From contig JALRLM010000160.1 in assembly GCA_023254435.1 (NCBI GenBank), positions 1 to 40,386 on the forward strand: a stretch of DNA of 40,386 bases, written 5' to 3'. Each line of letters opens with the position of its first letter. The first letter of the stretch is position 1. The notes under the pieces are model-generated. The model did no database searches, was not told where the DNA came from, and saw nothing but the letters and a program-made list of their open reading frames with translations. The translations under genes and the position numbers were made by a program. The DNA comes from Hydrocarboniphaga sp. (lineage in GTDB: Bacteria > Pseudomonadota > Gammaproteobacteria > Nevskiales > Nevskiaceae). This document shows, piece by piece, positions 1 through 40,386 of this stretch.

Positions 1-1966
1 CAAGCCAGCGGCGGTTGAGCCTGCGGTCGTCTGCGACGCGACGGTCCAGGACGCCGCTGAACATTACCAGGACCTGGTTCGCCAGGCGAAGGAGCACTCT
101 CGATTCTGGGAGGCCGCGCCCGGTCTGGTGCTGGCCTGGGTGTTCGATCTGACACCGGACGGCATCGTGCGCACCGACGACGGCGTGCCGCAGCCTGCGA
201 CGCCGGCCGCCGCGCGTGCGCAGGCCAGCCTCGACCGGCGGCTCAACATCGTGCTCGCGCTGTTGCTGGCGATCGCGTTGAGCTATCTGGCCGCCGATCG
301 GCTCGGCGCGTTCGGCGCGGACAGGCCGGTCGACGAAGGGCAGAAGTCCATCGCCGTGCTGCCCTTCGAGAACCTGTCCGACGACAAGGCCAACGCCTAC
401 TTCGCCATCGGCATGCAGGACGAGATCCTGACGCGCCTGTCCAAGATCGGCGCGCTGCGCGTGGTGTCGCGTACGTCGACCACGCCCTACGTGAGCCGCC
501 CCGACAATCTGCCCGAAATCGCGCGCCAGCTCGGCGTGGCCTACGTGCTCGAGGGCAGCGTGCAGAAGGACGGCGACGCCGTGCGCGTGAACGTGCAGCT
601 GATTCGCGCGGATACCGACGAGCACCTGTGGGCCGAAAGCTACGACCGCCAGCTCGACAGCATCTTCGGCGTGCAGGGCGAGGTGGCCGGCGCCATCGCC
701 CACGCGCTCGATGCGCGGTTGTCGGGCAGCGAACGCCGCGCCCTGTCGCAGCTGCCGACCCGCGATGCGCAGGCCTACGACGCCTATCTGCGTGGCGTCG
801 CGCTGCAGACGGCCTATGGCGAGTCGCGCGCCTACTTCGATTCGCTGATCGCGCTCTACACGCAGGCCGTCAAGGCCGATCCGGATTTCGCCCAGGCCTG
901 GGCGCAGCTGTCGATCGCGCGTACGCAGCAGTATTTCTACAACGACCACACCGCCACGCAGCTGGCCGCTGCCAAGGCCGCGGTCGACGCGGCGCTGCGC
1001 CTGCAGCCCGAACTGCCCGAAGGCTGGATGGCGCTGGGCTTTTATCGCTACTGGGGCGAGGCCGACTATGCGGCCTCGCTCGACGCTTACGCCCACGCCG
1101 AAACGATGATGCCCAACGACCCGATGCTGACCGAATTCATCGCGCTGGCGATGCGTCGGCAGGGGCGTTGGGACGAATCGCTGGTGCAGCTACAGAAAGG
1201 CGCCCGGCTCGATCCGGGCAACGCCGAGATCTGGATCAATATCGGCTTCAGCCAACAGTTCCTGCGTCGCTACGAGCCCGCGCGCGAGGCCTATGCGCGT
1301 GGCCTGAAGGCGCAGCCCGGCAGCGACATCCTGCTGGGGTCCATCGCGGCCTCCTATCTCGACGAGGGTGATCTGGCCAATGCCGCGGCCACGCTGGCCA
1401 GGCTGCAGCTCGACCCGGCCAAGACCCGCGTCTCGTCGCCGTATTCCCAGCTCTGGCGCATGCGCCGCGACTACGACACCGGCATCGCGCAATGGGATGC
1501 CGCATTGCAGGCCGTGCCTGAGCTGCCGGCGCTGGATCTGGCCGCGAGCCTGATCGAGCGCGGCAGCCTCAAGGCCTGCGCCGGCCGCGCCGATGCCGCC
1601 CGGGCCGACTTCCTGCTCGCCCGCGATCGCGTGAACCAGCTGCTGCGCGAAGGGCAGAACGGCTTTCTGGTGCTGACACTGGCCTCGGCGACGGCGTCGC
1701 TGACCGGCGATCACGACAACGCCCGACGCTATGTGGCGGAGCTGGTCGACGTTACCCGCGACGATGCCTTCAACCGATCCGCCGCGCGGGTCTCGCTGGC
1801 GAGCGTGCAGATGCTGGCCGGCGACGTCGAGGCGGCGATCGAGCCGCTGCGTCTGTCCTTGCAGGAGCCCGGCGGCATCACGCAGGCGGAGCTGCGGCAG
1901 GATTGCCGCTGGGATGCGATGCGCCAGGATCCGCGCTTTGCGGCGCTGCTGACGCCGGTACGCTGA
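1..1966 (+). CDS. TolB/FlgO-like and TPR-repeat protein with one TM segment, 5' end outside window
   Basis: Frame is open from base 2; the ORF track begins at a GTG at 128. Contains LVLAWVFDLTPDG, a TM segment, SIAVLPFENLSDDKANAYFAIGMQDEILTRLSKI (TolB/FlgO-like) and C-terminal TPR-like repeats. Confidence 0.8.
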   Translation, partial: KPAAVEPAVVCDATVQDAAEHYQDLVRQAKEHSRFWEAAPGLVLAWVFDLTPDGIVRTDDGVPQPATPAAARAQASLDRRLNIVLALLLAIALSYLAADRLGAFGADRPVDEGQKSIAVLPFENLSDDKANAYFAIGMQDEILTRLSKIGALRVVSRTSTTPYVSRPDNLPEIARQLGVAYVLEGSVQKDGDAVRVNVQLIRADTDEHLWAESYDRQLDSIFGVQGEVAGAIAHALDARLSGSERRALSQLPTRDAQAYDAYLRGVALQTAYGESRAYFDSLIALYTQAVKADPDFAQAWAQLSIARTQQYFYNDHTATQLAAAKAAVDAALRLQPELPEGWMALGFYRYWGEADYAASLDAYAHAETMMPNDPMLTEFIALAMRRQGRWDESLVQLQKGARLDPGNAEIWINIGFSQQFLRRYEPAREAYARGLKAQPGSDILLGSIAASYLDEGDLANAAATLARLQLDPAKTRVSSPYSQLWRMRRDYDTGIAQWDAALQAVPELPALDLAASLIERGSLKACAGRADAARADFLLARDRVNQLLREGQNGFLVLTLASATASLTGDHDNARRYVAELVDVTRDDAFNRSAARVSLASVQMLAGDVEAAIEPLRLSLQEPGGITQAELRQDCRWDAMRQDPRFAALLTPVR

Positions 1967-2011
1967 GCCTGGTCGCTGCGCCGGTGCGCGGCGGCCTGTC
2001 ACAATCGCCCG

Positions 2012-3826
2012 ATGCCACGCCCGAACCGCGTTCCCCCAGCGCCCGAGCCCGCCGACGGCGCCCGCACCGACTGGCGCCTGGTGCGCAGCCTGCTGCCGCA
2101 TCTTGCGGATTATCCGGGGCGCATCGCGCTGGCCGCGGCCTGCCTGATCGCGGCCAAGCTCAGCGGCGTGGCCTTGCCGCTGCTGCTCAAGCACATCGTC
2201 GACGACCTCGATGCCAGCCGGCAGCTCGTCGCGGTGCCGCTGGCGCTGCTGCTGGCCTACGGCGCGCTGCGCTTCGTCAACGTGCTCATGAGCGAGCTGC
2301 GCGACGTGGTGTTCGGCCGCGTCGCCGAGCGTGCGATGCGCCGCGGTGCGCTGCAGGTTTTTCGTCATCTGCATGCGCTGGATCTGGACTTTCACCTGTC
2401 GCGGCGCACGGGCGGGCTGTCGCGCGACATCGAGCGCGGCGTGGCGGGCATCAGCTTTCTGCTGCGGTTCTCGCTGTTCAACATCGTGCCGACGCTGCTG
2501 GAACTGGTGCTGGTCGCGGCGATCCTGTGCGTGCAGTACGGCTGGCTGTTCGCGCTGATCACCGCGGTGTCGGTGCTGCTGTATTCGGCGTTCTCCATCG
2601 TCGTCACCGAATGGCGGACCCAGTTTGTGCGCCAGGCCAATACGCTGGATTCAAGGGCCAATACGCGCGCCGTCGACAGCCTGCTCAACTACGAGACCGT
2701 GAAGTACTTCGGCAACGAGGTGCACGAGGCCACCGAATACGATCGCAGTATGGCCGATTGGGAACAGGCGCAGCGGCAGAGCCGCTTCTCTCAGGGCCTG
2801 CTCAACGTTGGCCAGTCGGCCATCGTCGCCGGCGGACTGACCGCCATGATGATGCTGGCCGCGCAGCGCGTGGCGGCCGGCGGCATGACGCTGGGCGATT
2901 TCGTCGCCATCAACGCCTACGTCGTGCAGCTGTTCGTGCCGCTCAACTTCCTGGGTTTCATCTATCGCGAGATTCGTCGCGCGCTGGTCGACATGAGCCG
3001 CATGTTCGCGCTGCTCGACGTTCAGCCCAAGGTGCGCGATGCCGATGCCGCCGCCGTGCTGCGTGTCGGCGCCGGGCAGGTGAGCTTCGAGAACCTGCAC
3101 TTCGGCTACAGCGCGACGCGACCGATCCTCAAGGGCGTGAGCTTTGCGATCGCCGCGGGCAGAACCGTGGCCGTGGTCGGCGCCAGCGGCGCCGGCAAGA
3201 GCACGCTGGCGCGCCTGCTGTTTCGCTTCTACGACCCCGATTCGGGTCGCATCTGCATCGACGGACAGGATATCCGCCAGCTGACGCAGCACAGCCTGCG
3301 CGCGGCCATCGCGGTGGTGCCACAGGACACCGTGCTGTTCAACGACACGCTGTTCTACAACCTGCAATACGGCCGCCCCGAGGCGACGCGCGAGCAGGTG
3401 GAGCGCGCGGTCCGGCTGGCGCATCTGGATCATTTCATCGCGCAGCTGCCCGAAGGCTACGAAACCCGCGTCGGCGAGCGCGGGCTCAAGCTGTCGGGTG
3501 GTGAAAAGCAGCGCGTGGCGATCGCACGAGCGCTGCTCAAGGATCCGGCGATCCTGATCTTCGACGAGGCCACGTCCTCGCTCGATTCGGCATCCGAGCG
3601 CTCGATTCTCGCCGCCATCGACGAAGTGGCCTCGCAACGCACCACGCTGGTGATCGCGCACCGGCTATCGACCATCGTGCACGCCGACGACATCGTGGTG
3701 CTCGATCAAGGCCGTGTGATCGAGCGCGGCCGGCATGCGCAGCTGCTGGCGGTGGATGGCGCCTATGCAGCCTTGTGGCGGCTGCAGCAGCGCGAGCAGG
3801 TGCAGATGGGCGGCGCGACAATCTGA
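2012..3826 (+). CDS. ABC transporter permease/ATPase, Atm1/HMT1-type half transporter
   Basis: N-terminal TM domain; Walker A GASGAGKST, signature LSGGEKQR, Walker B ILIFDEATSSLD; KYFGNE motif typical of Atm1/HMT1 exporters. Confidence 0.9.
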   Translation: MPRPNRVPPAPEPADGARTDWRLVRSLLPHLADYPGRIALAAACLIAAKLSGVALPLLLKHIVDDLDASRQLVAVPLALLLAYGALRFVNVLMSELRDVVFGRVAERAMRRGALQVFRHLHALDLDFHLSRRTGGLSRDIERGVAGISFLLRFSLFNIVPTLLELVLVAAILCVQYGWLFALITAVSVLLYSAFSIVVTEWRTQFVRQANTLDSRANTRAVDSLLNYETVKYFGNEVHEATEYDRSMADWEQAQRQSRFSQGLLNVGQSAIVAGGLTAMMMLAAQRVAAGGMTLGDFVAINAYVVQLFVPLNFLGFIYREIRRALVDMSRMFALLDVQPKVRDADAAAVLRVGAGQVSFENLHFGYSATRPILKGVSFAIAAGRTVAVVGASGAGKSTLARLLFRFYDPDSGRICIDGQDIRQLTQHSLRAAIAVVPQDTVLFNDTLFYNLQYGRPEATREQVERAVRLAHLDHFIAQLPEGYETRVGERGLKLSGGEKQRVAIARALLKDPAILIFDEATSSLDSASERSILAAIDEVASQRTTLVIAHRLSTIVHADDIVVLDQGRVIERGRHAQLLAVDGAYAALWRLQQREQVQMGGATI

Positions 3827-3965
3827 AGCGCAAATGAACGCGAATCGGCAGGTGATTTCCTGATGCCCATAGTCGCGCTCGCGATCTCGCACAAGCCCTT
3901 CCCGGCGGTGGTTTTTTCGCATACCGTCAGTCCATAACACGAGGAGACGCACGGACTGCGTGCCC

Positions 3966-4817
3966 ATGAACCTGCTCGATTCGCTGAAGCATCTGCGTAC
4001 CGAAAATCCTGCGTCGGCCTTGCTGGGGCGTCTGGTGACGCCCGAGATCGAGGACTGGATGGCGCGCATGCCCAAGCCAGTCGGCAGCTTCGGCTACGAC
4101 CCCTGGGGCTATCACGAGAATCAGGCCAAGGTCGGGCTGGCGCTGGCCAAGCTGCTTTACGACCATTACTTCCGCGTCACCGCGACGGGCCTCGAGAACG
4201 TGCCGAGCCAGGGCCGCGTGCTGCTGATCGCCAACCACTCGGGCCAGTTGCCCATGGATGGCGTGATGATTTCGGTGGCGGTGGCCACCAATCCGCATGG
4301 ACCGCGTGCGCCGCGTTCGATGATCGAGCGTTTCTTTCCGACCGTGCCCTACCTGGGCAACGCCATGGCCGCGCTGGGCTCGGTGATCGGTGATCCGTTC
4401 AACGCTGCCAAGATGCTGGAGTCGGAGGAACTGCTGCTGGTGTTTCCCGAAGGCATCCGCGGTTCGGGCAAGCCCTACGCCAAGCGCTATCAGCTGCAGC
4501 GCTTCGGCCACGGCTTCATGCACCTGGCGATCACGCACAAGGTGCCGATCGTGCCGGTGGGCGTGGTCGGCTGCGAGGAGACCATGCCTTCGTTGTACAA
4601 CCTGCGGCCGGTGGCGCGCATGCTGGGCATTCCGTACTTCCCGATCGGGCCGCTGCTGCCGCTGCCGGCGCGCGTCTACCTGAACTTCGGCAAGCCGCTG
4701 CATTTCGGCGATTGCGTGACGCGCGAGGCCGAGGTCGAGGCGCGCGTGGGCGAGGTCAAGCAGGCGATTCGCGATCTGGTCGCCACGGGTCTGGCGCAAC
4801 GCAAGAGCGTGTTCTGA
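3966..4817 (+). CDS. Lysophospholipid acyltransferase family protein (PlsC-like)
   Basis: NHSGQLPMDG (NHxxxxD acyltransferase motif) and FPEGIRGSGK; GAGGAG-like RBS upstream. A GTG six bases earlier (3960) is an alternative start. Confidence 0.88.
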   Translation: MNLLDSLKHLRTENPASALLGRLVTPEIEDWMARMPKPVGSFGYDPWGYHENQAKVGLALAKLLYDHYFRVTATGLENVPSQGRVLLIANHSGQLPMDGVMISVAVATNPHGPRAPRSMIERFFPTVPYLGNAMAALGSVIGDPFNAAKMLESEELLLVFPEGIRGSGKPYAKRYQLQRFGHGFMHLAITHKVPIVPVGVVGCEETMPSLYNLRPVARMLGIPYFPIGPLLPLPARVYLNFGKPLHFGDCVTREAEVEARVGEVKQAIRDLVATGLAQRKSVF

Positions 4818-5845
4818 TGGCGCGCACAGCCAAGGCATCGACGAGCACCGCCGGCAAGGCCGCGAAGACGTCGGCGACATCGCCGGCGCGCAAGCGCACG
4901 CCGCGCAAGACCGTGCTCGTGACGGGCGCGGCGGGCTCGCTGGCCAAGCGCGTGATCAATCGCCTGCGCGGCAGCTGCAACGTGGTGGCGGTGGATTTCC
5001 GCCACAAGGTCGAGATCGACGCCGGCGTGCCCTCGTACAAGGTGGAATTCCACAAGCGCGACTTCGAGGAAGTGTTCCGCCGGCACAAGATCGACAGCAT
5101 CATCCACGTCGGCCGCGTGTTTCCGCACGAGTCGGATCGCCATCGCCGCTACAACGCCAACGTGCTGGGCCTGCGCAAGCTGTTCGAACTGGCGCGCCGC
5201 TACGGCGTCACCCAGGTCATCGTGCACTCGACCTACATGGTCTACGGCGCATCGGCCTACAACCCGGCGCTGCTCGACGAGGATCATCCGCTCAAGGCGT
5301 CCGAGGTCACGCCCGAGCTGGTCGACTCGGTGGAGCTGGAGTCGCTGGCCAACATCTACCTGTGGAAGCATCCCGAGCTCAACGTCACCATCCTGCGGCC
5401 CTGCAACGTGCTGGGGCCGGGCGTGCGCAATACCATGAGCATCCTGCTCACGCGCAGTCTGGTGCCCGTGCTCGTGGGCTTCTCGCCGATGATGCAGTTC
5501 CTGCACGTGGACGACATGGCCGACGCCATCGTGCTGGCCTTCGACAAGAACCGCCCCGGCATCTACAACGTCGCGCCCGAGGACTGGGTGGCCTACCAGG
5601 AGGCCGTGTCCGAATGCGGCTGCCAGCGCCTGCCGGTGCCGTCGATTCCGCCGGCCGTGCCCCGCGTGCTCAGCAATCTCTTGAACTGGAATTCGTTCTT
5701 CCCGACCTACCTGATTCATTACTTCAAGTATCCGGTCGTGCTCGACGGCAAACTGTTCCGCGACACTTTCGGCTGGACGCCCACGCGCAGTCTCAATGAC
5801 ATCTTCAGCTACTACCGAAAGCAGAAGATTATCGCTTCGATCTGA
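4817..5845 (+). CDS. Extended SDR / NAD-dependent epimerase family protein
   Basis: VTGAAGSLAKRV Rossmann motif, extended-SDR pattern; ATG overlaps the preceding stop (TGATG). The ORF-track start at 4712 is over-extended. Confidence 0.87.
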   Translation: MARTAKASTSTAGKAAKTSATSPARKRTPRKTVLVTGAAGSLAKRVINRLRGSCNVVAVDFRHKVEIDAGVPSYKVEFHKRDFEEVFRRHKIDSIIHVGRVFPHESDRHRRYNANVLGLRKLFELARRYGVTQVIVHSTYMVYGASAYNPALLDEDHPLKASEVTPELVDSVELESLANIYLWKHPELNVTILRPCNVLGPGVRNTMSILLTRSLVPVLVGFSPMMQFLHVDDMADAIVLAFDKNRPGIYNVAPEDWVAYQEAVSECGCQRLPVPSIPPAVPRVLSNLLNWNSFFPTYLIHYFKYPVVLDGKLFRDTFGWTPTRSLNDIFSYYRKQKIIASI

Positions 5846-5943
5846 TAGCGCAAGGCAATCGGATCTCTTAGTAAGTTCAATTTCAGCTATGCGAGTCACC
5901 ATCGTAAGCTGCTCGCATCAGCAACGACTCAAGGAGTGACGTA

Positions 5944-6441
5944 ATGAGCAAGAAGGACAAGGCGTCCAAAGCGCCGAAGGTCGAAATCGGCATTTCCAAG
6001 GACGATCGCCAATCGATCGCCGACGGCCTGTCGCGCCTGCTGGCCGACGAATACACGCTGTACCTCAAGACCCACAACTATCACTGGAACGTCACCGGGC
6101 CGATGTTCAACACCCTGCACCTGATGTTCGAGACCCAGTACACCGAGGCCGCGCTGGCCGTCGATCTGGTGGCCGAGCGCATCCGCGCGCTGGGCTTTCC
6201 GGCGCCGGGCAGCTACAGCCAGTACGCTGAACTGGCGGCGGTCAAGGAAGACACCGGCGTGCCCGAGGCCATGTCGATGGTGCGCAACCTCGTGGCCGAC
6301 CACGAGACGGTGACGCGCACGGCGCGCAGCCTGTTCCCGCTGGCCGATGCGGCCGCCGACGAACCCACGGCCGACCTGCTCACGCAGCGCATGCAGCTGC
6401 ACGAGAAGACGGCTTGGATGTTGCGTAGCCTGCTGGAATAA
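5944..6441 (+). CDS. dps: Dps-family DNA starvation/ferritin-like protein
   Basis: [34 protein letters not shown] is the Dps ferroxidase-region signature; 165 aa. Confidence 0.93.
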
Positions 6442-6534
6442 GCCGCCGAGGCGGCCGGTGCCGGCCCGATCGTCGACGGCAGGGCACCGGCGCCGGTTTG
6501 CGCGGTCAAACGGATTTCGCTCAGGAGCCTTGCC

Positions 6535-6870
6535 ATGAAGACGGCGACCCACACCCCGGTCCGGACGAGCTTGCGCCCCACGGTTCTGTCACGGCTGGGC
6601 CTGAAGGCGTTGCTGTTCGGGGGGCTGCTGTCGCTGGGCCTGCAGGCCTGGGCGGCCGACGAAGCTGCGACGGTGCCTGCCAAGACTGGCGAGAAGAAAG
6701 AGGCCGAGAAGTCGGCGCCCTGCGTGCAGAACACCGGAACGCGGCTGCCGTCCAAGCGCTGCCTGCCGGGCCAGGTGGTCACGGCGGATGAAATCCGCAT
6801 GACCGGCGCGAACAGCGCCGGGCAGGCTTTGTCGCTGACGGTGCCATCGGCCACCGTCAGCAATCCCTAG
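6535..6870 (+). CDS. Small secreted protein, unknown function, plug-like C-terminal motif
   Basis: 111 aa; signal peptide (LLFGGLLSLGLQAWAADE); two Cys; TGTRLPSKRCLPGQVVTADEIRMTGANSAGQAL. RBS-like CAGGAG upstream. Confidence 0.7.
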   Translation: MKTATHTPVRTSLRPTVLSRLGLKALLFGGLLSLGLQAWAADEAATVPAKTGEKKEAEKSAPCVQNTGTRLPSKRCLPGQVVTADEIRMTGANSAGQALSLTVPSATVSNP

Positions 6871-6923
6871 CGTCGACGATACCGCGGGCGAAACGATCGA
6901 CCGGCGCTTAAAATAGGCGTCGA

Positions 6924-7940
6924 ATGAACGCCCCTTCAGCCCCGTTGCTCGCCGTCCGCCGGCTCAAGATTCACTATCCCATCAAGAGCTGGATTCCGTG
7001 GCGAGGCGGCGGCATGGCCAAGGCCGTCGACGGCGTCGATCTCAATCTGGCACCCGGTGAGACGCTGGGCATCGTCGGCGAGTCCGGCAGCGGCAAGTCC
7101 AGCCTTGCGCGCGCACTGGTCGGTCTGCAGACGGCGACGTCGGGGTCGATCGAATACCGCGACGGTGCCGGTGCTCCGCATGAGCTGACCCGACTCGATG
7201 CCAAGGGCTGGCGCCCGCATCGACGCGATATCCAGCTGGTGTTCCAGGATCCGCAGTCCAGCCTCAACCCGCGCATGCGCGTCGGACACGCCGTGGCCGA
7301 ACCGCTCAAGGCGCTGTTCCGCGACCTGTCCAAGACCGAGCGCAACGCGCGCGCCCTGGCCATGCTGCAGCGGGTTGGCCTGAGCGCCGAACATGCCGAG
7401 CGCTATCCGCACGAACTCTCGGGCGGACAGTGCCAGCGCGTGGGCATCGCCCGCGCGCTCGTGGTCAAGCCGCGCCTGCTGATCTGCGACGAGCCGGTGT
7501 CGGCGCTCGACGTTTCGGTGCAGGCGCAGATCATCAACCTGCTCATGGAGCTGCAGGCCGAGTACGGCCTGTCGATGATCTTCATCGCCCACGACCTGGC
7601 CGTGGTGCGGCATCTGTCTCAGCGTGTGCTGGTGATGTACATGGGCAAGATCATGGAGCAGGCCGAGGCGCAGACGCTGTTCCGCCAGGCCGTGCATCCC
7701 TACACGCGCGCCTTGCTCGCGGCGGTGCCGGGCGACGATCTGGCGCGGCCCGAAGTGGAGGGCGCCGCCATCGTCGACGGCGAGGCACCGAGCCCGCTGG
7801 CGCCGCCGCCGGGCTGCGTCTTCGTCGCGCGTTGCCCGATGGCCGACCAGGCCTGCAATCGCTCGGTGCCGGCGCTACGTCGCGTCGCCCACGGCGGCTA
7901 CGCGGCCTGCCATTTCGTCGGCATGGCGGCGCCGGTCTAA
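6924..7940 (+). CDS. Oligopeptide/dipeptide ABC transporter ATP-binding protein (OppF/DppF-like)
   Basis: Walker A GESGSGKSS, LSGGQCQRVGIARAL, LLICDEPVSALDVSVQAQIINLL, and the C-terminal oligopeptide-ABC domain CVFVARCPMADQAC. Confidence 0.92.
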   Translation: MNAPSAPLLAVRRLKIHYPIKSWIPWRGGGMAKAVDGVDLNLAPGETLGIVGESGSGKSSLARALVGLQTATSGSIEYRDGAGAPHELTRLDAKGWRPHRRDIQLVFQDPQSSLNPRMRVGHAVAEPLKALFRDLSKTERNARALAMLQRVGLSAEHAERYPHELSGGQCQRVGIARALVVKPRLLICDEPVSALDVSVQAQIINLLMELQAEYGLSMIFIAHDLAVVRHLSQRVLVMYMGKIMEQAEAQTLFRQAVHPYTRALLAAVPGDDLARPEVEGAAIVDGEAPSPLAPPPGCVFVARCPMADQACNRSVPALRRVAHGGYAACHFVGMAAPV

Positions 7941-7960
7941 AGACGCCGCCGTCGGTCCGT

Positions 7961-8758
7961 CTAGCGGCCGCAGCTCGGCCGCAGGCCTGCGGCGCGCGCC
8001 TGCTGATACACCGGCAGGTCCTGCGGCAGGCGCTTGGTGAGGTCGTGGATGCGCGTTTCGTTGGACGGGTGCGTCGACATGATCTGCGGCGGTTTCTGCC
8101 CACCGAGCTTGGACATGTTCTGCCACAGCGTGATCGAGGCCTGGGGATCGAAGCCGGCCTTGGACATCAGGTCCATGCCCAGCAGGTCGGCTTCGGACTC
8201 GTGCGAGCGCGAATACGGCAGCAGGAACAGGGTCTGGGTGACGCCGCTGAGCGCCTGCGTGCTGATGCCGGTGTAGGCCGAGGCCACCGCCGTGCCCAGC
8301 GAGCCCACCGCGTTCGACGACACGCGTTCGGCCGAATGGCCGGCCAGCACGTGGGTGACTTCGTGGCCGATCACGGCGGCGAGCTGGTCCTGCGTGGTGG
8401 CGACCTTGAGCAGCCCGGTGTAGACGCCGATCTTGCCGCCCGGCAGCGCGAAGGCGTTGACGTCGTCGCTCTGGAAGGTGACCACCTCCCAGCTCGCGGG
8501 CACCGGCACGTGCCAGTTCATCGACGGAATCACCCGCGTGATCGCGCTCGACACGCACTGGACGTAGGCGGCCTGCGCGCTGTCCTTGGTCGCCGGCGTT
8601 TTCTGCTTGAGCTCGGTGAAGGACTGGATGCCCATTTGCGAGACTTCGGAGTCGGACACGATCTTGAGCTGGCGCCGGCCCAGCGGCGAGGTGGCGCAGG
8701 CGGCGATCAGCAGCGCGACCGTGGAGACGATCAGCAGGCGTTTCTGGGGCAGGGGCAT
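7961..8758 (-). CDS. M48 family metalloprotease, lipoprotein (LoiP/YcaL-like)
   Basis: Lipobox LLIAAC; zinc motif HEVTHVLAGHSAERVS; downstream SHESEADLLGMDLM. Confidence 0.9.
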   Translation of the reverse strand: MPLPQKRLLIVSTVALLIAACATSPLGRRQLKIVSDSEVSQMGIQSFTELKQKTPATKDSAQAAYVQCVSSAITRVIPSMNWHVPVPASWEVVTFQSDDVNAFALPGGKIGVYTGLLKVATTQDQLAAVIGHEVTHVLAGHSAERVSSNAVGSLGTAVASAYTGISTQALSGVTQTLFLLPYSRSHESEADLLGMDLMSKAGFDPQASITLWQNMSKLGGQKPPQIMSTHPSNETRIHDLTKRLPQDLPVYQQARAAGLRPSCGR

Positions 8759-8781
8759 GGCCGGGTCCGGGCGGTTCGGTG

Positions 8782-8806
8782 TGAGGGGTGAGGGGTGAGG
8801 GGTGAG
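8782..8806. repeat. 7-bp tandem repeat (TGAGGGG)x3 plus partial unit, in the pdxH-M48 intergenic gap
   Basis: Read directly: gTGAGGGGTGAGGGGTGAGGGGTGAG. Confidence 0.9.
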
Positions 8807-8808
8807 AA

Positions 8809-9441
8809 TCAGGGTTCCAGGCGCTCGATGCGCCAGCCTGCATCGTCGCGCCGGTACCGCAGGCGATCGTGCAGGCGGCCGCCTCGGCCCTGCCAGAACT
8901 CGACCGATTCCGGCAGCAGGCGATAGCCACCCCAGAAATCCGGCAGCGGCACTGGCTGGCCTTGCAGGGCCTGCTCATGGGCATCGTAGCGGGCGTCGAG
9001 TTCGGCACGCGTGGCCACCACGGCGGACTGGCGCGAGGTCACTGCGCCGATCTGCGAGCCGCGGTAGCGCTGATGAAAGTAATGTTCCGCGTCCTCGCGC
9101 GACAGCCTGTCGACGCGGCCTTCGAGTCGCACCTGGCGTTCGAGCTTGTCCCACCAGAACACCAGCGCGGCTTGCGGGTTGCCGGCAAGATCGCAGCCCT
9201 TGCGGCTTTCGTAATTGGTGTAGAAGCAGACACCACCGTCCTTGGCGCCCTTGAACAGCACGATGCGCGCCGACGGCCGTCCCTGAGCATCGGCGGTGGC
9301 CAGCGTCATCGCGCCGGGCTCGATCATGCCGGCCTCGCGGGCGGCTTCGATCCAGGCCTGGAGCTGGGCGATGGGGTCGGGCAGCAGGTCGACTTCGTCG
9401 AGTGGCGGATTCTTGGTGTACTGATTGGACGGAAGCGACAT
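8809..9441 (-). CDS. pdxH: Pyridoxine/pyridoxamine 5'-phosphate oxidase
   Basis: Full-length PdxH: RIVLFKGAKDGGVCFYTNYESRKG, FWWDKLERQVRLEG, C-terminal DRLRYRRDDAGWRIERLEP. Confidence 0.95.
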   Translation of the reverse strand: MSLPSNQYTKNPPLDEVDLLPDPIAQLQAWIEAAREAGMIEPGAMTLATADAQGRPSARIVLFKGAKDGGVCFYTNYESRKGCDLAGNPQAALVFWWDKLERQVRLEGRVDRLSREDAEHYFHQRYRGSQIGAVTSRQSAVVATRAELDARYDAHEQALQGQPVPLPDFWGGYRLLPESVEFWQGRGGRLHDRLRYRRDDAGWRIERLEP

Positions 9442-9507
9442 AGGGACGACGCGACGGGCTGGCTACACTCGGGGCCGGAAGCGTAACCAAAAAACGAGGA
9501 GAGCAAG

Positions 9508-10524
9508 ATGAACACTGCCACGCCCGCCGCCTTTCGCGCACTGCGCGTCCACGCCGTCGACAAGCGCAGCGAAGCGCGCTTCGAGACGCTGAGCCTCGAC
9601 GACCTGACCCCGGGCGAGGTGGTGATCCGCGTCGCGTACTCCTGCCTCAACTACAAGGACGCGCTGGCCATCACCGGCAAGGGCCGCATCATGCGCCAGA
9701 TGCCGCGTGTGGCCGGCATCGACCTGTCGGGCACGGTGATCGAGAGCGCCGATCCCGCCTACAAGCCCGGCGATGCCGTGCTGGTGACCGGCTGCAACAT
9801 CGGCGAGTTGCTCGACGGCGGGCTGGCCGAGATCGCGCGTGTGCCGGCCGATGCCGTGGTGCCGCTGCCGGCGGGCCTGAGCCTGTTCGAGGCCATGGCG
9901 CTGGGCACGGCCGGCTTCACCGCCGGACTGGCGCTGCGTCGCATGCTCGACAACCACCAGAGTCCGGAGCTGGGCTCCATCGCCATCACCGGCCCCACGG
10001 GCGGCGTCGGCGCCATCGCCATCACGCTGTTCAAGCGCGCGGGCTTTCACGTCACCGCGATCACCGGCAAGAAGGCCAGCACCGAAGCCTGGCTGCGCGA
10101 GCTGGGCGCCGATGACGTGGTGTCGCGCCAGGATCTCAGCATGGGCACCAAGCCGCTGGAGTCGGTGCTGTGGGGCGGCGCGGTCGACAACCTGGGCGGA
10201 GAAACCCTGGCCTGGCTCACGCGGACGGTGAAGCCCTGGGGCAGCATCGGCAGCATCGGCCTGGCGCAGGGCCCGGAACTGCAGACCACGGTGATCCCCT
10301 TCATCCTGCGCGGCGTGTCCTTGCTGGGCATCTACTCGGTGGAGATGCCGCGTCCCTGGCGACTGGCGATCTGGAAGCAGCTCGCCGGTGCCTGGAAGCC
10401 CCAAGGTCTCGACAGTCGCATCGTCACGCGCGTAATCGGCCTCGACGAAGTGCCTGCGATCTGCGACACGATGATCGCGGCCGAGACGCGTGGTCGCACC
10501 GTAGTGAAGATCGCCGGCGGCTGA
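9508..10524 (+). CDS. acuI: YhdH/AcuI-family quinone oxidoreductase / acrylyl-CoA reductase
   Basis: SCLNYKDALAITGKGRIMRQMPRVAGIDLSGTV, GPTGGVGAIAITLFKRAG; RBS GAGGAG. Confidence 0.88.
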   Translation: MNTATPAAFRALRVHAVDKRSEARFETLSLDDLTPGEVVIRVAYSCLNYKDALAITGKGRIMRQMPRVAGIDLSGTVIESADPAYKPGDAVLVTGCNIGELLDGGLAEIARVPADAVVPLPAGLSLFEAMALGTAGFTAGLALRRMLDNHQSPELGSIAITGPTGGVGAIAITLFKRAGFHVTAITGKKASTEAWLRELGADDVVSRQDLSMGTKPLESVLWGGAVDNLGGETLAWLTRTVKPWGSIGSIGLAQGPELQTTVIPFILRGVSLLGIYSVEMPRPWRLAIWKQLAGAWKPQGLDSRIVTRVIGLDEVPAICDTMIAAETRGRTVVKIAGG

Positions 10525-10544
10525 GCTCGTGGCCGCGAGCGGCC

Positions 10545-11231
10545 TCAGGCCTTGAGCCGGTAGCCGACGCCGGGCTCGGTGAGGATGTAGCGCGGTGCTG
10601 CGGCATCGTCGCCGAGCTTCTGTCGCAGCTGGCCGATGTAGACACGCAGGTACTGCGTGTCCTCCTCGTGCACCTTGCCCCAGACCTCGCGCAGCAGCTG
10701 CGGCTGCGTCACCACGCGGCCGGCGTGCCGGGCGAGCACGGCGAGGATCGCGTATTCCTTGCGCGACAGGCGCAGCTCCACGCCATCGAGCGTGACGCGG
10801 CGCAGCGTCAGGTCGACGCGCAGCGCGCCGCTGTCGATCACCGGCGCCGAGCCGGCCGACTGCAGCCGGTGTCGCATCGCGGTGCGGATGCGCGCCAGCA
10901 GTTCGGCGGTGCCGAAGGGCTTGGTCAGGTAGTCGTCGGCGCCGGCGTCGAGCGCGCGCACCTTGCCGCTTTCGTCGTCGCGCACCGACAGCACGATGAT
11001 GGGTAGCGCCGACAGCGCGCGGATGGCCGGAATCAGCTCGATGCCGTCAGCATCGGGCAGGCCCAGGTCGAGAATCATGAGGTCGGGCTTGTCGCGACCG
11101 ATCGCCGCCAGCGCCTCGGCCGCGCTGGCCGCCTCGATCACCTGCAGCGATTCGGCGCCCAGGCTGACGCGCAGCAGACGGCGGATCTGCGCCTCGTCGT
11201 CGACCACCAGCACGCGCGGACCTTCAGTCAT
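10545..11231 (-). CDS. kdpE: Response regulator KdpE (OmpR-type)
   Basis: Receiver domain with DLGLPDADG and DDYLTKPFG, winged-helix C-terminus; overlaps the kdpD 3' end. Confidence 0.93.
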   Translation of the reverse strand: MTEGPRVLVVDDEAQIRRLLRVSLGAESLQVIEAASAAEALAAIGRDKPDLMILDLGLPDADGIELIPAIRALSALPIIVLSVRDDESGKVRALDAGADDYLTKPFGTAELLARIRTAMRHRLQSAGSAPVIDSGALRVDLTLRRVTLDGVELRLSRKEYAILAVLARHAGRVVTQPQLLREVWGKVHEEDTQYLRVYIGQLRQKLGDDAAAPRYILTEPGVGYRLKA

Positions 11232-13932
11232 CGGCGCGTTCGGGCAAGGCGCGCAGCGGTAGCCGCAGCTCGATCAGTGCGCCGCCGCCGTCCAGCGGCG
11301 CTCGTGCGCGGATCTCGCCCTGTTGCGCCTGCAGCAGGCCACGACAGATCGCCAGCCCCAGGCCGGTGCCGGGCGGTGCGTGATCGGTGGACTGCACGCG
11401 ATAGAACATGTCGAAGATTTTCTCGCGATCGGCTGCGGCGATGCCAGGGCCGTGGTCGCGCACCTGGATCATCAGCCACGGCGGCTGCCGGCGCAGCGCG
11501 ATCTGCACCGCGCTCGCCTGCGGCGAATACTTGGTGGCGTTGTCGATGACGTTGACCAGCGCCTGCTCCAGCAGCAGCGGATCGACCAGTGCGAGCGGCA
11601 GGTCGTCGTCGGCGTCGATGCGCAGCTCGCGGCCGGTCAGTTCGCGTCGCAGTCGCGACACCGCGCGGCCGACGATCTCGCGCAGCTCGCACCATTCCAG
11701 CCGCGCCTGCAGCTTGCCGTAGCCCAGGCGCGTCATGTCGAGCAGGTTCTGCACGAAGCGGTTGAGCCGCTCGGCTTCCTCGACCACGGTGTCGAGCAGC
11801 TCGCCGCGATCGGCCTGCGTGAGCTTGTCGTGCTGGGTCTGCAGGCTGGTGGCCGCACCGAGGATGGAGGCCAGCGGCGTACGCAGGTCGTGCGACACCG
11901 ACGACAGCAGCGCCGCACGCAGTTCCTCGCCCTGGCTGCTGACGCGCTGGTCTTCGATTTCGGCCGCCAGCAGCACACGTTCGAGCGCGACCGCGGCCTG
12001 GTCGGACAGCGCATCGAGCAGTCGCCGCTGTCCGGCCGACGGGGGCCGCCGGCGCTCGTGCAGATGCAGCCCCAGCAGTCCCACGACGCGCTGCGCCGTG
12101 GTCATCGGCACGAACAGCCACTGCGAGGTCGGCAGCGTCTGCGTGGAGTAGCCGGCGGCCTGCCGATGCTCCCAGCACCAGTGCGCGGCGGCGCGATCGG
12201 CCTCGGTGAACTGGTAGTCGGGGCCGATGCCGCGCCGCGCCGCGGGGCGCAGCTGATCGACGGGTTTCTCGAGCAGCGCCACGCAGGGCAGGTCGAGCGT
12301 GGCGCGCACGTGCTCGACGACGGCGGCCGCCACTTCGTCGCGGCCCAGCGCGCCGGCGACGCGGCGCGCGAAGTCGTTGAGATTGGCGTTGCGCCGCGCG
12401 GTCTTGCGCAGCGCATCCATCTGGCTGCGCAGCTGGCCGCCGAGCCGGCCCATGGCCACAGCGACGGCCAGGAACACCAGCAGCGTGATCAGGTCTTCGT
12501 GCGCCTGCAGGCTCAGCGTGTAGCGCGGTTCGGTGAAGAAGAAGTCCAGGCTCGCGGCGGCGACCAGACTGGCGACGATGGCCGGAGCCGGCCCCACGCG
12601 CACCGCGCTGACCAGGATCGCCAGCAGGTACAGCAGCGCCAGGTTGGCCAGGCCGATCCAGCGGTCGAGCAGCAGGCCGGCCGCCGATGCGGCCATCACC
12701 AGCGCCAGGCTCAGCGCGTGGTCCTGCCAGCGCCAGGGCGCGCGCGCCGGCGTCTCGATCTGCTGCGCCTGCGATGTCGTCGCCGGCACCACGGTGATGT
12801 CGAAGGGCGCGCTGGCACTCAGCAAGGCGCTCACCGTCGAGCGGCGCCGCTCCAGTCGCAGCCGTCGCCAGCCTTCGCGTCGTGAGGCCGCGCCGACCAC
12901 GATCTGGGTGACGTTGCGCGTGCGTGCATAGGCCAGCACTTCCGCCGCCACGTTCTCGCCCGGGATCGTCGCCGCCTCGCCGCCCAGCGACTCGGCCAGG
13001 CGCAGGGTTTCGGCCAGGCGATCCTTGGCGGCATCGGACAAGCGCTGGGCGCGCGAGTCGATGACGTGCACGGCGATCCAGGCCGCTCCGCGCGCATCGG
13101 CCAGCCGCGCCGCGCTGCGCACCAGGCCCAGCCCCTGCTGGCGATCCAGCGCGTCGCCGCCGATGCAGACCAGCAGGCGCTCGCGCGCGGGCCAGGGCCC
13201 GCTGACCGAATGCCGGCGCATGTAGGCCAGCATCTGCGCGTCGACGCGCTCGGCCGCCGCGCGCATCGCCAGCTCGCGCAGCGCGGTCAGGTTGCCGCGA
13301 CTGAAGAAGCCTTCGCGCGCGCGCTGCGCCTGTTCGCCGATGTAGACCTTGCCGTCGTCGAGCCGGCGCAGCAGTTCCTCGGGCGGCAGATCGATCAGCT
13401 CGATCTCGTCGGCCCGCTCCAGCACGGTGTCGGGCAGGGTCTCGCGCACGCGCACGCCGGTGATGCGCAGCACCACGTCGTTGAGACTTTCGAGATGCTG
13501 CACGTTGAGCGTGGTCAGCACGTCGATGCCGGCGGCGAGGATGTCGTCCACGTCCTGCCAGCGCTTGAGATGCGGGCTGCCCGGGACGTTGCTGTGCGCC
13601 AGCTCGTCGATCAGCGCCAGCTGCGGTCGGCGCGCGATCAGCGCCGGCGTGTCGAGTTCGGCCAGCATCTGGCCGCGATAGGCCTGCTTGCGGCGCGGAA
13701 GCCGTTCCAGGCCTTCGAGCAGGGCTTCGGTTTCGCGTCGGCCGTGGGTTTCGACGATGCCCACCACCACGTCGACGCCCTGGGCCCTGGCGGCCTGCGC
13801 GGCGCGCAGCATGTCGTAGGTCTTGCCCACGCCCGGCGCGGCGCCCAGGAACACCTTGAGCCGGCCGCGACCCTCGCGCTGCGCTTCGAGCAGCAGCGCG
13901 TCGGGCGAGGGGCGTTCGGAGGTCGGCGTCAT
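11224..13932 (-). CDS. kdpD: Potassium-responsive sensor kinase KdpD
   Basis: KdpD N-domain (GRLKVFLGAAPGVGKTYDML), USP-like region, TM block, HisKA SHDLRTPLASILGAATSL, HATPase GTGLGLAI. Confidence 0.97.
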   Translation of the reverse strand: MTPTSERPSPDALLLEAQREGRGRLKVFLGAAPGVGKTYDMLRAAQAARAQGVDVVVGIVETHGRRETEALLEGLERLPRRKQAYRGQMLAELDTPALIARRPQLALIDELAHSNVPGSPHLKRWQDVDDILAAGIDVLTTLNVQHLESLNDVVLRITGVRVRETLPDTVLERADEIELIDLPPEELLRRLDDGKVYIGEQAQRAREGFFSRGNLTALRELAMRAAAERVDAQMLAYMRRHSVSGPWPARERLLVCIGGDALDRQQGLGLVRSAARLADARGAAWIAVHVIDSRAQRLSDAAKDRLAETLRLAESLGGEAATIPGENVAAEVLAYARTRNVTQIVVGAASRREGWRRLRLERRRSTVSALLSASAPFDITVVPATTSQAQQIETPARAPWRWQDHALSLALVMAASAAGLLLDRWIGLANLALLYLLAILVSAVRVGPAPAIVASLVAAASLDFFFTEPRYTLSLQAHEDLITLLVFLAVAVAMGRLGGQLRSQMDALRKTARRNANLNDFARRVAGALGRDEVAAAVVEHVRATLDLPCVALLEKPVDQLRPAARRGIGPDYQFTEADRAAAHWCWEHRQAAGYSTQTLPTSQWLFVPMTTAQRVVGLLGLHLHERRRPPSAGQRRLLDALSDQAAVALERVLLAAEIEDQRVSSQGEELRAALLSSVSHDLRTPLASILGAATSLQTQHDKLTQADRGELLDTVVEEAERLNRFVQNLLDMTRLGYGKLQARLEWCELREIVGRAVSRLRRELTGRELRIDADDDLPLALVDPLLLEQALVNVIDNATKYSPQASAVQIALRRQPPWLMIQVRDHGPGIAAADREKIFDMFYRVQSTDHAPPGTGLGLAICRGLLQAQQGEIRARAPLDGGGALIELRLPLRALPERADD

Positions 13933-14062
13933 GGCGCGATTGTAGGAGCGGCGCTCATCAGGCGATGCGCAAGCGCGATTGTTCAGCGGCGCGCCGGCTG
14001 CGCCTGCACACAGTTGCGGCAGTTCGTCGAATCGCAGTCACCACAGGGATAGGGAGCGCAGG

Positions 14063-15535
14063 ATGAGTCAGGTCAACGGCGTGATGATGCAGTACTTCCA
14101 TTGGTATCTGACGCCGGACGACGAGCTCTGGCAGCGCGCCGCCGCCGATGCGTCGAAGCTCAAGGAGCTTGGCGTGACCTCGGTGTGGCTGCCGCCGGCC
14201 TACAAGGCCACGCAGGGTGCGAACGACGTCGGCTACGGCGTCTACGATCTGTTCGACCTCGGCGAGTTCGACCAGAAAGGCAGCGTGCGCACCAAGTACG
14301 GCACGCGCGAGCAATACCAGAAGGCGCTGTGGGCGCTCGGCGAAAACGGCATCCGCGTCTACGCCGACGTGGTCTTCAACCACCGTATGGGCGCCGACGA
14401 AACCGAAACCGTGCGCGCCTATCGCGTCGACATGGGCGATCGCACGCAGGTGGCCGCCGAGGCCGAAGACGTGGAGGCCTGGACGCGCTTCACCTTTCCC
14501 GGACGCGGCGGCATGCATTCCGACATGCGCTGGTCGGCCGAACACTTCACCGCCTTCGACATGAACACCGACCAGGGCCCGGCGATCTTCCTGGTCGAGA
14601 ACAAGAGCTTCTCCGAAACCGTCGACAAGGAGAACGGCAACTACGACTTTCTGATGGGCGCCGACGTCGACACCGACAATCCGCAGGTGCGCGACGAGCT
14701 CAAGCGCTGGGGCCACTGGTATCTCGACGTCACCGGCGTCGACGGTTTTCGCTTCGACGCGGTCAAGCACGTCGACGCCGAGTTCTTCCTGAGCTGGCTG
14801 CACGAGCTGCGCACCGAGCGCGCCACCGACCTGTTCGCGGTCGGTGAATACTGGTCCTACGACGTCGAGGCCCTGCATCACTTCATCGAAACCACCAAGG
14901 GCCAGATCTCGCTGTTCGATGCGCCGCTGCATTACAACTTCCACGTCGCCAGCAAGGCCGGCGGCGACTACGACCTGCGCACGATCTTCGACAACTCGCT
15001 GGTGCAGCAGCAGCCCGCGCTGGCGGTGACGCTGGTCGACAACCACGATTCGCAGCCGCTGCAGTCGCTGGAGTCGGTGGTCGAACCCTGGTTCAAGCCG
15101 CTGGCCTATGCGCTGATCCTGCTGCGTCGCGACGGCTACCCTTGCCTGTTCTTCGCCGACTACTACGGCGCGCATTACCAGGACACCGGCCCCGACGGCA
15201 ACGAGCACGAAGTGTGGATGGACAGCCATCAGTTCCTGATCGACCGCTACCTGCAGGCGCGGCACACCTACGCTTATGGCGATCAGTTCGACTACTTCGA
15301 GGACGCGCACTGCATCGGCTGGACGCGACTGGGCGACGAGGAACATCCCGGCGGCATGGCCGTGGTGCTCAGCAACGGCGAGGGTGGCACGCGGCGCATG
15401 GAGATCGGCCAGCCGAACCGTCGCTACGTCGACATCACCGGCCACATCGAAACGCCGGTCGAAACCGGTGACGACGGCTGGGGCGAATTCCCTTGTGGCG
15501 CGGGCTCGGTGTCGGTCTGGGTGCCGGCGGACTGA
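14063..15535 (+). CDS. Cytoplasmic-type alpha-amylase (GH13)
   Basis: MQYFHWYLTPDDELW, DVVFNHRMGADE, GFRFDAVKH, LVDNHDSQPLQ. No signal peptide. ATG at 14063 with RBS AGGGAG; the ORF-track start at 13979 is over-extended. Confidence 0.93.
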   Translation: MSQVNGVMMQYFHWYLTPDDELWQRAAADASKLKELGVTSVWLPPAYKATQGANDVGYGVYDLFDLGEFDQKGSVRTKYGTREQYQKALWALGENGIRVYADVVFNHRMGADETETVRAYRVDMGDRTQVAAEAEDVEAWTRFTFPGRGGMHSDMRWSAEHFTAFDMNTDQGPAIFLVENKSFSETVDKENGNYDFLMGADVDTDNPQVRDELKRWGHWYLDVTGVDGFRFDAVKHVDAEFFLSWLHELRTERATDLFAVGEYWSYDVEALHHFIETTKGQISLFDAPLHYNFHVASKAGGDYDLRTIFDNSLVQQQPALAVTLVDNHDSQPLQSLESVVEPWFKPLAYALILLRRDGYPCLFFADYYGAHYQDTGPDGNEHEVWMDSHQFLIDRYLQARHTYAYGDQFDYFEDAHCIGWTRLGDEEHPGGMAVVLSNGEGGTRRMEIGQPNRRYVDITGHIETPVETGDDGWGEFPCGAGSVSVWVPAD

Positions 15536-15572
15536 GTCCGCGCGCCGTCGCCGCGCGCGGGTCACGGGCGGC

Positions 15573-16250
15573 TCATCGCGGGCTGCCCATCGCATCGCGT
15601 GAGGCGCTCCGCGTCGGTCGCTGAGCGAGTGGGCAGGCCGGTGGCAGGCGCAGCGAGCGCCGCAGTTCGTCCAGCGGCATGCTCCAGCGCGATTCGATGT
15701 TCTCGAGCAAGGGATTCGGCGCGAGGTCTGCCAGGCGCCGGCCGCGCTGTTCGCAGCGACGGATGCGGGCGCGCTCGAGTGGCGCGGCGATGCCGCTGAG
15801 CCGTCGCGACCAGCGTGCCGCGCGTTCGCAGGCCGGGCCGTCGTGCTGAGCGCCCAGGAACGCGAGCACGCCGGCGCGACCGGCGATGCCGGCCTCGAAG
15901 CCCAGCAGCAGCTGCAAGGCATCGAACAGCAGCAGGCAGCGCACGGCGAGGCGATGGCGCAGTTGCAGTTGTTCCGCACAGTCGGCGGACAGGCGCAGCG
16001 GTCTGCGCTGCCGTGCCTGCATGAAGGCCGCGTATTCCGCGCCGAAACTGCCGGGCGGACAGAGCGCCAGGCCGTCGAGGTCGATGATGGGGAACGGGGC
16101 TTCCATTTGGCGCAGGCGCCTTGCCGCCGCCACGTAGGCGCCCGCACCCAGCGATGCGACGGCGAGCGCGCGGGCATCGTCGCGTCGTCCGCGCAGCGCC
16201 AGCCACGAGGCGCTCAGCAACAGAGCGAAATCGATCGGAACCTGGACCAT
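15573..16250 (-). CDS. Uncharacterised protein in the kdp operon (orfX)
   Basis: 225-aa ORF whose ATG lies 2 nt after the kdpC stop (TGA-TC-ATG); hydrophobic N-terminus; no confidently recognised family. Confidence 0.65.
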   Translation of the reverse strand: MVQVPIDFALLLSASWLALRGRRDDARALAVASLGAGAYVAAARRLRQMEAPFPIIDLDGLALCPPGSFGAEYAAFMQARQRRPLRLSADCAEQLQLRHRLAVRCLLLFDALQLLLGFEAGIAGRAGVLAFLGAQHDGPACERAARWSRRLSGIAAPLERARIRRCEQRGRRLADLAPNPLLENIESRWSMPLDELRRSLRLPPACPLAQRPTRSASRDAMGSPR

Positions 16251-16252
16251 GA

Positions 16253-16831
16253 TCAGGGCTTGGCTTCGGCGCGGGCAATATCGTCGAGCGCCAGGTTCAG
16301 GGCGAGCACGTTGACGCGCGGCTGGCCCAGAAAGCCGAGCTGGCGGCCTTCGGTGTTCGCCTGCACGAGTGCTTCGACGCGTTCGCGCGGCAGGCCGCGC
16401 GCCTGCGCCACGCGATCGATCTGATACGCGGCAGCGGCCGGCGACAGATGCGGATCGAGGCCGCTGGCCGAGGCCATCGCCAGATCGGCCGGCACGGGCT
16501 GATCGTCGTGGCGGGCGGCTGCAGCGCGTTCGGCGATCGTATCGTTGAGCGATTTCGTCGCCACGCCGAGATTCGATCCGCTGGAAGCGGCGCCGTCGTA
16601 GCCGTCCTTGCCGGCGGCCGAGGGACGCGGATGGAAATAGCCCTCGCCGTGGAAGCTCTGGCCGATCAGCGACGAGCCAACGATTTTGCCGTCGCGCATG
16701 ACGAGGCTGCCGTTGGCCGCGTCCTTAAACAGCAGCTGCGCGGCGCCGGTGACGAGGGCGGGGTAGAGGATGCCGGTGATGAGGGTCATGAGCAGAAGAA
16801 AGCCGCCGACCTGGCGCAATGAATTGAACAT
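16253..16831 (-). CDS. kdpC: Potassium-transporting ATPase subunit C
   Basis: MFNSLRQVGGFLLLMTLITGILYPALVTGAAQLLF and ASGLDPHLSPAAAAYQIDRVA. Start re-chosen at MFNS; the ORF track extends to 16876. Confidence 0.95.
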   Translation of the reverse strand: MFNSLRQVGGFLLLMTLITGILYPALVTGAAQLLFKDAANGSLVMRDGKIVGSSLIGQSFHGEGYFHPRPSAAGKDGYDGAASSGSNLGVATKSLNDTIAERAAAARHDDQPVPADLAMASASGLDPHLSPAAAAYQIDRVAQARGLPRERVEALVQANTEGRQLGFLGQPRVNVLALNLALDDIARAEAKP

Positions 16832-16856
16832 GGGAAGAGCCTCTGGAGATGGGGCT

Positions 16857-18875
16857 TCAAACCAGGCCCAGCGCATTGATCGCCAGGTCCACGAGCTTGA
16901 TGCCGATGAAGGGCGCGACGAGCCCGCCGAGGCCGTAGAGACCCAGGTTGCGTGCGAGCAGCTCCGACGCGCTCGCGGGCTTGTAGGGCGTGCCGCGCAG
17001 GGCCAGCGGAATCAGCGCAACGATGATCAGCGCGTTGAAGATCACCGCCGACAGCACCGCGCTGGCCGGTGATTGCAGCTGCATGACGTTGAGCGCCTGC
17101 AGCGCCGGATACACGCCGGTGAACAGCGCCGGCACGATGGCGAAATACTTGGCGACGTCGTTGGCGATCGAGAACGTGGTCAGCGAGCCACGCGAGATCA
17201 GCATCTGTTTGCCGACCAGCACCACGTCGATGAGTTTGGTGGGATCGCTGTCGAGATCGATCAGGTTGGCGGCTTCGCGTGCGGCCGGTGTGCCGCTGTT
17301 CATCGCCACGCCGACGTCGGCCTGCGCGAGCGCGGGCGCGTCGTTGCTGCCGTCACCGCACATCGCCACGAGCCGGCCTTCGGCCTGCGCCTTGCGGATC
17401 AGCTCGAGCTTTTTCTCGGGCGTGGCTTCGGCCAGGTAGTCGTCGACGCCGGCTTCGGCGGCAATGGCGGCCGCGGTCAGCGGGTTGTCGCCGGTGATCA
17501 TCACCGTGCGAATACCCATGCGGCGCAGTTCGTCGAAGCGCGCCTTGATGCCGGGCTTGACTACGTCGGTCAGCGCGATGATGCCCAGCAGCTTGCCGTT
17601 GCGCGACACCGCCAGCGGCGTGCCGCCACTGCGCGCGATCTTCTCGACCAGTTTGGTGGTCTCGGCATCGGCACTGACGTTCGACTGCTTGAGCACGGCC
17701 TGCACGGCGCCCTTGCGCAGCTGCGTGCCATCGTGCAGATCGGCGCCCGACAGACGTGTGGAAGCCGAGAACTCGATACGGTTGGCGACTGCGTTCGCAT
17801 CGGCGTCCGCGAGCTTCTGTTCGCGTATCAGTTCGACGATAGACTTGCCTTCGGGCGTGGCATCGGCCAGCGAGGCGTAGAGCGCGGCTTCGGCGAGTTG
17901 CTCACGCGATACATCGCCCACGGGAACCAGATGCGTCGCACGTCGATTGCCGAAGGTGATCGTGCCGGTCTTGTCGATCAGCAGCGTGTCGACGTCGCCC
18001 GCGGCTTCCACCGCGCGCCCCGACTTGGCGACGAGATTGCGGGCGGAAAGGCGATCCATGCCGGCGATGCCGATGGCCGACAGCAGGCCGCCGATGGTGG
18101 TCGGAATCAGCGTCACCAGCAACGCCGCGAGCAGTGGCACCGACAGCGAAATACCCGCGTAACTGGCCCAGGCCGGCAAGGTCATGACCACGAGCAGAAA
18201 GATCAGCGACAGGCCGATCAGCAGCACGGTCAGCGCGATCTCATTGGGCGTCTTCTGCCGCGAGGCGCCTTCGACGAGCGCGATCATGCGGTCGAGAAAG
18301 CTCTCGCCCGGATCGGCGCCGATGCGCACGACGATGGCGTCGGACACCACGCGCGTGCCGCCGGTGACGGCGCAGCGATCCGAGCCCGATTCGCGAATGA
18401 CCGGCGCCGATTCGCCGGTGATGGCGGACTCGTCCACCGAGGCGATGCCGTCGATCACTTCGCCATCGCCCGGAATCAGTTCGCCGGCTTCGACGAGCAC
18501 CAGATCGTTCTTGCGCAGCGTGCGATTGCTGACGAGTTCGAAGCGGCGGTTGTCGAGGCCCGCGAGCTTCTTGGCCTGTGTTTCGGTTTGCGCGGAACGC
18601 AGCGCATCGGCGCGCGCCTTGCCGCGGCCTTCGGCGAGTGCTTCGGCGAAGTTGGCGAAGATCACCGTGAACCACAGCCACAGCGCGATCTGCAGATCGA
18701 GGCCCAGCGACTGGCCGCCGCCGGTGAAGCTGGCGAGCGTCGACCCCGCGGCGATCACGGCGGTCATGAACATGACCGGATTGCGGAACAGCTTGCGCGG
18801 ATCGAGCTTGGTGATCGATTCGATCAGCGCGGGCTTGAGCAGCGAAGCCGACATCAGGGAGGCGGAATTTTCCAT
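16857..18875 (-). CDS. kdpB: Potassium-transporting P-type ATPase subunit B
   Basis: [11 protein letters not shown] phosphorylation motif, [34 protein letters not shown]. Confidence 0.98.
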
Positions 18876-18887
18876 GGAGAACGTTCC

Positions 18888-20591
18888 TTAGAACTGCTGG
18901 CCGGCCAGCGTCGAAAAATGCTCCGCGACCGGACCGAGCGCGAGCGTCGGGAAATAGGTCAGGGCACCGACGATGAGAATCACGCCGATCAGCAGGGCGA
19001 CGAAGATCGCGCCATGCGTCGGAAAGGTGCCGGCCGAGGGCGGAATGCGCTTCTTGGCGGCCAGTGAACCGGCGATGGCGAGGATCGGTACGATGGGGCC
19101 GAAGCGGCCGATCAGCATGGCCAGCGCCAGCAGCGAGTTGTGGAACTCGGTATTGGCCGTGAGGCCGGCGAAGGCCGAGCCGTTGTTGCCGGTGGCCGAG
19201 GTGTAGGCGTAGAGCATTTCGGAGAGGCCATGCGGTCCGGGATTGGCGAGACCGGCAACGCCCGCCGGCAGCGCGATGGCAAACGCACCGATCACCAGGA
19301 TGCCCAGCGGCATCGGTATCAGCGCGGCGAACACCGCCAGCTTCATCTCGCGCGCTTCGATCTTCTTGCCGAGATACTCCGGCGTGCGACCCACCATGAG
19401 GCCGGCGATGAACACCGTCAGCAGCGCGAACACCAGCATGCCGTAGAGGCCCGAGCCGACGCCGCCGAAGATCACTTCTCCAAGCTGGATCATGACCATC
19501 GGCACCAGGCCGCCGAGTGCCGTGAAGCTGTCGTGCATGGCGTTGACGGCGCCGCAGGAGGCGGCCGTGGTGAACACCGCGTAGAGCACGGAACTCACGG
19601 TACCGAAGCGCACTTCCTTGCCCTCCATGTTGGCGAGTGCGGGATCGACACCGGCCGGGGTGGCGAAGGGGTTGCCCTGGGACTCGGCCCAGTAGGCGCA
19701 GCCCACGGCGATAGCCAGCGGAATCATCATCGCCGCGAACACCGCCCAGGCCTGGCGTTTGTCCCCGGCCATGCGGCCGAACAGGAACACCAGGCCGCCA
19801 CCGAGCGAGAGCATCGCCAGCAGCTGCAGGGCGTTGGACAGCGGCGTGGGGTTCTCGTAGGGATGCGCGGAATTGACGTTGTAGTAGCCGCCGCCGTTGG
19901 TGCCGAGGATCTTGATGGCCTCTTGCGAGGCGACCGGGCCCTGTACGAGCGTCTGCTGCGCGCCTTCGAGCGTGCTGGCCGACACCGCGGCCTCGAGGTT
20001 CTGCGGCACGCCCTGCCATACCAGCAGCAGCGCGAAGAGCAGCGACAGCGGCAGCAGCACGTAGAGCACCGAGCGCGTCATGTCGACGTAGAAGTTGCCG
20101 ACGTTTGCGGTCTCGCGGCGCACCAGGCCGCGCACCAGCGCCAGCACTACGGCGATGCCGGTGGCGGGCGACAGGAAGTTCTGCACCGTGAGACCGAAGG
20201 CCTGCGAGAACATCGACATCGTCGATTCGCCGCCGTAGGACTGCCAGTTGGTATTGGTGGTGAAACTGACGGCGGTATTGAGCGCCAGGTGCCAGGACAG
20301 GCCCGGCAGGCCGCTGGGGTTCAAGGGCAGCAGATGCTGGAACCTGAGAATGGCGAACAGCAGCGCGATGCCGCCGGCATTGACCAGCAGCAGGGCACGC
20401 GCGTATTCGGCCCAGTTCTGCTCGCGGCCCGCGTCGACGCCGCAGGTGCCGTAGACGATGCGCTCGGGCAGGGCCAGGGCGCCGCTGCGGTCGGGCGCCA
20501 GCATGGCCTGCAGATAGCGGCCGGCGAGCGGGCACAGCAGCAGCAGCGCGACCGCGAAGAACAGGATTTGAATCAGATCGGCGCTGTTCAT
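18888..20591 (-). CDS. kdpA: Potassium-transporting ATPase subunit A
   Basis: [39 protein letters not shown] selectivity-filter-like segments. Start at MNSADL (20591), overlapping the kdpF stop (ATGA). Confidence 0.97.
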
Positions 20592-20686
20592 CAGAACCGC
20601 TCCGCACGCAGCAGCGCGTAGAGCAGATAGGCCAGAAGGCCCACCGCGATCGCGCCACCCCACCAGAATGCCAACGTCATCGCCAT
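20591..20686 (-). CDS. kdpF: K+-transporting ATPase small subunit KdpF
   Basis: M(AM)[28 protein letters not shown], ~29-31-aa single TM, overlapping the kdpA start; hidden inside a longer ORF (20591..21169) in the track. Confidence 0.85.
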
Positions 20687-20753
20687 CGCCTCGGATTGCT
20701 TTTGGGAGGGCGGCAGTATCGAAAGCGGAGGCGCTAAGCCTCCATTCCGATTG

Positions 20754-20785
20754 CGCGGGCAGACTGTAAAGGCAGCGTAAAAGTC
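20754..20785 (-). promoter_or_regulatory. Candidate KdpE-binding site / kdp promoter region
   Basis: Minus strand reads CGACTTTTACGCTGCCTTTACAGTCTGCCCGCG, similar in layout to the E. coli kdp operator TTTATACTTTTTTTACACCCCGCCCG as I recall it; ~70 bp upstream of kdpF. Confidence 0.55.
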
Positions 20786-20939
20786 GTCGTCCCGATGCGG
20801 GCAGCGATCCGGAGACGATCCGAAAAGCGCGATGGAAGCCAGCCGGAAATGATCCGAAAGCGAACAGGGGGCACCGAAGTGCAAAGCCACGGTCTTACAC
20901 TGCGCATCTTCTCCCGATGCTCTCCGTGATCGCCGCCGC

Positions 20940-21263
20940 ATGGCCCATTCGCGTCGTTCCGTCCTGCAGCGGACCTGCCGTCCGCACCTCCTGGCCGCCT
21001 GCGGCCTGCTGCTCGTCCTGGCCGCCTGTGGTTCGGGCAAGGTCCGCGACGACGGTCCCGTCTCGTTCCAGCAGTTCGAGGCGGCCGATGCCGACCACGA
21101 CGGCAAGCTCGATCGCGAGGAGGTCAACGCCATTCCCGAACTGGCGCCGTACTTCAGCCGCATGGACACTGACCGCAGCGGCTATCTATCGTGGAGCGAG
21201 GTTCGCGCGGGGCGCTTCCCGGTCTATCGCATGCCGATGCCGCCGGGCCAGCGCGGCGAATGA
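20940..21263 (+). CDS. EF-hand domain lipoprotein
   Basis: Lipobox LAACG; two EF-hand loops DADHDGKLDREE and DTDRSGYLSWSE. Confidence 0.83.
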   Translation: MAHSRRSVLQRTCRPHLLAACGLLLVLAACGSGKVRDDGPVSFQQFEAADADHDGKLDREEVNAIPELAPYFSRMDTDRSGYLSWSEVRAGRFPVYRMPMPPGQRGE

Positions 21264-21359
21264 GCCTGTCGTGGCGGTCTGTGATTTTTCGCTGTATATA
21301 AGATTAAAGTTTGATGATTGCTTGAGCCTCCGCCAGGCGGCTCCAAACCGGGGAAGGGC

Positions 21360-22355
21360 ATGAACTCGCTCGTGCTGCTGCTGATTCTGCTGTTGGCGTT
21401 GATCCTGCTCGCGATGGGCCTGTCGGGACGCCGGCCGCAGCCCTCCGATGGCAGCTGGGTGGCGCTGTCGCCGACTGGTCGTGCCGGGCTCATCGTCGCC
21501 GCGTTCACGGTCGGGCTCGCGGCACTGGCCTGGCAATCGGGCTGGCTGCCGAACATGCGCAGCGACAGCGCGCGCAAGTGGTCGGCGCAGAGCGCGCCGA
21601 GCCCGTACACCCCTAACGCCAGTCCGGCGGCGGCGTCGCCGACGCTGTGGAACGAAGCAGCCAGTGCGCAGCAGCAGGCCGACGCCCGCCGTGCCGCGGG
21701 CTACCCCGATCCCTTGCCGACGACCTCGGCTCCGGCTCCCGAGCCGGCACCGCAGTCCGTCGCCGCTCCGGCTCCTGCTGCGCCCGCGCCGGCGACACCA
21801 GTGCCGACCGCGGTCGCCGCCGCCGAAGCGGAACCGGAATGCGAATGCCCGCCCAAAAAGCCCAAGCCGGCCGCCAAGCCCGCGAGCGCCGTGCCCAAGC
21901 GGGCGCTGGTGCAGCGCGCGCGGCGCGCCGGCGATGGCCGTCTCAATGTCTGCGACGTGCAGCAGCAGTACGGCATCACGGCGGCGAGCTATGGCGTCGC
22001 GGATCGCGCCGACGGCGGTTCGCAGCGGCTGGTTTCGGTCTCGGCCGGTGCCGGTGCGGTGACGGTGCAGAACCGGCTCGGCCCTGAGCAGCGTCGCGAA
22101 GTGCTGATCGTCAGCGTCGATGGCGGCAGCGTCGGTGAGCTGCAGCTGGGCCCCGGCAAGCGCAGCGGTACGCTCAGGCTGCGGTTGCCGGCCGGGGGCA
22201 GCGCGCGCTACCAGCTCAGCGGCTACACCGAGTTCACCGATGGCCGCCGCGTGCCCATCGAGGGTGAAGGCTGGATCGAGGCGGCCGACGGGCGTTTCGA
22301 CGTGCGCACGGCCGACGCCGACAACGGCGGCCTGCTGTTCCTCGAACCGGCCTGA
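21360..22355 (+). CDS. Membrane-anchored protein with Ala/Pro-rich linker and C-terminal domain of unknown function
   Basis: MNSLVLLLILLLALILLAMGLSG TM, PAPEPAPQSVAAPAPAAPAPATPVP linker, ECECPPKKPKPAAKPASA, then a ~150-aa beta-rich-looking domain. Confidence 0.75.
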   Translation: MNSLVLLLILLLALILLAMGLSGRRPQPSDGSWVALSPTGRAGLIVAAFTVGLAALAWQSGWLPNMRSDSARKWSAQSAPSPYTPNASPAAASPTLWNEAASAQQQADARRAAGYPDPLPTTSAPAPEPAPQSVAAPAPAAPAPATPVPTAVAAAEAEPECECPPKKPKPAAKPASAVPKRALVQRARRAGDGRLNVCDVQQQYGITAASYGVADRADGGSQRLVSVSAGAGAVTVQNRLGPEQRREVLIVSVDGGSVGELQLGPGKRSGTLRLRLPAGGSARYQLSGYTEFTDGRRVPIEGEGWIEAADGRFDVRTADADNGGLLFLEPA

Positions 22356-22371
22356 GCGCTGGCCCGCTTCG

Positions 22372-22479
22372 GGAAGCTCTGATGAAGCTTGCGAGCGCAC
22401 GCCGGTCGCACGAAGACGCAGCGCAGTAACCGCAGCGTAGCGAGATGGACGTGTGGACAGCAGCTTAAGCAGAGCTTCC
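22372..22479. repeat. ~108-bp inverted-repeat element (MITE-like candidate)
   Basis: GGAAGCTCTG (22372-22381) and perfect inverse CAGAGCTTCC (22470-22479); arms extend imperfectly inward with AAGCT/AGCTT. Confidence 0.6.
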
Positions 22480-22513
22480 TTAGAATGCCGCCCTGCGAAA
22501 TCCGGAGACCGCC

Positions 22514-22792
22514 ATGCCCCGACTGTCCCATCTGTGCTGCGCGCTGTTGATTACGCTCACGGCGGCCTGCGCGTCGAAAAAGGCGATCGATACGGGCTCG
22601 CCCGACAGCATCATCGCGGCCGTCAATGTCGGCGACGAGGTCAACATCACGAGCAAGAACGGCAAGCTCTATCGCTTCGTGGTCACGCGCATGACCAACA
22701 AGGCCTTGTACGGCGACGGCTATCGCGTCGGCTACGACGAGATGGCGAGCCTCAAGCGCAGTGGCAAGACGCCCGAGGCACCGGGCGTCTGA
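22514..22792 (+). CDS. Small lipoprotein
   Basis: Lipobox LTAAC; VGDEVNITSKNGKLYRFVVTRMTNKALYGDGYRVGYDEMASLKRSG. Confidence 0.75.
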   Translation: MPRLSHLCCALLITLTAACASKKAIDTGSPDSIIAAVNVGDEVNITSKNGKLYRFVVTRMTNKALYGDGYRVGYDEMASLKRSGKTPEAPGV

Positions 22793-22802
22793 GGCCGGGG
22801 AC

Positions 22803-23180
22803 TCAGTTGTCGGGCGCGAAGTCGGCGTCTTCCAGGGCCTGCTTGAACAACAGCAGGGCGGCGGCGTACACCGCGACGAGAATGCCCACCACGAGGCCCG
22901 TGGTCCTGAGGCCGTCGAACTGCTCGACCTGCAGCTGCTCGATCTGGTCGTAGCGCACCGACCAGGCCTTGTCGGCCCGGTCGCGGCCGATGAAGCGCTC
23001 GGCCTCGATCGAGGTGACCTTGAGATCGTAGTGGCGCTGGGTCTTGGTCAGCACGCCTACTTGATCGCCCACGTGCAGTCTGGATTGCGTGGCCGGTACG
23101 CCGGGGCTATCGATGACCTGCATCGAATGACAGCCCACCAGACTCGGCACGACGACGGCCACGATCAGCTTGCGCAACAT
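22803..23180 (-). CDS. Small lipoprotein with C-terminal TM, paralogous in core to the 22514..22792 product
   Basis: MLRKLIVAVVVPSLVGCHSM lipobox; VGDQVGVLTKTQRHYDLKVTSIEAERFIG...VRYDQIEQL. Start re-chosen at 23180. Confidence 0.75.
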   Translation of the reverse strand: MLRKLIVAVVVPSLVGCHSMQVIDSPGVPATQSRLHVGDQVGVLTKTQRHYDLKVTSIEAERFIGRDRADKAWSVRYDQIEQLQVEQFDGLRTTGLVVGILVAVYAAALLLFKQALEDADFAPDN

Positions 23181-23315
23181 GCTTCGCCCCCCGGAAGAAG
23201 CCGCCCCCCACGGGCGGTATCTCATCCTAACGGGGCATCGTGCTGTGAGGCGATGTAGCGCGCTCGCGCTCAATACCCAAACGCCAAAGCAGCCTCGTAT
23301 TGGGAGCGGCGAGCC

Positions 23316-24725
23316 TCAGGACCAGACCAGGCTCTTGGGCAGCGAGGCCAGCGAGCGATGCAGGGTCTGCGACAGCTGCGCCACGTGGCGGCGCAACTCG
23401 GGCACGGCGGTGGCTTCCCACAGTTGCGCACGCAAAAACGGCCCGACGTAGTGCAGCACGGGCGAGGAATAACCCTCGCGGTCGACCAGCCGGTATTCGT
23501 CGTCGACGATCAGGCCCAGACCCAGCTCGTCGGGCGTCAGCAAGCCGTCGTCGCGCAGCTGCGCGATCAGCGGCTCGGTGACGACGCGCGTGTCGCTTTC
23601 GGGACCGGTGCAGTTGATCACGCAGCCCGCCGCGATGCGCTGCGTCTGGCTGCCACCGCGGGCGCGCCACAGCACCTCGACGCCGTCGGCCTGTTCTTCG
23701 TAGCCCAGCACGCGGCCGGCCAGGATGTGCAGGTTGCCCTCGGCGCGCTCGGCGTCCAGCAGGCGTCCCAGCGCGGGGGCGCAGCGATGGCGGTGCGTGT
23801 CCCAGAACGTGCGCAGGTGGCGCAGGAAGCGGCGGCGTTCACGGCCGGGCAGCGCCTTCCACAGATCGGGCGTGGCGCCGCGCAGGCCGCCGATGATGTC
23901 GCGCCAGTCGACGTCCTCGGTGACCGCGAGCTGCAGCTCCTGACGCAGTCCGCGCAGGTAGTCGGCGGCGTTGGGCGTCTGCGGCAGGCGCCTGGGCAGG
24001 CCCGTGGTGTAGACCGGCCGGATCTCCAGTTCGCGATGCGGCTGCGGCAGCAGGCCGCGACGCGACAGCGCGTGGATGGGCGCGTGATGGCCACGCGCGC
24101 GTAGCGTCAGTAGCGTGTCGAGCATGGTCAGGCCGGTGCCGATCAAAAACACCGGCTCGTCGGGCTTGACCACCCACAGCGCGTCGGCGCGCCAGGGATC
24201 GCGCACGTAGCGCGGGCTGCTGTAGAAGCCTTCGTAATCGGGCGCCACGCGCGGGTCGGCCGGCGCAAAGTTGCCCAGTGCGAGTACCACGCGATCGGCG
24301 TCGAGGCTGCGGCGATTGGTGAGCTGGACGCGCGCGCCATCGCCGATCAGGTCGATACGCTGCACGTCGCCGACCATGGGGCGGTACTCGCTGCCCGCAG
24401 GTGCCTTGCGCACGGCCTCGCGCGTGATCCACTCCAGGTAGTCGCCGAAGATGCGGCGCGAGACGAAACTGTTGGCCGAGACGTCGGGATCGACGCTCTG
24501 CGCATAGCGCAGAAAACTGTCCTCGTCGTCCGGGAAGGCGCTCATGCGACCGGCCGGTACGTTGAGCACATGCTCGTCGGTGCGCGTGCCGTAGGCCAGG
24601 CCGCGCGCCATCAGGCCGGAGCGGTTGAGCAGGATCACGCGCAGCGGCTCGCTGGCCTTGCGCAGCAACTGGGCCGCGGTCACGGCGCCACAAAATCCCG
24701 CTCCGATGATGACGACGGTCTTCAC
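23316..24725 (-). CDS. FAD/NAD(P)-binding protein (YdhS-like family)
   Basis: VVIIGAGFCGAVTAAQLLR, GTRTDEHVLNVPAGRMSAFPDD, VINCTGPESD. Confidence 0.85.
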   Translation of the reverse strand: MKTVVIIGAGFCGAVTAAQLLRKASEPLRVILLNRSGLMARGLAYGTRTDEHVLNVPAGRMSAFPDDEDSFLRYAQSVDPDVSANSFVSRRIFGDYLEWITREAVRKAPAGSEYRPMVGDVQRIDLIGDGARVQLTNRRSLDADRVVLALGNFAPADPRVAPDYEGFYSSPRYVRDPWRADALWVVKPDEPVFLIGTGLTMLDTLLTLRARGHHAPIHALSRRGLLPQPHRELEIRPVYTTGLPRRLPQTPNAADYLRGLRQELQLAVTEDVDWRDIIGGLRGATPDLWKALPGRERRRFLRHLRTFWDTHRHRCAPALGRLLDAERAEGNLHILAGRVLGYEEQADGVEVLWRARGGSQTQRIAAGCVINCTGPESDTRVVTEPLIAQLRDDGLLTPDELGLGLIVDDEYRLVDREGYSSPVLHYVGPFLRAQLWEATAVPELRRHVAQLSQTLHRSLASLPKSLVWS

Positions 24726-24895
24726 GCCCGGCTTCCTTTCCCTGAACGATGACTGAGCGTCGCAAGACGCGTGCCCCGAAGGCTATCGGGCCGCGGCTGG
24801 CCGCGACCAATAGCCAAAGGGTCTAACTCAGGCTTGCGTAAGAACCTGGAAGCTCAGCAGTTTCAGGGCCAAGACGGCATCGCGCCGGCCTTGCG

Positions 24896-25843
24896 TCACA
24901 AGGCGGCGAAGCGGTCCGTGGCGGCGACGAGACGCGACAGGATGCCGGGTTCGCTGGCCGCATGACCGGCGTCGCCGACGATCTGCAGTTCGGCCTCGGG
25001 CCACACGCGGTGCAGGTCCCAGGCCGACTTGATCGGGCATACCACGTCGTAGCGGCCCTGCACGATCACGCCTGGGATGTGGCGGATGCGGTAGGCGTCG
25101 TCGAGCAGCTGGCTCGGGCTCTTGAAGAAGCCGCCGTTGACGAAGTAGTGGCATTCGATGCGGGCGAAGGCCTCGGCGAACTTGTCCTCGCCGAAGCGCG
25201 CCACCATGTCGCGGCTCGGCAGCAGCTTGCTCGTGGCGCCTTCCCAGATGCTCCAGGCCCGCGCGGCCTCGCGGCGTTCGATGGCGTGGTCGCTGGTCAG
25301 GCGCTTGTGGTACGCGGCGACCAGGTCGTGGCGCTCGTCGCGCGGAATCGGCCGCAGATAGTGCTCCCAGGCATCGGGGAACAGCCAGCTCGCGCCCTCC
25401 TGGTAGAACCAGCGGATCTCCTCGGGACGCAGCAGAAAGATGCCGCGCAGCACCAGCGCGCGCACGCGCTCGGGGTGCGTCTGCGCGTAGGCGAGCGCCA
25501 GCGTCGAGCCCCAGGAGCCGCCGAACACCACCCAGCGGTCGATGCCCAGCAGCTCGCGGATCCGTTCCATGTCGGCGACCAGATCCCAGGTGGTGTTGTC
25601 GCGCAGTTCGGCGTGCGGCGTGGAGCGGCCGCAACCGCGCTGGTCGAACAGCACGATGCGGTACAGCTGCGGATTGAAGAACTGCCGGTGCCAGGGCTCG
25701 GTGCCGCCGCCGGGGCCGCCGTGGACGAACACCACCGGCTTGCCCTTGGGATTGCCGCACTCCTCGACGTGCAGTTCGTGCAGCTCCGACACCTTGAGCC
25801 GGTGCGTGCGATAGGGTTCGACGGCGGGGTAGGGCTGTCCCAT
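24896..25843 (-). CDS. pip: Proline iminopeptidase
   Basis: PVVFVHGGPGGGTEPWHRQFFNPQLYRIVLFDQRGCGRSTPHAELRDNTTWDLVADMERIRE; GGSWGSTLAL nucleophile motif. Confidence 0.96.
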   Translation of the reverse strand: MGQPYPAVEPYRTHRLKVSELHELHVEECGNPKGKPVVFVHGGPGGGTEPWHRQFFNPQLYRIVLFDQRGCGRSTPHAELRDNTTWDLVADMERIRELLGIDRWVVFGGSWGSTLALAYAQTHPERVRALVLRGIFLLRPEEIRWFYQEGASWLFPDAWEHYLRPIPRDERHDLVAAYHKRLTSDHAIERREAARAWSIWEGATSKLLPSRDMVARFGEDKFAEAFARIECHYFVNGGFFKSPSQLLDDAYRIRHIPGVIVQGRYDVVCPIKSAWDLHRVWPEAELQIVGDAGHAASEPGILSRLVAATDRFAAL

Positions 25844-26136
25844 TGGCGGTCTTTGGTCTGGATGGCCACGGCGATGCGCCCGATGTCTCCCAACATGCGA
25901 ACGCGCGTTTTTGCGACTCTAGCTTAATGCACGACGCCATCCTGTCAGCCTGGGGATGATGCGTGCAGATGTCGCGATCGGTATCGCTTCATGCGGCGTG
26001 GTCGCGGGCGAGCGTTGGAGCGCCGTTTGTGGTCCTCGTTGCGCACGTCGGTGGGGGCAAGTTGGATGGCGCCGAGACAGCATTTGTTCAGCGCAAGCCA
26101 CTGGGCTAGCATCGTTTTGGGGCATCACGCGACGGC

Positions 26137-28083
26137 ATGGCGACCCTGCGGATCACGGCAGACCGGGTTCGTGGGCCAGTCGGGGACGAGCCGCGCCGGA
26201 CGCGATACTGGATGGGGTTTGGAGTGGCTCTGAAAACCGTTGGCTGGACCATGCTGCTGTTGGGCTCGACCGCTGTGGCCTGTGCGCAGCAGGACGTGCC
26301 GGCACCCGAATCCGGCGCAGCCGTGACCGTGGTGTCGCCCGATGCGCCGCCGTCACCCGCCGCCGATGCCGCCAGCACGCTCGAACCCACCGCGCTGGCG
26401 CCGACCGCCACCGCGAATCCGGCCGTCGCGCCGGTGACCGAGCCGGTCCCGGCCGCCGCCGTCAGCGGCGAACTGCCGCCCGCCGAGGCCGTCAGCCAGG
26501 CGGTGAAGCAGACCGTGCGCGAAGCCGCCACGCCGGCGCTCGATCCCAAGCTGTTCCCGCGCTACGACTCGCTGCAGCCCAAGGTCGCGTTCTGGACCAA
26601 AGTGTTCGGCCAGTACTCCGAGAACCAGAGCGCGATCCATTCCAGCGAGTATCCGAACAAGGTGTTCGAGGTGCTGGACTTCCGCGCCGACGCACTGCGC
26701 CTCGACAAGGTGTCGCTGGCGCGACTCAAGGCCGACGAGGAAACCAGGGCCAAGGCCCGCGCCAATCGCCTGCTCGAGGAAGTGGACGCCCTGCGCGACA
26801 CGCCCGAGCGCCTCAACGAAGCGCAGCGCCGCGTGTTTTCGCTGTACGCCGACGTGCGCGGCGACAACCGCTTCCGCAAGGCGGTCGGCACCGTGCGCGC
26901 GCAGCGCGGGCTCAAGGAGCGCACCGCGCTGGCGCTGGAGACTTCGGGCCGCTACCTGCCCGAGATGGAACGCATCTTCCGCAGCTATGGCCTGCCCGTG
27001 CAGCTCACGCGACTGCCGCTGGTGGAGTCCAGCTTCAACGTCGAGGCGTATTCCAAGGTCGGCGCGGCCGGCCTGTGGCAGTTCATGCCCTCGTCCGCGA
27101 AGATCTACATGCGGCTCAACGAAGTGGTCGACGATCGCCGCGACCCCTGGACGAGCACCGACGCCGCCGCGCGCCACCTGCGTGACGACTACGCCGCGCT
27201 GGGTGCCTGGCCGCTGGCGGTCACCGCCTACAACCACGGTCGCGGCGGCATCGCGCGTGGCCTGCAGAAGATCGGCGGCACCACGCTGCCCGACCTGATC
27301 GCGGGCTACGATGCCAAGAGCTTCGGCTTCGCTTCGCAGAATTTCTATTCGGAGTTCCTGGCCGCCGCCGATGTCGAGCGCGAGTGGAAGCGCCATTTCG
27401 GCGAGCAGCTGCAGCGCAATGCGCCGCTGCGCTACGACACCGTCGAAACCAAGCACTACGTGCCCTACGAGACGCTGCGCCGGCTCTGCGATGCCGACGA
27501 CGAAGTGTTCCGCAAGCTCAATCCGGCGTACCGGCCCGAGGTCATCGAAGGCAAGCTCTACGTGCCGCCGGGGCATTTGATTCGCGTGCCCGCTGGCCAT
27601 GCCAGCGATTTCAACGTGGCCTACGCCAAGCTCGGCAGCAGCGAGCGCTTCGACAGCCAGCGCACGTTCTACTTGCTGCACAAGGTCACCAAGGGCGAGT
27701 CGATCGGCAAGATCGCCAGGCAGTACGGCGTCAGTCAGGCCGCGATCAAGAGCGCCAACGGCTTCAAAGGCACGGCGATCCGCATCGGCCAGGTCATCAA
27801 GGTGCCGCCGCGCGAGGAGCGTCGCCCCGGGCCGGTGACGGTGGCGCTGGGCGAATCCAAGCCGACGCTGACGAGGGCGGAAACCCAAGCCGTGGAAGCC
27901 GAGCGCGCGCAGCAGGCGCCGCCCCAGCGCAAGGCCGTGCGTACACACCAAGTGCGTTCGGGCCAGACGCTGAGCAGCATCGCGGCGCGCTACAAGGTCA
28001 GCGTGACCTCGCTACGCGAGGCCAACGACATCGAAGGCAGCCATCTGCGCGTGGGGCAGAAGCTGCGCATTCCGCTGAGCTGA
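26137..28083 (+). CDS. mltD: Membrane-bound lytic murein transglycosylase D, two LysM domains
   Basis: LPLVESSFNVEAYSKVGAAGLWQFMPSSAKIYMRLN catalytic region; two LysM repeats (LHKVTKGESIGKIARQYGVS and HQVRSGQTLSSIAARYKVS). The exact start is uncertain (a later ATG at 26212 is possible). Confidence 0.92.
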   Translation: MATLRITADRVRGPVGDEPRRTRYWMGFGVALKTVGWTMLLLGSTAVACAQQDVPAPESGAAVTVVSPDAPPSPAADAASTLEPTALAPTATANPAVAPVTEPVPAAAVSGELPPAEAVSQAVKQTVREAATPALDPKLFPRYDSLQPKVAFWTKVFGQYSENQSAIHSSEYPNKVFEVLDFRADALRLDKVSLARLKADEETRAKARANRLLEEVDALRDTPERLNEAQRRVFSLYADVRGDNRFRKAVGTVRAQRGLKERTALALETSGRYLPEMERIFRSYGLPVQLTRLPLVESSFNVEAYSKVGAAGLWQFMPSSAKIYMRLNEVVDDRRDPWTSTDAAARHLRDDYAALGAWPLAVTAYNHGRGGIARGLQKIGGTTLPDLIAGYDAKSFGFASQNFYSEFLAAADVEREWKRHFGEQLQRNAPLRYDTVETKHYVPYETLRRLCDADDEVFRKLNPAYRPEVIEGKLYVPPGHLIRVPAGHASDFNVAYAKLGSSERFDSQRTFYLLHKVTKGESIGKIARQYGVSQAAIKSANGFKGTAIRIGQVIKVPPREERRPGPVTVALGESKPTLTRAETQAVEAERAQQAPPQRKAVRTHQVRSGQTLSSIAARYKVSVTSLREANDIEGSHLRVGQKLRIPLS

Positions 28084-28099
28084 GGGTGCCGCGCCGTTT

Positions 28100-28234
28100 C
28101 TAGCGCAGCAGGCCGATGACGCCGATCGCGATCAGGTAGATCGCCACCACGTAGTTGAGCAGCTTGGGGCTGACCAGGATCAGCACGCCGGCGATCAGCG
28201 ACAGCAGCGGCACGGGTTCGATATGCAGGGTCAT
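28100..28234 (-). CDS. DUF3096-family small membrane protein
   Basis: MTLHIEPVPLLSLIAGVLILVSPKLLNYVVAIYLIAIGVIGLLR (44 aa), embedded in a longer ORF of the track. Confidence 0.8.
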   Translation of the reverse strand: MTLHIEPVPLLSLIAGVLILVSPKLLNYVVAIYLIAIGVIGLLR

Positions 28235-28298
28235 GGCGGTCTTCCTTGTTTGTGAGTTTTCAGGGGCGGCCTGGCTTTGTTGCGCGGCGCGCAGGGCA

Positions 28299-28778
28299 CT
28301 AGACCAGCCAGGCGAATAGGAACACGCCGACCATCGCCAGGCCCAGCGCCAGCTTGACGATGGTGCCCAGCAGCAGGCCCACCCAGGTGGCGACGCCGGA
28401 GCTGGCGGCCTGTTCCAGACCGCGTCGCGCGGCGAGTTCGCCAATCACGGCGCCTACGAAGGGGCCCAGCACCAGGCCCGGCAGGCCGAAGAAGATGCCG
28501 ACGATGCTGCCCAGCGTCGCGCCCAGCACGGCCTTGGGGCTGGCGCCGACGCGCTTGGCGCCGAGGCTGCCGGCGATGAAGTCGAGCGTCAGGCCGATCA
28601 CCAGCATCACCGCGAGTACGCCCACGGTGATGCTGCCGACGCGCTGGAACTGATCGGCCCAGGCGGCCAGCAGCAGGCCGCCAAAGATCATCGGCAGGCC
28701 CGGCAGGATCGGCAGCACCGAGCCGGCCAGGCCGCCGAGCACGAGCAGGGTGGCCAGCAGGCCGATCAGCAGTTCCAT
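28299..28778 (-). CDS. DUF456-family membrane protein
   Basis: GLAGSVLPILPGLPMIFGGLLLAAWAD, GAKRVGASPKAVLGATLGSIVGIFFGLPGLVLGPFVGAVIGEL. True ATG at 28778; the ORF-track start is over-extended. Confidence 0.87.
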   Translation of the reverse strand: MELLIGLLATLLVLGGLAGSVLPILPGLPMIFGGLLLAAWADQFQRVGSITVGVLAVMLVIGLTLDFIAGSLGAKRVGASPKAVLGATLGSIVGIFFGLPGLVLGPFVGAVIGELAARRGLEQAASSGVATWVGLLLGTIVKLALGLAMVGVFLFAWLV

Positions 28779-28788
28779 CGAGACGTTC

Positions 28789-30213
28789 TCAAGGCGGGGC
28801 GGCGGGCGGTGGCAGGCCGCCCAGCACGGTTTTGGCGAGTTCTTCGTAGGCGCCGTCGAAGTGATGGCTGCCGGGCAGCACGTGCAGCTGATAGTGGCGG
28901 GCGTCGAGCTTGGGGCAGATGGCCGCCTCGTCGTCGCGGCCGCAGACGACCATGAAGCGGGCCTGCTGATCGGCCAGTTTCTCGATCTCCGGCGTGGTCG
29001 GTGCATCGCCGGCCTGGCCCGCCCAGGCGCCGACGTGAAACTCGAAGGCCGCGTGCTCGGACAGGGCGATGGCGCCACTCAGCGCGATGCGGTCGCGCGT
29101 CGTCTGCGGCAGGCGGTTGAGGGCGAACGGCAGCACGTCGGCGCCCTGCGAATAGCCCAGCAGCAGCACGCGATGGCGGTTCCAGCGCTCGGTGTAGGCA
29201 TCGACGATGCGCACGACGTCGGCGGCAATGTTCTCGGGGGTGCGTGCGGTCCAGAAGTAGCGCAGCGAATCGAGCCCGACCACGGGCATGCCGTGCGCGG
29301 CCAGCGTGGCGGCGAGTTCCTCGTCGAGTCCAGCCCAACCGCCGTCCCCCGACATCAGGATGGCGAAGCTGTCGTGATAATCGGGCGCACCGGCTGCGGG
29401 CTTGTCGGCCAGGATCTCGACCAGCGGCAGATCGGGCAAGGCCTCGGACTTGCGCTGGGCCGGCGCGACGCCGGCGGCGAGACGCTTGTAGGCGACCACG
29501 GCGGCGGCGGCCGCGCTGGGCGGCCCGACCCGGCGGCGAACCGGATACTGCAGTTCGGTCATCTCCACCCGGCGCAGGAAGTCGGTGGCCCCGCAGGCGC
29601 TGCTGTCGGGTGTGATCACGGCCGTGAACGGCGCTCGCAGCCTGGAACTGCTCAGGAACTGCGAGCCGCCTTCGATGGCGCGCTGCTGCAGCGAACTGCC
29701 CTTGCACAGCGGCGGATGCAACGAACTGCGCGGGCAGAAGCCGATGCCGACGCCGCCCGCGAACTGCCTGGCCGGCGCCTGCGCGAGCACGCCGAAGACC
29801 AGCGCGGCGCCATCGCCCGAGCCGGCCAGCAGCGGCGCACGATAGTCGTCCTGGCGCGAATAGGCCTGGACGAAGCGGCCCAGGTTGTCGAGGTCGCCGT
29901 CCAGGAACTCGCAGTCGCCGCCGTCCTCGCCGAGCTTGCGCAGCAGCGCCGGCGTATCGATGCCGGCGACCAGCGCCTGCGACTGCCGCAGGCTCTCGGC
30001 ATAGGCTGCGGTATGTGCGTCCCAGCCCGCGTTGCCCGAGAACAGCAGCACGGTGCTGCGGGCGGGGCCGGCCGGCCGCAGCAGGCGCAGGTGCTCGAAG
30101 CGACCGTGATCGAGGATTTCGACGCTCGGCGGCGAGGTGGATTGAGCCGGCAGCGTCGCCGGAGTCAGGCCCAGCAGCGCGGCGGCGGCCAGGCGCAGAA
30201 CACGATGGCTCAT
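28789..30213 (-). CDS. virJ: VirJ/AcvB-family virulence factor, candidate lysyl-phosphatidylglycerol hydrolase
   Basis: Two-domain AcvB-like architecture; C-terminal MSGDGGWAGLDEELAATLAAHGMPVVGLDSLRYFW and GYSQGADVLPF; ATG overlaps the mprF stop (ATGA). Confidence 0.88.
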   Translation of the reverse strand: MSHRVLRLAAAALLGLTPATLPAQSTSPPSVEILDHGRFEHLRLLRPAGPARSTVLLFSGNAGWDAHTAAYAESLRQSQALVAGIDTPALLRKLGEDGGDCEFLDGDLDNLGRFVQAYSRQDDYRAPLLAGSGDGAALVFGVLAQAPARQFAGGVGIGFCPRSSLHPPLCKGSSLQQRAIEGGSQFLSSSRLRAPFTAVITPDSSACGATDFLRRVEMTELQYPVRRRVGPPSAAAAAVVAYKRLAAGVAPAQRKSEALPDLPLVEILADKPAAGAPDYHDSFAILMSGDGGWAGLDEELAATLAAHGMPVVGLDSLRYFWTARTPENIAADVVRIVDAYTERWNRHRVLLLGYSQGADVLPFALNRLPQTTRDRIALSGAIALSEHAAFEFHVGAWAGQAGDAPTTPEIEKLADQQARFMVVCGRDDEAAICPKLDARHYQLHVLPGSHHFDGAYEELAKTVLGGLPPPAAPP

Positions 30214-32786
30214 TTCCAGACCATCTCCTTGACGCCGCCGGCGATCAGCGCGCCGGTATCGAGCATGATGCGCGGCAGCGCCAGCCCGCCCGGCGAAGCC
30301 AGGTAGCGGGGACGCCAGACCGGCAGGAACTTCTCCTTGTAACGCCGCAGGCCGTCGAAGTTGTAGAACGACTCGCCGTAGCGGTGTACGAGCAGGCCCA
30401 TGCGATGCCACAGCGGCGCCAGCGGGTGATGCTCGAGACCCGACAGCGGCGCCATGCCGAGATTGAACCAGGCATAGCCGTTCTGCTGGCCCCACAGCAG
30501 CAGTTCCACGAACAGATAGTCCATGACGCCGCGTGGCGCTTCGCCGCTGTAGCGCATCAGGTCCACCGACAGTTCGCTGCCGTCGCCCGACCGCCACAGG
30601 TTGGCGAAAGCGACGATCTGCTCGCCGCGGCGAGCCACCGCGCAAGGGAAGCGCGCCAGGTAGCCGCGATCGAAGCGGCCCACCGAGAAGCTCTTTTCGG
30701 CGGTGGACTTGTGACTGAGCCAGGAACTGGAAATGGCCTCCAGCGCATCGAGATGCGCGGGCACTTCGGCGGCGGGCAACACCGAGAAGGTGAGCCCTTC
30801 GCGCTGGCCCTTGCGCTGCGCCGTGCGCAGTTCCGCGCGCGGCTTGCCCTCGAGCGAGAACGCCGTCAGCGGCACGCGCGCCTCCTCGCCGAGCTTGGAC
30901 AAGGACAGGCCCAGGTCCAGGTACAGCGGCAGTTTCTCGGCCGTCACCTGGTAGAACACGCACCAGCCGCCATGCTCGTCGCAGAGCTCGCGAAAGCTCC
31001 AGGCCAGTTCGAGGAAGCGCGCCGGATTGCCCACCGGATCGCCCAGCGCGATCCACGAACGCCCCGAGCGCCGGTACATGATGAAGGCGTCGCGCTGCTC
31101 GCTGAACAGAATCTGCTTGTCGCCCAGCAATACCAGATTGGGCAGTGAATCGCCGCCCGAGATCAGGCAGCGCCCGGCGGCGTCGAGTTCGTCGGTGTCC
31201 GGCATTTCGGGTTCGGGATGCACCGAGCCGAGCAGGCTCCAGAGAGCGTAAGCCGAGGCCACGACGACGGCGACCAGGCTGGCCCGCAGCATGCGCGGCG
31301 CGTTGGCGTCGAAGGCGAACTGCCACCAGAGCTGATGCGCGTATTCCACCTTGCGAAAGGCGACGAAGCCCAGCCAGATCGCCGCCGTGATCACCAGCGC
31401 GACGTTGAGCAGCCACAGTGGCGACAATCGGGCGTCGGTCAGCGGTGCCTTGCGGTAGAAGCGCTCGTGCGACACCGCCAGCAGGCCCATGACGACGGCG
31501 AGCAGGATTGCCTCCTCGTAGTCGACGCCCTTGAGCAGCGAAGCGGCGATACCGGCGCCCAGCAGCAGCAGCGTGATCCACCACGCCGCCTCCAGCCGGC
31601 GATACAGGCCGCGCGCCAGGATCAACAAGCCGACGCCCAGGGCACTGCCGGCCAGGTGCGAGGCTTCGATGACGCCCAGCGGCAGTGCCTCGGCGAGCCA
31701 GTCGATGCGATTGCCGATCGCCGGCAGCGAGCCCGAGAACAGCAGCACCGCGCCGGCGACGAACACCGACGTCGCCAGTGCCTGCGGCACCACCGTTTCC
31801 AACGAGCGGCGCAACACTGAGGTGGCGCGCGTGGTAGCCCGCATCAGCGGGCCGCGCACGGCGTGGGCTTCGCGCCAGGCCAGCAGGCCGAGGGCGATGA
31901 TGAACGGCCCGATGTAGTAGACGACGCGGAACAGCAGGATGGCGCCCAGCATCGGCGCCGGCTCGGCCGAGGGCAGCATCAACATGAGCGCCGACTCGAA
32001 CACGCCCAGTCCGCCCGGCACGTTGCTGAGCGCGCCCAGGGTAATGGCGATGACGTACAGCCCCAGAAACGCCGGATAGCTGATGCTGACACTGGCCGGG
32101 AGCAGCACGTACAGGGCGGCGGCCGAGCAGGCGATGTCGACCATGCTGACGCCGAACTGGCCTGCCACCTGTGCCGCGCCGGGTGTCGGAATCTGCCAGT
32201 TGCGCAGGCGCAGCGGCTCGTGGCGCAGCGAGGCCGCCAGCGCATAGCCGATCAGGCCCAGGCCCAGCAGCGCACCCAGCACCTGCGCCAGCGGCGCTGG
32301 AATGTGCAGCAAGCGGGCGGCTTCGGCCGATTCCAGCAGCAGCGACACGCTCAGCAGGCTGCCGGCGCCGAGCATGAAGGTGAGCGAAAACAGGCCTTGC
32401 ACCACGGCGATGTCGGCAGCCGATAGGCCTTCGGCAGTGTACGCGCGCAGGCGGATCGAGCCGCCCGACAGCGAGGCCAGCCCCAGCGAGTGCGCCAGCG
32501 CACAGGCCATGAACGAAATCAGCGCCACGCGCGGATAGGGCAGCTGGCGTCCCGCGACGGTCAGCGCCAAGCGGTCATACAGGGTCAAGGCGCCGTAGCT
32601 GGCGGCGGTCCAGGCAATGGCGGCACCGATTTCGAGTCGCGATAGGGTCTGCAGCGGTTGCCACAGGTCGCGCAGATGCAGATTCCGCAGGCTGTCGTCG
32701 AGCACCCAGAGTGCGGCGACGAAAATAGCGAGGGTCAACAGGGCAAACACCAGGGCACGTGCCTGGGCGGGTTCGATTCGCGACAT
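30210..32786 (-). CDS. mprF: MprF: bifunctional lysyl-phosphatidylglycerol flippase/synthase
   Basis: N-terminal multi-TM flippase region and C-terminal FLELAWSFRELCDEHGGWCVFYQVT...NLGMAPLSGLEHHPLAPLWHRMGLLVHRYGESFYNFDGLRRYKEKFLPVWRPRYLA. Start at MSRIEP (32786). Confidence 0.92.
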   Translation of the reverse strand: MSRIEPAQARALVFALLTLAIFVAALWVLDDSLRNLHLRDLWQPLQTLSRLEIGAAIAWTAASYGALTLYDRLALTVAGRQLPYPRVALISFMACALAHSLGLASLSGGSIRLRAYTAEGLSAADIAVVQGLFSLTFMLGAGSLLSVSLLLESAEAARLLHIPAPLAQVLGALLGLGLIGYALAASLRHEPLRLRNWQIPTPGAAQVAGQFGVSMVDIACSAAALYVLLPASVSISYPAFLGLYVIAITLGALSNVPGGLGVFESALMLMLPSAEPAPMLGAILLFRVVYYIGPFIIALGLLAWREAHAVRGPLMRATTRATSVLRRSLETVVPQALATSVFVAGAVLLFSGSLPAIGNRIDWLAEALPLGVIEASHLAGSALGVGLLILARGLYRRLEAAWWITLLLLGAGIAASLLKGVDYEEAILLAVVMGLLAVSHERFYRKAPLTDARLSPLWLLNVALVITAAIWLGFVAFRKVEYAHQLWWQFAFDANAPRMLRASLVAVVVASAYALWSLLGSVHPEPEMPDTDELDAAGRCLISGGDSLPNLVLLGDKQILFSEQRDAFIMYRRSGRSWIALGDPVGNPARFLELAWSFRELCDEHGGWCVFYQVTAEKLPLYLDLGLSLSKLGEEARVPLTAFSLEGKPRAELRTAQRKGQREGLTFSVLPAAEVPAHLDALEAISSSWLSHKSTAEKSFSVGRFDRGYLARFPCAVARRGEQIVAFANLWRSGDGSELSVDLMRYSGEAPRGVMDYLFVELLLWGQQNGYAWFNLGMAPLSGLEHHPLAPLWHRMGLLVHRYGESFYNFDGLRRYKEKFLPVWRPRYLASPGGLALPRIMLDTGALIAGGVKEMVWK

Positions 32787-32954
32787 GGGTGCAGATTCTA
32801 GGCAAGCGCCGTTCAAAAAGCTGTGTCGGCAAAGCGATTCCGATGGTTGTTACACGGCATCCGGATCGCCGCAGCCTGAATGCCTCTTTTCGGCCCAGGA
32901 TGACCGCCGGTCAAAAAACGAAAGGTCGCACGTACAGCGCTTGTCCACTATGAA

Positions 32955-32984
32955 GCCTGATTCAGCCTGATTCAGCCTGATCAA
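32955..32984. repeat. 10-bp direct repeat GCCTGATTCA x2 plus degenerate third copy GCCTGATCAA
   Basis: Read directly: GCCTGATTCA GCCTGATTCA GCCTGATCAA; contains the palindrome CTGATTCAG twice. Confidence 0.85.
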
Positions 32985-33098
32985 CTCCGCTTCAGGTGCT
33001 GTGGAAACCCTGGTGCCTGGATACGCCATCAGCCGATGACGGCCCGAAATCAGGCGGGATGCGGAGCCGATTTCACCCACGATTGGAACGCCGTCGAC

Positions 33099-33725
33099 AT
33101 GAACTACCCGTTGCCCCCGCCCGTACCGAGCTTCAAGACCCTGGTTCCGGCCACCGCGCGTGGCGAAGCCACCCGCCGCAAGCTCATGGATGCCGCCATC
33201 GTCGAATTCGGCGCGCGTGGTTTCCATGCGGCGTCGGTCAGTTCCATTACCAGCCGCGCCGACGTCGGGCAGGGCACGTTTTATCTGTACTTCCACACCA
33301 AGGAAGAAATCTTCATCACGCTGGTGCGTGACATCGGTCGTTCGCAGCGCCAGTTCGTGGCGCGCGCCATCGCCGGTGCTCAGGATCGCGCGCAGGCCGA
33401 ACGTCTCGCGCTGGTCGCTCTGCTGCAGTTCATGCTCGACAGGCAGGGTGACTACCGCATCGTGCAGGAGTCGCAGTTCGTCGACGAGACCGCGTTCCGC
33501 GATTTTTCCGAACGCTTCGTCAGGCACTACGCGGCTGATCTCGAAGAAGCGGTTGTGCGCGGGGAACTGCGCCCTGGTGATTCGCAGACGCGCGCCTGGG
33601 CCATTCTTGGCATCAGTCAGTACCTGGGCATGCGTTACTGTCTGTGGACCGGCAGCATGCCGCCGGCGTCGGTGATCGATGCCGCTGTCGAGATGATCGA
33701 GTCCGGCATCGCACCGAGGGTCTGA
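33099..33725 (+). CDS. TetR/AcrR family transcriptional regulator
   Basis: N-terminal HTH: ATRRKLMDAAIVEFGARGFHAASVSSITSRADVGQGTFYLYFHTKEEIF. The start could be the upstream 33036 ATG. Confidence 0.92.
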   Translation: MNYPLPPPVPSFKTLVPATARGEATRRKLMDAAIVEFGARGFHAASVSSITSRADVGQGTFYLYFHTKEEIFITLVRDIGRSQRQFVARAIAGAQDRAQAERLALVALLQFMLDRQGDYRIVQESQFVDETAFRDFSERFVRHYAADLEEAVVRGELRPGDSQTRAWAILGISQYLGMRYCLWTGSMPPASVIDAAVEMIESGIAPRV

Positions 33726-33744
33726 TCGCCGCGCTGTCGCTTTC

Positions 33745-33790
33745 TGCATCAACACCAGGGGCCGCGTCAGCGGCCCCTGGTGTTGATGCA
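33745..33790. terminator. Perfect 21-bp inverted repeat with 4-nt loop between convergent genes (probable bidirectional terminator)
   Basis: TGCATCAACACCAGGGGCCGC-gtca-GCGGCCCCTGGTGTTGATGCA. Confidence 0.75.
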
Positions 33791-33827
33791 ACTCAAATTG
33801 CCGGCCTGGTGGCGGTCGGGCAGGGCT

Positions 33828-35003
33828 TCAGGACCGTGAGGCGAATTCGCGGGCGCAGATGTCGCGTGCCGATGTCGACGCAGGCAGCCCTGTAGCGTCC
33901 CGCAGCGCCCGCACACGGGTGCCCGGCATCGAGCGGACCATGGAGCGCGGGCCGAGTGCCTGTCCCTTGGCCTGGTAGAGCGCGGTGTCGGCCAGCCGCA
34001 GCAACTCGCCGAGCGAAACGGCGGGCAGGCCCGCGCAGGCCCCTAGGCTGATCTGAGGCTGCACCAGCGCACCGTTATCCAGCCGCAGCGGGTGCTGCCC
34101 GATGTCCGCTACCAGCCGCCGGCCGATTTGTTGGGCCGTTTCGAGGTCCAGATCGAACCACAGCACCGCGAATTCGTCGCCGCCCAGGCGGGCCAGGCAA
34201 TCGAGCGGTCGGCGCGCGTGCCGGCGCAAGGCATCGGCGACGAAGCGCAGCACGGCATCACCGGCCGCATGTCCGTGCTGATCGTTGATCTGCTTGAAGC
34301 GGTCGAGATCGAGCGCGGCCACCGTCACCGGCCGTTGTTCGCGCCGGGCCAGCGCCAGCGCCTGCTCGGCGCGCAACTCGAAGGCGCGGCGGTTGCCGAG
34401 TTCGGTGAGCGGATCTTCGAGCGCCTGCCGGCTGTGCAGCTTCTCGCGGCGATTCAGATGCCACATGCGCAGATGCGCGGCGGCACCGAAGACGGCGCAC
34501 AAGCCATCCGCAGCGACCGTCTGCGGCACCACGCCGCCGTCGCCATGGCTGACCACGACGCGCCAGATGTCCAGGCCCAGCAGCAGGCCGCCCACGGGGA
34601 GCAGCCGCGATGGCGGCAGGTTGGTCAGCGTTGCCGCGCCGAAAACGAAGGCCGGCAGCAGGTAGGCCATGGGGCTGAAATCGCGATGCGTCCAGCGCTC
34701 GGACATCAGCAGCAGGCCCATGCCGATGACGAATATGACGAACGCCTGCGACGACGGTCGTGCGGGAGCGCCCGGCAGGCTCAGTGCGAGGCCGGCGGCG
34801 CAGGCCGGTATGGCGAACACGAGGCCGATGGCATAGGCCGAGGACAGCGCCGGATGATCGGTATAAAACCAGACCTCGGCGATGGCGTTGAGCACCAGCA
34901 AGGTCGCCATGCAGCAGAACAAGAAGCAGGCCGCACGGCCGGTCAGTTCATCGGCCTCGTCGAAGTCTGCTGTAGGGGTGAGGCTTGTCGGGCGCTGACT
35001 CAT
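33828..35003 (-). CDS. Membrane-anchored diguanylate cyclase (GGDEF)
   Basis: Multi-TM N-terminus; DPLTELGNRRAFE, LARLGGDEFAVLW; RPLD five residues before GGDEF matches an RxxD I-site. Confidence 0.93.
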   Translation of the reverse strand: MSQRPTSLTPTADFDEADELTGRAACFLFCCMATLLVLNAIAEVWFYTDHPALSSAYAIGLVFAIPACAAGLALSLPGAPARPSSQAFVIFVIGMGLLLMSERWTHRDFSPMAYLLPAFVFGAATLTNLPPSRLLPVGGLLLGLDIWRVVVSHGDGGVVPQTVAADGLCAVFGAAAHLRMWHLNRREKLHSRQALEDPLTELGNRRAFELRAEQALALARREQRPVTVAALDLDRFKQINDQHGHAAGDAVLRFVADALRRHARRPLDCLARLGGDEFAVLWFDLDLETAQQIGRRLVADIGQHPLRLDNGALVQPQISLGACAGLPAVSLGELLRLADTALYQAKGQALGPRSMVRSMPGTRVRALRDATGLPASTSARDICAREFASRS

Positions 35004-35423
35004 TTAGGCGTCCTTGCCTGATCGTCGGAAGTCTTCTTACCGAAGCGGTCATTACCATATCGCTCGGCATCTGCCCGATCAATCCTCTTATCGTCGCGGT
35101 AGATGTCGTGCCGGGCAGGGAAAGTTTAGGTACTGTCGATGAACCGTAGTTGGACGAGTGCGTTCCGTGGGGGGCTCCGATCATCGGGCGGTCATGCTCG
35201 CGTAGCAAAAGATGCGGCAAGGTATTGCTGGGTTCGAGTGCTTTTGATGGGGCGAGCCCGAAGAATTGGACGCGATTTCGTCGCCTGTGATCTTCCGCCG
35301 ATCGGTAGACCCAGGTACTTTCTATGGCGGTCGTTGTCAGAAAATGCGCTTGACCCGCTGATAGAATGGTCCCGCCGGCCAATGCCGGTTTCCCACAGAG
35401 GCCTCCTCAGGCTCACCCGCTCC

Positions 35424-36581
35424 ATGTCTTCTCCTTCCGATTCGACTGCTGCCCCGGCTCATGTTCCAAGCCTGAACTGGCCCGCGATCATCATGTTCGT
35501 GCTGACCACGGCGCTGCTGGTGACGGTAGTGCCGTTGTACGTCTGGCATCACGACTTCAGTGCCTCGGCCTGGGTCTGGTTCGGCGTCTTCCTGTATGCC
35601 AGCGGCATGTCGATCACGGCGGGCTATCACCGGCTGTACTCGCATCGCGCCTATCAGGCGCACTGGAGCCTGCGCCTGTTCTTCGGCGCCTTCGGCGCCC
35701 AGGCCCTGCAAAACAGCATCATGGTGTGGGCATCGATGCACCGCGTGCATCACCGCGAAGTGGATCACGAAACGCGCGATCCCTATTCCTCTCGTCGCGG
35801 GCTCTGGTATTCGCACATGGGCTGGATGCTGCGCGACGAGGAATGCCATCGGGTTGATTTCAGCAACGTGCGCGATCTGGAACGCGATCCCATCGTTGCC
35901 TTCCAGCACCAGCACTACCTGGGCATCGCGCTGTTCATGAACATCGCCGTTCCGCTGCTGGCCGGTTGGGCTACGGGCGATCCCTGGGGAACGCTGGTGC
36001 TGGCGGGCCTGGTTCGCCTGGTCGTGAACCATCACTTCACTTTCTTCATCAACTCGCTGGCCCACTTCTGGGGCCGTCAGCCCTACACGGCCGAAAACAG
36101 TGCGCGCGACAACGACTTCCTGGCGCTGTTCACCTACGGCGAGGGTTATCACAACTTCCACCACCTGTTTCAGTGGGACTACCGCAACGGCATTCGCTGG
36201 TGGCAGTGGGATCCCACCAAGTGGCTGATCGCCGCCGCGTCGTGGACGGGCCTCGCCCATGGCCTGCGCCGCACGCCGGAGTTCCAGATCCAGCGCGCCA
36301 AGGTGCAGCGCCAGTTTCAGCGTGCCCAGGAGCGCCTGGCCCAGGCCGAAGCTGGCAGCCGCCTGGCGCACCTGCAGCTGCTGCTGGAGCACGAAACGCA
36401 GAGCTTTGCGTCCACCATGTCCGAATGGGCCCGCCTGCAGCAGGAAAAGTTCGAGCACGCCAAGCAGCAGCTTTCCGAGCACTGGGAGACCAGTGAGGTG
36501 CGCCGCCGCATCCAGACGCTTGAAGACGCGCTACGTCAGCAGCACCGCCGCGTTCGCCTGCTGCGCATCCAGGCGGCGTAA
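35424..36581 (+). CDS. Acyl-CoA/fatty-acid desaturase (delta-9 type) with C-terminal coiled-coil extension
   Basis: His boxes HRLYSH, HRVHH, HNFHH; C-terminal heptad-rich QRAKVQRQFQRAQERLAQ... segment. ATG chosen at 35424. Confidence 0.9.
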   Translation: MSSPSDSTAAPAHVPSLNWPAIIMFVLTTALLVTVVPLYVWHHDFSASAWVWFGVFLYASGMSITAGYHRLYSHRAYQAHWSLRLFFGAFGAQALQNSIMVWASMHRVHHREVDHETRDPYSSRRGLWYSHMGWMLRDEECHRVDFSNVRDLERDPIVAFQHQHYLGIALFMNIAVPLLAGWATGDPWGTLVLAGLVRLVVNHHFTFFINSLAHFWGRQPYTAENSARDNDFLALFTYGEGYHNFHHLFQWDYRNGIRWWQWDPTKWLIAAASWTGLAHGLRRTPEFQIQRAKVQRQFQRAQERLAQAEAGSRLAHLQLLLEHETQSFASTMSEWARLQQEKFEHAKQQLSEHWETSEVRRRIQTLEDALRQQHRRVRLLRIQAA

Positions 36582-36640
36582 GCACCAGGCAGTGGATTCG
36601 CGCTCGCCGATGATCTGGCGGGCGCTCAGAAGCTTCAAAA

Positions 36641-36662
36641 AAGGCGGCTTATCAGCCGCCTT
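36641..36662. terminator. Bidirectional rho-independent terminator between the desaturase gene and rpoH
   Basis: AAGGCGGCT-tatc-AGCCGCCTT stem, A-run on the left and TTACTTTTCT on the right. Confidence 0.85.
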
Positions 36663-36701
36663 ACTTTTCTGCCTGCCGTGGCGGCCGGATTGGCCCGGTC
36701 T

Positions 36702-37577
36702 TCAGGCCGGCAGTGCCTCGATGGCCTTGCGCAGCTTCTTCATTGCCGCCGCTTCGATCTGGCGGACGCGTTCGGCTGATACGCCGTACTCATCGGCCAG
36801 TTCCTGCAGGCCGGCTTTTTCGCCTTCCGACAGCCAGCGGCGCATCAGGATGCTCTTGGCGCGATCGTCGAGCTGGGCTAGGGCTTTGCGCATGGTGGTC
36901 TCGCGACGCTCGTTCCAGCCGGCGTCCTCGATCTCGGCGATGCTGCTGTCCTCGGTGGCGAGGTAGTCCTCGGGCACGTAGGTGGATTCTTCGCCTTCGT
37001 CCGGCGTGGCACTGAACGACACATCGTGGCCGCCCAGGCGCGATTCCATCTGCAGGACTTCCTCGGGCTTGACCTTGAGGTCACGTGCCACCGCCTCGAC
37101 TTCGGCCTGGTTCATCCAGCCCAGGCGCTGCTTGGCCGAGCGCAGGTTGAAGAACAGCTTGCGCTGGGCCTTGGTGGTGGCGATCTTCACGATGCGCCAG
37201 TTCTTGAGAATGAATTCGTGAATCTCGGCCTTGATCCAGTGCACGGCGAAGCTGATCAGGCGCACCCCGACATTGGGGTCAAAGCGCTTGACCGCCTTCA
37301 TCAGGCCGACGTTGCCCTCCTGGATCAGGTCGGCCAGCTGTAGCCCGTAGCCCATGTAACCGCGCGCGATGTGAACGACGAAGCGCAGGTTGGACAACAC
37401 CAGCTTCTGCGCGGCGCCCAGATCCTGCTCGTCGTGCAGGCGGTGAGCCAGCCGACTCTCGTCCTCGGGGTTGAGGACCGGAATGCGCGAGACTGACTGG
37501 ATATACGCTTCCAGGCTGCCCGACAGCGGCATCAGCATCGCGTTGTTGCGCAGGCTGAGAGCGGTGGATTGCGTCAT
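36702..37577 (-). CDS. rpoH: RNA polymerase sigma factor RpoH (sigma-32)
   Basis: NLRFVVHIARGYMGYGLQLADLIQEGNVGLMKAVKRFDPNVGVRLISFAVHWIKAEIHEFILKNWRIVKIATTKAQRKLFFNLR; start at MTQSTAL (37577). Confidence 0.97.
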   Translation of the reverse strand: MTQSTALSLRNNAMLMPLSGSLEAYIQSVSRIPVLNPEDESRLAHRLHDEQDLGAAQKLVLSNLRFVVHIARGYMGYGLQLADLIQEGNVGLMKAVKRFDPNVGVRLISFAVHWIKAEIHEFILKNWRIVKIATTKAQRKLFFNLRSAKQRLGWMNQAEVEAVARDLKVKPEEVLQMESRLGGHDVSFSATPDEGEESTYVPEDYLATEDSSIAEIEDAGWNERRETTMRKALAQLDDRAKSILMRRWLSEGEKAGLQELADEYGVSAERVRQIEAAAMKKLRKAIEALPA

Positions 37578-37605
37578 GACTCTTACTCCGATGAACGGCT
37601 GCATG

Positions 37606-37632
37606 TTAGCAGTCAGCATCATAGAGTGCTAA
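37606..37632. promoter_or_regulatory. CIRCE-like element (HrcA operator), one mismatch to TTAGCACTC-N9-GAGTGCTAA
   Basis: TTAGCAGTC-AGCATCATA-GAGTGCTAA read directly; 28 bp between the element and the rpoH ATG. Confidence 0.85.
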
Positions 37633-37874
37633 GCCGCCTCGAAGTTCGCCGTTTGCGTCGTTTCGACGTTTGAATTTATCAATCCCGATGATTGGCAAAA
37701 CCAACCGCCGGATCGCATCGCTGGCTGGATCGCCATCTCCAGCATGCTCAATGTCCCTGAATCCAGACTGGGGGCGCCGGCCGGTTGTGCAAGAGAGGGT
37801 GAATGTTCAGCAGCTTCAGGCAAGGCGGGGTGGCGGGCTTACCGTATGATGGCCGGACCTTTACAGGAGGGAGC

Positions 37875-39308
37875 ATGCGTCGTTTACGCAACGCCAAGAT
37901 TGTTGCCACCCTGGGCCCCGCGAGCCGGGAGCGGGCCACCATCGAGGCCTTGTTCCGCGCCGGGGCCGACGTGTTCCGGCTCAATTTCAGCCATGGTGCG
38001 CACGAGGACCATCGTGAGCGGGCCGAACTGATCCGCAGCATCGAGCGCGAACTGGGGCGGCCCATTGGCATCCTCATGGACCTTCAGGGCCCCAAGCTGC
38101 GTATCGGAACCTTCGCCGACGGTCCGATCACCCTGGTTCCCGACGCGCCGTTCCGCCTTGACCTGCAGAAAGAAATTCCGGGCGACGCCACCCGCGTTGC
38201 CCTGCCGCATCCCGAAATCTTCGCCGCGCTGACCGAGGGCACCGATCTGCTGCTCGACGATGGCCGCATCCGCCTGCGTGTCGAGCGTTTTTCGGCCAGC
38301 CACGCCGAAACCCGCGTGGTCACGGGCGGCAAGCTGTCGGAGCGCAAGGGTGTCAACGTGCCCGGCGTGATGCTGCCGATTTCGGCGCTCACCGAAAAGG
38401 ATCGCCGCGATCTGGCATTCGGGCTCGAACTGGGTGTCGATTGGGTGGCGCTGTCCTTCGTGCAGCGCGCCGAGGACATCGAGGAGATCAAGGCCATCGT
38501 CCAGGGGCGCGCGGGCATCGTCGCCAAGCTGGAGAAGCCGGCGGCGATCGGCCACCTCGAAGCAATCGTCGCCGCCACCGACGCGGTCATGGTGGCGCGC
38601 GGCGACCTGGGCGTGGAGCTGCCGGCCGAGCATGTGCCGTCGATCCAGAAGCGCATCGTGCGCAGTTGCCGCCGCCACGGCAAACCCGTGATCGTGGCCA
38701 CGCAGATGCTGGAGTCGATGATTTCGGCGCCCGTTCCGACACGCGCCGAGGCCTCCGACGTCGCCACCGCGATCTACGACGGTGCCGACGCGGTGATGCT
38801 GTCGGCCGAATCGGCCGCCGGCCAGTATCCGATCGAAGCCGTGCAGATGATGGAACGCATCATCACGCAGACCGAATCCGACCCGCATTACCGCGAAGTC
38901 ACCGATGCCGCGCACACGCCGCCGCAGGCCGACATCGCAGGGGCCATCGGCGAGGCAGCCTGCAATGTCGCCAGCCGGCTCAAGGCCGCCGCCGTGGTCG
39001 CCTATACGCGCTCGGGTTCGTCGGCCTTGCGCGTGTCGCGCGAGCGGCCCGAGGCGCCGATCATCGGCATGACGCCCCTGCAGGCCACCGCTCGGCGCAT
39101 GGCGCTGGTGTGGGGCGTGCATTCGGTGCTCACGCACGAGGTGGCCAGCGTCAACGAGATGACCAACTTCGCATCCTGGACGGCGGCCGAGGAGCAGTTC
39201 GCCCGTCACGGTCAGTCGGTGGTCATCGTCGCCGGACTGCCGTTCGGCGAATCCGGTTTCACCAACCTGCTGCGGGTCGCCCAGATCGGCGGCGAAACGC
39301 TGCACTGA
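37875..39308 (+). CDS. pyk: Pyruvate kinase
   Basis: MRRLRNAKIVATLGPASRE, FRLNFSHG, LMDLQGPKLRIG, KLEKPAAIGHLEAIVAATDAVMVARGDLGVE; RBS AGGAGGG. Confidence 0.97.
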   Translation: MRRLRNAKIVATLGPASRERATIEALFRAGADVFRLNFSHGAHEDHRERAELIRSIERELGRPIGILMDLQGPKLRIGTFADGPITLVPDAPFRLDLQKEIPGDATRVALPHPEIFAALTEGTDLLLDDGRIRLRVERFSASHAETRVVTGGKLSERKGVNVPGVMLPISALTEKDRRDLAFGLELGVDWVALSFVQRAEDIEEIKAIVQGRAGIVAKLEKPAAIGHLEAIVAATDAVMVARGDLGVELPAEHVPSIQKRIVRSCRRHGKPVIVATQMLESMISAPVPTRAEASDVATAIYDGADAVMLSAESAAGQYPIEAVQMMERIITQTESDPHYREVTDAAHTPPQADIAGAIGEAACNVASRLKAAAVVAYTRSGSSALRVSRERPEAPIIGMTPLQATARRMALVWGVHSVLTHEVASVNEMTNFASWTAAEEQFARHGQSVVIVAGLPFGESGFTNLLRVAQIGGETLH

Positions 39309-39464
39309 TCGCGCGCGGGTTTCCATTCGCGTGATCCCATCGCCGTGAGGCGATGCGCCGCATTGGCGCATCTGCTGCGATGCCCTTTGCGCTCACGCCG
39401 GCCTCACGAGAATGACGCCGGCGGGCTCGCTTTTTGTTCACTGCTTCATTCGACAAGGAATGCC

Positions 39465-40386
39465 ATGAAAACCTATGCCTATGCTGCGCAGAGCGGTTCG
39501 ACACCGCTGGCGCCTTTCTCCTTCGATCGTCGCGCGACGGGCGACAACGATGTCGCCATCGACATCCTTTATTGCGGCGTCTGCCACTCCGATCTGCACA
39601 CGGCGCGCAGCGAGTGGTCGGGCACCGTCTACCCTTGCGTGCCGGGCCATGAAATCGTCGGCCGCGTCACCGCCGTGGGTTCCAAGGTCAGCCGCTTCAA
39701 GGCTGGCGATATGGTCGGCGTGGGCTGCATGGTCGACAGCTGCCAGCAGTGCGAATCCTGCCGCGAAGGCCTGGAGCAGTACTGCAGCAAGGGCTTCACG
39801 GGCACCTACAACGGTCGGGATCGCAGCACGCGCAGCAACACCTACGGCGGCTACTCCGACAAGATCGTGGTGCGTCAGGAGTTCGTGCTGAGCGTGCCCG
39901 ACAAGCTCGATCCGGCTGCGGCGGCGCCGCTGCTGTGCGCGGGCATCACCACGTTCTCGCCGCTGCATCACTGGAAGATCGGCAAGGGCAGCAAGGTCGG
40001 CGTCGTCGGCCTGGGCGGGCTCGGTCACATGGGCGTCAAGATCGCCAAGGCCATGGGCGCCGAAGTCACGCTGTTCACGACCTCGCCCGGCAAGGAGGCC
40101 GATGCGCGTCGCCTCGGTGCCGATCACACCGTGATCTCCAGGGATGCCCAGCAGATGGCGACCGTCGCCGGCACGCTGGATTTCATCCTCAACACCGTGG
40201 CCGCGCCGCTGGATCTCGATCCCTACATCGCCGCGCTCAAGCGCGAAGGCACCATGGTGCTGGTCGGCGTGCCGGCCGAGCCGCACCAGAGCCCGAACGT
40301 GGGCGGACTGATCTTCGGGCGCCGAGCCATCGCGGGATCGCTGATCGGCGGCATTCCGGAGACCCAGCAGATGCTCGATTTCTGCG
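39465..40386 (+). CDS. Zinc-type NAD(P)-dependent alcohol dehydrogenase (AdhC/YahK-like), 3' truncated by window end
   Basis: Open frame from ATG 39465 to the window end, so absent from the ORF track: MKTYAYAAQSGSTPLAPFSFDRR...DILYCGVCHSDLHTARSEWSGTVYPCVPGHEIVGRV, CQQCESCREGLEQYCSK, GLGGLGHMGVKIAKAMGAEV. Confidence 0.93.
   Translation, partial: MKTYAYAAQSGSTPLAPFSFDRRATGDNDVAIDILYCGVCHSDLHTARSEWSGTVYPCVPGHEIVGRVTAVGSKVSRFKAGDMVGVGCMVDSCQQCESCREGLEQYCSKGFTGTYNGRDRSTRSNTYGGYSDKIVVRQEFVLSVPDKLDPAAAAPLLCAGITTFSPLHHWKIGKGSKVGVVGLGGLGHMGVKIAKAMGAEVTLFTTSPGKEADARRLGADHTVISRDAQQMATVAGTLDFILNTVAAPLDLDPYIAALKREGTMVLVGVPAEPHQSPNVGGLIFGRRAIAGSLIGGIPETQQMLDFC

Follow-up and report, generated by a model that had tools for sequence, protein, structure and literature searches.

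A predicted HrcA operator upstream of rpoH in Hydrocarboniphaga sp. overlaps a predicted sigma-E promoter, an arrangement that recurs across the class

Does the inverted repeat in front of rpoH in Hydrocarboniphaga sp. place the gene for the heat-shock sigma factor under the repressor HrcA and, if it does, which promoter would the repressor close? The window (the whole stretch of DNA analysed, 40,386 nucleotides) carries rpoH on the minus strand at 36702..37577, encoding sigma-32 of 291 aa (TIGR02392, rpoH_proteo, 394 bits versus a cut-off of 323), with a ribosome-binding site GGAG at 37586..37589 on the same strand. The divergent neighbour on the plus strand is pyruvate kinase (PF00224 and PF02887), the true start of which probably lies further inside the listed open reading frame at 37803..39308. 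The best named matches to rpoH are a Nevskia soli MAG, Fontimonas thermophila, Abyssibacter and Algiphilus MAGs, and a MAG filed under "Verrucomicrobia". Fontimonas is classified in Nevskiaceae, Nevskiales; the "Verrucomicrobia" MAG is probably mislabelled, since its contig recurs in genomes of the host's order. An RNA thermosensor in the short rpoH leader was considered and rejected, the leader showing no excess folding (z 0.91).

The repeat, TTAGCAGTC-AGCATCATA-GAGTGCTAA, occupies positions 37606-37632; on the rpoH (minus) strand it reads TTAGCACTC-N9-GACTGCTAA. Relative to CIRCE, the HrcA operator (TTAGCACTC-N9-GAGTGCTAA), it departs at one base and keeps the exact 9-bp spacer, as the first-pass annotation of this DNA had it; the distance of 28 bp to the rpoH start is also right, the start ATG being 37577-37575. 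In 100 dinucleotide shuffles of the window the expected number of matches to CIRCE at three mismatches or fewer is 0, and the deviating base in TTAGCAGTC is also found in relatives. By every sequence test available the dyad is an HrcA-type operator, and HrcA binding is predicted.

The host assembly is a 4.1 Mb draft in 606 contigs, 87% complete, and it contains both things that the first-pass annotation had proposed to look for. It encodes one hrcA (PF01628, E 5.8e-40), cut by a contig end and full length in congeners, as well as one rpoH. Exactly two dyads are found at two mismatches or fewer, the rpoH site and a site upstream of groES (2 mismatches; locus L003). A third site, with 3 mismatches (contig C338), is weak, and the reversed control also yields one such match, so it was left out of the count. 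In its contig (L001, 1-1977) the gene after the host hrcA is glgX-like (glycogen debranching), in place of grpE-dnaK.

Conservation of the dyad upstream of rpoH orthologues, on which the annotation had staked its reading, is extensive both in the order and, as described below, in the class, where it takes in 98 loci from many families. CIRCE is present at two mismatches or fewer in 63 of the 85 genomes of the order, usually twice in each. Our set of rpoH upstream regions from the order comprises 80 regions out of 78 genomes, and 61 of the 80 contain CIRCE; the spacer is 9 bp long in 59 of these and 8 bp long in two. The two 8-bp sites belong to two related species (L160 and L161, in G031 and G030, respectively) and offer a natural test of the spacing that HrcA tolerates. 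Counted per genome, rpoH-associated CIRCE and hrcA occur together in 59 and are both missing in 14; hrcA is found alone in four, and CIRCE alone in a single genome, which is 79% complete. Loss of hrcA thus accompanies loss of CIRCE at rpoH. Two genomes carry an additional, diverged rpoH (L235 in G015, and G038:C28:124824-125621) that shares 55-58% identity with the window's gene; the region upstream of the G015 copy has no CIRCE.

Which promoter, then, does the operator cover? Anchoring the alignment of the order's rpoH upstream regions on the dyad brings out a second conserved block, GAACTT, which starts 15 (sometimes 16) bp before CIRCE, along with an excess of A at spacer bases 2 and 3. In the window, GAACTT lies at 37642..37647 (minus strand) and is followed after 16 bp by TCTAT at 37621..37625 (minus strand), whose first two bases, TC, are also the last two of the CIRCE left half. 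These two elements would be the -35 and -10 of a sigma-E promoter: the shared sigma-E motif is GAACTT-16/17-TCCAAA, and the rpoH promoter of Shewanella is GAACTT-N16-TCTAT (PMC4336711), identical to the window's in -35, spacing and -10. On these grounds we identify GAACTT-N16/17-TCnAA in the order as a sigma-E promoter, the use of which is predicted. In Vibrio, sigma-E has been found bound at the rpoH promoter by ChIP (PMC4890791). Such a promoter is present in 72 of the 80 rpoH upstream regions, versus a mean of 1.9 and a maximum of 7 after shuffling. Searches of the host draft (87% complete) found neither rpoE nor rseA; both are present in all three congeners, which makes an assembly gap the probable explanation. 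Further upstream of the sigma-E -35, the window shares with the closest congener a block ATTGATAAATTCAAAC (37659-37690, minus strand), possibly another promoter or an UP element.

The promoter and the operator stand in a fixed register in the host family. GAACTT, exact or with one mismatch, precedes CIRCE by 15-16 bp in 55 of 56 family sites, and at every one of the 55 sites where a promoter is detectable the sigma-E TC falls at CIRCE offset 7. Elsewhere in the order, three families (f2, f3 and f5) have CIRCE over the start site, its first base 8-15 nt beyond the TC of the sigma-E -10; two families have no CIRCE at the sigma-E promoter in those cases where the promoter is found. With the register fixed at offset 7 in one family and the operator over the start site in others, the sigma-E promoter is, as we read these alignments, the constant part, and the operator has come to occupy two positions on it, each suited to blocking.

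We extended the search to the class, sampling 369 genomes from 272 genera, drawn evenly; the class is broad and includes betaproteobacteria. The composite GAACTT-N9-CIRCE, allowing up to two mismatches, is present in 148 of the 369 genomes (113 of the 272 genera), and the reversed-pattern control gives 0. Of 110 composite sites examined, 98 immediately precede rpoH and share its strand. Conservation of GAACTT and CIRCE within these sites is partly a product of the two-mismatch selection, from which offsets 9-17 and 27-29 are free; A at offset 11, one of these free positions, is present at 88 of the 98 rpoH sites versus 5 of 18 other CIRCE sites. HrcA is encoded in 140 of the 148 composite genomes versus 128 of the 221 others (Fisher p 1.4e-16, uncorrected for relatedness and therefore overstating independence, as the genomes are related); of the eight composite genomes in which no hrcA was detected, most are incomplete. 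The combination of CIRCE and GAACTT (0-1 mismatch) in the same place before rpoH is seen, for example, in Fontimonas, Azoarcus, Thiohalobacter, Catenovulum and Pleionea, and in MAGs of Competibacteraceae and Chromatiales. Pseudoalteromonas has CIRCE at rpoH and no GAACTT at -15.

Several individual sites deserve mention. Catenovulum sp. 2E275 carries a tandem CIRCE pair upstream of rpoH (L019, 1391-1451), one member perfect with GAACTT at -15, the other with one mismatch. At L343 (G155; 101-142) a perfect GAACTT-CIRCE composite precedes a gene other than rpoH, which from its N-terminus we take to be clpB; control by HrcA and sigma-E may there have extended to a further heat-shock gene. Where the GAACTT is degraded (TAAATT, GAATTG and similar), the class composites do not precede rpoH and were set aside as chance matches beside other CIRCE sites.

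The least certain step concerns a second promoter. The CIRCE halves probably double as the -35 and the extended -10 of a sigma-70 promoter: in the window the putative -35, TTAGCA (consensus TTGACA), takes up the outer six bases of the CIRCE left half (37627..37632, minus strand), and the putative extended -10, TGCTAACAT, consists of the right half and a flanking nAT (37603..37611, minus strand). Measured against TGnTATAAT and TTGACA at 16-18 bp, the window's element (TTAGCA-N18-TAACAT, preceded by TGC) scores 4/6 and 4/6 plus the TG (8/12) and is weak. Across the class the element is stronger and conserved: at rpoH an (A/T)AT often extends the right half to TGCTAAnAT, with TT(A/G)GCA 18 bp upstream. 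The AT flank (offsets 28-29) is present at 69 of 98 rpoH sites versus none of 18 other CIRCE sites. In addition, the third base of the dyad has changed from A to G at 25 of the 98 sites, giving TTGGCA, a step towards TTGACA, whereas the symmetric base, the first T of the -10, has changed to C at only one. Such asymmetry is not expected of an operator that a dimer reads symmetrically, and from the one-sided change we therefore take it that sigma-70 polymerase recognises the half-sites as well.

The alternative that survives best, possible if clearly the less probable reading, grants a functional operator overlapping the sigma-E promoter and treats the sigma-70-like element as a by-product, with the AT flank assigned either to the HrcA footprint or to the sequence first transcribed from the sigma-E promoter. 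The CIRCE halves do resemble TTGACA and TATAAT anyway, the window's own element is weak, and the promoter scan does not list it. What a by-product leaves unexplained is that the flank is confined to the rpoH sites, groES and the other CIRCE sites lacking it altogether, and that the A-to-G change is one-sided (25 to 1), both features pointing towards the sigma-70 consensus.

Our preferred reading, to which we assign a probability of roughly 0.8, is that the dyad would serve HrcA as a CIRCE operator for the repression of rpoH and lies over a sigma-E promoter and a probable sigma-70 promoter. In other bacteria HrcA is active while GroEL is free. Since the operator overlaps both sets of elements, bound HrcA should exclude the sigma-E and sigma-70 forms of RNA polymerase together. 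The scheme that we infer, in which HrcA binds and represses, both promoters are used and GroEL provides the link to folding, would then run as follows. Misfolded cytoplasmic protein would titrate GroEL, HrcA would lose its activity and the promoters would open; with HrcA off, basal sigma-70 transcription of rpoH would resume, and under additional envelope stress sigma-E would drive rpoH strongly. Full induction would be reached only with HrcA off and sigma-E on.

HrcA might instead act mainly as a roadblock, or through an RNA-level element in the leader, with the promoters farther upstream. We regard this as unlikely: the start-site position of CIRCE in families f2, f3 and f5 would suit it, but in the host family the left half precedes the predicted start and so lies outside the sigma-E transcript, and the folding of the leader, as noted above, is not unusual. 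Slightly less probable again is that HrcA represses rpoH from a site whose only promoter is a sigma-70 one with TATGAT, inside the CIRCE spacer, as its -10. This was the proposal of the first-pass annotation, which read the minus-strand spacer as TATGATGCT and noted the hexamer in it. The hexamer is indeed there, on the rpoH strand; the promoter built on it does not stand, as the scan finds no acceptable -35 at 16-18 bp, TATGAT is not conserved in relatives, and what is conserved instead is TCnnA (88/98), mostly TCCAA in the family sites. The accompanying idea that HrcA occludes polymerase carries over in corrected form, to the predicted sigma-E promoter and the probable sigma-70 extended -10. 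That the dyad is a chance match or a relic without a regulator is highly improbable, its one half-site mismatch being offset by the recurrence of that very base among relatives, the absence of matches in shuffles, the co-occurrence with hrcA and the conservation in the order (61/80) and the class (148/369).

Parts of this arrangement have precedents. The same operator and repressor act at groESL and hrcA-grpE-dnaK, and the host has its groES site, although none of the features that accompany CIRCE at rpoH (GAACTT, the bias towards TCnnA in the spacer, the AT flank) is seen at groES sites. The E. coli rpoH promoter P3 is sigma-E-dependent, and in the P3/P4 region overlapping sigma-E and sigma-70 promoters are controlled by DnaA: likewise two overlapping promoters and one repressor, with DnaA in the place that HrcA would take here. 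Nor is rpoH as unusual a CIRCE target as the annotation supposed. Beyond being common in the class, it was already listed for Geobacter sulfurreducens, where a perfect CIRCE at -51 of rpoH led Rodionov et al. (2004, PMC545781, Table 8) to predict that HrcA controls the sigma-32 gene. That organism is a Deltaproteobacterium, the site was reported in one of the species studied, and no promoter overlap is described in the accessible part of that paper; here the arrangement is family-wide and extends across the class. The published Shewanella promoter sequence, for its part, has no CIRCE half-site (PMC4336711), whereas in the window the -10 and the predicted HrcA operator share bases. No account of CIRCE overlapping a sigma-E promoter at rpoH turned up in the accessible literature, which does not include Permina and Gelfand 2003. 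Within that scope, CIRCE at rpoH and sigma-E control of rpoH are both known already, and the conserved overlap and its class-wide spread look new.

The textbook picture of heat-shock control for this class is drawn from E. coli, an organism without HrcA (among the control genomes of our search, hrcA was absent from E. coli). Yet HrcA appears to control rpoH in a substantial fraction of the class, through an operator interlocked with a sigma-E promoter. We put at only somewhat better than even the general proposition that in hrcA-bearing members, betaproteobacteria included, the rpoH control region is a single element of ~45 bp in which the CIRCE halves double as the sigma-E -10 and the sigma-70 -35 and extended -10, HrcA gates both promoters and three heat-shock circuits are joined. 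HrcA control of rpoH predicts that lineages losing hrcA free rpoH and keep a bare sigma-E promoter, as is seen in family f6 of the order. Under such control, the folding state of the cytoplasm (through HrcA) and envelope stress (through sigma-E) would be joint inputs to sigma-32 transcription, and one protein, HrcA, could hold the heat-shock cascade shut.
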